From assembly GCF_009711225.1 (NCBI RefSeq), contig NZ_WMIE01000008.1:62001-126000 (forward strand): a stretch of DNA of 64,000 nt, given 5' to 3'. Position numbers and translations under genes: made by a program. This DNA is from Paracoccus aestuariivivens. Its GTDB lineage: Bacteria; Pseudomonadota; Alphaproteobacteria; Rhodobacterales; Rhodobacteraceae. The notes below the pieces were generated by a model. It did no database searches. It was not told the origin of the DNA and saw nothing but the letters and a program-made list of their open reading frames with translations. Below, one piece after another: positions 1 through 64,000 of the stretch (position 1 is the stretch's first letter; the number at the start of each line of letters is the position of its first letter).

Positions 1-768
1 CTGGTCATGGGGCTGTTCAGCCCCTGGCTTGCCCCGCATCCACCCAACGCGCAGGATCTGATGGTCGCCATGATGCCGCCTGACTGGACCGGTCCTAATG
101 TTCTGGGAACCGATCATGTCGGGCGCGATATCCTGAGCCGGATCATCTACGGCTCGCGCGTGTCGCTGATCATCGCGCTTTCGGTGGCGCTTTTCGCCAG
201 CGTCGTAGGCGTGGCGCTTGGTGTCGTCGCGGGCTATTTCGGTGGGCGCATTGACAGCGCGATCCAGAAGGTCGTCGAGATCTTCTGGTCTTTCCCTCCC
301 TTGATGCTGGCCATCGCGATCGTCGCCTTCGTCGGTCAGGGCCTTGCGATCGTCATCATCGCGCTGACCGCGCAACGCTGGATTCCCTATTGCCGCGTGA
401 CCCGTGCCGAGGCCATGGCGCTGCGCGACCGCGAATTCATCATGGCGGCGCGCACCTTGGGCGCCTCGGACGGGTTCATCATCCGTCATCACGTCCTGCC
501 CAATGTCACGCTGTCGATCATCGTGATGACCAGCTTTGCTATGGCCAATGCGATCATCGCGGAATCCTCGCTGAGTTTTCTCGGGCTGGGCGTGCCGCCG
601 TCGATCCCGACATGGGGAGGGATGCTGTCCGATTCCCGCGCCTACATCTCTAGCGCGTGGTGGATGGCGCTGTTCCCCGGCCTTGCGATCTTTCTGACGG
701 TTCTGGGCCTGAACCTGCTTGGCGATGCCTTGCGTAACCAATTCGACCCCAAGCTGAAATCCCACTGA
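1..768 (+). CDS. Peptide/nickel ABC transporter permease, DppC/OppC type (5' end missing)
   Basis: Inner-membrane permease subunit of a peptide-type ABC importer. The frame is open from base 1, and the visible product begins in the conserved PWLAPHPPNAQDL stretch that in DppC proteins follows the first transmembrane helix, so the true start lies upstream of the window. Four to five hydrophobic segments follow. The cytoplasmic ATPase-coupling loop (EAMALRDREF...AARTLGA...HHVLPN) lies at about residues 138-165 counted from the ATG at position 7. The C terminus GLNLLGDALRNQFDPKL is the usual DppC ending. It heads the run permease, RidA, RidA, double ATPase; the partner permease and binding protein should lie to the left. 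The substrate cannot be told from sequence. Confidence 0.93.
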   Translation: MVMGLFSPWLAPHPPNAQDLMVAMMPPDWTGPNVLGTDHVGRDILSRIIYGSRVSLIIALSVALFASVVGVALGVVAGYFGGRIDSAIQKVVEIFWSFPPLMLAIAIVAFVGQGLAIVIIALTAQRWIPYCRVTRAEAMALRDREFIMAARTLGASDGFIIRHHVLPNVTLSIIVMTSFAMANAIIAESSLSFLGLGVPPSIPTWGGMLSDSRAYISSAWWMALFPGLAIFLTVLGLNLLGDALRNQFDPKLKSH

Positions 769-782
769 CAAGGAGAACGACG

Positions 783-1154
783 TTGACCACCCGCACCCAC
801 ACCGAAACCATGGATGGCGCACGCCGCTCGCTTGTCTGCAAGACCGGAAACTGGACCCATTTCATCGGGCTCCAGCCGCGCAATCTGGATGGTGATATCA
901 AGGAACAGGCGCGCGACGTGATCGCCCGTCTGGACGAGTTGATGGCCGAGGCCGGCATCGGGCAGTCCGACCTGTTCACCGTCACCATCTGGCTCAAGGA
1001 CATGCGTTATTTCGCGGCGCTGAATTCGGTCTGGAACGGTTGGGTCGATGCGGCGAACCCGCCCGCCCGCACCTGCGTTTCGGGCGAGCTTTACCGGCCC
1101 GACCTGCTGCTGGAAATCGTCGCCGTCGCCTATCGCGAGGAAGCCGCAGCATGA
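783..1154 (+). CDS. RidA family protein (YjgF/UK114), with catalytic-type arginine
   Basis: 123-residue single-domain RidA/YjgF protein. Family members with the active-site arginine hydrolyse reactive 2-aminoacrylate-type enamines/imines. The signature ending NPPARTC (Arg at about residue 96) followed by LLLEIVAVA is intact. The start is TTG, chosen because AAGGAGAACG lies just upstream and the gene begins 15 bases after the permease stop. The 3' end overlaps the next gene (ATGA). Its place inside a peptide-transporter operon suggests it handles reactive products from catabolism of the imported compound; that is inference. Confidence 0.88.
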   Translation: MTTRTHTETMDGARRSLVCKTGNWTHFIGLQPRNLDGDIKEQARDVIARLDELMAEAGIGQSDLFTVTIWLKDMRYFAALNSVWNGWVDAANPPARTCVSGELYRPDLLLEIVAVAYREEAAA

Positions 1155-1516
1155 CGATCCAGAAAACCGGACGCATCGATAGCTGGGGGCCGAAGATATT
1201 CCTTGGTTCGGCTGCGGGCGATATCGCCTCGGCCTGCCTGACGGCACCCGACAAGTCGCTACCTTTCGAGGGTCAGACCCGCGCGATCCTTGGCGTGATC
1301 GACGATCTGTTGACGCAGATGGGCAGCGGGCGGAGCGGCCTGATCTATGCGCAACTTTGGATCGCGGATATCGCGCAATGGCCGGATTTCGTCCCGATCT
1401 GGAACGAATGGGTGGGTGAGGGCATGCCCCCGGGCTTGTCGGTGGTCGAAATGTCGGCGTCGCGTCGGGATTCGTTGTTGGAAATCCGTGTCTGGGCCGA
1501 CCGGCCCGACGCCTGA
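1151..1516 (+). CDS. Second RidA family protein, lacking the conserved arginine
   Basis: 121-residue RidA-fold protein starting at the ATG that overlaps the previous stop (ATGA). It aligns along its length with the preceding RidA: the GRIDSWGPKIFLG strand, the helix GQTRAILGVIDDLL, and the ending DSLLEIRVWA. Where the first copy has NPPARTC, this one has GMPPGLSVV, so the substrate-carboxylate-binding arginine (RidA Arg105 in E. coli) is replaced. By family knowledge such members usually lack imine deaminase activity. It probably arose by tandem duplication and divergence; partner or regulatory function unknown. Confidence 0.85.
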   Translation: MTIQKTGRIDSWGPKIFLGSAAGDIASACLTAPDKSLPFEGQTRAILGVIDDLLTQMGSGRSGLIYAQLWIADIAQWPDFVPIWNEWVGEGMPPGLSVVEMSASRRDSLLEIRVWADRPDA

Positions 1517-1535
1517 ACCGAAAGGATGCGCCGCC

Positions 1536-3290
1536 ATGACCATGCATGAGCCTTTGCTGTCGATCCAGAATCTCGACATCGCCTTCGGGGCGGATCGCAC
1601 AGCAGTTGTCCATGATCTTTCGCTGCGGCTTGATCGGGGCGAGATTCTGGCCTTGGTCGGAGAGTCCGGCTCGGGCAAGTCGGTGACGGTTAAATCCGTC
1701 ATGCGGTTGATCGACCAGCAGGGCGGTCATGTCACGGCCGGGCGCATCCTGCTGACCACGGCGCGCCAGCCATCGGTCGATCTTGCCCTGCTGGACGAAC
1801 GCCAGATGCGGCGGATCAGGGGGGCGAGGATCGCGATGATCTTTCAGGACCCGATGACCTCGCTGAATCCGGTTCTGACGGTCGGGGCGCAACTGGTCGA
1901 GGCGGTTCGCCAACACCAGCCGTTTGACGACGGCTCGGCCAAGGCGCGTGCGGTTGCGATGCTGGAAAAGGTGCGGATGACCGATCCGCTGCGCCGTTTC
2001 GACCAATACCCGCACGAGCTTTCAGGCGGGATGCGCCAACGCGTGATGATCGCCATGGCGCTGATATGCGAGCCTGACATCCTGATCGCGGACGAGCCGA
2101 CGACCGCGCTTGATGTGACCGTGCAGGCCGAGATTCTGGCCCTGATCCGCAACCTGCAACAGCAGACCGGCATGGGCGTGCTGTTTATTACGCATGATAT
2201 GGGCGTGGTGGCTGAGATCGCGGACCGGGTTGCGGTCATGCGCTACGGCCGCATCGTCGAGGAAGGTCCGGTCGGTCGGGTCTTCGATGCGCCCGCGCAT
2301 GAATATACCCGCAAGTTGCTGGATGCGGCACCAAAGTTCCGCCACGCAGCGACTGCGACATTGAACGACGCATCTGCCGCAGTGCCTCCGGTGTTGTCTG
2401 TCAGTCACCTGACGACACGCTTTCCGGTCCGCTCGCGCATTCTTCGCCGCCATGTCGCGAATCTGCATGCGGTCGAGGACGTGAGTTTCGATCTTCACCC
2501 CCGCGAAACCGTGGCCATCATCGGTGAAAGCGGTTGCGGAAAATCTTCGCTTGCCAAGTCGCTGCTGCGCCTGATCCCGACGGATGAGGGGCGGGCGGTG
2601 CTGGCCGGTCGCGATCTGCTTTCTCTTGGCGGTCAGGCGTTGCGGGCAGCGCGAGACGATATCCAGATGATCTTTCAGGATCCCTATGCGGCGCTGGACC
2701 CGCGCATGTCGATCCGCCAAATCCTGTCTGAACCGCTGCGGATCCGTGGGCTCGCCGTCGAGGAGGAGGGTTTGTCGGCGCTGGTCGAACGTGTCGGATT
2801 GCCCGAGGACAGTCTGGATCGTTATCCGCACCAGTTCTCGGGCGGGCAACGCCAGCGTATCTGCATCGCAAGGGCATTGATCCTTCGCCCCAAGGTGCTG
2901 ATTGCGGATGAACCGGTCTCGGCGCTGGACGTCGCGATTCAGGCCCAGATCCTTACCTTACTGGAGGAACTGAAACGCGACGAGGATCTGGCGTTGCTGT
3001 TCATTTCGCATGACATGGCCGTGGTCGAACGTGTCGCGGACCGTATTCTAGTCATGTATCGCGGCACGATCGTCGAGCAAGGTCCGGCGCTGTCGGTGCT
3101 GTCATGTCCCGCACATCCCTATACCAGACGCCTGCTTGAGGCAGTTCCGGTTTCCCATCCCGCCGAACGGTTCGAGCGTGCTTCGCTTTCGGTGCCGACT
3201 GCTGCCCCGATTTATCCGGTCGGCACGAATATCGAGCCGGCGCGGTGGCAGACCATCGGGCCGGAGCATCGCCTGAGGGTAGAAGTGTAA
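1536..3290 (+). CDS. Fused dipeptide/oligopeptide ABC transporter ATPase (DppD-DppF type)
   Basis: 584-residue protein with two complete ABC ATPase modules in one chain. Module one: Walker A GESGSGKS at residues 42-49, signature LSGGMRQRV, Walker B ILIADEPTTALD. Module two: Walker A GESGCGKS near residue 330, signature FSGGQRQR, Walker B VLIADEPVSALD. Both end in the oligopeptide-transporter C-terminal segments (HEYTRKLL and HPYTRRLLEAVP). Most family systems use two separate ATPases, though fused versions are well known in Proteobacteria. The ATG at 1536 was preferred to an upstream in-frame start that would overlap the RidA gene; AAAGGA precedes it. It energises import by the permease at the window's left edge. 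Confidence 0.93.
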   Translation: MTMHEPLLSIQNLDIAFGADRTAVVHDLSLRLDRGEILALVGESGSGKSVTVKSVMRLIDQQGGHVTAGRILLTTARQPSVDLALLDERQMRRIRGARIAMIFQDPMTSLNPVLTVGAQLVEAVRQHQPFDDGSAKARAVAMLEKVRMTDPLRRFDQYPHELSGGMRQRVMIAMALICEPDILIADEPTTALDVTVQAEILALIRNLQQQTGMGVLFITHDMGVVAEIADRVAVMRYGRIVEEGPVGRVFDAPAHEYTRKLLDAAPKFRHAATATLNDASAAVPPVLSVSHLTTRFPVRSRILRRHVANLHAVEDVSFDLHPRETVAIIGESGCGKSSLAKSLLRLIPTDEGRAVLAGRDLLSLGGQALRAARDDIQMIFQDPYAALDPRMSIRQILSEPLRIRGLAVEEEGLSALVERVGLPEDSLDRYPHQFSGGQRQRICIARALILRPKVLIADEPVSALDVAIQAQILTLLEELKRDEDLALLFISHDMAVVERVADRILVMYRGTIVEQGPALSVLSCPAHPYTRRLLEAVPVSHPAERFERASLSVPTAAPIYPVGTNIEPARWQTIGPEHRLRVEV

Positions 3291-3334
3291 GCCGCGAAAA
3301 GCTGCTCTCTTATGCGGCTCTTGATCGGAAAGGT

Positions 3335-3386
3335 CGCCGGTTTCGCCCCGTCGAGGGGCAAAACCGGCGCGGGGGCGTTGCCCCCG
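3335..3386. terminator. Two tandem strong hairpins between convergent operons
   Basis: The gap between the double ATPase gene and livM (opposite strands, tail to tail) carries two adjacent inverted repeats. Arms 3335-3349 and 3355-3369 pair over 14 of 15 positions around loop GTCGA. Then CGGGGGC (3370-3376) pairs with GCCCCCG (3380-3386). Neither is followed by a long T run, so they are best read as bidirectional termination or read-through barriers rather than textbook intrinsic terminators. Confidence 0.6.
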
Positions 3387-3392
3387 ACCACC

Positions 3393-4733
3393 TCACTTTT
3401 CGGGAACCAGACCGCGCGGGGCGAAGCGCAGCACCAGCAGTAGTGTCAGGCCCATCGCGACGAAGCGCATATGCGGGGCGCTATCCAGCAGGTGCTGGCG
3501 CAGCGCGCCCTCGGGCAGGGGCATGGTGACAAGGTTCATCAGTTCCGGACCCCAGACCTCGGCCTTGATCCAGAGGAACCAGATCAGCACCGCGCCAAGG
3601 ACCGAACCCCAGTTGTTGCCCGAACCGCCGACGATCACCATGACCCAGACGAGGAAGGTGTAGCGCAGCGGGTTGAAGCCGCCCGGAGACAGCAGCCCGT
3701 CCAGCGTCACCATCATCGCGCCCGCCAGACCGATCACGGCCGAGCCGATGACGAAGATCTGCAGATGGCGGCCCTTGATGTTCTTGCCCATCGCGGCGGC
3801 GGCGGTTTCGTTGTCGCGGATCGCGCGCATCATCCGGCCCCAAGGCGATTTCAGCGCAAGTTCGGCCAGCAGGATCAGGCCCAGCAGCACGGTTCCGAAC
3901 AGGCCCGCATAGAGCAGCTTGACCCAGATCGCCGAGGCGGTCGCCGGGTCCATGCCCCATGCTGCCGCCTTGGCGACGAAACCGGCATTGTTTTGCAGAT
4001 CCAGCTCATAGGGGACGGGGCGCGGGATGCCTGACATGTTCTTGACGCCGCGCGCGAGCCATTCCTCGTTGCGCAGGACGGCCACGATGATCTCGCCGAT
4101 GCCGAGTGTGGCGATGGCGAGATAGTCCGAGCGCAGGCCCAGAGCGACCTTGCCCACACCCCAAGCGGCAGCGGCGGCGAAAAGCGCGCCGACGGGCCAT
4201 GACAGTAGGACCGGCAGGCCGAGGCCGCCGATGTTGCCGGCCGAGGCGGAGTTGTTCGCCTCGATCGCCATGACGGCGGGATCGAAGAGGAAGCGGTAAA
4301 GGACGCAGCCGACCAGCAGCACCAGCGGTATCAGGATGAAGCTCAGCGGAGCCTTTACGCGTTTCCAGACCTGCGTGGCCAGCGCCAGCGTGCCCAGACC
4401 AACGGCCAGTGCCAGCAGAACGCGCAGCCCGCCAGCGGACCAAGCACCTTGGACCGGCGCGGTTGAGACCAGAACCGGACCCAATGCGCCAAGGGCAAGG
4501 AAGCCCACAACGCCGGTGTTGAACAGGCCCGCATAGCCCCATTGCATGTTCACGCCCAAAGCCATGACAGCCGAGATCAGGCCCATGTTTAGGATAGCCA
4601 GCGCTGAGTTCCAGCTGCCCGAGAACAGCGCGTTGCGCGTCGTGCCTTCCAGCATGAACAGCGCCGCGATCAGCAGGAAGACAATCGGCGCGCGCCAGCG
4701 GCCATGGGCGTCAGCTTGACGAGTATTCGACAT
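3393..4733 (-). CDS. livM: Branched-chain amino acid-type ABC transporter permease (LivM)
   Basis: 446-residue inner-membrane permease of the LivHM class, last gene of the minus-strand livJGFHM operon and 15 bases after livH. About ten hydrophobic segments are visible. The family loop SDYLAIATLGIGEIIVAVLRNEEW and the coupling-helix region GRMMRAIRDNETAAAAMGKNIK precede the conserved FVIGSAVIGLAGAM and GSGNNWGSVLGA stretches. It is longer than E. coli LivM, as is common in alphaproteobacteria. LivM and LivH form the heterodimeric channel; the exact substrate (branched-chain amino acids, amides or urea) cannot be decided from sequence. Confidence 0.9.
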   Translation of the reverse strand: MSNTRQADAHGRWRAPIVFLLIAALFMLEGTTRNALFSGSWNSALAILNMGLISAVMALGVNMQWGYAGLFNTGVVGFLALGALGPVLVSTAPVQGAWSAGGLRVLLALAVGLGTLALATQVWKRVKAPLSFILIPLVLLVGCVLYRFLFDPAVMAIEANNSASAGNIGGLGLPVLLSWPVGALFAAAAAWGVGKVALGLRSDYLAIATLGIGEIIVAVLRNEEWLARGVKNMSGIPRPVPYELDLQNNAGFVAKAAAWGMDPATASAIWVKLLYAGLFGTVLLGLILLAELALKSPWGRMMRAIRDNETAAAAMGKNIKGRHLQIFVIGSAVIGLAGAMMVTLDGLLSPGGFNPLRYTFLVWVMVIVGGSGNNWGSVLGAVLIWFLWIKAEVWGPELMNLVTMPLPEGALRQHLLDSAPHMRFVAMGLTLLLVLRFAPRGLVPEK

Positions 4734-4748
4734 GTGTCAGCCCCTCCC

Positions 4749-5750
4749 TTAATAGGCTTTGCCGCGGAACAGGCCTGTGGGCCGGAACAGCAGGACGACG
4801 ATAAGGATGACGAAGCTGACCGCGAATTTATATTCGGTGGACAGCAGTTGCAGCAGACCCTCGGGCTGGAAGCCCAGATACGTCGCGATCTTTTTCCACG
4901 GATAGGTCACGGCCACTTCGGAGAAGGCGACGATGAAACCGCCCGCGACGGCGCCGATCGGGCTGCCAAGGCCGCCCACGATGGCTGCGGCAAAGATCGG
5001 CAGCAGAATCTGGAAGTAGTTGAAAGCCTTGAAGCTTTTGTCGAGGCCGTAAAGCGTGCCAGCCGTCACCGCGAGAGCGGTCGCGATGATCCATGTCAGG
5101 CGCACGATGCGTTCCGGGTCGATGCCCGACAGCAGCGCCAGATCCTCATTGTCGGCATAGGCACGCATGGCCTTGCCCGAGCGCGATTTGTTCAGGAAGC
5201 GGAACAGCGCCCAGCAGCACAAAGCGGTCACGACCAGCGTCAGCGCTTGGCTGAGGCGCAGGGCCAGACCTTCGGTCAGACCGGTCCAAGCTTTGAAATC
5301 TTGCACACTGATCAGGAACCGCGCGCCGTCGTCGAAGCGGATTTCGTCTACGCCGATCAGCAGGCGGGTCAGGCCGTTCATCACGAACATCACGCCGACC
5401 GAGGCCATGACCATGATGATCGAGTCGGATTTCTTCTTGCGATAGAAGCGATAGACGACGCGATCCGTGCCCAGCACGAAGGCCGAACACAGGGCGATGC
5501 CGATGGGCAGCGCAAGCAGGGCGACCGGCAGTGGGCCAAGGCTGATGCCGAGCGCCTGCAGGCCCCAAGTGACAAGGATCACCAGACCCGTGCCGAAAGC
5601 CATGGTGTCGCCATGCGCGAAGTTCGAGAAACGCAGGATGCCATAGATCAGTGTGACGCCAAGCGCGCCAAGCGCAAGCTGCGCGCCATAGGCGGCGGCG
5701 GGGATCACCACGAAGTTGAGGATGGCCACAAGGGCGTTAAGAAAGTCCAT
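4749..5750 (-). CDS. livH: Branched-chain amino acid-type ABC transporter permease (LivH)
   Basis: 333-residue permease partner of LivM. The N-terminal region LALGALGVTLIYGILRFSNFAHGD is the LivH hallmark, and GKAMRAYADNEDLALLSGIDPERI is the ATPase-coupling loop. GGLGSPIGAVAGGF follows in the C-terminal half, which ends FRPTGLFRGKAY. The ATG at 5750 (MDFLNALV) is chosen over an upstream TTG: GGGGGCT sits just before it and it begins 2 bases from the livF stop. About eight transmembrane segments are expected. Confidence 0.92.
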   Translation of the reverse strand: MDFLNALVAILNFVVIPAAAYGAQLALGALGVTLIYGILRFSNFAHGDTMAFGTGLVILVTWGLQALGISLGPLPVALLALPIGIALCSAFVLGTDRVVYRFYRKKKSDSIIMVMASVGVMFVMNGLTRLLIGVDEIRFDDGARFLISVQDFKAWTGLTEGLALRLSQALTLVVTALCCWALFRFLNKSRSGKAMRAYADNEDLALLSGIDPERIVRLTWIIATALAVTAGTLYGLDKSFKAFNYFQILLPIFAAAIVGGLGSPIGAVAGGFIVAFSEVAVTYPWKKIATYLGFQPEGLLQLLSTEYKFAVSFVILIVVLLFRPTGLFRGKAY

Positions 5751-5751
5751 G

Positions 5752-6462
5752 TCAGCCCCCAAGGAACGTGCGTCGGACCTCGGGATCGGCCATCAGGGCC
5801 TTACCAGAGTCGGTGTAGCGGTTCGCGCCCTGCACAAGGACATAGCCGATATCGGCAATCTCAAGCGCTTGGCGGGCGTTCTGTTCGACCATCAGGATCG
5901 AGATGCCGGTGCGGGCGACCTCGATAATGCGGTCGAAAAGCTCGTCCATGACGATGGGGCTGACGCCCGCGGTGGGCTCGTCCAGCATGAGAAGACGGGG
6001 CTTGGTCATCAGTGCACGGCCAACGGCGACCTGCTGGCGCTGACCGCCGGACAACTCGCCCGCGTTCTGCTTGCGCTTGTCGGCGACGGCGGGGAAGAGG
6101 TGATAGACCTGTTCGATGGTTTCGCGGTAATCATCCGTGCGGATGAAAGCACCCATCTCAAGGTTTTCCTCGACCGTCATGGTCGGGAAGATATTGTGGG
6201 TCTGCGGCACGAAGCCCATGCCCTTGTGGACGCGTTCCTGCGGGGTCAGGCGGGTGATATCTTCGCCGCCCAGTTTCACCGCGCCTTCGCGCAGGTTCAG
6301 CATCCCGAAAACGGCCTTCATCGCGGTGGATTTGCCAGCGCCGTTCGGGCCGACGATCACGGCGATCTGGCCCTGATCCACGGTCAGCGTGCAGCCGTTC
6401 AGGATGTCGGCCTTGCCATAGCCGCCGCGCATCGCGCTAGCGCTTAGATAGGGTTCAGCCAT
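5752..6462 (-). CDS. livF: Branched-chain amino acid-type ABC transporter ATPase (LivF)
   Basis: 236-residue ABC ATPase of LivF length. Walker A GPNGAGKST lies near residues 36-44, Q-loop region VPQTHNIFPTMTVEENLEMG, signature LSGGQRQQ, Walker B LLMLDEPTAGVSP, and the switch region ILMVEQNARQALEIADIGYVL. The ATG at 6462 overlaps the livG stop (TAATG), so translation is probably coupled. It pairs with LivG to drive LivHM. Confidence 0.94.
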   Translation of the reverse strand: MAEPYLSASAMRGGYGKADILNGCTLTVDQGQIAVIVGPNGAGKSTAMKAVFGMLNLREGAVKLGGEDITRLTPQERVHKGMGFVPQTHNIFPTMTVEENLEMGAFIRTDDYRETIEQVYHLFPAVADKRKQNAGELSGGQRQQVAVGRALMTKPRLLMLDEPTAGVSPIVMDELFDRIIEVARTGISILMVEQNARQALEIADIGYVLVQGANRYTDSGKALMADPEVRRTFLGG

Positions 6463-7340
6463 TACAGATCCCCCGCAGGCTTGCCGTCGCCGCCTTGACC
6501 GGCCTCGGCCCCAAGGCCGGGCTGCGCACCATGGCTTTCGCCGAAATTGGCTTCCTCGGCGACTTCCGCCGCCACTTTGTTCTTCAGGCCGGTGCCCAGA
6601 TAGGCCTCGATCACCGCCTCGTTCTGCATGATGCTGGAGGCTGAACCCTGTGCCAGAACCTTGCCCTGCGCCATGACGATCACTGGATCGCAAAGGCGGC
6701 CGATGAAGTCCATGTCATGTTCGATGACGCAGAAAGTATAGCCGCGTTCCTTGTTCAGACGCACGATGGCGTCGCCGATCGTGCCCAGAAGCGTGCGGTT
6801 CACACCCGCGCCGACCTCATCGAGGAAGACGATCTTGGCATCGACCATCATCGTGCGGCCCAGCTCCAGAAGCTTCTTCTGGCCGCCCGAGAGATTGCCC
6901 GCCTTCTCATCCGCGACATGGGTGATCGTCAGAAATTCAAGGACTTCGTCCGCCTTCTTGCGAAGGGCGCGCTCTTCCTCGCGGATGCGGCCTCGGCGGA
7001 ACCATGTGTTCATCAGACCTTCGCCGGTCTGCGCGCCGGGAACCATCATCAGGTTCTCGCGTACGGTCATCGACGAAAATTCATGGGCCAGCTGGAACGT
7101 GCGCAGCAGGCCCTTGTGGAACAGTTGATGCGGCTGAAGGCCGGTAATGTCTTCGCCATCCATGATGACGCGACCAGAGGTCGGCGGCAGGACGCCCGCG
7201 ATGACGTTGAAAAGCGTGGATTTCCCTGCACCGTTCGGGCCGATCAGGCCGGTTATCGAACCGGTCTCGATCGTCAGGCTGGCACCGTCCACGGCGCGGA
7301 ACCCTCCGAAATGGCGGTGCAGGTCATGGACCTGGATCAT
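6462..7340 (-). CDS. livG: Branched-chain amino acid-type ABC transporter ATPase (LivG) with C-terminal tail
   Basis: 292-residue ABC ATPase. Walker A GPNGAGKST is near residue 36, the LivG-specific insert region HQLFHKGLLRTFQLAHEFSSMTV follows, and the signature is LSGGQKKLLELGR. The Walker B stretch is VFLDEVGAGVN, where most LivG proteins have LDEPAAGLN. Family members are usually about 250-260 residues; here an extra roughly 40-residue Ala/Glu/Gly-rich tail follows the normal end IEAYLGTG. The ATG at 7340 is preferred to upstream in-frame codons because the product then begins MIQVHDLHRHFGG, the usual family start. Confidence 0.92.
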   Translation of the reverse strand: MIQVHDLHRHFGGFRAVDGASLTIETGSITGLIGPNGAGKSTLFNVIAGVLPPTSGRVIMDGEDITGLQPHQLFHKGLLRTFQLAHEFSSMTVRENLMMVPGAQTGEGLMNTWFRRGRIREEERALRKKADEVLEFLTITHVADEKAGNLSGGQKKLLELGRTMMVDAKIVFLDEVGAGVNRTLLGTIGDAIVRLNKERGYTFCVIEHDMDFIGRLCDPVIVMAQGKVLAQGSASSIMQNEAVIEAYLGTGLKNKVAAEVAEEANFGESHGAQPGLGAEAGQGGDGKPAGDL

Positions 7341-7406
7341 GTAGTCTCCCCAGACTTCGCTGTTTCCGCGAAGATTATTGCCCCATGAGGGGTAGTTATA
7401 ACAGGC

Positions 7407-7432
7407 AAAAGGCCCGGATTGAATCCGGGCCT
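7407..7432 (-). terminator. Intrinsic terminator after livJ
   Basis: On the minus strand a perfect 10-bp stem (GGCCCGGATT with AATCCGGGCC, 1-base loop so the inner pairs open) is followed by TTTT, 21 bases after the livJ stop and 67 bases before livG. It could attenuate transcription so that the binding protein is made in excess of the membrane subunits, the usual logic of such operons; that role is inference. Confidence 0.75.
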
Positions 7433-7452
7433 CCCGCAACATGTGGGGTCGA

Positions 7453-8637
7453 TCAGCGGAACCCGATAACGTTCAGCTTGCCGCCCTTGAAATCGACTTC
7501 GCGGTAGACACCGGCGCTTTCGCCCGGCTCGACCAGTTCGACCGCGGTTGCGCCGACATAATCGACATCTTGACCTGCGGCAATCAGTTCCAGAGCTTTC
7601 GCCAACTCGCCCGGATAGATCTTTTCACCCGGAGCGATCGCAACTTCCATGACCTTGTCTTTATAGACCTTGGGGTCCGAAGTCTTGGCAGCCTGCATTG
7701 CCAGCATGATCAGCGCGGCCGCATCGTAAGCTTCGCCCGAATAGGCCGAAGTGCCGTCAAATCCGGCAGCTTTTGCCAGTTCGGCAAATTTGTCGTGGCC
7801 GTCGCCTTCAGCCGAGGGGTTCTGACCGAACGAGGTTTCCAGCGCGGTGCCGAATTTCGTCACCAGAACGTCGTTCACCATGCCATCGGGCAGCACGAAG
7901 GTTTCGAACGCGCCGGTATCCAGCGAACCCTGGATCACGCCCGAGCCGCCCTGGTCGGCGTAGCCAGCCACGACCAGCGCATCGCCACCGGCAGCAGCCA
8001 GCGCCGCGACTTCGGCCGAGTAGTCGGCTTTGCCGTCGTCATGGCCCGCAACGATGGTGACCGTGCCGCCTTTTGCCTTGTAGGCATTGGCGAAGCTATC
8101 GGCCAGACCTTTGCCGTAGTCGTTGTTCGTGTAGGTCACAGCAACGCTTTTGACGCCGCGGCTTAGCGCGATGTCGGCCATGACTTCACCCTGCCGCGCG
8201 TCCGAGGGTGCGGTGCGGAAGAAGAAGCCTTTGTCGTCGATGGTCGAAAGCGCCGGCGAGGTCGCCGAGGGCGAGATCATCACGACACCATTCGGCACGC
8301 CGACTTTTTCCAGCGAGGCGATGGTCTCGCCCGAGCACATGCCGCCCATGATGCCCTTGACACCTTCCGAGGTCACAAGGCGTTCGACAGCAGCAACGGA
8401 CGCGGCGGCATCGACACAGGTGTTGTCGGCGGCCACAGGAGCGATCTTCGAGCCGTCCAGAAGTTTGCCGCTGTCGGTAACTTCTTTCATTGCCAGTTCG
8501 GCGCCTTTCTGGATGGCCGGGGCAATGGATTCCAGCGGGCCGGTCAGGCCCAGCGAAATGCCCAGCTTGATATCCTCGGCGCCCGCGGCACCGGCGAACA
8601 TCGCACCGGCTACGCTGGCCAGAAGAAGTTTTTTCAT
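7453..8637 (-). CDS. livJ: Branched-chain amino acid-type ABC transporter substrate-binding protein
   Basis: 394-residue periplasmic binding protein (Leu/Ile/Val-binding fold, peripla_BP_6). Residues 1-20 are a clear signal peptide (KK, then LLLASVAGAMFAGAAGA, cleaved before EDIKLG). The mature start IKLGISLGLTGPLES is typical. Later landmarks are GGMCSGETIA, MISPSATSPAL and VAVTYTNNDYGKGLAD. The ATG at 8637 is preceded by AGGGAG. It is the first gene of the minus-strand operon and is followed by a terminator-like hairpin before livG. Confidence 0.93.
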   Translation of the reverse strand: MKKLLLASVAGAMFAGAAGAEDIKLGISLGLTGPLESIAPAIQKGAELAMKEVTDSGKLLDGSKIAPVAADNTCVDAAASVAAVERLVTSEGVKGIMGGMCSGETIASLEKVGVPNGVVMISPSATSPALSTIDDKGFFFRTAPSDARQGEVMADIALSRGVKSVAVTYTNNDYGKGLADSFANAYKAKGGTVTIVAGHDDGKADYSAEVAALAAAGGDALVVAGYADQGGSGVIQGSLDTGAFETFVLPDGMVNDVLVTKFGTALETSFGQNPSAEGDGHDKFAELAKAAGFDGTSAYSGEAYDAAALIMLAMQAAKTSDPKVYKDKVMEVAIAPGEKIYPGELAKALELIAAGQDVDYVGATAVELVEPGESAGVYREVDFKGGKLNVIGFR

Positions 8638-8724
8638 TTTTAGTCTCCCTGAGTAGAACTTTAGTCCTGTTCGGCAAGCTATAAGGGCCTCGAGGAAAAG
8701 AAAAGTGCGCAACAGCGGCAGAAT

Positions 8725-8755
8725 GTCGGTTGAAACCGACGAATTGATGCAATTC
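8725..8755. promoter_or_regulatory. Two back-to-back palindromes upstream of livJ
   Basis: GTCGGTT-GA-AACCGAC (8725-8740, 7-bp arms) is followed at once by GAATTG-ATG-CAATTC (8741-8755, 6-bp arms). They lie about 88-118 bases before the livJ start and just past the stop of the divergent-end regulator gene (8771). The paired layout suits an operator for a dimeric regulator; the first could instead form a weak hairpin ending the regulator transcript. No known site is recognised. Confidence 0.4.
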
Positions 8756-8770
8756 CGTGAAAGGAAATGC

Positions 8771-9778
8771 CTAATTTGTAGCAGAACCGGATCCGCTGCG
8801 CTGATGGTAGGGTGAACTGCCAAAGGTCGCGCGGTAACATTTCGAGAAATGCCCTGCCGAACCAAAGCCGCAGGCCAGCGCGATCTCGATCACGCTCATT
8901 TCGGTCTGCATCAGCAGGTTGCGGGCGCGCTCCAGACGGATTTCGATGTAATAGCGCTTGGGCGAGCGGCCGAGATACCGCGCGAACAGCCGCTCTAGCT
9001 GTCGGGGCGACATGTCCGCGTCAAGCGCCAGACGCGCGGGGCTGATCGGTTCCTCGATATTGGCTTCCATGCGCGCCACGACCTGCGCCAGACGGGGATG
9101 GCGCGCCCCGATGCGGGTCGGGATAGACAGGCGCTGGTGGTCGCCTTCGGATCGGATCGAGGTATGGATCATCTGGTCGGCAACACGGTTCGCCAGATCG
9201 CTGCCATGGTCGCGGCCGATCTGGTGCAGCATCAGGTCGATGGCTGCCGTGCCACCCGCCGCAGTCAGACGGCTGCCGTCGTCGACAAAGACCGTGCGGA
9301 TCAGGCTGACATCGGGAAATTCCTCGGAAAAGCCGTCCTGGTTTTCCCAATGGATTGTCGCGCGTTTGCCTTGCAGAAGTCCGGCCTCGGCCAGAACCCA
9401 TGAACCGGTGCAAAGTGCCCCCATGCGTGGGCCGCGACGGGCCTCACGGCGCAGCCATGCCAGTACCGGACGTGTCGCGGCGCGGGTAATGTCGATGCCG
9501 CCACATAACAGAATCGTATCCTCGCGGCGGGTTTCGGTCAGGCCGCTATCCAGCATGACGCGGGTGCCGTTCGAACAGGTGGCGAATTTGGCATTTTCCC
9601 CGATCACCCGCCATTCATAAAGTGTCCGCCCCGCAATCCGGTTCGCCAGACGCAGCGGTTCAATCGCGGCAGCGAAGGAGATCATCGTAAAGCGTTCAAG
9701 TAAAAGGAAATAGTATCGATTTGGTCGCGGCTGCACCGGACCTTGGGCAGGGAAAGAGGCTGGATCCATGTCTGGCAT
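8771..9778 (-). CDS. GlxA family transcriptional regulator (DJ-1/PfpI-like domain plus AraC HTH)
   Basis: 335-residue regulator. The N-terminal half (about residues 15-190) is a DJ-1/class I amidotransferase-like sensor domain beginning [26 protein letters not shown], with the nucleophile-elbow-like [14 protein letters not shown]. The C-terminal AraC/XylS domain has both helix-turn-helix units ([15 protein letters not shown] and [21 protein letters not shown]). The start region resembles regulators of betaine/carnitine catabolism such as GbdR and CdhR. Start ATG 9778 or 9769 are both possible. It is divergent from the DAHP synthase gene across 117 bases, which may or may not mean it controls it. 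Confidence 0.85.
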
Positions 9779-9895
9779 ATGCGGCTGTGTCTCGAAATCA
9801 GCGCAGATCAGCAGTCCGCGCGGGCGCGCGCAAGGCTTTTCCTCGGTTCGACGACGCATTATACCCCAATGACCGTTTGTCAGGAGGACAGGATA

Positions 9896-11296
9896 ATGGC
9901 ACAGCAGAAAACCGGTTCCGCAACCCAAACATGGGACAAGCGTAGCTGGCGCGCCTATCCCCGCGTCCAGATGCCTGATTATCCGGATATGGCTGCACTT
10001 GAGGCGGTCGAATCGCAGCTTGCGAAATTCCCGCCGCTGGTTTTTGCTGGCGAGGCGCGCCGCTTGAAAGCTTCCTTGGCGGAGGTGGCCGCTGGTCGCT
10101 CGTTCCTGTTGCAGGGCGGCGATTGCGCCGAAAGCTTCTCGGAATTCTCGGCCGACAACATCCGCGACACCTTCAAGGTGATGCTGCAGATGGCGATCGT
10201 GCTGACCTGGGGCGCGCAACTGCCCGTGGTCAAGGTGGGCCGTATGGCCGGTCAATTCGCCAAGCCGCGTTCGGCTGCGATGGAGAAGGTGGGTGACGCC
10301 GAACTGCCCAGCTACCGCGGCGATATCATCAACGGCTTCGACTTCACCCCCGAGGCCCGCATCCCCGATCCGCAACGGATGCTGTCGGCCTATACGCAGG
10401 CCGCCGCATCGCTGAACCTTTTGCGCGCATTCTCGACGGGGGGTTATGCCGATATCCACCGCGTTCAAAGCTGGATCAGCGACTTTACCGGTGGCGATGA
10501 GGCCGCGCGGTACCGCGACATCGCCGACCGCATCAGCGATGCGATGGCCTTCATGGCGGCTGCTGGCGTGACCTCGGCCACGGCGCATGTGCTGAATTCA
10601 GTCGATTTCTACACCAGCCACGAGGCCTTGCTGCTGGAATACGAGGAATCGCTGGCAAGGATCGACTCGACCACGGGCCTGCCGGTCGCCGGATCGGGCC
10701 ACATGATCTGGATCGGCGACCGCACCCGTCAGATCGACGGCGCGCATGTCGAATTCGCCCGTGGCGTCCAGAACCCGATCGGTCTGAAATGCGGTCCGTC
10801 GATCTCGGATAGCGACCTGAAAACGCTGATCGCGAAACTGAACCCCGAAAACGAGCCGGGGCGTCTGACGCTGATTGCGCGCTTCGGGGCGGGCTCGGTT
10901 GGCGATCACCTGCCGCGCCTGATCGAGGCCGTGCAATCCGAGGGGGCCAATGTCGTCTGGTCCTGCGATCCGATGCACGGGAACACGATCAAGTCGGCCT
11001 CTGGTTACAAGACGCGGCCCTTCGAATCGGTCCTACGCGAAGTCCGCGAGTTCTTCGAAGTCCACCGCGCCGAAGGCTCGATCCCGGGTGGCGTGCATTT
11101 CGAGATGACCGGCAAGGACGTGACGGAATGCACCGGCGGTGTCCGCGCCGTTACCGACGAAGATCTGTCGGATCGCTACCATACCGCCTGCGATCCGCGC
11201 CTGAATGCAAGCCAATCATTGGAATTGGCTTTCCTCGTTGCTGAGGAACTTCGCCGTCGTCGTGTCGACACCGCGCAGCAAGCAAAGGCGAGCTGA
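9896..11296 (+). CDS. Class II 3-deoxy-7-phosphoheptulonate synthase (DAHP synthase)
   Basis: 466-residue plant-type (class II) DAHP synthase, first step of the shikimate pathway: phosphoenolpyruvate plus erythrose 4-phosphate. Conserved stretches: [14 protein letters not shown] at the start, [11 protein letters not shown] near residue 75 (metal-ligand Cys), [25 protein letters not shown], and [12 protein letters not shown] near residue 355 followed by [11 protein letters not shown]. The ATG at 9896 has a strong CAGGAGGA upstream; longer in-frame starts reach back across the divergent regulator's start. Regulation by aromatic amino acids cannot be read from sequence. Confidence 0.95.
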
Positions 11297-11315
11297 ACTC
11301 AGTAACATTATTGGA

Positions 11316-11346
11316 AAGGGCGGCGAGGTCATCACCGCCCTTTTTT
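11316..11346. terminator. Bidirectional intrinsic terminator between DAHP synthase and PAS gene
   Basis: AAGGGCGG pairs with CCGCCCTT around an 11-base loop and is followed by six T on the plus strand; A-rich bases before the first arm give a shorter T tract on the minus strand. It lies 20 bases past the DAHP synthase stop and reaches into the stop of the convergent PAS gene. Confidence 0.85.
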
Positions 11347-12097
11347 ACATCCTGTGAGCGTTGATCGACGTTTCGATCCCGTCAGTGATGACACGGAATT
11401 TCGCTCGCCGTTCCTCGGGGGTTGCTGTTTCGAAGATGCGGCCACGAGCCGGAGCAAGTTCGGCAAATCGGGTGGGCGAGGGGGACGGTTCGATGGTTTT
11501 TGCACCGTGAACGACGGGAAAGACCCGGTCACGAACCAGATCAAAGCGCCGCGATGTCTGGCCGATCTCACCTTTGGTGACAAGGCAGCCAAGCACGCGG
11601 CTCACATCGCCCAGATCCGAACGCAGCGGCAGAAATAGCATCGTTCCGCGAAGATGGGGTCGGCCGTAGCCGACGGCCGATTCAAGGTGTAACTCGGCGA
11701 TCTGCGGGCCGCGGAAGACACTTTCCAACACGTCCGACAGACGTCCGCGCGAGTCCGGATTCAACAGCGCACAGATCGGCATGCCGCGGACTTCTACGCC
11801 CATCACGTCGATCAGGTGCCGTCCCGCCAGACGGAATCGGGCCGCTCCGGGGGCGATGCGTTCCAGAATGAAAGCGAAATCAAGCGCGGGTCGGAAGGCG
11901 CGGGGGTCGATCTCGTCACGGGTCGGTACGGAGCGGTTGCCGCGCAGGCCGTCCCAATAGCTCCGAAGATCGCTGACGATGCGCTCGGGTTGGACAGGTT
12001 CGTAATCCGCGATGCGAAAAAGTTTATCGTTGCGCCGGACATCGCGTCTCGGCACAACTTCGCCCCGGATCCCATCCGGGCCGTGATTATCTGACAT
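11345..12097 (-). CDS. PAS domain protein (PAS_5/PF07310-like)
   Basis: 250-residue cytoplasmic protein of a PAS family common in alphaproteobacteria. The core runs from about residue 40 (LRSYWDGLRGNRSVPTRDEIDP) through FAFILERIAPGAARFRLAGRHL to GTMLFLPLRSD and ends before residue 190. The C-terminal 60 residues are Pro/Glu/Arg-rich and of unknown role. No kinase, GGDEF or HTH domain is present, so it would act through a partner. The ATG at 12097 is preceded by TTAGGTGGG. Function unassigned. Confidence 0.8.
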   Translation of the reverse strand: MSDNHGPDGIRGEVVPRRDVRRNDKLFRIADYEPVQPERIVSDLRSYWDGLRGNRSVPTRDEIDPRAFRPALDFAFILERIAPGAARFRLAGRHLIDVMGVEVRGMPICALLNPDSRGRLSDVLESVFRGPQIAELHLESAVGYGRPHLRGTMLFLPLRSDLGDVSRVLGCLVTKGEIGQTSRRFDLVRDRVFPVVHGAKTIEPSPSPTRFAELAPARGRIFETATPEERRAKFRVITDGIETSINAHRM

Positions 12098-12302
12098 CGT
12101 GTTTACCCACCTAACCAACAAACCGAAACAAACAGATACGACGTCACCAACCTAACGCATTCAAGCCCGTTCGCAGAGAGAATTCTTGACAGAAGGTTAA
12201 TATGATTTGCCGTTGCGGAGCGGGGGTTGACCATGATGCCCGCGCTGCGCCATTCAGGCCGCGAATTAAGACCGACCGAGCACGACAAAGGAGATCGGGA
12301 CC

Positions 12303-12935
12303 ATGGATCGCAGCGGGCTTCTGATCATTCTTTCATCGCCTTCGGGGGCAGGAAAATCCACATTGGCACGGCGTTTGATGGAATGGGATTCCAGCCTGCG
12401 CTTTTCCGTTTCCGCGACCACGCGCAAGCCGCGACCGGGTGAGGTCGAAGGCGACCATTATTATTTCCGCGACCCCGACACATTCCGCGCCATGGTTGCT
12501 GCCGGAAATATGCTGGAGCATGCCGAGGTGTTCGGCAATCTTTACGGCACGCCGCGCGAACCGGTTGAAGACGCGATGCGCGCGGGCCGCGATACCTTGT
12601 TCGATGTCGATTGGCAGGGCGGGCAACAGATCCGCGCCTCGGCTTTGGGAAACCATGTCATCTCGATCTTCGTGCTGCCGCCAAGCCTTGCCGAGCTTGA
12701 GCGCCGCCTGATCTCGCGCGGGCAGGACGCCCCCGAAGTGATCGCCGGACGGATGCAGAAAAGCCGCGACGAGATCAGTCATTGGGCCGAATATGATTAT
12801 GTCATCGTCAACGAAGATATTGATCAAAGCGCCGAGGCGCTCAAGTCGATCCTGACCGCCGAGCGGCTGCGCCGTCCGCGTCAGGTCGGGCTTGGCCCGT
12901 TTGTACGCCGCCTGATGGAGGAAGATGGTAGATGA
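12303..12935 (+). CDS. gmk: Guanylate kinase
   Basis: 210-residue guanylate kinase converting GMP to GDP. P-loop [10 protein letters not shown] at residues 11-20, GMP-binding [20 protein letters not shown], then [14 protein letters not shown] and [27 protein letters not shown] precedes the ATG. It heads a short operon: the next gene overlaps its stop by 4 bases (ATGA). Confidence 0.97.
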
Positions 12936-13459
12936 TCTGGGACTTGGACGGAATTGCCCCGCAAATGGCGGATGATGCATGGGTTGCGCCTGATGCGCAG
13001 TTGATCGGCAAGGTCGTTCTGGAGGAAGGCGCGAGCGTCTGGTTCGGATCGGTCTTGCGCGGCGATAACGAGGAAATCCGTGTCGGCCGCAATTCGAACG
13101 TTCAGGAACTGACCGTCTGCCACACCGATATCGGTTGCCCCCTGACCATCGGCGCGAACTGCACCATCGGTCATCGCGCGATCCTGCATGGTTGCACCAT
13201 CGGGGATGGGGCTTTGATCGGCATGGGCGCGATCATTCTGAATGGTGCGCGGATCGGGGCGGGTTCGTTGATTGGCGCAGGCGCTTTGATCACCGAAGGA
13301 AAGGAAATCCCTCCGGGTTCTCTGGTCATGGGGGCTCCGGGAAAGGTCGTGCGCGAGCTTGACGACGAGGCGCGGGCCAAGCTGCTGAAATCGGCGGAAG
13401 GCTACCGCGCCAATGCCGCCCGCTTTCGTGCGGGCATGACGGCGGCTCGAAATGCCTGA
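12932..13459 (+). CDS. Gamma-carbonic anhydrase-like hexapeptide-repeat protein
   Basis: 175-residue left-handed beta-helix protein of the gamma-carbonic anhydrase/PaaY/YrdA group. Hexapeptide repeats run from about residue 30 to 135. The metal-ligand histidines of the family are in place: VCHTD and GHRAILHGC. The acidic loop residues of true Methanosarcina Cam are not evident, so carbonic anhydrase activity is not assured. Sandwiched with 4-base and 8-base overlaps between gmk and the histidine kinase gene, so probably translated in coupled fashion. Confidence 0.9.
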
Positions 13460-14501
13460 TTTGCTGGATCAGCTTCTATCCGCCGTTCCGGTGCCGATGG
13501 TTGTCGTCGACGAGGAGGCGCGGCTGATCGGCGGCAATGACGCCATGGAGGCATTGCTAGGGCCGGTCCCTGCCAATCGGCCATTCGTGACGCTGTTGCG
13601 GCATCCCGAGGTGAATACTGCGCTGGATTCGGTGCTTGCCGGTGGCGAGCAGGCACGGCTGAATGCGACGATGCAGACGCGTAACGGCAAGATGCTGTGT
13701 CAGGTTCTGGTTTCTCCGCTGCAAATTTCGGGAAACCGCGCGGCGAGCGTGACCATCGAGGACCGTTCGCGCGATGAAGAAACCGAACAGATGCGACGCG
13801 ATTTCGTGGCCAATGTCAGCCATGAACTGCGTACGCCCCTCACTGCGTTGATGGGTTTTATCGAAACATTGCGTGGACCAGCCCGGAACGATCTGGCGGC
13901 GCATGACCGTTTCCTAGAGATCATGGGGCGCGAGGCGGGCAGGATGAACCGGCTGATCGGTGAGCTGTTGTCACTGAGCCGTGTCGAGCAGGACGAACGC
14001 CGTCGCCCCGTCGAAAGTGTCGATCTGGCGGCGTTGCTGCGTTCGGTCGTGACGACGCTTTCCCCATCGGCAACAAGCGCATCCGTGTCGCTTGAGCAGG
14101 TCGGTACGTCGGGACAGGTCATGCTTCCGGGCGATACCGACCAGTTGGTGCAGGTTTTTCACAATCTGATCGAGAACGCCGTGAAATACGGGGCCAGCGG
14201 TGGAGTGGTGCGGGTCGTGCTGGAGCGGCTGCAACACGAGCCGGTCCTGCGCGGGCCGGCATGGATGGTGACGATCGCGGATGAGGGCGAGGGGATCGAG
14301 GCGCTGCATTTGCCGCGCCTGACCGAGCGTTTTTACCGTGTCGATACACACCGCTCGCGGGAGCAGGGCGGAACGGGGTTGGGTCTGGCAATCGTCAAAC
14401 ACATCATCAACCGTCATCGCGGGCGGCTGAAGATCGAGAGCCAGAAAGGCAAGGGCAGCCAGTTCATGGTAATCCTGCCCGAATCTGCCGGACGGGTTTA
14501 G
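13452..14501 (+). CDS. phoR: PhoR-like sensor histidine kinase without transmembrane segment
   Basis: 349-residue kinase. An N-terminal PAS-like domain begins at once ([27 protein letters not shown]) and no membrane helix is visible. HisKA H-box [15 protein letters not shown] (His near residue 125), N-box [13 protein letters not shown]1 IADEGEGIE, and G2 [17 protein letters not shown] follow. The arrangement and sequence resemble PhoR of phosphate regulation in Rhodobacteraceae, where it commonly sits beside pst and phoUB; none of these is here. Start overlaps the preceding gene by 8 bases. A role in phosphate sensing is inferred from resemblance only. Confidence 0.82.
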
Positions 14502-14510
14502 GGAATAAAA

Positions 14511-14541
14511 AAGGCGGAGGCATCGAGCCTCCGCCTTTTTT
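14511..14541. terminator. Bidirectional intrinsic terminator between phoR-like gene and purF
   Basis: Perfect 9-bp stem GGCGGAGGC / GCCTCCGCC (14513-14521 and 14527-14535) with loop ATCGA, flanked by six A before and six T after. It therefore works on both strands for the convergent phoR-like and purF genes. Confidence 0.93.
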
Positions 14542-14566
14542 GTCCGGCCTTTGGCCGAACGCCGCC

Positions 14567-16072
14567 TTACTCGGCAGCGTGGCCGGTGATTTCAACGCCC
14601 GAGGTTTCGGAGTTGGGCTTCATCCGGAAGCCGCGTTCCAACTGGTCGAATGGTGCAACCGGATAGTCACCCGAGAAGCAGGCGTCGCAATATTGCGGGT
14701 TGGCCGCGTTGCGTCCGCGCGCTTCGCCAACAGCGCGGTAAAGTCCGTCTAGCGAAACGAATGCGAGGCTGTCGACGCCGATCCATTCGCGCATTTCCTC
14801 GACCGACATCTGGGCTGCCAGAAGCTTGCCGCGGTCGGGCGTGTCCACGCCGTAGAAGCAGGGCCATGCGGTCGGCGGCGAGGCGATGCGGAAGTGGACC
14901 TCGGCCGCGCCAGCGTCAAGGATCATGTCCTTGATCTTGCGAGAGGTGGTCCCGCGCACGACCGAGTCATCCACCAGAATGACGCGCTTGCCTTTGACCA
15001 GCGCGCGGTTGACGTTAAGCTTGAGACGTACGCCCATGTTGCGGATCTGTTCGGTCGGCTCGATGAAGGTCCGGCCCATATACTGGTTGCGGATGATCCC
15101 CATGCCGAACGGAATGCCGCTTTCATGCGCGAAGCCGATTGCGGCAGGCGTGCCGCTATCGGGAACGGCGCAGACGAGGTCGGCTTCGATCGGGGATTCA
15201 CGGGCCAGTTCGACGCCGATCTGGCGGCGGGTCTCATAGACGGAACGACCGCCGATGATCGAGTCCGGGCGCGAGAAATAGACATGCTCGAAGATGCAGA
15301 AACGGCCGGTCGAGGGACCGAAGGGGCGCGAGCTTTCGACCTCGCCCTTCGAGATGACGACCATTTCACCGGGCTCGATCTCGCGCAGGAATTCGGCTCC
15401 AATAATATCCAGCGCGCAGGTTTCCGAGGCGAGGACATATCCCTCGTCGCCGATCTTGCCCAGAACCAGGGGGCGCACGCCCAACGGGTCGCGCACGCCG
15501 ATCAACTTGGTGCGGGTCATGGCGATGACCGAGAACGCGCCTTCGACGCGGCGCAGCGCGTCTTTCATCCGTTCGGGGATGTTGCGCTGAATGGAACGCG
15601 CCATCAGGTGGATGATGCATTCGGAATCCGAACTGGACTGGAAGATCGAGCCACGCTCGATCAGTTCCTTGCGCAGCGCCATGGCGTTGGTGATGTTGCC
15701 GTTATGGGCAACGGCGCAGCCACCCATCGAGAAATCGCCGAAAAAGGGCTGCACGTCGCGGATCGCGGTCGCGGCCTTGGTGCCGGCAGTCGAATAGCGG
15801 ACGTGACCGATGGCGAGGGAACCCGGCAGGGTCTCCATCAGGCTTTGTTTGGTAAAATTGTCGCGGACGTAGCCGAAACGGTGGGCGCTGTTAAAGCCCT
15901 GTTCCGCGTCATGCGAGATAATGCCGCCAGCTTCTTGTCCGCGATGCTGCAACGCGTGCAGGCCGAGGGCGACGAAGTTGGCCGCATCCGTGACACCGAT
16001 TACGCCGAAAACACCGCATTCTTCATGCAGGCGGTCGGAATCGAAGGGATGGGCAAGGAATGGCTGCATCAT
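14567..16072 (-). CDS. purF: Amidophosphoribosyltransferase
   Basis: 501-residue PurF, first committed step of purine synthesis (PRPP plus glutamine to phosphoribosylamine). The nucleophile Cys19 in HEECGVFGV follows a short propeptide. The glutaminase domain has ALQHRGQEAGGI and AVAHNGNITN; the PRPP loop is VILVDDSVVRGTTS. The C-terminal NPQYCDACFSGDYPV has the CxxC typical of the B. subtilis-type, iron-sulfur-bearing enzyme, as expected with a propeptide. The start is the ATG at 16072; a GTG immediately upstream is also possible. Downstream of cvpA, as in many bacteria. Confidence 0.96.
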   Translation of the reverse strand: MMQPFLAHPFDSDRLHEECGVFGVIGVTDAANFVALGLHALQHRGQEAGGIISHDAEQGFNSAHRFGYVRDNFTKQSLMETLPGSLAIGHVRYSTAGTKAATAIRDVQPFFGDFSMGGCAVAHNGNITNAMALRKELIERGSIFQSSSDSECIIHLMARSIQRNIPERMKDALRRVEGAFSVIAMTRTKLIGVRDPLGVRPLVLGKIGDEGYVLASETCALDIIGAEFLREIEPGEMVVISKGEVESSRPFGPSTGRFCIFEHVYFSRPDSIIGGRSVYETRRQIGVELARESPIEADLVCAVPDSGTPAAIGFAHESGIPFGMGIIRNQYMGRTFIEPTEQIRNMGVRLKLNVNRALVKGKRVILVDDSVVRGTTSRKIKDMILDAGAAEVHFRIASPPTAWPCFYGVDTPDRGKLLAAQMSVEEMREWIGVDSLAFVSLDGLYRAVGEARGRNAANPQYCDACFSGDYPVAPFDQLERGFRMKPNSETSGVEITGHAAE

Positions 16073-16150
16073 CACCGGCTCTTGGGCTAGGGGAGGGCTA
16101 AATATGTGGCGCGAGTGCCGCTAACATAGGGACTCGTGCGGGTGAAGTCA

Positions 16151-16173
16151 CGCCCCGCCGGACCGACGGGGCG
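16151..16173. terminator. Hairpin between cvpA and purF
   Basis: CGCCCCG (16151-16157) pairs with CGGGGCG (16167-16173) across a 9-base loop, in the 141-base gap between the two genes on the minus strand. There is no T run on that strand, so it may pause or stabilise rather than terminate; purF may have its own promoter in the rest of the gap. Confidence 0.35.
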
Positions 16174-16213
16174 CATTTAATGTCACGAATGGGTCATGCG
16201 ACGCTTTGTCGCC

Positions 16214-16831
16214 TTAATTCGCTGGGGTTGTGCCGTTGGCAGGCGCAGGCGTCGTGGTGTTCGCATCGACTGGCTGGGTCGACATGCAGCCACGCACCAG
16301 TTGCTCGTAGCGCGAAACGACCCATTCCGGCGCGTTATGCGGGATCTGCTCGTCCATCTGGCCGGTCATCCGTTCGAAAACCTGCGCCGAGCGCGAGTTG
16401 TCGACGATGGCCAGATCCTGTTCGGACATCACGCGGTCATAGACGATGAACGCGATCGCCACGAGAAGGATGCCGCGCGCTACCCCGAACAGGAAGCCCA
16501 TGCCCTGATCGATGCCGCCAAGCGCCGAGCGCTGCACGACCGACGAGAAAAGCGGCGTGATGATCGAGAACAGCACCAGTGCCAGCGCGAAGACGGCCGC
16601 AAAGCCCGCGATGGTCGAAAGCTCGCAACTGTCGGCGAGAAACTTGTTCAGGCCGGGGATTTGCGCGATCATCGGCCTTGCCGCCGGAGCGAAGATGAAC
16701 GCGAGCACCGCCGCGCCGATCCAGCCGAGGATGGCCAGCGATTCGCGAACGAAGCCCCGCGCGTAGGCAAGGATCGCCGAGAGGATGATCACGGCCGCCA
16801 CGATGCCGTCGATTATGGTGAAACCGTCCAT
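16214..16831 (-). CDS. cvpA: CvpA family membrane protein
   Basis: 205-residue inner-membrane protein of the colicin V production family. About four hydrophobic helices occupy residues 3-120 (IIDGIVAAVIILSAILAYARG, ESLAILGWIGAAVLAFIF, TIAGFAAVFALALVLFSII, MGFLFGVARGILLVAIAF), followed by a soluble Pro/Thr-rich C-terminal third. It precedes purF and follows radA by 42 bases. Family members are linked to envelope integrity; no enzyme activity is known. Confidence 0.9.
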   Translation of the reverse strand: MDGFTIIDGIVAAVIILSAILAYARGFVRESLAILGWIGAAVLAFIFAPAARPMIAQIPGLNKFLADSCELSTIAGFAAVFALALVLFSIITPLFSSVVQRSALGGIDQGMGFLFGVARGILLVAIAFIVYDRVMSEQDLAIVDNSRSAQVFERMTGQMDEQIPHNAPEWVVSRYEQLVRGCMSTQPVDANTTTPAPANGTTPAN

Positions 16832-16873
16832 GTCACGCCCTTTTGCGGTGTGCCCCGCGATTGAGGGACAAGA

Positions 16874-18238
16874 TCATCCGGCACCGAATGTCTCGCCCAC
16901 GAAACTTGTCAGATCCGAAACACGGTCGACCCGCATACCGGATACGCCCTCGACCTTGGTGGACGCGGGCAGGATTGCACGTGAAAAACCAAGTTTTTGC
17001 GCTTCTTTCAACCTGTTTTCGGTTTGTGCGACAGGACGTAGCGCCCCCGAAAGACTGATTTCGCCGAAAATGACCGCCTCAGCTGGCAGAGCGATGTCCT
17101 CGCGCGCGCTAAGAAGCGCGGCCGCGATGGCCAGATCCGCTGCGGGCTCGTTGACGCGCATCCCTCCGGCAACATTGAGAAAAACGTCGAGACCCGCGAA
17201 CGGGACGGCGCAGCGTGCCTCAAGCACTGCAAGGATGGTCGAGACCCTGCCGGAGTCCAGACCGACAACGGTCCGGCGCGGGCTGGCCAGTGTCGAAGGT
17301 GCAACAAGCGCCTGGACTTCGGTAAGGACAGGACGAGTGCCTTCGATCCCGGCATAGACCGCCGATCCGGCGCTTGGCTGGCCCCGCTCGGACAGGAAAA
17401 GGGCCGAAGGGTTCGCGACTTCGGACAGTCCGCCGCCGGTCATTTCGAAAACGCCGATCTCGTCGGCCGGACCGAAACGGTTCTTGTGGGCGCGAAGGAT
17501 GCGGAATTGGTGGCCGCGCTCACCCTCGAAGTAAAGGACGGTGTCGACCATGTGCTCGACGACGCGGGGGCCGGCGATCTGGCCCTCCTTTGTGACATGC
17601 CCGACCAGAATGACCGATGTTCCGCGCCGCTTGGCGAAGGTGGTCAGCTCATGCGCGCTGGCGCGGACCTGCCCGACCGAGCCGGGAGCGGCCTCGATCT
17701 GGTCCGACCAAAGGGTCTGGATCGAGTCTATGATCGCGACGTCAGGGCGTTCGACATCCAGCGTGGTCAGGATATCGCGCAAGGCGGTTTCTGCGCCAAG
17801 GCGAACAGGCGCGTCGCCAAGGCCCAGCCGTTGGGCGCGTAGACGGACCTGTGCGCTGGCTTCCTCGCCAGAGAAATAGATGGCTTGCTGGCCGTTGCGG
17901 GCGAAGGCAGCGGCGGCCTGTAGCAGAAGCGTGGATTTCCCGATGCCCGGATCACCGCCGACAAGGATGGCCGAGCCGGGAACAAGACCGCCGCCAAGGA
18001 CGCGGTCAAATTCCGCGATGCCGGAATGGGCGCGGGCAGGGGGGGCTTCCTGCGTCGCGAGGCCCGATAGCGGGACCGGCTTACCCTTGAGCGATCCAAG
18101 GCCGCGACCCGGCCCTTGCGACAGGGGCGCTTCCTCGATGATGCTGTTCCATTCGTTGCAGGTCTCGCAGCGACCGGACCATTTCCGGTGGCTGGCGCCG
18201 CAGGCCGTGCAGGTGAAGGCGGTGATGGATCTTGCCAT
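16874..18238 (-). CDS. radA: DNA repair protein RadA
   Basis: 454-residue RadA/Sms, a RecA-like branch-migration ATPase. The N-terminal zinc finger is CTACG...CETC (residues 8-30). Walker A is GGDPGIGKSTL, the RadA motif KNRFGP is present, and the C-terminal Lon-protease-like domain contains GLDVFLNVAGG and LPAEAVIFGEISLSG. ATG 18238 gives the canonical start MARSITAFTCTACG. First gene of a radA-cvpA-purF run. Confidence 0.97.
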   Translation of the reverse strand: MARSITAFTCTACGASHRKWSGRCETCNEWNSIIEEAPLSQGPGRGLGSLKGKPVPLSGLATQEAPPARAHSGIAEFDRVLGGGLVPGSAILVGGDPGIGKSTLLLQAAAAFARNGQQAIYFSGEEASAQVRLRAQRLGLGDAPVRLGAETALRDILTTLDVERPDVAIIDSIQTLWSDQIEAAPGSVGQVRASAHELTTFAKRRGTSVILVGHVTKEGQIAGPRVVEHMVDTVLYFEGERGHQFRILRAHKNRFGPADEIGVFEMTGGGLSEVANPSALFLSERGQPSAGSAVYAGIEGTRPVLTEVQALVAPSTLASPRRTVVGLDSGRVSTILAVLEARCAVPFAGLDVFLNVAGGMRVNEPAADLAIAAALLSAREDIALPAEAVIFGEISLSGALRPVAQTENRLKEAQKLGFSRAILPASTKVEGVSGMRVDRVSDLTSFVGETFGAG

Positions 18239-18335
18239 TCTATCTGAATGGCAGATTGCGCGGCGGCATGCCACAGGGAATGGTGTGCTTTACCGTGCAG
18301 TTGCGCGGGTTTTTACGAGATGTAGCCACCAGCGC

Positions 18336-19520
18336 TCAGCTGACGCCCAGCCCCGCGCGCATCAGTACCCGACGGACCGGTGCAACGGCATAGAGGCTGC
18401 CCAGGGCCGCGGCCCGCAGATCGCGCAAGGGGCGGGACGAGATCATGCTGGTACGATTCAGCGCGTCGATGCCAAGCAGGCGGGCCATCGCCTCGGGGCG
18501 GCGGCGACGGTTGTAGGCGTCAAGCGAAGTCTGGCTGCCGGGATTGCCTGCCGACAGGTCGATCAGCGACGCGAGATCGGCAAGGCTCATATTCAGGCCC
18601 TGCGCTCCGATCGGTGGGACGACATGGGCGGCCTCGGCGATCAAGGCGGTGCGCGGACCGGTGAAGCTGTCGGCGATCTGGCTGATGATCGGCCATTCGG
18701 TCAGACGTGTCGCTTGCGTCAGCCGGCCCAGCACTCCTGCCGAGCGGATATTGAGTTCGGTCGAGAAATCGTCCGGCGAGAGTGCGGCGAGGCGGGCGAC
18801 TTCGGGTCCGCGCTCCATCCAGACGACTGCCGAGGACGGCTTTCCGTCGCGATCGGGGAGGGGGACCAAGGTAAACGGTCCGCCCGAGCGGTGGATCTCG
18901 GTCGAGACATTGCCATGCGGTCGTTCATGCGTGACGGCAAAGGCCAACGCCTTCTGGCCGTAGCGCAGCGTGCGGGCGCCAATGCCAAGCGCCTGTCGCA
19001 CCGGCGAGTTGCGACCATCGGCCCCGATCACCAGCTTGCTGCGCAGGCGCGTGCCGTCCGTCAGTGTCACCAGCGCTTCGGTGTCGCGGGCGACAATGCT
19101 GGCGGTTCCGGTTCCGGGCAGGAAGCGGACATTTTGCAGCGAGGCGAGGCGGGCCGAAATCTCGCGCTTGAGAAGCCAGTTGGGCAGGTTCCAGCCAAAG
19201 GGTTGGTCCGAAATCTCCGAGGCGTCGAAGTCGCGCGTCAGACGGGCCTGCGACAGCTTTCCGCCCGCGTCGATGATCCGCATGATTTGCAGCGGCGTTG
19301 CATGTGGCGCGAGCCGTTCCCACAGGCCAGCAGCGGTCAGCACTGCAATCGAGGGATGCAGGAATGCCGTGCTGCGCAGATCCGAACCTGCGGCGGCTTC
19401 CTCGGTGACCGGAGGGGCGGGGTCGACACAGGTTACCTGATGGCCAGCCGTGCCGAATGCGGCGGCTGCAATCAGGCCGGCAATGCCGCCGCCTGAGACG
19501 AAAATCTCGGTATTTTCCAT
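18336..19520 (-). CDS. UbiH/UbiF-type FAD-dependent ubiquinone biosynthesis hydroxylase
   Basis: 394-residue flavoprotein monooxygenase. FAD-binding GGGIAGLIAAAAFG at the N terminus, the second FAD motif LVIGADGRNSPVRQALG, and the C-terminal motif AEAAHVVPPIGAQGLNMSLADLASL. In the last, Ala-Glu replaces the usual Gly-Asp of GDAAH, a variation also known in the Ubi clade. Such enzymes add ring hydroxyls in ubiquinone synthesis; which carbon this one acts on cannot be told from sequence. Followed by a small membrane protein gene read in the same direction upstream (7-base gap). Confidence 0.88.
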   Translation of the reverse strand: MENTEIFVSGGGIAGLIAAAAFGTAGHQVTCVDPAPPVTEEAAAGSDLRSTAFLHPSIAVLTAAGLWERLAPHATPLQIMRIIDAGGKLSQARLTRDFDASEISDQPFGWNLPNWLLKREISARLASLQNVRFLPGTGTASIVARDTEALVTLTDGTRLRSKLVIGADGRNSPVRQALGIGARTLRYGQKALAFAVTHERPHGNVSTEIHRSGGPFTLVPLPDRDGKPSSAVVWMERGPEVARLAALSPDDFSTELNIRSAGVLGRLTQATRLTEWPIISQIADSFTGPRTALIAEAAHVVPPIGAQGLNMSLADLASLIDLSAGNPGSQTSLDAYNRRRRPEAMARLLGIDALNRTSMISSRPLRDLRAAALGSLYAVAPVRRVLMRAGLGVS

Positions 19521-19527
19521 GGTCCGG

Positions 19528-19728
19528 TCAGAAGCCCGCAGCGTAAGCGATCAGGATGCCGAACATCGTGACAGTACCCGCCAGAGCGATCAGGGTCAGC
19601 GCGGCCAGACCCCAGATCGCGGTCGCAAGCGCCGCGATCACGATCAGGACCAGAACGGCAAGGAATAGCCCTGCGGCAATGCGCGCCTCAGAGCGGGCTT
19701 CGGCTGGGTCGAGTTGAGTGGCGGCCAT
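19528..19728 (-). CDS. Small two-helix membrane protein
   Basis: 66 residues: a charged N terminus (MAATQLDPAEARSEARIA) and then two hydrophobic helices, LFLAVLVLIVIAALATAIWG and LTLIALAGTVTMFGILIAYAAG. AAGGAACGC precedes the ATG. Only 7 bases before the UbiH-type gene and 27 after the nucleotidase gene on the same strand, so probably one transcript. No known family motif; perhaps a partner of a membrane-bound process. Confidence 0.75.
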   Translation of the reverse strand: MAATQLDPAEARSEARIAAGLFLAVLVLIVIAALATAIWGLAALTLIALAGTVTMFGILIAYAAGF

Positions 19729-19755
19729 GCTGCGTTCCTTTGCGGGTGCGACAGG

Positions 19756-20442
19756 TCAATTCTGGCGCTGTTGCCGCGTCTGGGCAAGAGAGTGCAGAAA
19801 GGCGGTCAGGTCCATGGTGCGGTGATGGACATGTGCGCCATGATCAAATTCGGGGATCAACTGGTCGGGCCCGTGTCGGCCGGCCCCGACCAGAACCGTA
19901 CGCATTCCCAGCGAATGCGGGACTTCTAGGTTTCTAGGGTCATCCTCGAACATTGCAGCTGTAGCCGGATCAAAACCCGAGCGCTGCATGACTGCGGCAT
20001 AAGCGCGCGGGTCGGGCTTGGGGTGGAATTCCGTGGTATCGATGCCGTGGATCTCGTCGAAGATATTTAGCCCCCGGGCGGCGAGCACGCGAGCGGCATA
20101 TTCGGTATCGCCATTGGTATGGATGATCTTGCGCCCCGGCAGGTCGGTGATCAGCGCGGCCAGATCGGGCGAGGGCGTCAGATGGGTCAGGTCGATGTCG
20201 TGGACTTCGCGCAGGTAAGGCATTGGATCAATGCTGTGTTCCGCCATCAGACCCGACAATGTCGTGCCATGCAGACGCCAGTAAGCCTGCCGCAGATTAC
20301 TGGCCTCGGGCTCGGACATGTGCAATTCGCGCATGACATAGGCATTCATGCGCTTCTCGATCTGGTCGAAAAGCCGCATCTCGGGCGCGTAGAGCGTGTT
20401 GTCCAGATCGAAGATCCAGGTCGTGACGTGATTAAATTCCAT
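19756..20442 (-). CDS. HAD-superfamily pyrimidine 5'-nucleotidase-like protein
   Basis: 228-residue HAD phosphatase of the SDT1-like pyrimidine 5'-nucleotidase group. Motif I is WIFDLDNTLYAPE (nucleophile and acid Asp), motif II KIIHTNGDTEYA, and motif III/IV AAMFEDDPRNLEVP. The helical cap lies between residues 25 and 90. In this group the enzyme removes phosphate from UMP/CMP or related nucleotides; substrate not provable here. Divergent from the GntR regulator across 64 bases. Confidence 0.88.
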   Translation of the reverse strand: MEFNHVTTWIFDLDNTLYAPEMRLFDQIEKRMNAYVMRELHMSEPEASNLRQAYWRLHGTTLSGLMAEHSIDPMPYLREVHDIDLTHLTPSPDLAALITDLPGRKIIHTNGDTEYAARVLAARGLNIFDEIHGIDTTEFHPKPDPRAYAAVMQRSGFDPATAAMFEDDPRNLEVPHSLGMRTVLVGAGRHGPDQLIPEFDHGAHVHHRTMDLTAFLHSLAQTRQQRQN

Positions 20443-20506
20443 GATAGCTGCCTAAGCCTGCGGCAGGACGCTTGCAATCCCATGCGGGACAACAGATCGT
20501 GCGCGT

Positions 20507-21148
20507 ATGAAAGACGCCTATTCCCTGATCCTTTCCGCCATCGACAGTGGCACTTACCGTCCCGGTGACCGGCTGGTCGAATCCGAGTTGGCCGAGCGCT
20601 TTGGCGTGTCGCGCACGCCGGTCCGCGAGGCTTTGCAGCGGCTGGAAACCCAGTCCATGCTCAAGCGCGACGGGCGCAGCCTGATCGTGGCGACGCTGGA
20701 TCATAACCAGCTGGCCGAGCTTTACACCGTCCGGACCGAGCTGGAGGCACTGGCGGCGCGTCTGGCTGCCCGCCACGCCACCCCCGAGGAGGTGCGCGTT
20801 CTGGCTGGCATGGTCGAGGAAGACCGCGCCATTCTGGGCGATCCGCAGGCTTTGTCGCGGGCAAATCGGCGCTTTCACCATCAGATCCATCTGGCGTCGC
20901 ATAACCGCTATCTGGTTCAGCAGCTTGACCTTGTGCATCGCAGCATGGCGCTGATGGCGCGCACGACTCTGGCGGCCAAGGGGCGTGATACCGTCACCTT
21001 GTGCGAGCATCAGGAAATCGTCGATGCGATTGCCGCGCATGACGGCGAGCGGGCCGAGGCGGCGCTGCGCCGCCACATCTCGATGGCCTATGAGACCCGC
21101 CTGAAAGAAGAAGCACGCTTGGCCAGCGAGATTGGCAACGACGAGTGA
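20507..21148 (+). CDS. GntR family transcriptional regulator (FCD type)
   Basis: 213-residue FadR/FCD-type GntR regulator. The winged helix is at residues 5-70 (GDRLVESELAERFGVSRTPVREALQRLETQ). The all-helical FCD effector domain follows (ELYTVRTELEALAARLAARHAT, ANRRFHHQIHLASHN, CEHQEIVDAIAAHD), with the metal-binding Asp/His pattern broadly kept. The stop overlaps the alkA start (TGATG). Effector unknown. Confidence 0.9.
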   Translation: MKDAYSLILSAIDSGTYRPGDRLVESELAERFGVSRTPVREALQRLETQSMLKRDGRSLIVATLDHNQLAELYTVRTELEALAARLAARHATPEEVRVLAGMVEEDRAILGDPQALSRANRRFHHQIHLASHNRYLVQQLDLVHRSMALMARTTLAAKGRDTVTLCEHQEIVDAIAAHDGERAEAALRRHISMAYETRLKEEARLASEIGNDE

Positions 21149-21771
21149 TGCGCGTGATTCGCGCCGCCTCGGATCTTGAGGAAGGCGCGGCGCATCTTGC
21201 GCGTGTCTGTCCGGTCTGGGCGCGTGCCTTGCCGGAAATCGGGCCGTTGCCGCTGCGCCGCTGGGACGAGGGGTTTGTCTCGATCAGGGACGCGGTCGTT
21301 TCGCAACAGATTTCGACCCACGCGGCCAATGCGATAGTTGCGCGCATGGCGGCAGCCGGACTTGCGGACGAGGCGGGGATCGCCGCGGCAGACGATGATG
21401 CATTGCGGGCCGTCGGCCTGTCCCGTCCCAAGATCCGATATCTGCGCGGCATTGCCGAGGCGCGGATGGATTGGAACAGCTTGCGCGAACTTCCCGACGA
21501 AGATGCCATCACTGCGCTGACCGCCTTGCCGGGGATCGGGCGCTGGACCGCTGAAATCTATCTGAAATTCGCGTTGGGTCGGGCGGATGTGTTTGCGGCT
21601 GGCGACCTTGCCTTGGCGGAATCTGCCCGATTGCTATACGACCTGCCCGAACGTCCCGCTCCGGCCGCGTTGGTCGCCTTGGCCGAGCCGTGGCGGCCTT
21701 GGCGCGCGGTTGCGGCAAGGGCCCTGTGGGCCTATTACCGCTTAGCAAAAGGACGCGAGGGGGTCAGATGA
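21148..21771 (+). CDS. DNA-3-methyladenine glycosylase II (AlkA type)
   Basis: 207-residue helix-hairpin-helix base-excision glycosylase removing alkylated purines. SQQISTHAANAIVARM precedes the HhH-GPD hairpin LTALPGIGRWTAEIYL and the catalytic aspartate stretch VFAAGDLALAES. It lacks the N-terminal Ada/AlkA_N domain of the E. coli protein, as in many short alphaproteobacterial versions. It overlaps both its neighbours by 1 and 4 bases, making a GntR-alkA-esterase run. Confidence 0.9.
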   Translation: MRVIRAASDLEEGAAHLARVCPVWARALPEIGPLPLRRWDEGFVSIRDAVVSQQISTHAANAIVARMAAAGLADEAGIAAADDDALRAVGLSRPKIRYLRGIAEARMDWNSLRELPDEDAITALTALPGIGRWTAEIYLKFALGRADVFAAGDLALAESARLLYDLPERPAPAALVALAEPWRPWRAVAARALWAYYRLAKGREGVR

Positions 21772-22427
21772 CACGCGAATTGAAGTCGAAACGCAAAGGG
21801 CCTGCCAAGGCGGATTCCGTCGTGGTATTCCTGCACGGCTACGGTGCCGACGGGGCCGATCTGTTGGGGCTAGCCGATCCGCTTCAGCCGCATCTGCCGC
21901 GCACGGCCTTTTACGCACCGGACGCGCCCGAACGCTGCATTAACAATCCGATGGGCTTCCAGTGGTTTCCGATCCCGTGGATGGACGGCTCGACCGCCGA
22001 GCAGGCGCGTTCGTCGGCGGAACAGTCCTTTGCCGATATCAATGCGTTCTTGGACAAGGTGATCTCCGACGAGGGCATCGCTCCGGCACGGTTGGCGCTG
22101 GTCGGTTTCTCGCAGGGGACGATGATGTCGCTGGAGGTCGCCCCCCGTCGCGCACAGGAAATCGCCGGCGTCGTCGGTTTCTCGGGCCGTCTGCTCGACC
22201 CCGAGGCTTTGGCCCGCGACGTCAAGACCCGCCCGCCGGTTCTTCTGGCGCATGGCGATCAGGATCCTGTCGTGCCGTTCGAAAGCATGGGCTTGGCTGC
22301 GGATGCGTTGGTCGCAAACGGGTTCACCGTCTATACCCATGTCATGAAGAACACCCCGCATGGCATCTCGCAGGACGGGTTGTCGGCGGCGCTGCAATTC
22401 CTGAACGAGCGACTTTCCGCAGGGTAA
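21768..22427 (+). CDS. Phospholipase/carboxylesterase family alpha/beta hydrolase
   Basis: 219-residue serine hydrolase of the YpfH/EstB-like phospholipase/carboxylesterase family. Oxyanion region VVFLHGYGADGADLLG, nucleophile elbow LVGFSQGTMM (Ser near residue 115), the acid in AHGDQDPVVPF and the histidine in NTPHGIS make a complete triad. ATG 21768 overlaps the alkA stop (ATGA). Natural substrate unknown. Confidence 0.9.
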   Translation: MTRELKSKRKGPAKADSVVVFLHGYGADGADLLGLADPLQPHLPRTAFYAPDAPERCINNPMGFQWFPIPWMDGSTAEQARSSAEQSFADINAFLDKVISDEGIAPARLALVGFSQGTMMSLEVAPRRAQEIAGVVGFSGRLLDPEALARDVKTRPPVLLAHGDQDPVVPFESMGLAADALVANGFTVYTHVMKNTPHGISQDGLSAALQFLNERLSAG

Positions 22428-22505
22428 CTTCCGCTTGGGTCAGTTTGACCTTGAAGTATGGAAGTTGGGGATTAACTTATCCTTACGTAGTGAGGAGATG
22501 TTGCG

Positions 22506-22613
22506 ATGGATCTGATCTTTGTGGCCCTGACCGCTTTCATTCCCGTCAGCTTGCTGGTGGTAGCGATGCGTCAGCCAAAAGCTCAGAAGGTCGTGGTGCG
22601 CGCTCGCCGCTGA
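22506..22613 (+). CDS. 35-residue hydrophobic membrane peptide
   Basis: A short frame preceded by GAGGAG at good spacing from ATG 22506. The product is one hydrophobic helix (DLIFVALTAFIPVSLLVVAM) followed by a basic tail (RQPKAQKVVVRARR), the form of a single-pass inner-membrane small protein. The tail-to-tail VOC gene ends 8 bases beyond. No family recognised; read as probably real because of the ribosome binding site and helix-plus-positive-tail design. Confidence 0.55.
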   Translation: MDLIFVALTAFIPVSLLVVAMRQPKAQKVVVRARR

Positions 22614-22620
22614 TCCCCCT

Positions 22621-23046
22621 TCATTCCTTGTTCCAGATCCGGGGCTCGGCCAATTCGATCGAATTGCCCGCCGGATCTCGGAAATAGATTGACCGCCCAC
22701 CCTGAGGCCATTCGAAATCGGCCTCGATTGCCACGCCATTCGCGGTCAGGTGGTCGCGCCAATGCAGGATGGTTCCTCCGTCTATCGCGATGCAGAAATG
22801 CCCTTCGCCGTCGGTTCCGTGTGACGGTACGGGCAGACGGCTGTCAGCCGCAGGCGGCTTGCGGGTTGCGTCGGGGTCAAACACAAGCAGGATCTGCGCA
22901 CCGCAGCGGAAGAAGACGTGCCTTCCGGGTTGGTAGGCGATTTGCTGCAATCCCATGATTTTGACCCAGAAATCTGAAGCGGCAACCAGATCGCGGGCAT
23001 AAAGTGCGGTTTCCAGCGTACCAATGATGGGGGGTGGCTGCCTCAT
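22621..23046 (-). CDS. VOC family protein (glyoxalase/bleomycin-resistance fold)
   Basis: 141-residue vicinal-oxygen-chelate protein with two beta-alpha-beta-beta-beta modules: LETALYARDLVAASDFWVKIMGL at the start, GHFCIAIDGG in the middle (metal-ligand His), and SIYFRDPAGNSIELAEP at the end (metal-ligand Glu). Similar proteins include lyases, dioxygenases and FosX-like resistance proteins, so no substrate is assigned. ATG 23046 is chosen because it gives a normal family N terminus. Confidence 0.85.
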   Translation of the reverse strand: MRQPPPIIGTLETALYARDLVAASDFWVKIMGLQQIAYQPGRHVFFRCGAQILLVFDPDATRKPPAADSRLPVPSHGTDGEGHFCIAIDGGTILHWRDHLTANGVAIEADFEWPQGGRSIYFRDPAGNSIELAEPRIWNKE

Positions 23047-23266
23047 GCGATTAATCCTGCCACCAGAACGGGGATTGTGCCAGCTTGCCTTGTGCCGAAT
23101 ACGCCCATCAACGCTAATCTGCTGCTGGCTGATTTGGCCAAGTCGTTGCGAATGGATCGTTTCTGTTGCGACTTCCGTCGCGAGATTAGGATCTTGCGAT
23201 TGCACACCTGTCACGGCGATGTCACGCAATCGGATTAATCATCCGGCAGGACATATATTCAGGGGC

Positions 23267-23294
23267 TTGTCAGCTTGCGGTCACGATATATAGT
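23267..23294 (+). promoter_or_regulatory. Sigma-70-type promoter for a probable small RNA
   Basis: TTGTCA (23267-23272) and TATAGT (23289-23294) are separated by 16 bases, each one mismatch from consensus. The predicted start is near 23301. The signal is strong for this genome and no plausible gene starts soon after it. Confidence 0.6.
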
Positions 23295-23300
23295 CGGCCT

Positions 23301-23518
23301 CAAGACGTTCCGACAAGTTTCCGGGCAGATAATGCAGAGGGCCCATGCTGGACGACCTTGGTTATTTCCGAACTCCCACAACGCGTGAGCGGTTAGGCTT
23401 ACGCAGGCAGGCGATCTTTGGCTTCGAATGGGCCGAGATCTGTGTACGCATCAGGGTATCCAGTTCGTTTGCAAATCCGGAAGATTCCATCGGGCGCGTG
23501 TTCCTCACGCGCCTTTTT
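23301..23518 (+). ncRNA. Candidate structured small RNA (6S-like shape)
   Basis: About 218 nt between a good promoter (23267-23294) and an intrinsic terminator (23493-23518), in a 504-base gap without a convincing gene. It can fold as a long interrupted rod. TTCCGG (23319-23324) pairs with CCGGAA (23477-23482), GGCCCAT (23340-23346) with ATGGGCC (23428-23434), and the tip is a hairpin GCGTGAG/CTTACGC with loop CGGTTAGG. The open bubbles between the stems recall 6S RNA. tmRNA, RNase P and SRP RNA signatures are absent. The open frame at 23345-23554 spanning it crosses the terminator and looks incidental. Confidence 0.5.
23493..23518 (+). terminator. Intrinsic terminator upstream of the HNH gene
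   Basis: Perfect 8-bp stem GGCGCGTG/CACGCGCC with loop TTCCT followed by five T. It lies 32 bases before the HNH endonuclease ATG, so it ends an upstream transcript, most likely the candidate RNA. Confidence 0.88.
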
Positions 23519-23550
23519 AATTGCTGCAGGCAAGCCGCAGGAGGTGACGC

Positions 23551-24120
23551 ATGAACGTCCCCTTGCAGAACCTGCGGACCTTGATCCTGAATGCCGACAT
23601 GCAACCGCTCAGCTATGCGCCGCTGTCGGTTTGCACTTGGCAGCAGGCGATTGTCTCGGTGTTTCAGGATCGGGTTGTGCAGGTGAAAGCCTATGACAAC
23701 GTCCAGATCCGCACGGCTGCACGCGATTACGAGGTGCCATCAGTCATTGCGTTGAAGACCTATCGCAAGCGCAAGCACGTCGCCTTTACGCGCTATAATG
23801 TCTTTCTGCGTGACGAATTTCGCTGCCAGTATTGCGGCAAACGCTTTCCGGCCCGCGACCTGACTTTTGACCATATCGTGCCGCGCAGCAAAGGCGGGCA
23901 GTCGAACTGGCTGAATATCGTGTCGTGCTGCAGCAAGGATAACTTGCGCAAGGGCAGCAAAACGCCGTCTCAGGCCGGACTGAAATTGTTGCGCGAACCT
24001 TTTGTCCCGACCGCCTATCAGCTTGATGCCGCAGCCATGCGTTTACCTGGTGCTGCGGACCAGTTGCATCAGACTTGGATGGACTTCCTTTATTGGGATG
24101 CCGAGTTGGAAAACCGATAA
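23551..24120 (+). CDS. HNH endonuclease
   Basis: 189-residue HNH protein of a type found singly in many alphaproteobacterial chromosomes. The N terminus (LQNLRTLILNADMQPLSYAPLSV) is typical. The zinc knuckle begins CQYC (92, 95), the HNH core is LTFDHIVPRSKGGQSNWLNIV (H, N, N), and the second half of the knuckle reads CCSKDNLRKGSKTP (126-130), with Asp130 where a fourth Cys is usual. AGGAGGTGACGC precedes the ATG. Biological role of this family is not established. Confidence 0.88.
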   Translation: MNVPLQNLRTLILNADMQPLSYAPLSVCTWQQAIVSVFQDRVVQVKAYDNVQIRTAARDYEVPSVIALKTYRKRKHVAFTRYNVFLRDEFRCQYCGKRFPARDLTFDHIVPRSKGGQSNWLNIVSCCSKDNLRKGSKTPSQAGLKLLREPFVPTAYQLDAAAMRLPGAADQLHQTWMDFLYWDAELENR

Positions 24121-24139
24121 GAATGAAATACCGGCCGGA

Positions 24140-24532
24140 ATGAGCAGCCATCTGAAAAAATACGGAATATTCGCCAGCGGCTCGGCCATGGGGGCGGTGG
24201 TTGATTATGCAATCACCATGCTGGCTGCCAAGTTTCTTGGCATGTCGCCTGAACTCGCCTTGGGATTGGCGATGCTGTTCAGCGCGACGGCGGTATTCTT
24301 TTGGCACGACCACATCACCTTCAAATCCGCCGGCCAATCTCGCTTGGCGCGAAAATATCTGGCCTTCATGCTGTGGAGCGTGCTGGTTTATCTATTGCGA
24401 GCCGTGCTTCTTGTAGGATTCGGGATGGTTGGCTTGCCGCTGTCCATTGCGCTTGCCTTGTCCATCGGCCTCGCCTCGGTGGTCAATTACATCCTGTCAT
24501 CGCGTGCGATTTTCCGCACTCAGAAGGGGTAA
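24140..24532 (+). CDS. GtrA family membrane protein
   Basis: 130-residue protein with four hydrophobic helices, the GtrA/PF04138 pattern: KYGIFASGSAMGAVVDYAITML, LALGLAMLFSATAVFFWHDHITF, YLAFMLWSVLVYLLRAVLLVGF, and LSIALALSIGLASVVNYILSSRAIF. Members are thought to flip polyprenyl-phosphate-linked sugars. It ends inside the 3' end of the convergent glycosyltransferase gene, a natural partner. ATG 24140 gives the family start; earlier in-frame codons lie inside the HNH gene. Confidence 0.88.
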   Translation: MSSHLKKYGIFASGSAMGAVVDYAITMLAAKFLGMSPELALGLAMLFSATAVFFWHDHITFKSAGQSRLARKYLAFMLWSVLVYLLRAVLLVGFGMVGLPLSIALALSIGLASVVNYILSSRAIFRTQKG

Positions 24533-25576
24533 CACGGTCTCGCCCATAAGTGCGGGGTTGGGCACGGTGGTTTCCGGTAGGACGCTGGGGATTCCGAACA
24601 GGAACGCATCCCGATCCTTGCGGCGTGTCGCACCCGCCTCGGACCAGCTGATTTCGTCGATCAGGAACAGCGGGCGTCGTTTGGTTTCGTTGAAGACGCG
24701 ACCCAGATATTCGCCAATGACCCCCAATGCGATCAATTGCACGCCGCCCAACAGCAGGATTGTCAGGAACAGGGTCGGGAAACCCTGAACCTCGTCGCCG
24801 AACAGTAAGGTGCGGATCAGGTAAAAGGCACCGCCCGCGAAGGCAAACAGCGCGATGAAGAAACCAAGATAGGTCGTCAGCCGCAAGGGCACGGTGGTGA
24901 AGGACGTGATCCCCTCGATCGAGAGGTTCAGAAGCTGGCCGTATCTCCATTTGGTCGAGCCGCTGAAACGGGGTTCGCGAACATAATCTACCGCGCACGA
25001 GCGGTAACCGACCCATGCGAAAAGCCCTTTCATGAAACGGTGCGCTTCGGGAAGACGCATCAGCGCATCAACGGTGCGGCGGCTCATCAGACGGAAATCG
25101 CCGACATTCTCGGGCAGGGGGACCGGACCAAGACGGCGCATGACGCGATAGAAACCGTGCGCGGTCGCTTTCTTGAGCCAGCTATCGCCCTGACGCTCGA
25201 TCCGGCGGCCATAGACCACGTCATAACCGTCAAGGTATTTCTCGATGAACTTGGGGATCAGGTTCGGTGGATCCTGAAGGTCGGCGTCGATGGCGATGAT
25301 CGCATCGCCTGTCGCGTGGCAAAGACCTGCGGTCAGCGCGATCTCTTTGCCGAAATTGCGCGAGAAATTGACGATGGTGATGTTGCGCTCGGCTGCAGCA
25401 AGCGCGCGCATGACGCCCAGAGTGCCGTCCGTGCTGCCATCATTGACGAAAACGATCTCGTAAGGCTGGCCGGTCGGCTTCATCACCTGACCGATCTTCG
25501 AGACAAACTCGTTCAGGCCATCTTCTTCGTTGTAGCAAGGGCAGACGATCGAGACGAGGTTCAGCGGTTGAGACAT
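24497..25576 (-). CDS. Polyprenyl-phosphate glycosyltransferase, GT2 (GtrB/DPM1 type)
   Basis: 359-residue membrane-anchored glycosyltransferase. The GT-A catalytic domain has IVCPCYNEEDGLNEFV, FVNDGSTDGT and IIAIDADLQDPP (DxD-like), with FRLMSRRTVDAL. Two C-terminal helices (TYLGFFIALFAFAGGAFYLI and TLFLTILLLGGVQLIALGVI) precede GEYLGRVFNETKRRPLFLI. Members move a sugar from a nucleotide to undecaprenyl phosphate. The about 45-residue tail after that motif is variable and its last 36 bases overlap the convergent gtrA gene. Confidence 0.9.
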   Translation of the reverse strand: MSQPLNLVSIVCPCYNEEDGLNEFVSKIGQVMKPTGQPYEIVFVNDGSTDGTLGVMRALAAAERNITIVNFSRNFGKEIALTAGLCHATGDAIIAIDADLQDPPNLIPKFIEKYLDGYDVVYGRRIERQGDSWLKKATAHGFYRVMRRLGPVPLPENVGDFRLMSRRTVDALMRLPEAHRFMKGLFAWVGYRSCAVDYVREPRFSGSTKWRYGQLLNLSIEGITSFTTVPLRLTTYLGFFIALFAFAGGAFYLIRTLLFGDEVQGFPTLFLTILLLGGVQLIALGVIGEYLGRVFNETKRRPLFLIDEISWSEAGATRRKDRDAFLFGIPSVLPETTVPNPALMGETVLPLLSAENRTR

Positions 25577-25771
25577 GACCTGAACTTAACTTTCTTTGGG
25601 TTCGAAAGAGTTGTGCCAAGTGTACAGGGCGCTTCGGGCGCGACCTGCGGACGAGCGGAATTAGGCTCATTGTGAAGACTGGCGTGAAACTGTGAACCTG
25701 TCTTTTTTGCCATCGCAAGTTTAGCCGGATGGCTGCAGGTCGTGGCATGGTCGCGCGGCGGCGCGTAAAGG
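25577..25771. other. Intergenic region upstream of the glycosyltransferase gene
   Basis: 195 bases between the glycosyltransferase start and the stop of the 53-residue membrane protein gene. It should hold the glycosyltransferase promoter, but no convincing -35/-10 pair, repeat or terminator was seen. Confidence 0.4.
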
Positions 25772-25933
25772 CTAGTGATCCACGCGCGTTGCGAAATGTA
25801 CGATGGCGGCTGCGGTCAGGGCGACAACGCCCAGAACATACAGCGGTATTCCGATGGACGCTGCAATCCAGATGGTCAGTGCTCCGGTCAGGATCACCGC
25901 GACGATCAGGATCAGGAAATGCGGAAGCGGCAT
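25772..25933 (-). CDS. Small two-helix membrane protein (53 residues)
   Basis: From ATG 25933 (GGAGGGTGCC upstream on the minus strand) the product has two hydrophobic helices, HFLILIVAVILTGALTIWIAASIG and PLYVLGVVALTAAAIVHFA, and a short charged end TRVDH. A longer in-frame start exists but would lack this ribosome binding site. Divergent from the radical SAM gene. Function unknown. Confidence 0.65.
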   Translation of the reverse strand: MPLPHFLILIVAVILTGALTIWIAASIGIPLYVLGVVALTAAAIVHFATRVDH

Positions 25934-26054
25934 GGCACCCTCCAATACCCTGATTATGTGACCGAACCGGCCAAATCGGAAGGGGCAATGACCTGACGAT
26001 AAGGTGAGGATCTTTGTTCTTGAAATGTTCTCATTGGTTCGGTATTCTGGACGC

Positions 26055-27137
26055 ATGACCCTGCCGCCCAGAAACCCGGATCAGATCCTGCGTGCCCGTG
26101 GCGCTGATACCCGCCCCGCAGGAAGGTTCGAGCCTTACCAGAGCAGTCGCGAGCATGATGGCTGGGACATCCCCGAGGATCAGGGTATTCTGCGGACCGA
26201 GGTCGCAAACGAGCGGGCGCGATCCATCATCGCCCGCAACAACTCGCCCGATATTCCGTTTGACCGGTCGGTCAACCCATATCGGGGCTGTGAGCATGGT
26301 TGCATTTACTGCTTCGCGCGTCCTAGCCATGCCTATCTGGGGCTATCGCCGGGGCTGGATTTCGAAACCAAACTGACCGCCAAACCGAACGCCCCCGAGC
26401 TTCTCGCGGCCGAGATCGGTCGCCCCAGCTATGCGGTTGCTCCGATTGCCTTTGGAACAAATACCGATCCCTATCAGCCACTTGAAGCCAAGATGGGCAT
26501 CATGCGCGGCTGTCTTGAGGTTCTGTCGGCGTGGAACCATCCGCTGAGTCTGGTGACGCGAGGGGCGACGGTCCTGCGCGATGTCGCGCTGCTGTCCGAG
26601 ATGGCGGCCCGTCGTCTGGTCAGTACCGGAGTTTCGATCACCACATTGGACGCCGATCTGGCCCGCAAACTTGAACCGCGCGCGCCTGCTCCGGCGACAC
26701 GATTGCGGATGGTCGAAGCATTGGCAAAAGCCAGAGTACCTGTCCGCGTGATCGCCGCGCCGATGATCCCCGTTCTGAACGAATACGAGATGGAGCGGAT
26801 CTTGCAGGCCGCGCGTGATGCGGGCGCTAATTCGGCCAGCATGATTCCGATCCGACTGCCGCTCGAGGTCGCGCCATTGTTCAGGGATTGGCTTGAACGT
26901 CACCATCCCGGCAAGGCCGAACATGTGATGTCGCGGATCAGGGCGATGCGGGGCGGGCGGGATAACGATCCGCGATTCGGTGCACGGATGCGCGGCGAGG
27001 GGGTCGAGGCCGATCTGTTACACCAGCGGTTCCGACTGGCTCGCCGCCGTCTGGGCCTTGAGCGCGAGCCTCCGGTTCTGGATTGCAGCCTGTTCGGCCC
27101 GCCGCCCCGTGCCGGAGATCAACTGTCGCTGTTCTAG
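26055..27137 (+). CDS. PA0069 family radical SAM protein
   Basis: 360-residue radical SAM protein of the SplB-like/PA0069 group. The 4Fe-4S motif CEHGCIYCFARPSHAYLG has CxxxCxxC. Conserved elements NPYRGCEHGCIYC, FGTNTDPYQPLE and GVSITTLDADLARKLEPRAP follow. The group is widespread and distantly related to spore photoproduct lyase, but no reaction is established. ATG 26055 gives the typical family start (PPRNPDQILRARGADTRPAGRFE). Confidence 0.93.
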   Translation: MTLPPRNPDQILRARGADTRPAGRFEPYQSSREHDGWDIPEDQGILRTEVANERARSIIARNNSPDIPFDRSVNPYRGCEHGCIYCFARPSHAYLGLSPGLDFETKLTAKPNAPELLAAEIGRPSYAVAPIAFGTNTDPYQPLEAKMGIMRGCLEVLSAWNHPLSLVTRGATVLRDVALLSEMAARRLVSTGVSITTLDADLARKLEPRAPAPATRLRMVEALAKARVPVRVIAAPMIPVLNEYEMERILQAARDAGANSASMIPIRLPLEVAPLFRDWLERHHPGKAEHVMSRIRAMRGGRDNDPRFGARMRGEGVEADLLHQRFRLARRRLGLEREPPVLDCSLFGPPPRAGDQLSLF

Positions 27138-27262
27138 CCGTCGGGAACCGAAATTGGCCGTTCCCTGACGCGCTGCCGCCAAGGCGGGCCGAAAAGCGCA
27201 TACCACAGGACAGTCCGGTCACGCGCGTCGTCGGGCTGTGGTCGAACCACTTTCTCGATGAC
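27138..27262. other. Gap between convergent radical SAM and bmt genes, with a weak hairpin
   Basis: 125 bases. GGGAAC (27143-27148) and GTTCCC (27160-27165) can pair just past the radical SAM stop, without a T run. Nothing else recognised. Confidence 0.35.
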
Positions 27263-28219
27263 TTAGCGGTCGGCCATCGCGCCGGCAATCCGCGATGAGA
27301 TCGTCTCGGTCGACGGGCGCCCGCCGGATACGCGATTGATGAGTGCTTCATGCATTGCCGCCAGATGTACGGGCGTTGTTCCACAGCAACCACCGATAAT
27401 GCGGACGCCCATATCGCGGGCCAGAACAGCGAATTCGGCCATTACTTCGGGCGTGCCATCATAGATCAGCCCGCCATCCTGAAAACGCGGCACACCGGCA
27501 TTCGGTTTGGCGATCAACGGACGCTCGGAACCCGCCGCGGAAAAACCCGAGATCGCCAGCAGCAATTCGGCCGGACCGGTACCGCAATTCGCGCCGTAAG
27601 CGATCGGGGGATGGGGCAGGCGTTCGACCAGCGTGGCGAGTTGCGGAGGACTGACGCCCATGATGCTGCGGCCACCGGGTTCGAAACTCATCATGCCGCA
27701 CCAGGGCAGGCCAACCGCTTGCGCAGCGCGGGCGGCGGCACGTAGTTCCTCGACTGCGCTGACCGTCTCGATCCACAGGATGTCGACGCCGCCTTCTTTC
27801 AGCGCTTCGGCTTGCTCGGTGAACAGTCGGGTCGCCTCGGCTTCGGTCAGACGACCAACGGGAGCCATGATCTCGCCGGTCGGCCCGATCGAGCCTGCGA
27901 CGATGACCGGACGATCTGCCTCGGCCACCGTCTCGCGGGCAAGGCGGGCAGCGGCGTGATTGATGCTGGCGACACGTCCCTCGGCGCCGGACAGGCGCAA
28001 TCGGCTGGCATTTGCCCCGAAGCTGTTGGTCAAGATCATGTCCGCGCCTGCGGCGATCATCTGGCGATGCAATTCGCGCACGCGGTCAGGATGGCTTTCG
28101 CACCACAGATCGGGGGCGTCGCCGGGGGCAAGGCCCATATTGTAAAGATTGGTCCCGGTCGCGCCATCGGCCAATAGCCAAGGGCGGTCGCCGAGCAACC
28201 GGGACAAGGGGTCCGTCAT
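27263..28219 (-). CDS. bmt: Homocysteine S-methyltransferase family protein (betaine-homocysteine methyltransferase-like)
   Basis: 318-residue zinc methyltransferase of the homocysteine S-methyltransferase fold (Pfam S-methyl_trans), which makes methionine from homocysteine with betaine, S-methylmethionine or dimethylsulfoniopropionate-type donors. N-terminal LLADGATGTNLYNMGLAPGDAPDLW, zinc ligands in YGANCGTGP and GGCCGTTPVHLAAM, and ILTNSFGANASRL. The start ATG 28219 was chosen over an upstream codon. The gene follows trpS by 69 bases. The methyl donor cannot be told from sequence; the symbol reflects the name commonly used in this group. Confidence 0.85.
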   Translation of the reverse strand: MTDPLSRLLGDRPWLLADGATGTNLYNMGLAPGDAPDLWCESHPDRVRELHRQMIAAGADMILTNSFGANASRLRLSGAEGRVASINHAAARLARETVAEADRPVIVAGSIGPTGEIMAPVGRLTEAEATRLFTEQAEALKEGGVDILWIETVSAVEELRAAARAAQAVGLPWCGMMSFEPGGRSIMGVSPPQLATLVERLPHPPIAYGANCGTGPAELLLAISGFSAAGSERPLIAKPNAGVPRFQDGGLIYDGTPEVMAEFAVLARDMGVRIIGGCCGTTPVHLAAMHEALINRVSGGRPSTETISSRIAGAMADR

Positions 28220-28238
28220 TGTCCTATCCGTTCTCGCA

Positions 28239-28261
28239 CGGGATGATGCTAGCACATCCCG
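28239..28261. other. Stem-loop between trpS and bmt
   Basis: CGGGATG (28239-28245) pairs with CATCCCG (28255-28261), with an inner self-complementary TGCTAGCA. It sits in the 69 bases between trpS and bmt on the minus strand. No T run follows, so it is a weak terminator or processing/stability element; it is not a recognisable SAM-sensing riboswitch. Confidence 0.4.
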
Positions 28262-28288
28262 CGCGGAAAAGCCTGATTTTCTTACCGC

Positions 28289-29308
28289 TTAGCGCGAACG
28301 GATCATGCCCATGATTTCTTTGGTGCGCTCGACGATAGGCTGTGCGATCGCTGCGGCCTGATCCGCACCGCGTCCCATGATTCGGTCGATCTCGGCAGGG
28401 TCGGCCATGAACTGGGTCATCTTCGCGGTGATCGGGGCCATCGTTTCCACGGCAACCTCGGCCAAAGCGGGCTTGAACGCACCGAAACCTTGCCCTTCGA
28501 AGCGGGCCAGAACCTGATCGGCGGTTTCGCCGGTCAGTGCGGCAAAGATGTTCACAAGGTTGCGGGCTTCGGGACGGTCTTTCAGGCCGTCCATCGTTCC
28601 CGGCAGCGGCTCGGCATCGGTGCGCGCCTTGCGGATCTTTTGCGCGATGGCGTCGGCATCGTCGGTCAGGTTGATCCGTGCCGCGTCCGAGGGGTCGGAT
28701 TTCGACATCTTCTTGCTGCCGTCACGCAGAGACATGACGCGGGTCGCCGTCCCTTCGATCAGCGGCTGCGTGATCGGGAAGAACTCGGTGTTATAGTCAT
28801 GGTTGAACTTCGTCGCGATGTCGCGGGTCAATTCCAGATGCTGCTTCTGGTCCTCGCCGACCGGAACGGCGGTGGCGTGATAGGCGAGAATGTCGGCTGC
28901 CATCAACGAGGGGTAGGCCAGCAATCCAAGACTGGAGTTCTCGCTGTTCTTGCCCGCCTTGTCCTTGAACTGGGTCATCCGGTACATCCAGCCGACCCGT
29001 GCAACGGTATTGAACAGCCATGCCAGTTCGGCATGCTGGGCAACCTGACTTTGGTTGAACAGGATCGAAACCTCGGGGTCCACGCCCGAGGCCAGGAAAG
29101 CGGCTGCGACTTCGCGTGTATTGTGACGCAGCTTCTCGGGGTCTTGCCAGACAGTGATGGCATGCAGGTCGACAACGCAGTAAATCGTCTCAGAGCCTTT
29201 GCCCTGATATTCGGCGAAACGTTTCAGCGCGCCCAGATAATTCCCCAGCGTCAAGCCGCCCGAGGGCTGGATGCCGGAGAAAATGCGCGGAGCGAAGCTC
29301 GTGGTCAT
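28289..29308 (-). CDS. trpS: Tryptophanyl-tRNA synthetase
   Basis: 339-residue class I synthetase charging tRNA-Trp. The HIGH-type motif is [14 protein letters not shown] near residue 15 (TLGN form, as in other bacterial TrpRS), and the KMSKS motif is [14 protein letters not shown]. Intermediate landmarks are [11 protein letters not shown] and [26 protein letters not shown] 29308 is the family-like start; the divergent rhomboid-like gene begins 87 bases away. Confidence 0.97.
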
Positions 29309-29395
29309 GGCACTACCTGCTTGGAAAATCCCGGAGGCTGGCTTACCCGTTGACCCGTCCGGGCGCAACCGCCCAAGCTAAGGATGAGGAAGACG

Positions 29396-30109
29396 ATGCG
29401 CCCCGGTTACGACGAATCCCCGCTCAATCCCGTTCCTGCCGTGGTATGGGCATTGGTTCTGCCCATGATCGCCTGCGAGGCGGTCTTCGGTCTGGCGCAG
29501 ATCGGCTTTGTCGGTGGAAATGCACCGGGGGCGGGGTTGGCCATGCGTCAGGTCGCCGCCGAGCGCACCGCCTTCATCCCCGAGATGGTCCTGCAGCTAT
29601 GGCAGATGCGGACGATCATCTTCGACCAAAGCTGGCGTATCCTGACCTATTCCTTCGTGCATCTGTCGCTGATGCATGCGGTTTTTGTCATTGTCTTTTG
29701 TTTGGCACTTGGAAACCTGATCGCGAACCAGTTCCGGACCTGGGCTGTGCTTGCCTTGTTCTTCGGTTCGTCAGTCGGAGCGGCGCTGATCTACACCCTG
29801 TTCGCAGGGCTTTTCCCGCAGTTCCGGTTTCAACCGCTGATCGGCGGATACCCTGCGGTCTACGGGTTTGTCGGCGCTTTTACTTTTCTGCTGTGGACGC
29901 GGCTTGGTCAGGAAAATGCCAACCGGCTACGGGCTTTCACGCTGATCGGGATGCTGCTGGCGTTCCAGCTGGTCTTTGGTGTGATCTTTCAGGACGGCAA
30001 TACGACATGGATCGCCGAAATCGCCGGTTTCTGTACCGGTTTTCTGATGTCGTTCGTGCTGGTCCCGGGCGGGATCGCCCGGGTCATGCAACAGATCCGT
30101 CAACGCTGA
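29396..30109 (+). CDS. Rhomboid-family membrane protein, apparently catalytically dead
   Basis: 237-residue six-helix membrane protein with the rhomboid layout: WRILTYSFVHLSLMHAVFVIVFCLALGN corresponds to the WR loop and helix 2. The serine of the GxSG motif in helix 4 is absent: the site reads GGYPAVYGFVGAF (about residues 149-161). The helix 6 histidine is also absent: WIAEIAGFCTG has Glu208 where active enzymes have His. It is therefore a pseudoprotease by sequence. Start 29396 has GAGGA at good spacing; ATG 29384 is an alternative. The gene overlaps the 3' end of convergent murJ by 10 bases. Confidence 0.82.
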   Translation: MRPGYDESPLNPVPAVVWALVLPMIACEAVFGLAQIGFVGGNAPGAGLAMRQVAAERTAFIPEMVLQLWQMRTIIFDQSWRILTYSFVHLSLMHAVFVIVFCLALGNLIANQFRTWAVLALFFGSSVGAALIYTLFAGLFPQFRFQPLIGGYPAVYGFVGAFTFLLWTRLGQENANRLRAFTLIGMLLAFQLVFGVIFQDGNTTWIAEIAGFCTGFLMSFVLVPGGIARVMQQIRQR

Positions 30110-31644
30110 CGCTTGAAGCCTGCCCTCAGGTCCGAGGGGCGCACAGCCCCAAGGACGATGGCCGAGATCGCATAGGTTGCCATTCCCGCCACCACCAGAA
30201 TGATCAGCGCAAGATAACGTGTGCCGGATTGGTAAAGCATATCGCTCAGCACAGTCGTCGTGGCCCAGATCCCAACCCCCATGATGGCCGAGGCAAGGAC
30301 GATGCGGGGCAGGCGGTGGCGCAGCCTCTCGTCCAGACGGGCGGCCTCGCCAAAGGCGCGCGTGCCGCGCCATAGCTGCGCTGCCATGGTCCAACCCGCA
30401 ATCGTTGTTCCCCAAGCTGCTGCCGAGAAGCCGATGAACGGAGCCAGCCCCAAAGCCAGAGCCGCGTTCACCACCATCGACCAGACCGCAAAGCGGAACG
30501 GGCTGCGGGTGTCCTCGCGGGCGAAGTAGAGCGGTTGCAGGACCTTCTGCAGAACGAATGCCGGAAGCCCTAGACCATAGATCGCCAATGCCAGAGCGGT
30601 CGGGCCGACATCAGCCTCAAGGAAGGCGCCGCGTTTGAACAGGACCGAAATCAGGGGATAGCTTGCCATCACCAGCGCGACAGCGGCGGGGATGGTCAGG
30701 AACAGAGCGAACTCGGTTGCGCGATTATAGGCGTGGCGGCCACCGTCGGTGTCTCCGGCTTTCAGGCGGCGCGAGATATCAGGCAGCAGCACGATCCCGA
30801 TGGCGATGCCGACAACGCCCAGCGGAAGCTGGTATAGCCGGTCGGCATTGGTCAACCATGCGATGGCCCCGTCATAGAACGAACCGACCTGACGCCCGAC
30901 CAGCAGGTTGATCTGGACAACGCCGCCGGCCAGAACGGCAGGCGCGGCCACGGCAAGAAGACGCCTCATGTCAGGCGAAAGCCGTGGGCGGCGAAGCCGC
31001 AAGGGAAATCCCATGCGCTTTGCGGCCCACCACACCGTTGCCAGTTGCGCCAGACCCGAGATCGGCGTGGACCAGGCCATCGCCTTGCCCATATCCCAAC
31101 CGTTCCGGTCGGCCAGCAGCATCGCCGCAATCAGGATGAAGTTCATCAGGACCGGCGCTGCCGCCGCGGCGATGAACCGGCCGCCTGCATTCAGCAATCC
31201 CGACAGCAGTGCCGTCAACGAGATGAACAGGATATAGGGGAAGCAGATCCGGCCATAGATCACCGCCAGACCGAAGCGCTCGTCTCCCTCAAAGCCTGCC
31301 GCCATCGCAAGGACCAGCCATGGCATCAGCAGATGCGCAATCAGCGAGACGACCAGAACGACCGTGAACAGTCCCGAAAACGCTTCTTCGGCGAAGCCTT
31401 TCGGATTGTCATTTGCTTCGAGCCGTTTGGCAAACATCGGAACGAAAGCGGTGTTGAACGCACCCTCGGCGAAGAAGCGGCGGAACATGTTTGGCAGGGT
31501 GAAGGCCACGATATAGGCCTGCGCCACCGGGCCAGTGCCCAGATAGGCTGCAATCATCACATCGCGGATAAAGCCGACAACGCGGCTTGCCAGCGTCCAG
31601 GCTCCGACCGAGAGGAAGCCCCGGATTAGTCTGATCGGTTGCAT
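30100..31644 (-). CDS. murJ: Lipid II flippase MurJ
   Basis: 514-residue MATE/MviN-type inner-membrane protein with about 14 helices, flipping lipid II to the periplasm for peptidoglycan synthesis. Conserved landmarks are SVGAWTLASRVVGFIRDVMIAAYLG, FRRFFAEGAFNTAFVPMF (the FAEGAF motif), LNAGGRFIAAAAAPVLMN and PLGVVGIAIGIVLLPDISR. It is 18 bases downstream of glnD on the same strand, a common pairing in alphaproteobacteria. Confidence 0.96.
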   Translation of the reverse strand: MQPIRLIRGFLSVGAWTLASRVVGFIRDVMIAAYLGTGPVAQAYIVAFTLPNMFRRFFAEGAFNTAFVPMFAKRLEANDNPKGFAEEAFSGLFTVVLVVSLIAHLLMPWLVLAMAAGFEGDERFGLAVIYGRICFPYILFISLTALLSGLLNAGGRFIAAAAAPVLMNFILIAAMLLADRNGWDMGKAMAWSTPISGLAQLATVWWAAKRMGFPLRLRRPRLSPDMRRLLAVAAPAVLAGGVVQINLLVGRQVGSFYDGAIAWLTNADRLYQLPLGVVGIAIGIVLLPDISRRLKAGDTDGGRHAYNRATEFALFLTIPAAVALVMASYPLISVLFKRGAFLEADVGPTALALAIYGLGLPAFVLQKVLQPLYFAREDTRSPFRFAVWSMVVNAALALGLAPFIGFSAAAWGTTIAGWTMAAQLWRGTRAFGEAARLDERLRHRLPRIVLASAIMGVGIWATTTVLSDMLYQSGTRYLALIILVVAGMATYAISAIVLGAVRPSDLRAGFKRQR

Positions 31645-31662
31645 TCTGTACTTTCCGTGATC

Positions 31663-34473
31663 TCAGAACGAGCCGCCAAGGACCCGCTGGGCTTTCTCGG
31701 CGCGCTCGGTTCCGTCCTTGATCGCCTGTTGCAGCTTCTTGCTGAGCGCCTCGCGCTTTTGCGGTTGGTGCAGCTTCAGCCCGAACATGTCCTTGACGTA
31801 GAAGGTGTCGACCACCTGCGCCCCGAAGGTCGCGATCACCGCGCTGGCAATCTGGATGTGGTTGTCGGCCAAGGTACGGGTCAGGTCGTAAAGCAGTCCG
31901 GGACGGTCTCGGGTGTCCACCTCGATGACGGTGTAGACATCGGATGCCTCGTTGTCGAAGGTGATGTGGGTCGGGAAGCGGAAGGCGCTGTCGCGCTTTT
32001 TCGGCTTGTCGCGTCCCGCCAAGGCCTCGCGCGGGACGACCTCGCCACCCAGCGTGCGTTCGATCATCTTGCGCAGGCGGGGCAGACGTTCTGCGTCATA
32101 GGGGTGGCCGTCGCTGTCTTGCAGCCAGAACACGGCCGTCGCGAATCCGTCCTTGGTGGTATAGGTCCGCGCATCGACGATATTCGCGCCGACCAGTGCC
32201 AATGCCCCCGCAAGCCGCGAGAAGATGCCGGGATGGTCCGCCAGCACAAAGGCGGCGCTGGTCGCGTCGCGGTCCACATCCGGATGCAGGTCGATACGGA
32301 TTTCATCATCGGCCAGATCGCGCAACAGATCGGCAAATATGAACTGGGTGCCGGTCGAAAGGCTGGGCCAGTAATTCTCGTAATGCCGACCCAGTTCGCC
32401 CTTGATTGCCTTCGGTTCCCAGCCTTTGGCGGTCAAAAGATGCCTGAGCGAGCGCTTGGCCTCGCCGATGCGGCGGTCGCGGTTCAGATCCTCTAGGCCG
32501 TTCTTCAGTGCGCGTTCGGTCTCGCCGTGCAAGGTGCGCAGCAGTACCGCTTTCCAGTTGTTCCAAGTCCCCGGACCGACGCCGCGAATGTCGCAGACAG
32601 TCAAAACGGTCAGCAGATCCAGACGGCGGCTGGTTTTGACCAGCTTGGCAAAGTCACGCAGCGTTCGGGGGTCGGATATGTCGCGCTTTTGCGCGACGTC
32701 GGACATCAGAAGATGGTTCCGGATCAGCCATTCGATGGTTTCGATTTCGTCCGCTTCAAGGCCGAAACGGGTGCAGATGCGGCGCGCGAGACGTGCGCCA
32801 AGGATCGAGTGGTCTTCGGTCCGGCCCTTGCCGATATCGTGCAGCAGCACCGCCAGATAGATGACGCGGCGGTTGATCTTGCCCTTCATGATCCGGCTGA
32901 CCGTGGGCAGATCGTCGATCTCTTCGCCCCGCTCGATGGCGGACAGGGCCGCGACGCATTGGATCAGATGCTCGTCCACCGTGTAGTGGTGGTACACGTT
33001 GAACTGCATCATCGCGACGACCGGCGCGAATTCGGGGATGAAGGCCGCCAGAACGCCCAATTCGTTCATGCGCCGCAATGATCGTTCCGGATTGCCGTGC
33101 TTCAGCAGCAGATCCAGAAAGATCCGCACGGCCTCGGGGTCTTGGCGGACGCGGTCGTCGATCAGGTTCAGGTTGGCCGCAACCGCCCGCATCGCGTCGG
33201 GATGCAGCAGGATGCTGGTGCGCAAAGCCTCTTCGAACAGGCGCAGAATATTCAGCGGATCCGACAGGAACTGCTTTTCATCGACATAGTTCAGCCGCCC
33301 GCGATCCATCTTGAATCCGGGTTTGAAGCGCTTGCGGCGGCTGAAGATGCCGTTCAGCAGCGGAGCCTTGTAAAGATGGCGCGCCTCGAGCGCGACAAGG
33401 AACACCCGCGTCAACTCGCCGACGCGGGTCGCGTGGGTGAAATATTCCTGCATGAAGATCTCGACCGCGCGACGTCCGCCTTGATCGCGATACCCCATGG
33501 CCTTTGCGACCTCGACCTGCATGTCGAAGGTCAACTGGTCGCTGGGACGTCCGGCGATCAGGTGCATGTTGCAGCGAACCGCCCAGAGAAAATCCTCGGC
33601 CTGCCAGAATGTCAGGTGCTCTTCTTTGGTGAAAAAGCCCAGATCGACAAGTTCGACGGCGCGGTCGACGCGGTGGATGTATTTCGCGATCCAGTAAAGG
33701 GTTTGCAGGTCGCGAAGCCCGCCCTTGCCCTCTTTGACATTGGGCTCGAGAACGTAGCGCTGACCGCCCTGACGGCGGTGACGCTCGGCGCGTTCGGCCA
33801 GCTTTGCCTCGATGAATTCCGGTACGGATTTGTCGAAAAGCTCGGTCCAAAGACGCTCGCGCAGGGTTTCGGCCGTGGTCGCGTAGCCACAGACCAGACG
33901 ATGCTCCAGCAGGCTGGTGCGGATGGTGATATCGCCCGCGCCAAGGCGCAGGCAATCATCGACCGAGCGCGTCGACTGCCCGATCTTCAGCTTCAGATCC
34001 CACAGCATGTATAGCATCGATTCAACGACACTTTCGGCCCAGCCGCTGACCTTCCACGGTGTCAGGAACAGCAGATCGACATCCGATTGCGGGGCCATTT
34101 CTGCTCGCCCGTAACCGCCGATAGCCAGAACCGCCAGACGCTCGGCATCGGTCGGATTGGTCTGCGGGTGCAAGATCGTCGTCGCCACATGGTGGATTGC
34201 CACTACCGTGGCGTCCGTCAGGCTGGCAATGGCGCGAACTGTTTCACGCGCGGCACGGGGATGGGACTGGAAGCCCGCGACGATATCGGCCATCGCGCTG
34301 GTCCGTGCCTCGGAAAGGATCGCGACGGTCCGAGTGCGGATGGCGCGAGGCTCGGAAATCTGGCCCAGTTCGGACGTCAGATAGGGCAGGAACGTCTCGG
34401 GAGAGAAAAGGGAATGTGCTCCGGGCAGGGCCGGAGCACTTTGCGGAAGCTTTTCAGCAGTGGCGTCGTTCAA
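31663..34473 (-). CDS. glnD: Bifunctional PII uridylyltransferase/uridylyl-removing enzyme
   Basis: 936-residue GlnD, which senses glutamine and adds or removes UMP on PII proteins. Nucleotidyltransferase motif AIGGYGRAEMAPQSDVDLLFL near residue 115, GlnD/PII-UTase helical domain, HD-type hydrolase motif LAVLLHDIGKGRTEDHS, and two C-terminal ACT domains (FVLADHPGIFSRLAGALA and VIEVDTRDRPGLLYDLTR) are all present. The start is TTG at 34473, 2 bases after the preceding lipoprotein stop; the tight spacing supports it. Confidence 0.96.
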   Translation of the reverse strand: MNDATAEKLPQSAPALPGAHSLFSPETFLPYLTSELGQISEPRAIRTRTVAILSEARTSAMADIVAGFQSHPRAARETVRAIASLTDATVVAIHHVATTILHPQTNPTDAERLAVLAIGGYGRAEMAPQSDVDLLFLTPWKVSGWAESVVESMLYMLWDLKLKIGQSTRSVDDCLRLGAGDITIRTSLLEHRLVCGYATTAETLRERLWTELFDKSVPEFIEAKLAERAERHRRQGGQRYVLEPNVKEGKGGLRDLQTLYWIAKYIHRVDRAVELVDLGFFTKEEHLTFWQAEDFLWAVRCNMHLIAGRPSDQLTFDMQVEVAKAMGYRDQGGRRAVEIFMQEYFTHATRVGELTRVFLVALEARHLYKAPLLNGIFSRRKRFKPGFKMDRGRLNYVDEKQFLSDPLNILRLFEEALRTSILLHPDAMRAVAANLNLIDDRVRQDPEAVRIFLDLLLKHGNPERSLRRMNELGVLAAFIPEFAPVVAMMQFNVYHHYTVDEHLIQCVAALSAIERGEEIDDLPTVSRIMKGKINRRVIYLAVLLHDIGKGRTEDHSILGARLARRICTRFGLEADEIETIEWLIRNHLLMSDVAQKRDISDPRTLRDFAKLVKTSRRLDLLTVLTVCDIRGVGPGTWNNWKAVLLRTLHGETERALKNGLEDLNRDRRIGEAKRSLRHLLTAKGWEPKAIKGELGRHYENYWPSLSTGTQFIFADLLRDLADDEIRIDLHPDVDRDATSAAFVLADHPGIFSRLAGALALVGANIVDARTYTTKDGFATAVFWLQDSDGHPYDAERLPRLRKMIERTLGGEVVPREALAGRDKPKKRDSAFRFPTHITFDNEASDVYTVIEVDTRDRPGLLYDLTRTLADNHIQIASAVIATFGAQVVDTFYVKDMFGLKLHQPQKREALSKKLQQAIKDGTERAEKAQRVLGGSF

Positions 34474-34475
34474 AA

Positions 34476-35678
34476 TCAGAACCCGACTCCGCCAAAGCTT
34501 TTAGGCGCGGGATCAATGATTTCGACCCTGTTGTTGCGCACGGTGGCAATGGAAAGCGCCCGTTCATTGGTGCCGTCGCGCCGCAGGCGGAACGCTCCGG
34601 TGATGCCCTGGAAGCCTGCGTTCTGGGTCAGGCCTGCGGTGGTCAAAGCATTGCGTTTACCGGCGCGGGCAAGCGCGGCGATGGCTGCCACGCCGTCATA
34701 TCCCAGCGAGCCCAGTTCATGCGGAGCCTCGCCGTAGGCGGCGCGATAGCGTTGGTCGAATTGCGGTTTCAAGCGGTGGTCGGGCAGGGCGAACCAGCCG
34801 CCCTGAACGCCGCGCAGGGACAGGCGCGACGCGGGCTGATCCCAGCGGGTCAGGCCCATCATCTGCACCGTGGCTGAGGTAATCCCTGAATCGGCCAGTG
34901 AATCCGTCAGATAGGGCAGCACAGCGCCTTGGTTGGCGGTCATGAAAATCGCATCGACATTGCCTGATTGCGCTGCCTGGCGGATGTTCGGGACGACTTC
35001 GTCGATGCCCTGTTGCGACAGCGCGTGGTTCGCGACGCCCGCAACCGTGCCGCGGTTGCGTTGGATGGCCTGCTGGATCGCGCGCGAGCCGATTTGTCCC
35101 GCGGCGTCATCCTCGGCCACGACCAGAATGCGGCGCTTGCCGTTCTTGACCGAGTATTTCGCCAGCCGGTCGGCCGTGTTGGCAAAGGTCGTGCCCAGTA
35201 CGAAAACGTTGCCGCCAGCAATATCGGCGTTGTTCGAGAACGAGATCACGTTCACGCCGCGCGGGGCCATCGCAAGTCCCACGGCATTGGCGGATTCCGC
35301 AAACAACGGTCCAAGGATAATCTTGGCTCCCTCGTCGACGGCCTGATTGGCCTTGGCGACCGCCGTGCCGGGATCCTGGCCGGAATCGTAGATCCGCAGG
35401 TCGATCGTGGCGCCCTGCGCGTCGGCAGCAGCCATCTTGGCGGAATTCGTCAGCGACCGCGCAAGCCAGTCAAGATCGCCGCTTCCAGCGCCACCGGGGA
35501 CCAGCATTGCAACCGGAACGGGTTTCGAAGGGTCGATCATCTGGCCCGTCGAGGGGCCCGAGGTGGCCGTCGCGATCGGCTCGCAAGCGGTCAGGAACAT
35601 GGCCGATGCGAAGGCTGTGATACAGGCGAGTGGACGGCGCAAACCGAAGCTGCCGTGGCTCGAAGTCGTGACGGTCAT
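34476..35678 (-). CDS. Penicillin-binding protein activator, LpoA-like lipoprotein
   Basis: 400-residue lipoprotein with a type I periplasmic-binding fold. The N terminus has a signal helix and lipobox (ITAFASAMFLTAC, Cys about residue 32), then PVPVAMLVPGGAGSGDLDWLARS, GAKIILGPLFAESANAV and ELGSLGYDGVAAIAALAR. The E. coli LpoA activates PBP1a from the outer membrane; this shorter form keeps only the C-terminal-type domain. It is divergent from rsmI, exactly as lpoA and rsmI are in E. coli, which supports the call. Confidence 0.87.
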   Translation of the reverse strand: MTVTTSSHGSFGLRRPLACITAFASAMFLTACEPIATATSGPSTGQMIDPSKPVPVAMLVPGGAGSGDLDWLARSLTNSAKMAAADAQGATIDLRIYDSGQDPGTAVAKANQAVDEGAKIILGPLFAESANAVGLAMAPRGVNVISFSNNADIAGGNVFVLGTTFANTADRLAKYSVKNGKRRILVVAEDDAAGQIGSRAIQQAIQRNRGTVAGVANHALSQQGIDEVVPNIRQAAQSGNVDAIFMTANQGAVLPYLTDSLADSGITSATVQMMGLTRWDQPASRLSLRGVQGGWFALPDHRLKPQFDQRYRAAYGEAPHELGSLGYDGVAAIAALARAGKRNALTTAGLTQNAGFQGITGAFRLRRDGTNERALSIATVRNNRVEIIDPAPKSFGGVGF

Positions 35679-35794
35679 GGCATGATTCCCTGTTGCTGCG
35701 GGCTGGGGGTGTTAACCTTGGCAGGTTATTGTCATATCGGGGGCTTGGCAACGTGCCGGAGTGGCGCAGCTGGCAATCGGAAAGGGCTGATCGG

Positions 35795-36706
35795 ATGAGC
35801 GAAAGCGGACATGGAACGGGAGCTGCTCCTCGGGCGATTTCGCTGAGCATCTCGGACAAGCCGCCCGAGGCGGGGCTGTATCTGGTGGCAACGCCGATCG
35901 GTTCGGCACGCGATATAACCCTGCGTGCGCTGGATGTGTTGAACACTGCCGATGTGCTGGCGGCCGAGGATACCCGCAATCTGCGCCATCTTCTGGACAT
36001 CCATGGGGTCGCGGTCAGGGGGCGGCGCATGATCTCGTATCACGACCACAATGCGGATCGGGCACGTCCGGCAATCATGCAGGCGCTGGAGGCCGGACAG
36101 GTTGTCGCATATTCGTCGGATGCGGGGACTCCGCTGGTGGCTGATCCGGGCTACCGGCTGGCGCGCGACGTGGCCGAAGCGGGGTTTATCGTTCGGGCGC
36201 TTCCCGGTCCGTCTGCGGCACTGGCCGCGCTTTCGGTATCGGGTCTGCCCAGCGATCGCTTCCTGTTCGTCGGGTTTCCCCCCTCGACCGCAGCGGCACG
36301 CAAGAAATGGGTCGAAAGCTGGATCTCGGTCGAGGCCACGGTCATCGCCTTCGAAAGCCCGCGTCGGGTTAAGCAATTATTGGAGAATATTTGCGAGGTT
36401 GAGCCGAATCGGGATACCGTCATTTGCCGGGAGTTGACCAAGAAATTCGAGGAAGTGATGCGCGGAATGGCGGCGGAATTGCTTGAACGTATCCCTGAAG
36501 AAGGGCTTCGGGGTGAAGTCGTGGTTCTGTTCGGCCATCCTGAAGAAAAACCGGTCGAGGAAACGGACTTGCGTTCTGCGCTCGCAGGGTTGCTGGGCAA
36601 TATGCCGGTCAAGGAAGCTGCCGGTCAGGTCGCGGCGCGCTTTGGTCAGCCAAGGCGCGAAGTCTATGCACTGGCACTGGAAATGAAGCGGGAGGCGGAT
36701 GGATAA
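35795..36706 (+). CDS. rsmI: 16S rRNA (cytidine(1402)-2'-O)-methyltransferase
   Basis: 303-residue RsmI of the tetrapyrrole methylase fold. GLYLVATPIGSARDITLRALDVL, AEDTRNLRHLLDIHGV, YSSDAGTPLVADPGYRL, GPSAALAALSVSGLPSDRFLFVGF and FESPRRVKQLLENI are typical. ATG 35795 is used rather than an upstream in-frame start because the family N terminus begins shortly after it. Its end overlaps yraN by 8 bases. Confidence 0.95.
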   Translation: MSESGHGTGAAPRAISLSISDKPPEAGLYLVATPIGSARDITLRALDVLNTADVLAAEDTRNLRHLLDIHGVAVRGRRMISYHDHNADRARPAIMQALEAGQVVAYSSDAGTPLVADPGYRLARDVAEAGFIVRALPGPSAALAALSVSGLPSDRFLFVGFPPSTAAARKKWVESWISVEATVIAFESPRRVKQLLENICEVEPNRDTVICRELTKKFEEVMRGMAAELLERIPEEGLRGEVVVLFGHPEEKPVEETDLRSALAGLLGNMPVKEAAGQVAARFGQPRREVYALALEMKREADG

Positions 36707-37091
36707 AGCGCGCGTTGTATCGCCGTCGCGACAGGCAAAAGGTCAGATCGCCCACGCCAGTGGCTGCATGGCAGAGGATGCGGTTTGTCGGGATTACCTT
36801 GATCGCGGCTACGCCCTTGTCGAGACGCGTTGGCGGGGAAAATCTGGAGAAATCGATTTGATCCTGCGTTGCGGCGATGAATATGTTTTCGTCGAGGTCA
36901 AGAAATCGGCGCAGCATTCGGTTGCCGTCGAGCGGATAGAATACCGTCAGGTCGAGCGTATTCTGTCTGCGGCTGCCGAGTTTTGCGCGGGGCTAGCCAG
37001 TGGTACGCTTACACCGATGCGTTTCGACGCCGCATCGGTTGACCAGATCGGGCGGGTCCGGATTATCGAGAATGCCTTTGGCCTGACCTGA
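36699..37091 (+). CDS. yraN: YraN family protein (UPF0102, endonuclease-like fold)
   Basis: 130-residue YraN. The endonuclease-like motif is present: GEIDLILRCGDEYVFVEVKKS (E-D...E-x-K). The N-terminal GCMAEDAVCRDYLDRGYALVETRWRGKSG is typical. The gene overlaps the end of rsmI, the usual neighbour. Related to the Holliday-resolvase-type fold; function in bacteria is not settled. Confidence 0.92.
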   Translation: MDKARVVSPSRQAKGQIAHASGCMAEDAVCRDYLDRGYALVETRWRGKSGEIDLILRCGDEYVFVEVKKSAQHSVAVERIEYRQVERILSAAAEFCAGLASGTLTPMRFDAASVDQIGRVRIIENAFGLT

Positions 37092-37159
37092 GGGCGAACG
37101 CTTGCAAAGCTGGCGGCATCAGGCGACAACTCGCGCTGAACTGAGCCGGAGCAGAAAGC

Positions 37160-38110
37160 ATGACCCTTTACGTTGCCCTCCAGATGGACCCGATCGAGAA
37201 TGTCTCGATCAATGCGGACAGTTCCTTCCGGTTGGGGCTTGAGGCCGAAGCGCGTGGGCACAGGCTGTTCCAGTATACTGCCGACCGGCTGAGCTATGTC
37301 GAAGGCAAGATCATCGCCAAGGGCCGTCCCGTCACCCTTCGCCGCGAGGAAGGCAACCACGTTACATTCGGTGACTGGGCCGAGGTCGAGTTGACCGATT
37401 TCGACGTGGTCTGGTTGCGGCAAGACCCGCCCTTCGACATGGGTTACATTACCAACACCCATCTGCTTGAGCGGGTCCATCCCAATCCGATGGTGGTGAA
37501 TGATCCGTTCTGGGTCCGGAACTGCCCCGAGAAACTGCTTGTGCTGGATTTTCCGGACCTTACGCCGCCGACCCTGATCACTCGCGATCTTGATCAGATG
37601 CGGGCGTTCCGCGCCAAGCATGGCGATATTATCGTCAAGCCTCTTTACGGAAATGGCGGGGCAGGGATTTTCCACCTCCGGCCCAATGACCCCAACCTTT
37701 CCTCGCTGTTCGAGACATTCGCAGGTATCAACCGCGAACCGATCATCGTGCAGAAGTTCCTGCCAGCCGTCGTCAAGGGCGACAAGCGGATCATTCTGGT
37801 CGATGGCGAACCGGTCGGTGCGATCAACCGTGTGCCCGCCGAAGGCGAAGCGCGCTCGAACATGCATGTCGGGGGCCGTCCGGAAAAAATCGGCCTGACA
37901 GAGCGCGAACATGAGATCTGCGCCATCATCGGTCCGGTCCTGCGCGAAAAAGGGCTGATCTTTACCGGTATCGACGTGATCGATGGTTGGCTGACCGAGA
38001 TCAACGTCACTTCTCCGACGGGCATTCAGGAACTCGAACGCTTTGACGGCATTAATGCGGCAGCCCTGATCTGGGATGCGATCGAGCGCCGTCTGGCCGA
38101 GCGGGGCTGA
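37160..38110 (+). CDS. gshB: Glutathione synthetase
   Basis: 316-residue ATP-grasp enzyme joining gamma-glutamylcysteine and glycine. [27 protein letters not shown] is the family N terminus, [13 protein letters not shown] follows, [14 protein letters not shown] is the glycine-rich ATP-grasp loop, and [24 protein letters not shown] carries metal-binding Glu/Asn. Its stop abuts that of the convergent ComM-type gene with no space between. Confidence 0.97.
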
Positions 38111-39625
38111 TCAGTCGGGATTGCCGAAGACAAGGCGGAACGACAATGCCTCGGCCAGATGAGGCTGTTTCACCTCGGGCGAGGCATCTAGATCCGCGAT
38201 GGTTCGAGCGACGCGCAGAATGCGGTGATAGCCGCGCGGCGTCATCCCGAATCGTGCGGCGGCGCGTGTCAGCAATTCACGGCAATCCGCGTCGAGCGGC
38301 GCGATTTTCTCGAGATCCGCGCCGCTCGCATCCGCATTGACGCGGGCATGCGGGTGTTCGGCAAACCGATGCGATTGCAGTTCCCGCGCGGCAGCGACAC
38401 GTTTTGCGACGCAGGCGGTGCTTTCTCCGCGACCGGGCATCTGGATTTCCTCTAGCGAGACTTGCGGCACCTCCATCCGCATGTCGAAACGATCCATCAT
38501 CGGTCCTGAAATCCGGCCCAGATAATCGCTGCCACACACCGGCGCGCGCGAACACGCCTGCGCCGCGTCGGCCAGATTGCCGCAGCGACATGGATTGGCC
38601 GCCGCAACAAGCAGAAAACGGGCAGGATAGCGCACATGGGCATTTGCGCGCGCGACATGGATTTCTCCGGTTTCGATCGGTTCGCGCAGCGCGTCGATGA
38701 CCCGCCGCTCGAACTCGGGCAGTTCGTCCATGAACAGGACGCCATTATGGGCGAGGCTGACCTGTCCCGGTCCGGCCTGTCGTCCTCCGCCGACGATAGC
38801 TGCCATCGACGCGGAGTGGTGAGGCTGGCAGAACGGAGCTTCGCGCGAAATTCCGCCATTCTTCAGCAGCCCCGCGACAGAGTGGATGACCGAGGTTTCC
38901 AGCGCCTCTTGTGGCGTCAGGTCCGGCAGGATGCCGGGTATCCTACGGGCCAACATGGTTTTCGTCGCGCCCGGAGGCCCGACCATCAGCAGGTGATGAC
39001 GGCCAGCAGCGGCGATTTCGACGGCACGTCGCGCCCGCTCTTGCCCTTTCACCTCGGAGAGATCGTCGAAAATGTCGCGATCGTGTGCCTCTCCCGGAGT
39101 GGCACGGGGCAGCGGGCTGCGTTCGTTCAGGTGATCGACGGCCTCGCGCAGGCTGCGCGGAGCGAACACCGGAACCGCCCCGACCCATGCGGCTTCGGGG
39201 CCACAGGCGTGGGGAACTATCAATGCGCGTTCGTGCTCAGCGGCGGCCATTGCCGCCGGCAGCGCACCGGCAACCGGAGAAAGACGCCCGTCCAGCGCCA
39301 GCTCACCCAGCGACAAAGTGTCGCCGAGCGCCTCGATGGGGATGATTTCGAGCGCAGCCAGTATCGCCAGCGCGATGGGCAGGTCGAAATGCGAGCCTTC
39401 TTTCGGAAGCGAAGCGGGGGACATGTTCACGGTCAGCCGACGCGAGGGTAGGGCAATCGACATGGCAGCGAAGGCGGCGCGGACACGCTCTCGGGCTTCG
39501 CTGACAGATTTGTCGGGCAGTCCAACGATACCGAATCCGGGCAATCCGGGCGAAACCGAGCATTGCACCTCGACCAAACGGGCTTCGACCCCTTCGAAGG
39601 CCACAGTATAGGCGATTGCCGCCAT
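38111..39625 (-). CDS. YifB/ComM family AAA ATPase (Mg-chelatase-like)
   Basis: 504-residue ComM/YifB protein. The N-terminal Lon-protease-like domain (VEVQCSVSPGLPGFGIVGLPDKSVSEARERVRAA) is followed by the AAA module with LLMVGPPGATKTMLARRIPGILP. The usual GxxGxGKT Walker A has Thr instead of the last Gly. Sensor/Mg-chelatase stretches MDELPEFERRVIDALREPIE and AANPCRCG (CxCG metal motif) follow. ComM in gamma-proteobacteria is a branch-migration helicase for natural transformation. ATG 39625 has GGAGAAATC upstream. Confidence 0.92.
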   Translation of the reverse strand: MAAIAYTVAFEGVEARLVEVQCSVSPGLPGFGIVGLPDKSVSEARERVRAAFAAMSIALPSRRLTVNMSPASLPKEGSHFDLPIALAILAALEIIPIEALGDTLSLGELALDGRLSPVAGALPAAMAAAEHERALIVPHACGPEAAWVGAVPVFAPRSLREAVDHLNERSPLPRATPGEAHDRDIFDDLSEVKGQERARRAVEIAAAGRHHLLMVGPPGATKTMLARRIPGILPDLTPQEALETSVIHSVAGLLKNGGISREAPFCQPHHSASMAAIVGGGRQAGPGQVSLAHNGVLFMDELPEFERRVIDALREPIETGEIHVARANAHVRYPARFLLVAAANPCRCGNLADAAQACSRAPVCGSDYLGRISGPMMDRFDMRMEVPQVSLEEIQMPGRGESTACVAKRVAAARELQSHRFAEHPHARVNADASGADLEKIAPLDADCRELLTRAAARFGMTPRGYHRILRVARTIADLDASPEVKQPHLAEALSFRLVFGNPD

Positions 39626-39899
39626 GATTTCTCCGGCATCGGACACGTTCGCAAGATGTAGTCCGGCGGATTTAACGGAAGGTTAATGCCATCGGGTCGG
39701 CGTTTGGTTTGTGCAGGCGAGACCTGTGGTTTGTCAGGTTTGGTCCAGACGCGCTGACCAGAGGGCTGAGACACTGACGGATCGCTTTCGAATTTTTGGG
39801 CCGCGCCATCGTTTGATGGAACGTCAATGGGTGCAATTCCTTGCCGCACAGGCGCATTCGGCCTATGTGCAGGGCAATGCCAAACCACAGGGGTGCCAC

Positions 39900-41177
39900 A
39901 TGCCGGACAGCCGCGTCTTGCTGATCGTCGCGGGCGGGATCGCCGCCTTCAAGATACCCGAGTTGATCCGCTTGTTGCGGCGCGAGGGTATCGCGGTCGA
40001 ACCAGTGCTGACCAGCGCCGGAGCGCAATTCGTGACGCCATTGACCCTGTCCAGTCTGGCCGAGGCTCCGTGTCACACCGAGTTGTTCGACCTGACCCGC
40101 GAATCCCAAATGGGACATATCCAACTGTCGCGAAACGCCGATCTGGTCGTGGTTGCACCTGCAACGGCCGATCTGATAGCGCGGATGGCTGGCGGAATGG
40201 CAAACGATCTGGCCTCGACATTGCTGTTGGCGACGGACAAGCCGGTCCTGATCGCTCCGGCGATGAATGTACGGATGTGGCTGCATCCGGCGACGCAGCG
40301 GAACCGCGACCTGCTACAACAGGACGGCATCCATTTCGTCGGGCCGGACGAAGGCGATATGGCCTGCGGCGAATACGGCCCCGGCCGGATGGCCGAACCC
40401 GAGGTGATCATGGACGCCATCCGGCGGATGCTGGGGCGGGAAAGGCCGCTGCGCTTGCCGCTTGAGGCAGTCGTCCCTTCGCCCGAAGATCACCGTTTGG
40501 CGGGCAAGCATATCATCGTGACCTCGGGGCCGACGCATGAGCCGATCGATCCGGTGCGTTACATCGCGAACCGTTCCAGTGGGGCGCAGGGCACGGCAAT
40601 CGCAAAGGCGCTGCGTGATATGGGGGCGCGGGTCAGTTTTGTAACCGGTCCGGCGGAAATCCCTCCCCCTGACGGGGTCGATGTGATCCGGGTCGAAACC
40701 GCAAAGGAAATGCGTGCGGCTGTCGAGGCTGCTTTGCCTGCGGATTCTGCGGTCATGGCGGCAGCGGTTGCGGATTGGCATGTGCTGAACGCGCAGGGCA
40801 GCAAGATCAAGAAAAACGCGGCGGGGCAGGCTCCGACTTTGGAATTCGCAGAGAATCCCGATATTCTGGCATGGATCAGCCAGCTTGAATGCGGCCGACC
40901 GGAACTTGTCGTGGGCTTCGCTGCGGAAACGAATGACGTGATTGCCCATGCGACGGCAAAACGCCTTCGCAAGGGGGCGGATTGGATCGTCGCCAATGAT
41001 GTCAGCCCGGCGACCGGCATCATGGGGGGAACCGAAAACGCCGTGACGCTGATTTCTGACAGTGGCGCGGATGAGTGGCCGCGTATGGCCAAGGCTGATG
41101 TGGCGCGGCGTCTGGCCGAGCGCATCGCGGACGCATTGATCGGGCCGGTCCTGTTCGGTGCAGAGGTGGACGCATGA
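39900..41177 (+). CDS. coaBC: Bifunctional phosphopantothenoylcysteine decarboxylase/phosphopantothenate-cysteine ligase
   Basis: 425-residue CoaBC for coenzyme A synthesis. The flavin-dependent CoaC half begins VLLIVAGGIAAFKIPELIRLLRREG, has HIQLSRNADLVVVAPATADLIARMAGGMAND (active-site His), APAMNVRMWLHPATQRN, and GEYGPGRMAEP. The CoaB half begins LAGKHIIVTSGPTHEPIDPVRYIANRSSGAQG, with LGFAAET-type VVGFAAETND and KGADWIVANDVS. ATG 39900 has AGGGG upstream. Its stop overlaps the next desulfurase gene (ATGA), tying CoA synthesis to the suf operon. Confidence 0.95.
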   Translation: MPDSRVLLIVAGGIAAFKIPELIRLLRREGIAVEPVLTSAGAQFVTPLTLSSLAEAPCHTELFDLTRESQMGHIQLSRNADLVVVAPATADLIARMAGGMANDLASTLLLATDKPVLIAPAMNVRMWLHPATQRNRDLLQQDGIHFVGPDEGDMACGEYGPGRMAEPEVIMDAIRRMLGRERPLRLPLEAVVPSPEDHRLAGKHIIVTSGPTHEPIDPVRYIANRSSGAQGTAIAKALRDMGARVSFVTGPAEIPPPDGVDVIRVETAKEMRAAVEAALPADSAVMAAAVADWHVLNAQGSKIKKNAAGQAPTLEFAENPDILAWISQLECGRPELVVGFAAETNDVIAHATAKRLRKGADWIVANDVSPATGIMGGTENAVTLISDSGADEWPRMAKADVARRLAERIADALIGPVLFGAEVDA

Positions 41178-42244
41178 CACAACGAGTATATCTGGACTGG
41201 AACGCAACCGCTCCGCTGCGCCCAGAAGCGCGCGATGCGATGCTGGATGCGACGAATATCGTGGGCAACCCTTCCTCGGTTCATGCCGAGGGGCGCGCGG
41301 CGAAATCCGCACTTGAAAAGGCGCGCGAGGATGTCGCTTCGGCTTTGGGGGCCGAAGGGGCGGATGTGATCTTTACCTCGGGGGCGACGGAATCCGCGGC
41401 GTTGGTGATGGAGGGGCGGGGACTGGCCTGTGCAGGTGTCGAACATGCTGCCGTTCTGGCTTGGTGCAAATCGGAACTGGCGGTAGGCCATGACGGCAAG
41501 GTGACCGTGACCGATCCGGCGCGCTCGGCGCTACAACTTGCGAACCCCGAAACCGGCGTCATTCAGGACCTGCCGCAGGGACTGGCGGTCAGCGACCTGA
41601 CTCAGGCCTTTGGCAAGATCCCATTCGCCTTCAATTGGCTGGGGATCGAGGCGGGGATCGTCAGCGCGCATAAGCTGGGCGGCCCACGTGGAATCGGTGC
41701 TTTGATCGTCAAGCGCGGCACTGACATTCAGGCCAAACTGAAAGGCGGCGGGCAAGAGCAAGGCCGCCGTGCTGGCACCGAAAACCTGATCGGCATCATG
41801 GGATTCGCGGCTGCCGCAAAAGCGGCACAACATGATCTGGATCAAGGTATCGGAGAAAAAATTTCGGGCATCCGCGATTCGCTGATGGCCGCACTGGAAT
41901 CTGGCGCAAAAATGGTTACATTCCCGGGACGCGAATCCCGTCGCCTTCCAAACACATTGTCGATCCTGACGCCCGGCTGGCGCGGAGAGACGCAGGTGAT
42001 GCAGATGGATCTTGCCGGTTTTGCCGTTTCGGCGGGTTCGGCCTGTTCCTCGGGCAAGGTGCGGCCCAGTTCAGTGCTGACGGCCATGGGGATCGCGACG
42101 GAATGGGCGGGCGATGCAATCCGCGTCTCGATCGGTCCGACGACGGATGATCGGGACGTCATGCGTTTTGCAGAAGCCTGGCTGGCGGCATATGAGCGCT
42201 GGCGGCAAAGGAATGAATCGCGGGCGACCGCAGGAAGGGTTTGA
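41174..42244 (+). CDS. Cysteine desulfurase (NifS/IscS class)
   Basis: 356-residue PLP enzyme taking sulfur from cysteine. [19 protein letters not shown] is the start, [14 protein letters not shown] and [13 protein letters not shown] follow. The PLP lysine is in [16 protein letters not shown], and the catalytic Cys loop is [15 protein letters not shown]. It is shorter than E. coli IscS and of the group commonly placed before sufB in alphaproteobacteria. It starts inside the coaBC stop and ends 1 base before sufB. A second desulfurase (SufS) closes the operon. Confidence 0.93.
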
Positions 42245-42245
42245 G

Positions 42246-43772
<1,527 letters not shown>

Positions 43773-43778
43773 TCCCGT

Positions 43779-43801
43779 GCCGCGTCCCCAAGGGACGCGG
43801 C
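43779..43801 (+). other. Perfect hairpin in the sufB-sufC gap
   Basis: GCCGCGTCCC (43779-43788) pairs perfectly with GGGACGCGGC (43792-43801) around CAA. It starts 7 bases after the sufB stop, in a 117-base gap within an otherwise tightly packed operon. There is no T run, so it is likely to set mRNA stability or differential expression rather than end the transcript. Confidence 0.55.
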
Positions 43802-43889
43802 AACTCGCAGGACGGCAAGGCCGTTCTGGAAATTCATTTTGATGGTGTCGGGGCCCGGCACCGCCACACCATCGACTGAGGTAAGAATA

Positions 43890-44645
43890 ATGCTGAACAT
43901 CAAGAACCTGCACGTCAAACTTGAGGACGAGGACAAGCAGATCCTCAAGGGTGTCGATCTGACCGTCCCGGCGGGCGAGGTCCATGCGATCATGGGGCCG
44001 AACGGCTCGGGAAAATCGACGCTGTCCTATGTCCTTTCGGGCCGCGACGGCTATGAAGTGACCGAGGGCGAGGCATCGCTTTACGATCACGACCTGCTGG
44101 ACATGGAGCCGGAAGAGCGCGCCGCGGCGGGCCTGTTCCTTGCTTTCCAATACCCGGTCGAGATCCCCGGCGTCGGCAACCTGACCTTCCTGCGCACCGC
44201 GGTGAACGCACAGCGCAAGGCGCGTGGCGAGGAAGAACTGTCCTCGGGCGAGTTCCTGAAAGTCGTGCGTGAAAAGGCCAAAGCCCTGCAGATCGACGCC
44301 GAGATGCTGAAGCGTCCGGTCAATGTCGGCTTCTCGGGCGGCGAAAAGAAGCGCAACGAGATCCTGCAAATGGCGATGCTGGAACCCAAGATGTGCATCC
44401 TTGACGAAACGGACTCGGGTCTGGACGTCGATGCAATGCGTCTGGTGGCCGAAGGCGTGAACGCGCTGCGTTCGCCCGAGCGCAGCTTCCTTGTCATCAC
44501 CCACTACCAGCGCCTGCTGAACCATATCAAACCGGATGTCGTCCACATCATGTCGAACGGTCGCATCATCAAGACCGGCGGCCCGGAACTGGCGCTGGAA
44601 GTCGAAAAGAACGGCTATGGCGACCTGCTGGCGGAGGTTGGCTGA
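43890..44645 (+). CDS. sufC: Fe-S cluster assembly ATPase SufC
   Basis: 251-residue ABC-type ATPase of the Suf complex. Walker A GPNGSGKST near residue 36, SufC-specific PVEIPGVGNLTFLRTAVNAQRKARGE, signature FSGGEKKRNEILQM, Walker B CILDETDSGLDVDAM, and H-loop VITHYQRLLNHIKPD. ATG 43890 is the family start. It overlaps sufD by 1 base. Confidence 0.97.
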   Translation: MLNIKNLHVKLEDEDKQILKGVDLTVPAGEVHAIMGPNGSGKSTLSYVLSGRDGYEVTEGEASLYDHDLLDMEPEERAAAGLFLAFQYPVEIPGVGNLTFLRTAVNAQRKARGEEELSSGEFLKVVREKAKALQIDAEMLKRPVNVGFSGGEKKRNEILQMAMLEPKMCILDETDSGLDVDAMRLVAEGVNALRSPERSFLVITHYQRLLNHIKPDVVHIMSNGRIIKTGGPELALEVEKNGYGDLLAEVG

Positions 44646-45973
44646 TGGCGGATACGGCTATTCTTGCCGCCCAGACGCCCGCGGCCAAAGCCCGTCCCGC
44701 CGGGACGGCGCTCGAGGCCCGTCTGGCGGAACTCGACCTGCCGAAAGGCGGCTTCACCGCTGCGGCCCGTACTGACGCGGCAGCACGCCTGAACGCGATG
44801 GGCCTGCCCGGCAAGCGCGACGAATACTGGCGCTATACTGATCCGGCGGCTTTCAATGACCCGGTGGCGCAGCCGCTGGCCTTCACCTCGCGCCAATCGA
44901 CGCTGTTTGATGATATCGAGCAGCTGAAGCTGGTCTTCGTCGATGGCCGTTTTGACGCGGCTGCTTCGGACGCGCTGGAAGGCGAGGGGCTTGAGGTCTC
45001 GACGCTGGCCGCTGCCGATGCATCGGGCGATCACTGGGCCTCGGATCTGTACGGCAAGCTGGAAACGGCGGGTCAGAACCCGGTGAAGCGTCCCTTCGCC
45101 GTGCTGAACACGCTGGCCGCCAACGATGGCGTGCTGATCCGCGTGACCGGCAAGGTCTCGCGTCCGGTTCATATCCTGTATCGCCGCGAGGCCGAGGATG
45201 CCGATGTCATCATCCGCCACGTCATCCGCCTTGAAGAAGGTTCGGAACTGACGCTGCTGGAAACCGGTGGCATTGCCGCACGCTCGAATGTCGCGATCGA
45301 GGTCGAGGTGAATAAGGAAGCCCGCTTCCATCACATCGCTTCCAAACGCGCGGATGACGCCAAGATCGGTATCGCGCATATCTTCGCCCGTGTGGGCGAA
45401 GGCGCGCTGTTCAAATCCTTCACGCTGTCCGTCAATGGCAGCATGATGCGCAATGAAGGCGTGATCGAGATCCTTGGCGATGACGCCGTGGCCCATATCG
45501 CCGCCGCCGTTCTGGGCGACGGCACCGAAGGCCGCTTCCATCACGACGACACCGTCTTCATCACCCATGCCGCCGAGCGTTGCGAAAGCCGTCAGGTGTT
45601 CAAGAAGGTGCTGAAGAACGGCGCGGACGGCATCTTCCAAGGCAAGATCCTAGTGAAGCCCGGCGCGCAAAAAACCGATGGCTACCAGATCAGCCAAGGG
45701 CTTCTGCTGGATGAGGGCAGCCAGTTCCTCGCCAAGCCCGAGCTGGAAATCTATGCCGATGACGTGAAATGCTCGCATGGTTCCACGACCGGCGCGCTGG
45801 ACGAAACCGCGATGTTCTACCTGCGCTCGCGCGGCGTGCCGAAGGAACAGGCGGTGGTTCTGCTGGTCCTGTCCTTCCTCGCCGATGCGCTTGAGGAAAT
45901 CGAGGATGACCGCCTGCGCGGCGATATCCTGACCCGTCTGGACGAGTGGCTGACCAGCCGCGCTTCGGCCTGA
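44645..45973 (+). CDS. sufD: Fe-S cluster assembly protein SufD
   Basis: 442-residue SufD, structural partner of SufB. KRDEYWRYTDPAAFNDP near residue 58 and the beta-helix core with HHDDTVFITHAAERCESRQVFKKVL are typical, as is the ending DDVKCSHGSTTGALDETAMFYLRSRGVPKEQAVVLLVLSFL. Overlaps the sufC stop. Confidence 0.96.
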   Translation: MADTAILAAQTPAAKARPAGTALEARLAELDLPKGGFTAAARTDAAARLNAMGLPGKRDEYWRYTDPAAFNDPVAQPLAFTSRQSTLFDDIEQLKLVFVDGRFDAAASDALEGEGLEVSTLAAADASGDHWASDLYGKLETAGQNPVKRPFAVLNTLAANDGVLIRVTGKVSRPVHILYRREAEDADVIIRHVIRLEEGSELTLLETGGIAARSNVAIEVEVNKEARFHHIASKRADDAKIGIAHIFARVGEGALFKSFTLSVNGSMMRNEGVIEILGDDAVAHIAAAVLGDGTEGRFHHDDTVFITHAAERCESRQVFKKVLKNGADGIFQGKILVKPGAQKTDGYQISQGLLLDEGSQFLAKPELEIYADDVKCSHGSTTGALDETAMFYLRSRGVPKEQAVVLLVLSFLADALEEIEDDRLRGDILTRLDEWLTSRASA

Positions 45974-45981
45974 GACAGACG

Positions 45982-46470
45982 ATGACCCGCGAAGGAATCC
46001 TGCCGCGGATCATCGAAAGCTGGTGGGCGCCGGGCAGGGTGGTCAACACCTTGCGCGGTCTGCCCGACCGGGCGCTGATCGCGATCCTGATGACTGCTAT
46101 GCTGGTCTTTTGGATCGCGCAGGCACCGCAACACGCGCGGGATGCGCAGCTTGACCCCTCGGTTCCGTTGCAGGCGCGGATGGGCGGGGCGCTTCTGGCA
46201 GTGATGTTCATGCTGCCGCTGCTGGCCTATGCGTTGGCGGCGCTGGTTCAGGGCCTGTCGCGGTTGACACCGTGGGGGCTTGATGGCCAACAATCCCGCC
46301 TTGCGCTGTTCTGGGCGCTGTTGGCGGTTTCTCCCGCGATGCTGCTTTCGGGGTTGGTGGCGGGACTGATCGGGCCGGGTACGGCCTTGATGCTGACGCG
46401 AGTGCTGGCGGGCCTTGGTTTTCTCGTGATATGGGGCGCCGGAATAAGCGCTTTGACGAGGACAAGATGA
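45982..46470 (+). CDS. Yip1 family membrane protein (first of pair)
   Basis: 162-residue membrane protein with four hydrophobic helices: ALIAILMTAMLVFWIAQ, MGGALLAVMFMLPLLAYALAALVQG, LALFWALLAVSPAMLLSGLVAGLIG and LTRVLAGLGFLVIWGAGISAL. ATG 45982, 8 bases after sufD; overlaps the next gene by 4 bases. Members of the family are known in membranes of all domains, but no role in Fe-S assembly is established. The location inside suf suggests one. Confidence 0.8.
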   Translation: MTREGILPRIIESWWAPGRVVNTLRGLPDRALIAILMTAMLVFWIAQAPQHARDAQLDPSVPLQARMGGALLAVMFMLPLLAYALAALVQGLSRLTPWGLDGQQSRLALFWALLAVSPAMLLSGLVAGLIGPGTALMLTRVLAGLGFLVIWGAGISALTRTR

Positions 46471-47054
46471 AATTCACCGATCTTGGCGATCTGATGGTCC
46501 TGACGCTCAGGAACCCCGCCCATGCCGTCGAGGTCTTGCGCGGATTGGAACTGACTTCGGGTGAGCGATGGATGGTGCTGATGCTGGCGGCGACGTTGTC
46601 GAGCCTGCTGGCCGGACTCGCCCGCGTCATGTTCCCCGTTCCTGCGGATGACGCTTTGTCGGCGATTCTGTCGTCGCCTGTGACCTTGGCTGGCCTGCAA
46701 TTCGCGGCGATGACCATTTCGGCGGGTGCGGTGACCGTGATTGGCCGCGCCTTTGGCGGTCAGGGTGAGTTCGAAGACGCGCTTTTGCTCATCGCTTGGG
46801 TCGAGTTGATCCTTGTCGGTCTGCAAGCCATGCAAGTGGTTCTCATGCTGCTGGTGCCGCCGACCGCCACGTTGATGTCGCTGGTCGCTTTCGGCCTGTC
46901 GATCTATCTGACTATCGCAATGACCAAGGCCCTGCACGGCTTCACCAGCACGCCCAAGGTGGCGTTGGGGCTGATCGGCGGGGTCTTTCTGGTGGCGACC
47001 GTTCTGTCGGTGATCGCCGCCGCATTTGGCATCCTTCCGGAGGTTGCGCCATGA
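46467..47054 (+). CDS. Yip1 family membrane protein (second of pair)
   Basis: 195-residue membrane protein, better match to YIP1/PF04893 than the first: LTLRNPAHAVEVLRGLELTSGERWMVLML, then GRAFGGQGEFEDALLLIAWVELI and a final helix pair ending LGLIGGVFLVATVLSVIAAAFGI. Five or so helices. Starts within the first gene's stop and overlaps the sufS start by 4 bases (ATGA), so translation of sufD through sufS is probably coupled through these two genes. Confidence 0.85.
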   Translation: MKFTDLGDLMVLTLRNPAHAVEVLRGLELTSGERWMVLMLAATLSSLLAGLARVMFPVPADDALSAILSSPVTLAGLQFAAMTISAGAVTVIGRAFGGQGEFEDALLLIAWVELILVGLQAMQVVLMLLVPPTATLMSLVAFGLSIYLTIAMTKALHGFTSTPKVALGLIGGVFLVATVLSVIAAAFGILPEVAP

Positions 47055-48262
47055 GCTTCGATGTTGAAAAAATCCGCGCCGATTTCCCGATCCTCGGGCG
47101 GCAGGTGAACGGCCGCCCGCTGGTCTATCTGGACAATGGCGCTTCGGCCCAGAAGCCCCGACAGGTCATCGAGGCCATAACCCGCGCCTATTCCGACGAA
47201 TATGCCAATGTCCATCGCGGGCTGCATTTCCTGTCGAACCTCGCGACCGAGAATTACGAACGCGTGCGCTCGATCATCGCGCGCTTCCTGCATGCTCCGC
47301 ATGAAGACGAGGTGATCTTCACCTCGGGCGCGACCGAAGGGATCAACCTTGTCTCCTATGGTTGGGCCGCGCCGCGTCTGCAGGCTGGCGACGAGATCAT
47401 TGTCTCGGTGCTGGAGCATCACGCCAATATCGTGCCGTGGCATTTCCTGCGCGAGCGTCAGGGCGTTGTGCTGAAATGGGTCGAGCCTGAAGCCGATGGC
47501 TCACTGCCGCCCGAAAAGGTGCTGGCCGCCGTCGGTCCCAAGACCAAGCTGGTCGCCGTCACCCATATGTCGAACGTGACCGGCACCGTGGTCGATGTGG
47601 CCGCGATTGCGCGCGGGACCGATGTGCCGGTGCTGGTCGATGGAAGTCAGGCCTCGGTCCATATGCCGGTCGATGTGGCCAGCCTTGGTGTCGATTTCTA
47701 CTGCATCACCGGTCATAAGCTTTACGGCCCCTCGGGTTCGGGGGCGATCTGGATCAGCCGCGCGCGTCAGGCCGAGATGCGCCCCTTCATGGGTGGCGGC
47801 GACATGATCCGCACTGTCACGCGCGATAGCGTCGATTATGCCGATCCGCCCCTCCGGTTCGAGGCAGGCACCCCCGGCATCGTCAACCAGATCGGCCTTG
47901 GCGCCGCGCTGGAATACCTGATGGACCTTGGCATGGGGAACATCGCTGCGCATGAGAAAGTCTTGCGCGACTATGCCCGTGAACGTTTGCGCAGCCTCAA
48001 CTGGCTGAACGTGCAGGGCGACGCGGCAGACAAGGGTGCGATCTTCTCGATGACGATGGAAGGGGCGCATGCCCATGACATCTCGACGATTCTGGACAAG
48101 CGCGGCATTGCCGTCCGGGCCGGTTCGCATTGTGCAATGCCCCTGATGGAGTTCTACGGCGTCAACGCCACCGCCCGTGCCAGCTTCGCAATGTACAATA
48201 CCCGCGCCGAAGTTGACGCTTTGGTGGACGGACTGTCATTCTGTCGCGAGCTTTTCGCCTGA
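47051..48262 (+). CDS. sufS: Cysteine desulfurase SufS
   Basis: 403-residue group II desulfurase. LVYLDNGASAQKPRQVIEAI, YANVHRGLHFLSNLATENYE, VLEHHANIVPWHFL, and the PLP lysine ITGHKLYGPSGSG are typical. The active Cys is in RAGSHCAMPLMEFYG. Group II enzymes normally need SufE or SufU to accept sulfur; neither is found nearby. Last gene of the run; tRNA-Arg follows after 46 bases. Confidence 0.96.
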   Translation: MSFDVEKIRADFPILGRQVNGRPLVYLDNGASAQKPRQVIEAITRAYSDEYANVHRGLHFLSNLATENYERVRSIIARFLHAPHEDEVIFTSGATEGINLVSYGWAAPRLQAGDEIIVSVLEHHANIVPWHFLRERQGVVLKWVEPEADGSLPPEKVLAAVGPKTKLVAVTHMSNVTGTVVDVAAIARGTDVPVLVDGSQASVHMPVDVASLGVDFYCITGHKLYGPSGSGAIWISRARQAEMRPFMGGGDMIRTVTRDSVDYADPPLRFEAGTPGIVNQIGLGAALEYLMDLGMGNIAAHEKVLRDYARERLRSLNWLNVQGDAADKGAIFSMTMEGAHAHDISTILDKRGIAVRAGSHCAMPLMEFYGVNATARASFAMYNTRAEVDALVDGLSFCRELFA

Positions 48263-48308
48263 CACCCATTGCAGCGCCGCACGAATGCGGCTAAGCAGCG
48301 AGGGCGAT

Positions 48309-48385
<77 letters not shown>

Positions 48386-48545
48386 CTAAATCTCGTAAGA
48401 TCATATCGTTATGTGATCCACTACTGCGGTGATTGGAAATCGTATTTGTTACACGCAACAAGAACGCTCATTTCCTAGGTGTTATCTTAACATTCGCCGA
48501 CCTACGGGATTTCTCAAATGAACCCCGTAGGTTAATCGCCACGGG
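48386..48545. repeat. AT-richer gap with a 9-bp inverted repeat, possible IS end
   Basis: Composition is visibly richer in A+T than neighbouring genes. ACCTACGGG (48500-48508) and CCCGTAGGT (48524-48532) form an inverted repeat with a 15-base loop, about 40 bases before the transposase remnant. It may be an old insertion sequence terminus or a terminator after the tRNA. No promoter or gene recognised. Confidence 0.4.
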
Positions 48546-48880
48546 ATGACGAAACCCGCACCTGCCCGCAACCGGACGACAAACCGGAAATCAAATGGTG
48601 CGCCGTCAAGGCGCCATTGGTCCGGGCCCAACGGCGGACGCGCTGAAGCGGCGTGGTTCATTGCTGGTCTGGCAGGACAGGGACATGCTTGGTTGGCCCC
48701 CAAGGCTGATGGGCAGATACGTCACGTCGCTGATGATGGCTCGGCTGGAGAAGTATTTCGGATCGCTGACCGGCGACGTGCGGGGCATAGCCTGTTTTGC
48801 GAACGGAATCGTCTGCAAGAGCTTACCTGTCGCCGGCATGTCCCGTCTTTGACGTGCGGCGTCTTGAGGGAGGAGTTGAA
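48546..48880 (+). pseudogene. IS5-family transposase remnant, frameshifted
   Basis: Pieces of one IS5-type transposase N terminus can be read in order in two frames. MTKPAPARNRTTN (from 48546) is followed by DALKRRGSLLVWQDRDM in the frame starting at 48595, then AWLAPKADGQ back in the first frame, and finally FANGIVCKSLPVAGM, matching the RQTTGFVxSLLxLAGL block of the family. At least two frameshifts, no DDE catalytic region. About 110 of the usual 250-plus residues remain. It is a decayed insertion beside tRNA-Arg. Confidence 0.7.
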
Positions 48881-48922
48881 CGGCGAGCTACCATGATCTT
48901 TGTATAGGGCAGGTTCGTCTTT

Positions 48923-49105
48923 TTATTCACAATTCGAGGGCAGGCTGCCTCCTGCGGCCTCGCAAAGCGCATCAAACTGGACCCAGGCATTGCAGGTCGG
49001 ACATCCGGGGTCGCTTGGGTCGTTTGGATCCGGAGTGATCGGTTCTTTGCAACGCTCGCCCCACCACTTTGTTATGGCCTCTTCGATCAGATCAGTACTC
49101 TTCAT
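48923..49105 (-). CDS. Small Cys-rich ORF, hypothetical
   Basis: 60-residue product from ATG 49105. The N-terminal third is an amphipathic helix (KSTDLIEEAITKWWGERC), the middle is a Pro/Asp-rich linker (ITPDPNDPSDPG), and the C-terminal part has four Cys (CPTC, then two more before the end). The ribosome binding site is weak (AAGAAAAG). It is downstream of the desaturase gene on the same strand, 115 bases away, beyond an inverted repeat. The leader-linker-Cys layout is reminiscent of small secreted or modified peptides or metal knuckles, but no family is recognised and it may not be expressed. Confidence 0.35.
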   Translation of the reverse strand: MKSTDLIEEAITKWWGERCKEPITPDPNDPSDPGCPTCNAWVQFDALCEAAGGSLPSNCE

Positions 49106-49124
49106 GACTTTTCTTAGGCATAGG

Positions 49125-49168
49125 ATCGACACCCGCTTTTATCGAGCATTCGGAATGCGGGTGTCGAT
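49125..49168. repeat. 12-bp perfect inverted repeat downstream of the desaturase gene
   Basis: ATCGACACCCGC (49125-49136) and GCGGGTGTCGAT (49157-49168) are perfectly complementary. The 20-base loop holds a second small hairpin (GCATTC/GAATGC). It lies 53-96 bases past the desaturase stop. It may terminate the desaturase transcript, although no T run follows, or be a leftover of the neighbouring mobile element. Confidence 0.6.
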
Positions 49169-49220
49169 GCAGCGTCGTTACTGTTCACACGGACGGCGTG
49201 GTTGGCACCGCCCCGATATG

Positions 49221-50249
49221 TTACCGTGCTCCGTATAGCTGACGGGCCTCGCGGAACGACATCAGGCGGCACAGCTTTTCGTCCCAAAGGTGCAGGTTTA
49301 CCGAGCGCAGGCTTTCAAGCAGCGTCAGTCGTTGCGCCGATTCAAGTTCTGAATGGTCGCGCAGGATCTCGGGCAGGCGGTAGAAGGGGATGCGGCTATA
49401 CAAGTGGTGGACATGGTGGATGCCGATATTCGCCGACAGCCAGCGCAGCGGCTGGGGCAGGACGTAATGCGACGAACCGGCCAAGGCAGCCTCGTGCAAC
49501 TGCCAGTCGTCACCCTTGGACCAATGCGTGTCCTCGAACTGGTGCTGGACGTAGAACAGCCAGACACCGATCGTACCGGCCAGTATCGTCGTCGGCAGGA
49601 AGATCAGCAGAACCGGCATCGGGCCAGCCAGCCACAACATCAGGCCCAGAATCAGCGCCAGTACGACATTGGTGCCAAGCGCAGAAATCCAGAACTGGCG
49701 TCCTGATTGCATCAGACCGATGGGCAGGCGGTTTTGCAGCAAGAATAGATAGGCTGGCCCCAGTACAAACAGCACAAAGGGATGACGATACAGCCGGTAC
49801 ATCAAACGACCGAGCCTGTTGCGACCGTGATATTCTGCGACCGTCAGGGTCATCACATCGCCGATGCCGCGCTGGTCAAGATTGCCGTGCTGGGCGTGAT
49901 GCAGCGAATGGGTGCGCTTCCAAACGTCATAGGGCGTCAGCGTCAGCACTCCAAGGCAGCGGCCGACCCAGTCCTGAACGTTACGGTTCTTGAAAAACGA
50001 GGCATGGCCACAATCGTGCTGGATGCAGAACAGACGAACCAGAAACAGCCCGTTGATCAGTGCAATGCCGAAGGTCAGCCAATAGCTGATGCCCAGCGAG
50101 GCCCAGGCCAGCACCCAAAGTGCAACGAAGGGGACGATTGTTACCACCAACTCGATTATGCTGCGACGCGTGCTTGGCTCTCGGTACTTTGCCAATATCT
50201 GCACCCACTCCTTTGCCTGACGCGGAGTGGTCCTGTCCGAGTTGTTCAT
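49221..50249 (-). CDS. Fatty acid desaturase
   Basis: 342-residue membrane desaturase with the three histidine boxes: CIQHDCGHASFF, RTHSLHHAQHG and GIHHVHHLYSRIP (HDCGH, HxxHH, HxxHH). Four to five hydrophobic segments lie between. It resembles acyl-lipid desaturases that put double bonds in membrane fatty acids, with cold or membrane-fluidity adaptation as the usual role; position specificity is not readable. Its upstream gap (50250-50414) should hold the promoter. Confidence 0.9.
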   Translation of the reverse strand: MNNSDRTTPRQAKEWVQILAKYREPSTRRSIIELVVTIVPFVALWVLAWASLGISYWLTFGIALINGLFLVRLFCIQHDCGHASFFKNRNVQDWVGRCLGVLTLTPYDVWKRTHSLHHAQHGNLDQRGIGDVMTLTVAEYHGRNRLGRLMYRLYRHPFVLFVLGPAYLFLLQNRLPIGLMQSGRQFWISALGTNVVLALILGLMLWLAGPMPVLLIFLPTTILAGTIGVWLFYVQHQFEDTHWSKGDDWQLHEAALAGSSHYVLPQPLRWLSANIGIHHVHHLYSRIPFYRLPEILRDHSELESAQRLTLLESLRSVNLHLWDEKLCRLMSFREARQLYGAR

Positions 50250-50414
50250 AAATCCGCGCCCTTACGCCTGCTAGATAACCAGCGGGCGTTACCACGGATA
50301 GATGGGGTGCGATACGGGGCGAGAGGTGTTTTGCATAGTTGAGCGTTATAATCGGCAAATCTATGTCACCGACACGCTCAGATGATCAGCCCGCGCAAGC
50401 CGGATCTTGGTCTG

Positions 50415-50705
50415 TTACAGCGGCGCTGTCGTCGTGGTCGTCTCGGTCGCCGGTCCTTCGGCTGGAGTTCCGGCATTTCGTTCACGCCCACCTTCGTTTC
50501 GGCAGGCTGCGTTGGCGGCCTCGTCGCTCAGCGTGGCGGGTTTGGTCAATGCGCGATCCCATAGCACCATGTCACGGCGATAAAGCTGGCAGGTCACGTC
50601 ACCCGCCTCGGTTTTGACAGTGACGACCGGCGTTTCGTAATCCGCCGGATCGTTCGAGCATGCCGAGAAAGAAAGCAGTCCCAGAGCGAGGAAACCATAT
50701 TTCAT
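50415..50705 (-). CDS. Small putative lipoprotein
   Basis: 96-residue product from ATG 50705 (AAAGGA upstream). It begins with a lipoprotein signal and lipobox (KYGFLALGLLSFSAC, Cys15), then a short globular part with two more Cys (VTCQLYRRDMVLWDRAL, AANAACRNEG) and a Thr-rich tail. ATG 50723 is a less likely start. Unknown function. Confidence 0.7.
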   Translation of the reverse strand: MKYGFLALGLLSFSACSNDPADYETPVVTVKTEAGDVTCQLYRRDMVLWDRALTKPATLSDEAANAACRNEGGRERNAGTPAEGPATETTTTTAPL

Positions 50706-50896
50706 CGCGGTGATTCCTTTCATGAATGCAATGCCCTCAGGTTGGTTATTTGTATAATTTGCACAAGAAAAAATGTGACCAATCCGTAGGTTTGCCCAAG
50801 ATGCCTGCGGGAATTTGGGAAAAGCCGTAGGGATTGCAGCGAAAAGCGGCCCGAAATGGGCCGCTGATCTAGGTCTTGCACCGTTTGCCGCTTGCT
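50706..50896. other. Gap upstream of the small lipoprotein gene
   Basis: 191 bases between the lipoprotein start and the M20 peptidase stop on the same strand. It is A+T-richer near 50750 (TATTTGTATAATTTGCAC), which may contain the lipoprotein promoter. Nothing definite. Confidence 0.3.
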
Positions 50897-52282
50897 TCAG
50901 GTCAGCGCGGCCAGAATACGTGCCCAACTGCGCGCGCCCTTGGCGAAGCTGTCGAGGTCGTATTTCTCATTCGGAGAGTGGATGCGGTCGTCGTCGCGTC
51001 CAAATCCGATCAACATCGAATCCATACCGAGGATTTCCTTGAAGTCTCCGGCAATGGGGATTGATCCACCCGCACCAATATAGGCGGCCTCGCGGCTCCA
51101 TTCGTCCGACAATGCTGCTTTGGCCAAGCCGAAGGCAGGGTCCGAGATGTCCATCCGGCTGGCAGGGCTTGCGCCATGAGCCTCGAATTCAACCGTGCAA
51201 TCATCGGGCAGGGCGTTGCGGATGTGCGCGCGGAAGGCCTCGCGGATTTTTTGCGGATCTTGCGTTCCGGTCAGGCGGAAGCTGACCTTGGCGCGTGCCT
51301 CGGCGGGCAGGACCGTCTTGAAGCCGTCTCCGGTATAGCCGCCGGTGATGCCGTTGATCTCGAATGTCGGCCGGTTCCAGACCATTTCGAGTCCGGTGCG
51401 GCCGGTTTCGCCGACGGGATGTCTCAAACCGACCCGCGACAGGTATTCCGAGGGATCGAAGCCCAGATCATCCCAATCCGAGCGCAATTCGTCGGACAGA
51501 TCTTCGACGCCGTCGTAAAAACCGGGCAGCGTCACGCGACCCTTCGCGTCCTTGACCGTTGCCAACGCGTTGACCAGCAACTGGATCGGGTTTGCGGCCA
51601 GCCCTCCGAAGCTGCCCGAATGCAGGTCGCGGTCGGCGGCGCGAATGATGATCTCGTCCCCGTACAAGCCGCGCAATTGCGTGGTGATGGCGGGGCGTCC
51701 GTCCGCATACATGCTGGTGTCGCAGATCATCGCGATTCCTGCGCGCAACTCGTCGGCGTTCTCGTGCAGGAAGGGGCGAAGGCTGGGCGAGCCGGATTCT
51801 TCCTCGCCTTCGAACAGCAGGACCAGATCGGTGGGCAGGCTGCCATGGACCTCTTTCCACGCACGGAAGGCTTCAACAAAAGTCATCAGCTGCCCTTTGT
51901 CATCTGCCGCGCCACGCGCACGGATGACCTTGCCCGCGGGCGCGTCCTGAACTTCCGGTTCGAATGGCGGGCGGTCCCAAAGATTCAGCGGATCGACCGG
52001 CTGGACATCGTAATGGCCGTAGAACAGCAGCGCTCTGCGGTCACCTTTTGGCGAATGCGCGACGACCATCGGATGGCCGGTCGTGTCGCGGACCGAGGCA
52101 TCGAACCCGAGTGAAGCCAGTTCGTCGCGCAGCCATTCGGCGGCGCGCCGGACGTCGCCTTTATGTGCCGGATCGGTCGAGATCGAAGGGATGCGCAGGA
52201 ACTCCAACAGCCGCTGCAAGGCCTGTGGCAGACCTTTGTCGAGCGTTGAAAGAACTTCGCCGATTCTTGTATTATCCTGCAT
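50897..52282 (-). CDS. M20 family metallopeptidase (dipeptidase)
   Basis: 461-residue zinc peptidase of the M20/ArgE/CNDP-like group. Metal-binding stretches [27 protein letters not shown] (Asp bridge) and [14 protein letters not shown] (general base and ligand Glu). The dimerisation domain contains the arginine-rich [19 protein letters not shown], and the C terminus has [12 protein letters not shown]. Typical members hydrolyse dipeptides. ATG 52282 is the family-like start, divergent from hemA across 168 bases. Confidence 0.93.
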
Positions 52283-52369
52283 ATTTTGCCTTTCTCGATT
52301 GAATTTCTCAGAGAAATCCAGTGGTCCCATGGTCGTAATGCGACATTTTGCCTCTATATTTCCGTTGGT

Positions 52370-52383
52370 TTGACACGTATCAA
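52370..52383 (+). promoter_or_regulatory. FNR/FnrL-type box upstream of hemA
   Basis: TTGAC-ACGT-ATCAA matches the FNR consensus TTGAT-N4-ATCAA at 9 of 10 defined positions. It is centred 74 bases before the hemA ATG in the 168-base divergent gap with the M20 gene. In Rhodobacter, hemA is known to be controlled by FnrL, so oxygen-linked control of tetrapyrrole synthesis is likely here. Confidence 0.78.
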
Positions 52384-52450
52384 GTCAACACCCGCGGGAT
52401 CATGCAAAGATCTCCCAAGCAAGCACGTTCTAGCAAGGCAAGGGACGCAG

Positions 52451-53680
52451 ATGGACTATTCGGCCGCCCTCGATCAGGCAATCGGGAAGCTGCATGAGGA
52501 AGGCCGCTACCGGACTTTCATTGATATCGAGCGGCGTAAGGGCGCGTTTCCGCATGCGATCTGGACCCGTCCCGACGGAACCGAGACACAGATCACCGTT
52601 TGGTGTGGCAATGACTATCTGGGCATGGGCCAACATCCCGCAGTCCTGAACGCCATGCACGAGGCGTTGGACGCGACCGGCGCAGGCTCGGGCGGGACGC
52701 GCAATATTTCCGGCACTACGGTTTACCACAAGCGCCTTGAGGCCGAGATCGCGGATCTGCACGGCAAAGAGGCCGCGCTTGTCTTCTCAAGTGCTTACAT
52801 CGCCAACGACGCGACACTTTCGACGCTGCGCAAGTTGTTCCCCGGATTGATCATCTATTCTGATGCGTTGAACCATGCCTCGATGATCGAGGGGATCAAG
52901 CGTTTCGACGGCGCTAAGCGCATCTTCCGTCACAATGACGTGGCCCATCTGCGTGAATTGCTTGAGGCCGACGATCCGGACGCCCCCAAACTGATCGCGT
53001 TCGAGTCGATTTACTCGATGGACGGTGATTTCGGTCCCATCGCCGCGATCTGCGATCTGGCCGACGAATTCAATGCGCTGACCTATCTGGACGAGGTTCA
53101 TGCCGTGGGCATGTACGGTCCGCGTGGCGGTGGTGTCGCTGAACGCGACAATCTGGCCGACCGTATCGATATTTTCAACGGCACGTTGGGCAAGGCATTC
53201 GGTGTATTCGGCGGTTATATCGCCGCAACCGCGAAGATGGTGGATGCGATCCGGTCATACGCACCCGGCTTCATCTTCACGACTTCGATACCGCCGGCGG
53301 TGGCTGCGGGGGCGGCTGCCTCGATCGCGCTCCTGAAAACCGCCGAGGGGCAGGCGCTGCGCGACAAGCAGCAATTGCACGCCCGCATTCTCAAGATGCG
53401 CCTGCGCGGTCTGGGCATGCCGATCATGGATCATGGCAGCCACATCGTTCCGGTGCATGTCGGTCATCCGGTTCACTGTAAGGCATTGTCCGATATGCTT
53501 CTTGCCGATTTCGGTATTTATGTGCAGCCGATCAACTTCCCGACCGTGCCGCGCGGAACCGAGCGTTTGCGCTTCACGCCGTCGCCGGTTCACACGCCGG
53601 ATGAAATTGATGCTCTTGTCCGGGCAATGGATGCGCTGTGGTCGCAGTGCAAGCTCAACCGTTCATCGAACGTTGCCTGA
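52451..53680 (+). CDS. hemA: 5-aminolevulinate synthase
   Basis: 409-residue PLP enzyme joining glycine and succinyl-CoA, the Shemin-pathway entry to heme. [64 protein letters not shown] and [16 protein letters not shown] are typical; the PLP lysine is in [15 protein letters not shown] near residue 248. The ATG at 52451 was selected over a longer frame crossing the promoter; the family begins [11 protein letters not shown]. An FNR-type box lies upstream. Confidence 0.97.
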
Positions 53681-53821
53681 GAGTTGTTGAGGGGTGATAA
53701 CCTCTCGCGCCCGTGATAACCTTCTATTAATGAAGCTGTGGCAACCTTCCGATTCGGAAGGCTAGGGCAGTAAGAAAAACAATGGGGCGGCGGAATGATC
53801 GGGCTGAGGGGGAGTTCCCCA

Positions 53822-55021
53822 ATGCAGCATGATGAACAGGCGGTGAACCCGCCAGGCTCGGAAGAAGCCGAAATTCGGCTCGGCGACCTGATGCGGGGCG
53901 AACGCGCCACGATGGGCAAGTCGCTATTGGACGTGCAGCGCGAGTTGCGGATCCGGGCATCTTATGTTGCCGCAATCGAAAATTGCGACATCTCGGCTTT
54001 TGACGCACCCAGCTTTATCGCTGGGTACGTGCGCTCTTATGCGCGCTATCTTGGCATGGATTCCGACTGGACCTTCCGGCGCTTTTGTCAGGAATCGGGC
54101 TTCAAGCCGACGCATGGCATGGCTCCGGCGGCGTCCGGACCCAAACCCCAGCGCCGTCCCTCCGATCCGGCCGAGGCTTTGGCCAACCCGCATCCGATTT
54201 TCCTACCCAAACCCGAGAGCATGTGGTCCTCGATCGAGCCGCGCGCAATCGGCTCGTTTCTGGTCATGGCGGTGCTGGCTTGCGGGCTGGGCTACGGCGG
54301 ATGGTCGGTCCTGCAAGAGGTCCAGAAGGTCAATCTGACCCCCGGTGAGCAAGCGCCCGGCGTCATCGCTTCGCTTGATCCCGTGCAAGACGCGGCCGAG
54401 CCTGAAACCGTCGATTCGGCGCAGGTGAATCTGCCGCGCCCCGAGGGGATCGACCGTACTTACCGTCCGCAGGCGCTTGAGGTGCCGGTTCTGGTCGCGC
54501 GTGACGGTCCGATTTCGGCGATCGATCCGGGGCTGAAATCGCCGGCGATGCAGCCCGAAACACGGATCGCTGCGACCAGTCCTGCGCAATCGGCGGTGGC
54601 GGATCAGGTCTTTGGACCGGAAATGCCGCAAAAACTGGCGGCGGTTCGGACGGTGGCTCCGGATCTCGCGGGCGTCGAATTGCTGGCTGCCCGACCGGCC
54701 TGGGTGCGTGTTACCTCGGCGGACGGAACGGTGCTGCTGGAAAAAACCATGGATGCGGGCGAACGCTTCGCGTTGCCCAAGCTGGAAGCCGCACCCGTCC
54801 TTCGCACCGGCAATTCCGGCGCGGTCTATTTTGCGGTGAACGGTCAAACCTATGGTCCTGCTGCGCCGGGGCCTAAGATCGTCAAGAATGTCGAACTTTC
54901 TCCTGAGGCGGTGACGGCCAAATTCGCATTGGCCGACCCTGCCAAGGATCCCGAGCTTGCTTCGATGATCGCGGTGGCTTCGGCCGCCCCGACGGCCTCG
55001 ACCGCCGAGGTCGAGGACTAG
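53822..55021 (+). CDS. RodZ-like helix-turn-helix membrane protein (DUF4115)
   Basis: 399-residue protein: N-terminal HTH_25 ([33 protein letters not shown]), a Pro-rich linker, one transmembrane helix at about 143-162 ([17 protein letters not shown]), and a periplasmic region ending in a DUF4115 domain ([27 protein letters not shown]). This is the RodZ layout. RodZ joins MreB to the cell-wall elongation machinery; function is inferred from architecture. ATG 53822 has GGGGGAG upstream; ATG 53795 is an alternative. Upstream of ispG, as often in alphaproteobacteria. Confidence 0.82.
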
Positions 55022-55052
55022 GCGCACACTTATTTGCTTGCCGTGAAACCGA

Positions 55053-55076
55053 CGCGCCGGGTTGTTCCCCGGCGCG
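55053..55076 (+). other. Perfect GC-rich hairpin between the RodZ-like gene and ispG
   Basis: CGCGCCGGG (55053-55061) pairs with CCCGGCGCG (55068-55076) around TTGTTC in the 107-base gap. No T run. Similar hairpins occur at several gene ends in this window (for example 63439-63463). Confidence 0.55.
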
Positions 55077-55128
55077 CATCAGCCTATGTCTGACGCAACA
55101 AGATTTCGCGCTGCAAAAGGCCCTCGCC

Positions 55129-56256
55129 ATGTCGCTTAACCCGATCCGTCCTTGGCGCAATATCGAACGGCGCAAATCCCGCCAGATCATGGTCGGGCGC
55201 GTGCCGGTGGGTGGTGACGCCCCGATCAGTGTCCAGACCATGACGAACACGGACACCAGCGACGTCCGCGGCACGCTTGACCAGATCATCCGTGCCGCCG
55301 ATGTCGGAGCGGATATCGTTCGCGTCTCGACACCCGACGAATCCTCGACCCGCGCCCTACGCGAGATCTGCCGCGAAAGCCCCGTTCCCATCGTCGCTGA
55401 TATCCACTTTCACTACCGCCGCGCGATCGAGGCGGCCGAGGCTGGTGCTGCCTGTCTCCGGATCAATCCCGGCAATATCGGTGATGCCAACCGCGTGCGT
55501 GAGGTCATCAAGGCCGCAAGGGACCACGGTTGTTCGATCCGGATCGGCGTGAACGCGGGCAGCCTTGAAAAGCATCTGCTTGAGAAGTACGGAGAGCCGT
55601 GCCCCGATGCGATGGTCGAATCCGGCCTCGATCACATCAAGTTGCTGCAAGACAACGATTTCCACGAATTCAAGATCAGCGTAAAGGCCTCGGATGTCTT
55701 CCTTGCCGCCGCAGCTTACCAGCAACTTGCCGACGCGACCGATGCCCCGATCCATCTTGGCATCACCGAAGCAGGTGGCCTTGTCGCCGGTACGGTGAAA
55801 TCGGCCATCGGACTTGGCAATCTGCTGTGGATGGGGATCGGCGACACGATCCGCGTCAGCCTTTCGGCGGACCCGGTCGAGGAGGTCAAGGTCGGCTTCG
55901 AGATCCTCAAGTCACTTGGCCTGCGTACGCGCGGCGTTCAGATCATTTCCTGCCCCAGCTGCGCCCGTCAGGGTTTCGACGTCATCAAGACCGTCGAGGT
56001 TCTCGAAAAGCGGCTCGAGCATATCAAGACTCCGATGAGCCTTTCGATCATCGGTTGCGTGGTGAATGGCCCCGGCGAGGCTCTGATGACCGATATCGGT
56101 TTCACCGGCGGCGGGGCCGGATCGGGGATGGTGTATCTGACCGGAAAACAGGACCATAAGATGTCGAACGATCAGATGGTCGATCACATCGTCGAGCTGG
56201 TCGAGAAACGAGCCGCCGAACTGGCCGCCGCCGAGGCTGCTCAGGCAGCCGAGTAA
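55129..56256 (+). CDS. ispG: 4-hydroxy-3-methylbut-2-enyl diphosphate synthase (IspG/GcpE)
   Basis: 375-residue 4Fe-4S enzyme of the MEP isoprenoid pathway, reducing MEcPP to HMBPP. The N-terminal [28 protein letters not shown] region and [29 protein letters not shown] belong to the TIM barrel. The cluster ligands are in the C-terminal part: ISCPSCARQ (CPxC) and [17 protein letters not shown] is invariant in the family. Confidence 0.97.
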
Positions 56257-56280
56257 GACGTCACACCACTGGAACGATCC

Positions 56281-56307
56281 GTGCCGCGCCCGCAAAAGGC
56301 GCGGCAC
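56281..56307. terminator. GC-rich hairpin between convergent ispG and DsbA-like gene
   Basis: GTGCCGCGCC (56281-56290) pairs perfectly with GGCGCGGCAC (56298-56307) around CGCAAAA, in the 63-base gap between two stops. Only a short A/T patch follows, so termination would depend on the strong stem. Confidence 0.6.
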
Positions 56308-56319
56308 GAAAATTTCGGC

Positions 56320-57072
56320 TCAGCCTTGCTTCTTTGCGGTCCGTGCGCGAGCGATCGCACCGTCGAGGCCATCGGCCGGAACGCCGCGCAGCATTTCCCC
56401 TTCGATAATGAAGGTCGGCGTGCCCATGATGCGCATCTGCTCGGCCAGTTGATGGTTCTTGCGCAAAACGGCCGAGACTTCTTCGGTGTTCATCCGGTTT
56501 AGGACTGCGGTTCGGTCGACAGACAGTTCGTCGGCCAGCTTGCCCAGAGTTTCCAGATTGACCGGACCGCGCGACTCCATCAGCGCATCATGCGCCTTCT
56601 TGTATGGCTCGGCTCCGGCCTCTTGCAGCACGGCCACGGTGAAACGCGCTGCGAGGTCGCTTTCCTGTGTCAGGATCGGGAATTCCTTGACGATCCAGCG
56701 GATATTGCCATCGGCCGCGATCAGCTCTTCAAGCTCGGGATGGACTTTTTTGCAGACGCCGCAGCGGTAATCGACAAACTCGACCATCGTGATGTCGCCA
56801 TCCGGATTGCCGCCAATCCAGCTATGGCCGTCGTTGAAGATAGCTTCGCGGTTGTTCGTGACCAGAAGCTTGTCATTCTTGGATTCGTCAGCGACGCGGC
56901 GCTCTTCAAGGACGTTGATCGCTTCGACCAGCACATTCGGGTTCGCCATCAGGTATTCGCGCACCGCTTCGCCGAAGGCTGCTTTTTCGGTCTCCGTCAT
57001 GCTGGCGGGGTCGAATGCCAAGGCGGGCAGGGTGGTCGCGGCAAGGGCCGCCGCGGTCAGAATGGCTTTCAT
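56320..57072 (-). CDS. DsbA family thiol-disulfide oxidoreductase
   Basis: 250-residue periplasmic thioredoxin-fold protein. The signal peptide (KAILTAAALAATTLPALA) ends before FDPASM. A helical N-terminal segment of about 75 residues precedes the active site DYRCGVCKKVHPE (CGVC, near residue 102) and cis-proline loop IMGTPTFIIEG. This is the DsbA/DsbG-like, Rhodobacteraceae type. ATG 57072 has AAAGGA upstream; an ATG at 57087 is less likely. Confidence 0.92.
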   Translation of the reverse strand: MKAILTAAALAATTLPALAFDPASMTETEKAAFGEAVREYLMANPNVLVEAINVLEERRVADESKNDKLLVTNNREAIFNDGHSWIGGNPDGDITMVEFVDYRCGVCKKVHPELEELIAADGNIRWIVKEFPILTQESDLAARFTVAVLQEAGAEPYKKAHDALMESRGPVNLETLGKLADELSVDRTAVLNRMNTEEVSAVLRKNHQLAEQMRIMGTPTFIIEGEMLRGVPADGLDGAIARARTAKKQG

Positions 57073-57226
57073 CCGGTGTCCTTTCATTTCGGCAAAAGCT
57101 TGTCTCTTTGGGGCAGGGGTTGCAAGCATCCTTGCATCACGGCTGGTTGCATTCACGCGGGGTTGACCGCTGATGCTTGACCGCGCCCGCCCAAGTTGTG
57201 ATACCCCCAAAAACACCGAGGCAGGC

Positions 57227-58363
57227 ATGAGACAATCGCGCAGGGGGCAGGTCGATCCCTTTATCGTCATGGATGTGATGGAGGCTGCTCGCAGCGCGGA
57301 AGCGGCCGGTCGCCACATTATCCACATGGAAGTCGGACAACCATCGACTCCGGCGCCTCTGGGCGCGCGCAAGGCGCTTGCCGCCGCGCTGGATCAACCG
57401 CTTGGCTATACGGTCGCGCTTGGCCTGCCAGAATTGCGTCAAGGGATCGCGGGACTCTACCGGCGTTGGTACGGTCTTGACCTGGACCCCGCCCGGATCG
57501 TGGTGACGCCCGGTTCCAGCGGCGCGTTCATTCTTGCATTCTCGGCGCTTTTCGATGCCGGAGAGCGTGTCGCACTGGGCGAGCCGGGCTATCCCAGCTA
57601 TCGCCAGATCCTGCGCGCCATGTCGTTACGGCCGGTCGGTATCCAGACCCGCCCCGAGGATCGCTATCAACCGCGTCCGCATGATCTGCCGAAAGACGCG
57701 CAGGGGCTGATCCTTGCCTCGCCCGGAAACCCGTCGGGCACGGTTCTGCGCAAGGATGAGTTGGCGGCCCTGACCTCGCGTGCTGCAGAACTGGGCATGG
57801 CGGTAATCTCGGACGAGATCTATCACGGGCTTGATTATGGCGCGGGCTTCCATTCCGCGCTTGAGGTTACGGACGACGTTTTCGTTATCAACAGCTTCTC
57901 GAAATATTTCAGCATGACCGGTTGGCGCGTCGGCTGGATGGTCGTCCCCGAAAGCCATATCCGCACGGTCGAGCGGATCGCGCAAAATATGTTCATCTGC
58001 CCGCCGCATGCCAGCCAGTTTGCCGCGCTGGCTGCATTGGAATGTATAGAGGAAGCCAATGCAAACCTTTCTGTTTACGCAGAAAACAGGCGCTTGATGC
58101 TTGAGCGCCTGCCACAGATCGGTTTCACGCGGATCGCTCCGCCCGAGGGGGCATTCTATATCTACGCCGATGTTTCCGATCTGACGGATGACAGCCTGAA
58201 ATTCGCCGCCGAGATCCTTGATCGGGCGGGCGTGGCGGTGACGCCGGGTCTGGACTTCGATCCCATACGCGGCGCGCGGACCTTGCGGTTCAGCTATGCG
58301 GCCTCGACTGCCGGAATTCAGGAGGGGCTGGACCGCCTTGCAGCATTCATGGCTACAAGATGA
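57227..58363 (+). CDS. Pyridoxal phosphate-dependent aminotransferase (class I/II)
   Basis: 378-residue fold type I aminotransferase. IHMEVGQPSTPAPLGARKAL, YTVALGLPELRQGIAGLY, VTPGSSGAFILAFSALFD, LASPGNPSGTVL and SDEIYHGLDYG are typical; the PLP lysine is in VINSFSKYFSMTGWRVGW. Substrate unknown; related proteins include aspartate/aromatic enzymes. ATG 57227 is preferred for GAGG upstream and good alignment. It overlaps the amidase gene by 4 bases. Confidence 0.9.
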   Translation: MRQSRRGQVDPFIVMDVMEAARSAEAAGRHIIHMEVGQPSTPAPLGARKALAAALDQPLGYTVALGLPELRQGIAGLYRRWYGLDLDPARIVVTPGSSGAFILAFSALFDAGERVALGEPGYPSYRQILRAMSLRPVGIQTRPEDRYQPRPHDLPKDAQGLILASPGNPSGTVLRKDELAALTSRAAELGMAVISDEIYHGLDYGAGFHSALEVTDDVFVINSFSKYFSMTGWRVGWMVVPESHIRTVERIAQNMFICPPHASQFAALAALECIEEANANLSVYAENRRLMLERLPQIGFTRIAPPEGAFYIYADVSDLTDDSLKFAAEILDRAGVAVTPGLDFDPIRGARTLRFSYAASTAGIQEGLDRLAAFMATR

Positions 58364-59589
58364 GATGGCTTTGGGCCGCCTTTCTGCTGCTGCTGGCGCT
58401 GCCCGCATTGGCGCAGGAACGCTCGGCCCTTGCGCGGCTGGACCTTGCCCATTCGGCGATCATCGCCGAGGGCAAGGATCGAGGCAAACCACGCCCGCTT
58501 GATCTGCAATTGGCGATCAGCCATCCGGTGCCGTATCGGGTCTATTTTCTGGATGGCCCGCCACGTCTGATCGTGGATTTCCGCGAAATCGACTTTTCCG
58601 GAACCGATCCTGACGCCGTTCCTGGGCGGGATGCGGTGCGCGCATTGCGCTGGGGGCGTTTCCGGACCGGATGGTCGCGGATGGTGGTCGAACTGGCCGG
58701 ACCTTATGCCTTGCGCACCGCGATCCAGAAGCCGGCTCAAGGCGGGGCAAGCGGGGCGCTGGTCAGCTTGCGGATCGAACCGGTGCCACAAAAGGATTTC
58801 GTGACCCGGGGCAATGCGCTTTCCGCGCTGCGTGATCTGCCGCAGCCGTCGAATGTGGCGAAACTGGAAGCAAGACGGACCGGAGACCGGCCCTTGCGCA
58901 TCGCGATTGACCCCGGTCACGGCGGCCACGATCCGGGTGCCGAGGTCGGTGCGATCCGTGAAGCGGCCGTGATGCTGGGATTTGCCCGCGAATTATCGGA
59001 TGTCCTGACCCGCGCGGGTTTCGAGGTCTATCCTACCCGCACGGATGACAGCTTCATCCCGCTGGAGCAGCGCATGACCATTGCGCGCGGAGCGTCGGCG
59101 GACCTGCTGATCTCGCTCCACGCGGATGCCCTGCCTGCCGGAGAGGCGGCGGGCATGTCGATCTATTACTGGAATCAGGATGCCGACGGACGTGCCGCGC
59201 GGGAACTGGCTCTGCGACATGACCGCGCAGATCTTGTCAGCGGGCTTGATTTGTCCGGCACGGATGACGAGGTTGCCGTGGTCCTGATGGATCTGGCGCG
59301 GCTTGAAACCCAACCCAGATCCGAAACATTCGCCAAGTTTCTGGTCGCCGCGCTGAATCAGGCCGGAGTGGCGCTTCATCGTCGTCCGATGCAAGGGGCG
59401 GCATTCTCGGTCCTGAAATCGCCCGATATACCTTCGGTGTTGATCGAACTTGGTTTTCTGACCGACCCGAACGATCGCGCCAACCTGTTCGATCCCGAAT
59501 GGCGCAGGCATACTTCCCAATCCATCGCCCGCGCGATATCGGACTGGGCTCAGGATGACGTCATCCGCGCGGGCCTTTCGCGCCAGTAA
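58360..59589 (+). CDS. N-acetylmuramoyl-L-alanine amidase (Amidase_3)
   Basis: 409-residue periplasmic peptidoglycan amidase. Signal peptide RWLWAAFLLLLALPALAQ, AMIN-like beta domain at about 30-150, and Amidase_3 domain from IDPGHGGHDPGAEVG (near residue 182) with zinc ligands His, Glu (REAAVMLGFARE), and His (LLISLHADAL), plus catalytic Glu in VLIELGFLTDPND. This is the AmiC/AmiA type used in cell separation. ATG overlaps the aminotransferase stop; PBP1a follows. Confidence 0.95.
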   Translation: MRWLWAAFLLLLALPALAQERSALARLDLAHSAIIAEGKDRGKPRPLDLQLAISHPVPYRVYFLDGPPRLIVDFREIDFSGTDPDAVPGRDAVRALRWGRFRTGWSRMVVELAGPYALRTAIQKPAQGGASGALVSLRIEPVPQKDFVTRGNALSALRDLPQPSNVAKLEARRTGDRPLRIAIDPGHGGHDPGAEVGAIREAAVMLGFARELSDVLTRAGFEVYPTRTDDSFIPLEQRMTIARGASADLLISLHADALPAGEAAGMSIYYWNQDADGRAARELALRHDRADLVSGLDLSGTDDEVAVVLMDLARLETQPRSETFAKFLVAALNQAGVALHRRPMQGAAFSVLKSPDIPSVLIELGFLTDPNDRANLFDPEWRRHTSQSIARAISDWAQDDVIRAGLSRQ

Positions 59590-59661
59590 TGGCAAGGTCG
59601 CTTTGACGCCGACGCTTACCGGGACTAAGATGTTCCAGAAATTCCCAGAGGCATAACCCCG

Positions 59662-62205
59662 TTGATCCGCTTCGTTCTCTCGTTCTTCGGTGCGATCTTC
59701 GCGTGGATCGTGACCGGCTTGGTGTTCATTGCGCTCACGGTCGGTGGGGTGTTGTGGATGTATTCCCGTGACTTGCCGAGTCACGAACAGCTTGCGCAAT
59801 ACTCGCCCAAGACCATCAGCCGGGTCTATTCCAGCGAAGGACGCCTGATCGACGAATTCGCCGAAGAGCGGCGGATTTTCGTGCCGATCGACGAAATTCC
59901 CGAACTCGTCAAAGAGGCCTTCGTCAGCGCCGAAGACAAGAATTTCTACCACCATCACGGTTTCGATCCGCGCGGGATGGTGGGTGCCATGGTCGAGGCC
60001 GTGAAGTCCGGCGGCTCAAGCGTGCGCGGGGCATCGACGATCACGCAGCAGGTGATGAAGAACTTCCTGCTCAGTTCCGATCGCAGCATCGAACGCAAGA
60101 TCAAGGAACTGATCCTTGCCACCCGCCTCGAGGAGACGTTGTCCAAGGACCAGATCCTTGAGCTTTACCTGAACGAGATTTTTCTGGGTCAGAACAGTTT
60201 CGGTGTGGCCGCCGCCGCACAGACCTATTTCAACAAGTCATTGGCCGAACTTGCGCCGCACGAGGCGGCGACGCTGGCCTCGATGCCGCAGGCTCCGGGG
60301 CGGTATCATCCGGTGCGCGCCAAGCAGCGGGTCACGGAACGGCGCAATTACGTTCTGCGCGAGATGTGGCAGAACGGTTATATCGACGAGGCGACCTATC
60401 GCTCGGAAGCCGAGTTGCCGCTGAAATCGGTGCAGAACGGCGACTTCCCGTCCTTCCAGAAGCAACTTCCGCCACGTGGCTACTTCACCGACGAAATCCG
60501 CCGGCAATTGTCGCGCGAATTTGGCGAGGATGAGTTCTTCGGCGGTGGTCTGGCTATCCGCTCGACCATCGAACCGAAACTGCAAGAAATTGCCGCCCGT
60601 GCGCTGCAACGCGCGCTGGAGCGTTTCGACCGCGGTCGCGGTGTCTGGAGGGGGACGCGCGTCCGCATTCCCGAAGACAAACTGGGCACGGAAAAGGACT
60701 GGCGCGCCGCCTTGGCGGGCAGCAAAGTCCCGCGCGACATCGAGGGCTGGTATCCCGCCGTGGTCCTGTCGCTGGGCAAAAGCGATGCTCAGATCGGGAT
60801 CGAGGGCGAGGAGGGCACCGCCGAAATCCCCGCGAAGGACGTGCAATGGGCCCGCAAACGTGAGGCTAATGGTCGGCTTGGGCCAAAGGCCAAGGTTGCG
60901 TCGGATCTGCTCTCGGTCGGGGATGTCGTTCTGGTGCGGCGCATGGTCGGGGATGACGATGGCAGCTTCATCCGCTGGACACTGCGTCAGGTCCCCGAGA
61001 TTGAAGGCGGTTTCATGGCGATGGACGTGAACACCGGTCGCGTCATCTCTATGCAGGGTGGGTTCTCGTATCAAAGCTCGGTCTTCAACCGCGCGACGCA
61101 GGCGCAACGGCAGCCGGGGTCCAGCTTCAAGCCCTTCGTCTATGCCGCGGCGCTGGACAGCGGCTTTACCCCCGCGACGATCATTGTCGACGAACCGATC
61201 ACCGTGAACACGCCGGAAGGGTTGTGGACACCGAAAAACTCGACGGGGCGCTTCTATGGGCCAACGCCGATGCGGACCGGCATCGAGCAATCGCGAAACC
61301 TGATGACGATCCGGATCGCGCAGGATATCGGAATGAGCACGGTCGCCAAATATGCCGAGAAATTCGGAGTTTACGACCGGTTGTCACCGTTCCTTGCCAA
61401 TAGTCTTGGCGCGCAGGAAACAACCCTGTTCAAGATGGTTGCGGCCTATGCGATGTTCGCGAATGGCGGCGAGCGGGTCGAGCCGACGCTGGTCGACCGC
61501 GTGCAGGACCGTCGGGGCCGGACGATCTATCGCCACGACCAGCGGAACTGCCTGACCTGCGATCATGCCAATCTGCCTGCGGGGGCCGCACCCTCGATCA
61601 TGTCGAACCGCGAGCGGGTGATGGACGCGATCACCGCCTATCAGCTGACTTCGATGATGGAAGGCGTGGTCAAGCGTGGTTCGGGTCGCGGCGTTAGCCT
61701 TCCGGTGCCGATTGCGGGCAAAACCGGGACCACGAATGACGCCAAGGACGTCTGGTTCATCGGCTTTACCTCGAACATCGTGGCGGGTTGCTATCTGGGA
61801 TACGACCAGCCGCGCTCGATGGGTGACAGCGCCTATGGCGGCACGATGTGCGTGCCGGTCTTCAACGAGTTCATGAAGGAAGCCATCAAGGAATTCGGCG
61901 GTACCGACTTCCGCGTTCCGCCAGGTGGGCATTTCGTCAACATCGACCGTTTCACCGGCGCGATTCTTGGTCCTGACGCCAAGGGCGACAATGTCATCGC
62001 CGAATATTTCCGCGATGGTCAGGATCTGAGCGGTCTGGGCATGGTCGTCGACGGAGGCTTTGAGCGGGCCGATCCGGCAACGCTGCCGCTTTACACCGAA
62101 AAGAGCAGAGATCAGGGCAGGGCGGTCACGACCTCGACCGGCAAGAAAAAGGTCATTCCGAAGAAAGCCGATTTCGGCACTCTTTCATCGGGTGGGCTTT
62201 ACTAG
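59662..62205 (+). CDS. mrcA: Penicillin-binding protein 1A (bifunctional glycosyltransferase/transpeptidase)
   Basis: 847-residue class A PBP. One N-terminal membrane helix ([25 protein letters not shown]). The GT51 domain has [34 protein letters not shown] and EILE-type [17 protein letters not shown]. The transpeptidase domain has the nucleophile in [12 protein letters not shown] (near 487), EQSRNLM and [17 protein letters not shown] (near 686). The insertion between the domains (about 320-430) is the OB-like domain common in alpha/gamma-proteobacterial PBP1a. The start is TTG with AGAGG upstream. Confidence 0.96.
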
Positions 62206-62218
62206 GCGTAGCTTTTGG

Positions 62219-62245
62219 GGCCGGGCGCTTGCGGGTGGCCCGGCC
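62219..62245 (+). other. Hairpin between mrcA and prfB
   Basis: GGCCGGGC (62219-62226) pairs with GCCCGGCC (62238-62245) across an 11-base loop, 13 bases past the PBP1a stop. No T run. One of several GC-rich intergenic hairpins here. Confidence 0.45.
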
Positions 62246-62299
62246 TCGCGCTATCTGTCTTGCCCTGATCCGTGTTCCGTTTCCGAAAGAGAAGTGCCC

Positions 62300-63427
62300 A
62301 TGCGCGCCGAGACCCAAGCCACCATTGATGCGATCCGTAAGTCGCTGAAGCTGCTCGGCCAGCGTTTGGACTGGGAAACCGCTCCGCATCGGCTGGAAGA
62401 GCTTAACGCCATGATCGAGGCGGGCGATATCTGGTCCGATCCGGCGCGCGCACAAAAGCTGATGCGGGATCGCCAGAAACTGAGCGACGCGGTCGAAACC
62501 TATCGCCGCATCGAAACCGAACTGTCCGACAATGTCGATCTGATCGAGCTTGGCGAGGCCGAGGGCGATGCGGAAATCGTGACCGATGCCGAGGCTTCAT
62601 TGAAGTCCTTGGCCGAATTGTCGGCCCAGAAGGAGCTCGAGGCCCTGCTGAACGGTGAGGCCGACGGCAACGATACCTTCCTCGAGATCAACGCGGGCGC
62701 TGGCGGTACCGAAAGCGCAGACTGGGCCAGCATGCTGGCGCGGATGTATGTTCGTTGGGCCGAGAAGAAAGGCTATAACGTCGAACTTCTGTCCGAAACT
62801 CCCGGCGAAGAAGCGGGTATCCGTTCCGCTGCCTACAAGATCTCGGGCGCCAATGCCTACGGCTGGCTGAAATCGGAATCGGGCGTACATCGTCTGGTGC
62901 GGATCTCGCCCTACGATTCGGCAGCGCGTCGGCACACGTCCTTCAGCTCGATCTGGGTTTATCCGGTCGTTGATGACAATATCGAGATCGTCGTGCCGGA
63001 TAACGAAATCCGTATCGACACCTATCGTTCGTCTGGCGCGGGCGGGCAGCACGTCAACACCACCGACTCGGCGGTGCGGATCACCCACCTTCCGACCGGA
63101 ATCGTGGTGACCTCGTCCGAGAAATCGCAGCACCAGAACCGCGCCAACGCCATGGCCGCGCTGAAATCGCGCCTTTACCAGATGGAACTGGACAAGCGGA
63201 ATGCCGAGATCAACGCCCAGCACGCCGCCAAGGGCGATGCGGGCTGGGGCAACCAGATCCGCTCCTACGTCCTGCATCCCTACCAGATGGTGAAGGATCT
63301 GCGGACCTCGCACGAGACCTCGGATACGCAGGGCGTGCTGGACGGTGACCTTGACGCGTTCATGGCTGCGACGCTGGCGCTGGACGTCGCCGGTAAATCG
63401 CGCGCCGAGGCGAACGCAGAAGACTGA
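62300..63427 (+). CDS. prfB: Peptide chain release factor 2
   Basis: 375-residue RF2 that reads UGA and UAA stops. The GGQ catalytic loop is in [24 protein letters not shown] (near residue 248). The codon-recognition tripeptide region reads [15 protein letters not shown], where E. coli RF2 has SPF. The gene is in a single frame from ATG 62300 with no internal UGA frameshift site, unlike E. coli. It follows mrcA; the candidate hairpin 63439-63463 lies just after. Confidence 0.95.
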
Positions 63428-63438
63428 CTTTATTCCCG

Positions 63439-63463
63439 TCGCGCCGGACGATCTCCGGCGCGA
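63439..63463 (+). terminator. Perfect 10-bp hairpin after prfB
   Basis: TCGCGCCGGA (63439-63448) pairs with TCCGGCGCGA (63454-63463) around CGATC, 12 bases past the prfB stop. No T run follows, so termination is uncertain but plausible. Confidence 0.55.
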
Positions 63464-63493
63464 TCACGCAATTGTCGCAACCTGTCGTTTGAT

Positions 63494-63506
63494 GCTGCGA
63501 TGCAGC
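63494..63506 (+). promoter_or_regulatory. PhaR-like operator upstream of the patatin-like gene
   Basis: GCTGC-GAT-GCAGC is a perfect palindrome holding CTGC-N3-GCAG, and TGC recurs downstream (ATGCTGCATCTGCATAA). PhaR of Paracoccus and Rhodobacter is known to bind TGC-rich sites of the CTGC-N3/4-GCAG type upstream of phasin and polyhydroxybutyrate genes. The centre lies about 42 bases before the ATG. Confidence 0.5.
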
Positions 63507-63541
63507 GGTGTATGCTGCATCTGCATAATGGCGGGGGTCAC

Positions 63542-64000
63542 ATGGCGACGACGCGCATCAATCTGGCATTGCAGGGTGGGGGAGCGCATGGCGCCTTCGC
63601 TTGGGGCGTGATCGAGCGTCTGCTGCAAGAAAAGACCGTCGAAATCGCGGGAATTAGCGGCACCTCGGCAGGGGCGGTGAACGGGGCCGCCTTGGCTGCG
63701 GGGCTGGCATGTGGACCCGGACGGATCGGGCGCGATGCCGCGCTGGAAAATCTGGACTATGTCTGGTCGCAGATCGGTCAGGTCAGCGATAATCGGGTGG
63801 CGCGCTGGATGGACGGGTTGTTCCCCATCCCTCGCGCGATGCAGCGTCTTAGCGAGATCATCTCGCCCATGGCGTGGCTCGAAGGATTTACCCGCGTTTT
63901 CAGCCCCTATGATTGCGGGCCATTCTACAGCAATCCGCTGGATGCAATCCTGCGCGCCATGCCTCATCCCGAACTGGGGCGGGGTACGGGTCCGAAGCTG
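63542..64000 (+). CDS. Patatin-like phospholipase family protein (3' end beyond window)
   Basis: First 153 residues of a patatin-fold serine hydrolase. Oxyanion loop ALQGGGAHGAFAWG at 9-22 and nucleophile elbow GISGTSAGAVNGAAL with Ser42. The catalytic Asp-Gly should lie further on. GGGGGTCAC precedes the ATG. Members act on lipids or, in polyhydroxybutyrate producers, as depolymerase-like enzymes; the PhaR-like site upstream favours a PHB link. The stop is outside the window. Confidence 0.9.
   Translation, partial: MATTRINLALQGGGAHGAFAWGVIERLLQEKTVEIAGISGTSAGAVNGAALAAGLACGPGRIGRDAALENLDYVWSQIGQVSDNRVARWMDGLFPIPRAMQRLSEIISPMAWLEGFTRVFSPYDCGPFYSNPLDAILRAMPHPELGRGTGPKL

Follow-up and report, generated by a model that had tools for sequence, protein, structure and literature searches.

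The stretch at positions 23267-23518 of a 64,000-nucleotide window of the Paracoccus aestuariivivens genome (the whole stretch of DNA analysed, contig NZ_WMIE01000008.1) is, in our reading, fairly likely to be the leader of the HNH-endonuclease gene that starts at 23551. It would derive from what is left of an older HNH gene at the same position and act as a translation-coupled transcription attenuator. Comparison with other loci gives strong support for conservation of a promoter, a hairpin and a U-tract, for the correspondence of the leader to a canonical HNH gene, and for an open frame that overlaps the HNH start as ATGA. Termination in vivo, its relief by ribosomes and the conditions for that relief are what we infer. 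The features are as follows.

23267-23294, forward strand: promoter, with -35 TTGTCA and -10 TATAGT separated by a 16-base spacer; from sequence, a loose form of the pattern recurring before HNH genes.
23301-23344, forward strand: 5′ untranslated part of the leader, its transcription start placed from the position of the -10.
23345-23554, forward strand: leader ORF of 69 codons, the first of them a relic of the canonical HNH start, with a TGA stop that overlaps the HNH ATG (ATGA).
23493-23518, forward strand: intrinsic-terminator hairpin GGCGCGTG-TTCCT-CACGCGCC followed by TTTTT, within the leader ORF; from sequence and comparison.
23540-23544, forward strand: GGAGG, the likely HNH ribosome-binding site, from sequence.
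23551-24120, forward strand: variant HNH endonuclease of 189 aa (Pfam HNH_5, HNH, HNH_4), encoded after the leader.

The HNH protein of the window is a variant, with 51-55% identity to HNH proteins of the genus and 93% to that of P. litorisediminis. Close relatives of it (64-93%) made up 18 of the 80 loci kept from a search of named genomes, namely Paracoccus litorisediminis (93%) and 17 others, including other genera; the next locus stood at 52%. Among 394 family genomes the variant was found in 12, its own included (E <1e-90), and another HNH match in 363, the best of these at 1.8e-70 and some of them weak. A DNA search of 61 genomes matched the stretch in 6, again including its own. Four other genomes of the genus aligned to about 23267-23375 at 74-81% identity, and one further genome carried a 28-base piece. 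In these five the match sits just upstream of, or runs into, an HNH-endonuclease gene (for L002 and L004, as read from sequence), and in the four genus genomes the alignment crosses the HNH start codon, ATGCTGGACGA, which corresponds to position 23345 of the window. The HNH gene of the window starts later than this counterpart of the canonical start, at 23551.

Both kinds of gene occupy the same neighbourhood. The same carboxylesterase gene lies upstream of the variant in 20 of 29 loci and of the canonical gene in 66 of 91, both counts being lower bounds as the loci end at differing distances. In 24 variant genomes (12 from the search of 394 family genomes and 12 of the 18 from the named-genome search) there was a single strong HNH match each, at the variant's place, all others having E values of 2.9e-6 or worse. 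Since the upstream carboxylesterase is common to both kinds of locus and the variant genomes lack a second strong HNH match, the comparison indicates that, in all likelihood, the variant took over the position of the canonical HNH gene. A recognisable canonical N-terminal half still lies upstream of the variant in Microvirga makkahensis. Sequence that reads like a decayed canonical N-terminal half was seen before the variant HNH gene in L053, L055, L056 (Microvirga) and L063, each without the GCGCG hairpin described below; these loci perhaps show the replacement less far advanced.

The near-consensus promoter of the original prediction is present at 23267-23294, where TTGTCA-16-TATAGT matches the consensus at 10 of 12 positions. 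Taken alone this pattern is no better than chance: 2 promoter-like sites occur in the 3 kb surrounding the stretch against 1.2 expected, and TTGTCA-N15..17-TATAGT was found once in the genome, as was its backwards control. What raises it above chance is that the same pattern, in loose form, was found upstream of HNH genes elsewhere. Of 161 distinct canonical loci it preceded the gene in 137, where shuffles gave 1.7, and among variant loci it did so in 22 of 30, where shuffles gave 0.18. Canonical loci with the promoter comprised 101 of the 109 that have the hairpin and 36 of the 52 that do not. A further G+C-rich hairpin, GGGGCGGG..CCCGCCC, often comes directly after the promoter, as in the canonical loci L067, L071 and L073 and the variant loci L054 and L057. 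The best perfect stem in the 5′ UTR of canonical HNH loci averaged 4.54 bp, compared with 3.34 bp in shuffles, and reached at least 6 bp in 47 of 137 loci.

The terminator that had been predicted was likewise recovered, as a hairpin followed by TTTTT at 23493-23518. Its core, GCGCGTG-N4..6-CACGCGC, occurs at a single place in the genome (backwards control, 0), and the 3 kb surrounding the stretch contain 8 terminator-like sites against 2.9 expected. The window terminator is the counterpart of the canonical HNH codons KRVAFTRF. In canonical genes the codons for KRVAFTRF-NLF commonly read GAAGCGCGTG-GCNTT-CACGCGCTTC-AATCTTTTTC, that is, a hairpin and a U-tract, placed at codons 84-95 of the HNH alignment and inside the coding sequence itself. 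A perfect 10-bp stem was present in 84 of 109 canonical loci of a first, smaller set. The larger set held 169 loci (161 distinct, 130 with KRVAFTRF) and was not a random sample: 29 came from the search that yielded the HNH proteins of the genus, 62 from the 80 named-genome loci, and 78 were drawn from the upper part of the match list for the 394 family genomes. Among the 130 KRVAFTRF loci, 109 have a perfect 9-bp stem and 107 a perfect 10-bp stem; synonymous resampling, which ignores shared ancestry, gave means of 4.5 and 2.8 with maxima of 11 and 8 in 300 draws.

Codon choice around the stem followed the same direction. The 11 bases 3′ of the stem contained 6.66 T, against 4.95 by synonymous resampling (maximum 5.15), and the rare codon CTT was used in the U-tract by 92 of 130 loci, against 7% elsewhere in the same genes. 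Conversely GCG, at 45% in general use, was the loop codon in only 2 of 130; a GCG there may permit a competing fold. In four pairs of the stem both partners are synonymous (wobble) positions; the outermost of these pairs varies and the other three vary little. The outermost pair was GC in 83 loci and AT in 37, with a single GT and 9 loci unpaired (n=130), and parsimony on a FastTree tree counted 17 changes between GC and AT. Across 150 family loci stem and U-tract were both present in 107 and both absent in 32, with the tail alone in 9 and the stem alone in 2, an association that remains after correction for GC3, so that gene GC3 offers no explanation. For covariation and for the stem-tail link alike, well-supported branches provided just 7 independent pairs; the mean number concordant was 4.4 and 4.6, respectively, and the mean number discordant 0.0 (median p 0.0625).

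In the canonical alignment synonymous conservation is raised over a run of codons, 84-96 with the exception of 91. Two observations on the canonical genes count against the attenuator reading: the single codons 4, 30, 42, 62, 63, 72 and 184 show synonymous conservation similar to that of the hairpin codons, and the canonical hairpins are mostly weak terminators, 34 of 109 scoring above zero. The synonymous conservation of codons 4, 62-63 and 184, outside the terminator, is unusual in itself. Searched for as an exact 27-base string, the hairpin was matched once among 289 genomes of the class, in a family member; as the same string is absent from three of the four family genomes in that sample, the window's own included, this count shows merely that the hairpin form is not class-wide. 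In sum, the element is a G+C-rich hairpin with a U-tract that appears to be kept as an intrinsic terminator. It probably began as part of the older HNH gene's coding sequence, and it seems to be kept for its RNA shape.

We then compared the signals with the rest of the leader in 30 variant loci (the window and 29 others). The GCGCG hairpin was found in 15 of them, against 0.04 expected from shuffles, and in L062 its place is taken by another hairpin, unlike it in sequence but also followed by a U-tract. The other 14 have neither, which we count against the attenuator reading. On a d'Aubenton-type terminator score the 15 variant hairpins averaged 30, compared with -10 for the canonical ones (p 2e-11), the U-tract of the variant-locus terminators having improved once free of coding. 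Identities in three close pairs indicated that the interior drifts while the signals persist. Between the window and L046, DNA identity was 80% in the promoter and 5′ UTR, 50% in the interior, 73% in the terminator and 86% in the HNH gene; the corresponding values were 85, 61, 97 and 91% for L057/L060, and 76, 47, 92 and 83% for L054/L127. The leader interiors of L054 and L127 have a conserved block, GGGTGCGTCCGCTGA-TGG-CTGCGAATAC, and drift over the rest.

These data bear on two other readings of the terminator. It could be a mere leftover, or an insulator against upstream transcription, with HNH expressed by constitutive, unregulated read-through. Derivation of the leader from a decayed gene would agree with this, as would the 14 of 30 variant loci that lack a terminator (L062 counted as having one). 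A leftover should decay, yet the U-tract improves and the stem persists while the sequence before it drifts; an insulator is at odds with the canonical copy, which sits within the gene and so is unable to insulate it. We consider this reading quite unlikely. Far less probable still is that the inverted repeat functions not as an RNA hairpin but as an operator in the DNA, bound by a dimeric protein such as the HNH protein. An operator would account for arms and a 5-base spacer that are almost invariant across the 15 variant loci having the hairpin; it would not account for the retention at synonymous sites of a single-strand U-tract along with the stem, for an outer pair that switches on both sides together, or for the different hairpin and U-tract that take the same place in L062.

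The original prediction had placed a free-standing structured RNA, a long rod, between the two signals. The short unit stood up in so far as promoter and terminator are both present, by sequence and comparison; the structured RNA did not, neither the interior sequence nor its fold being consistently kept between them. The whole stretch folded with a z of -2.03 (6 of 200 shuffles as good), which fell to -0.62 (52 of 200) once promoter and terminator were removed, and the nearest homologue, in P. litorisediminis, gave +0.81. The rod is thus no better than shuffles when the promoter and terminator are left out, is not kept in P. litorisediminis, and is a product of chance. Fold z values for 12 leaders were -0.7, 1.4, -0.12, -3.0, -0.87, -1.55, -2.32, -2.61, -1.11, -0.18, -0.35 and 1.3. 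They show no consistent structure, and a non-exhaustive search identified no antiterminator pairing; the mechanism proposed here needs none.

An unlikely, though not negligible, alternative is that the ~218-nt product is a regulatory RNA that acts on other transcripts and that, as with UpsM of R. sphaeroides, arises when transcription ends early. Such an RNA would be in keeping with the conserved promoter and terminator, with UpsM as a described precedent in the same family (PMC5089854), with the block common to the L054 and L127 interiors, and with the three of 12 leaders (L049, L057 and L060) that fold more than 2 sd better than shuffles. It is opposed by the lack of consistent structure in the z values of the 12 leaders, and by an interior that falls to 50% identity between the window and L046 despite 86% in the HNH gene, and to 61% and 47% in the other pairs.

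Named RNA families gave no better account of the stretch. An Rfam covariance search matched no family in it, and the suggestion that the RNA might not be 6S held under this search, which returned neither 6S nor any other family. The 6S model (RF00013) had no match in the window at its gathering score and none in 23000-23800 at E values up to 10; the likeness to 6S lay in a rod-like single-sequence fold, the differences in the absence of a covariance match in the stretch and of a conserved rod with a central bubble, and we rejected this identity. The only 6S match of the genome lies on another contig (G000:C10:13215-13373, locus L007; 39.8 bits against 46.4 required, E 2.3e-6) and is perhaps its real 6S gene.

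Other identities were considered for the HNH gene and its leader. For the stand-alone HNH protein (window 23551-24120; also L009:1501-2037) the best NCBIfam matches are IscB and Cas9d, and a profile of the HNH subfamily run against solved structures matches TbaIscB, other HNH-nuclease chains and Cas9. It was because of these IscB and Cas9 matches that we took up a guide-RNA reading of the leader, which was rejected as the interior is not conserved and has no consistent fold. Nor is the protein a full RNA-guided nuclease: it has 189 aa, in which Pfam finds HNH domains alone, and the IscB and Cas9d models match only residues 63-139 (38.4 bits against 175 required) and 73-141 (50.8 against 375). 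Phage origin was set aside, 23200-24150 having no match in phage records, as was a mobile or plasmid origin, where 6 partial matches in plasmid records included 5 in Paracoccus replicons of >1.4 Mb. Many PADLOC defence models matched through the HNH domain (best E 1e-7 to 1.5e-7), a domain similarity only and not a known defence system. The usual arrangement of programmed frameshift sites differs from a hairpin upstream of the slippery tract. Frameshifting at the U-tract would be a poor fit, the hairpin here lying upstream of that tract.

The gap had also been described as having no good gene. It is crossed by the 69-codon frame at 23345-23554, which opens like canonical Paracoccus HNH proteins (MLDD..FRT) and meets the HNH start in an ATGA overlap. 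We examined this frame in 28 variant loci, excluding two near-identical ones and using start codons as selected for the test; the loci are partly related, and the counts are not independent cases. In 23 of the 28 the HNH gene begins ATGA. Across these 23 there were 6 stops in the frame ending at the TGA, compared with 43 and 46 in the other two, and stop-free leaders numbered 17 in the TGA frame against 7 and 5. Over all 28 loci the stops were 11, 47 and 53. The upstream ORF thus appears to have been kept open in evolution, as a uORF-dependent attenuator would need.

Of the 15 loci that have the GCGCG hairpin, 9 have the frame of its codons (KRV) running on to the HNH start region. It falls short in the other 6, which we count against the attenuator reading; among these, L047, L054, L127 and L130 have another frame that runs into the HNH start. 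Indels within the ORF were of 3, 6 and 12 bases in one close pair with an open KRV frame and of 6 and 24 in another, all multiples of three. L054 and L127, in which the other frame is open, differ by gaps of 1, 3, 16 and 6 as aligned, again counted against attenuation, with a net ORF length difference of 6 codons. The leader ORF is probably translated, judging from these patterns. Its peptide sequence is not conserved, and translation itself, rather than the peptide, therefore seems to matter.

A translation-coupled attenuator would work as follows. Transcription would begin just downstream of 23294, and the terminator at 23493-23518, within the leader ORF, would end some transcripts to give an RNA of ~218 nt. 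As long as translation of the leader ORF keeps up with RNA polymerase, ribosomes would cover the hairpin; transcription would continue, and the ribosomes would enter the HNH gene by way of the ATGA overlap. A lag in translation would let the terminator hairpin form, and the nuclease would not be made. On this model the promoter, start codon and terminator of the older gene would have stayed on as the leader of a divergent HNH gene.

The component parts are all of known kinds. UpsM, described as a 268-nt 5′ UTR, is the 5′-leader RNA of the dcw cluster in Rhodobacteraceae (PMC5089854); it resembles the present case in its bacterial family and in having a leader whose Rho-independent terminator yields a short RNA before the gene. 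The predicted window terminator differs in lying within a reading frame and matching the coding sequence of an older gene. uORF-dependent transcription attenuation has been described for duf1127 of Sinorhizobium meliloti (PMC12218461), and the uORFC-8-2 motif precedes cysS of Rhodobacterales (PMC8632094); in both, as these reports describe them, the downstream gene is proposed to depend on termination and on whether an upstream ORF is translated. Unlike them, the window leader has no identified C-rich element or amino-acid-specific codons, its uORF peptide is not conserved, and its ORF overlaps the gene (ATGA) and contains the terminator. RNAs with 3′ ends within coding sequences have been described in E. 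coli, where aceK int is ascribed to intrinsic termination (terminator score 5.9) and most other ORF-internal ends to RNase processing (PMC7815308); the basis here is instead family-wide synonymous-site conservation and survival after gene replacement. The proposed effect of ribosomes has a likeness in an EF-P study, which describes translation preventing intrinsic terminator hairpins in coupled systems, the difference being that those were E. coli experiments on polyproline-encoding mRNAs (PMC5021804). Full-text searches of open-access literature, which covers few subscription papers, were in part aimed at other questions; they brought up no description of an intrinsic terminator conserved within this HNH gene, or of a replaced gene turned into a leader. 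A word search of the main texts of sRNA reports on Paracoccus and Ruegeria found neither HNH nor endonuclease.

Chance alone could place a termination signal within a coding sequence. In the present case the terminator has been kept at synonymous sites in many genera of one family, with paired changes, and has survived replacement of the gene. More tentatively, and with the balance of our judgement slightly against it, the coding-sequence terminator may be a sensor of transcription-translation coupling across Rhodobacteraceae and a unit of selection of its own, kept along with the promoter and start after gene replacement, and sharpened, the dead gene now serving as a leader ORF. If true, this would provide a natural experiment on why a nuclease should be expressed only when ribosomes match the pace of RNA polymerase, and Paracoccus, Rhodobacter and other culturable relatives would make a clear case in which to test it.
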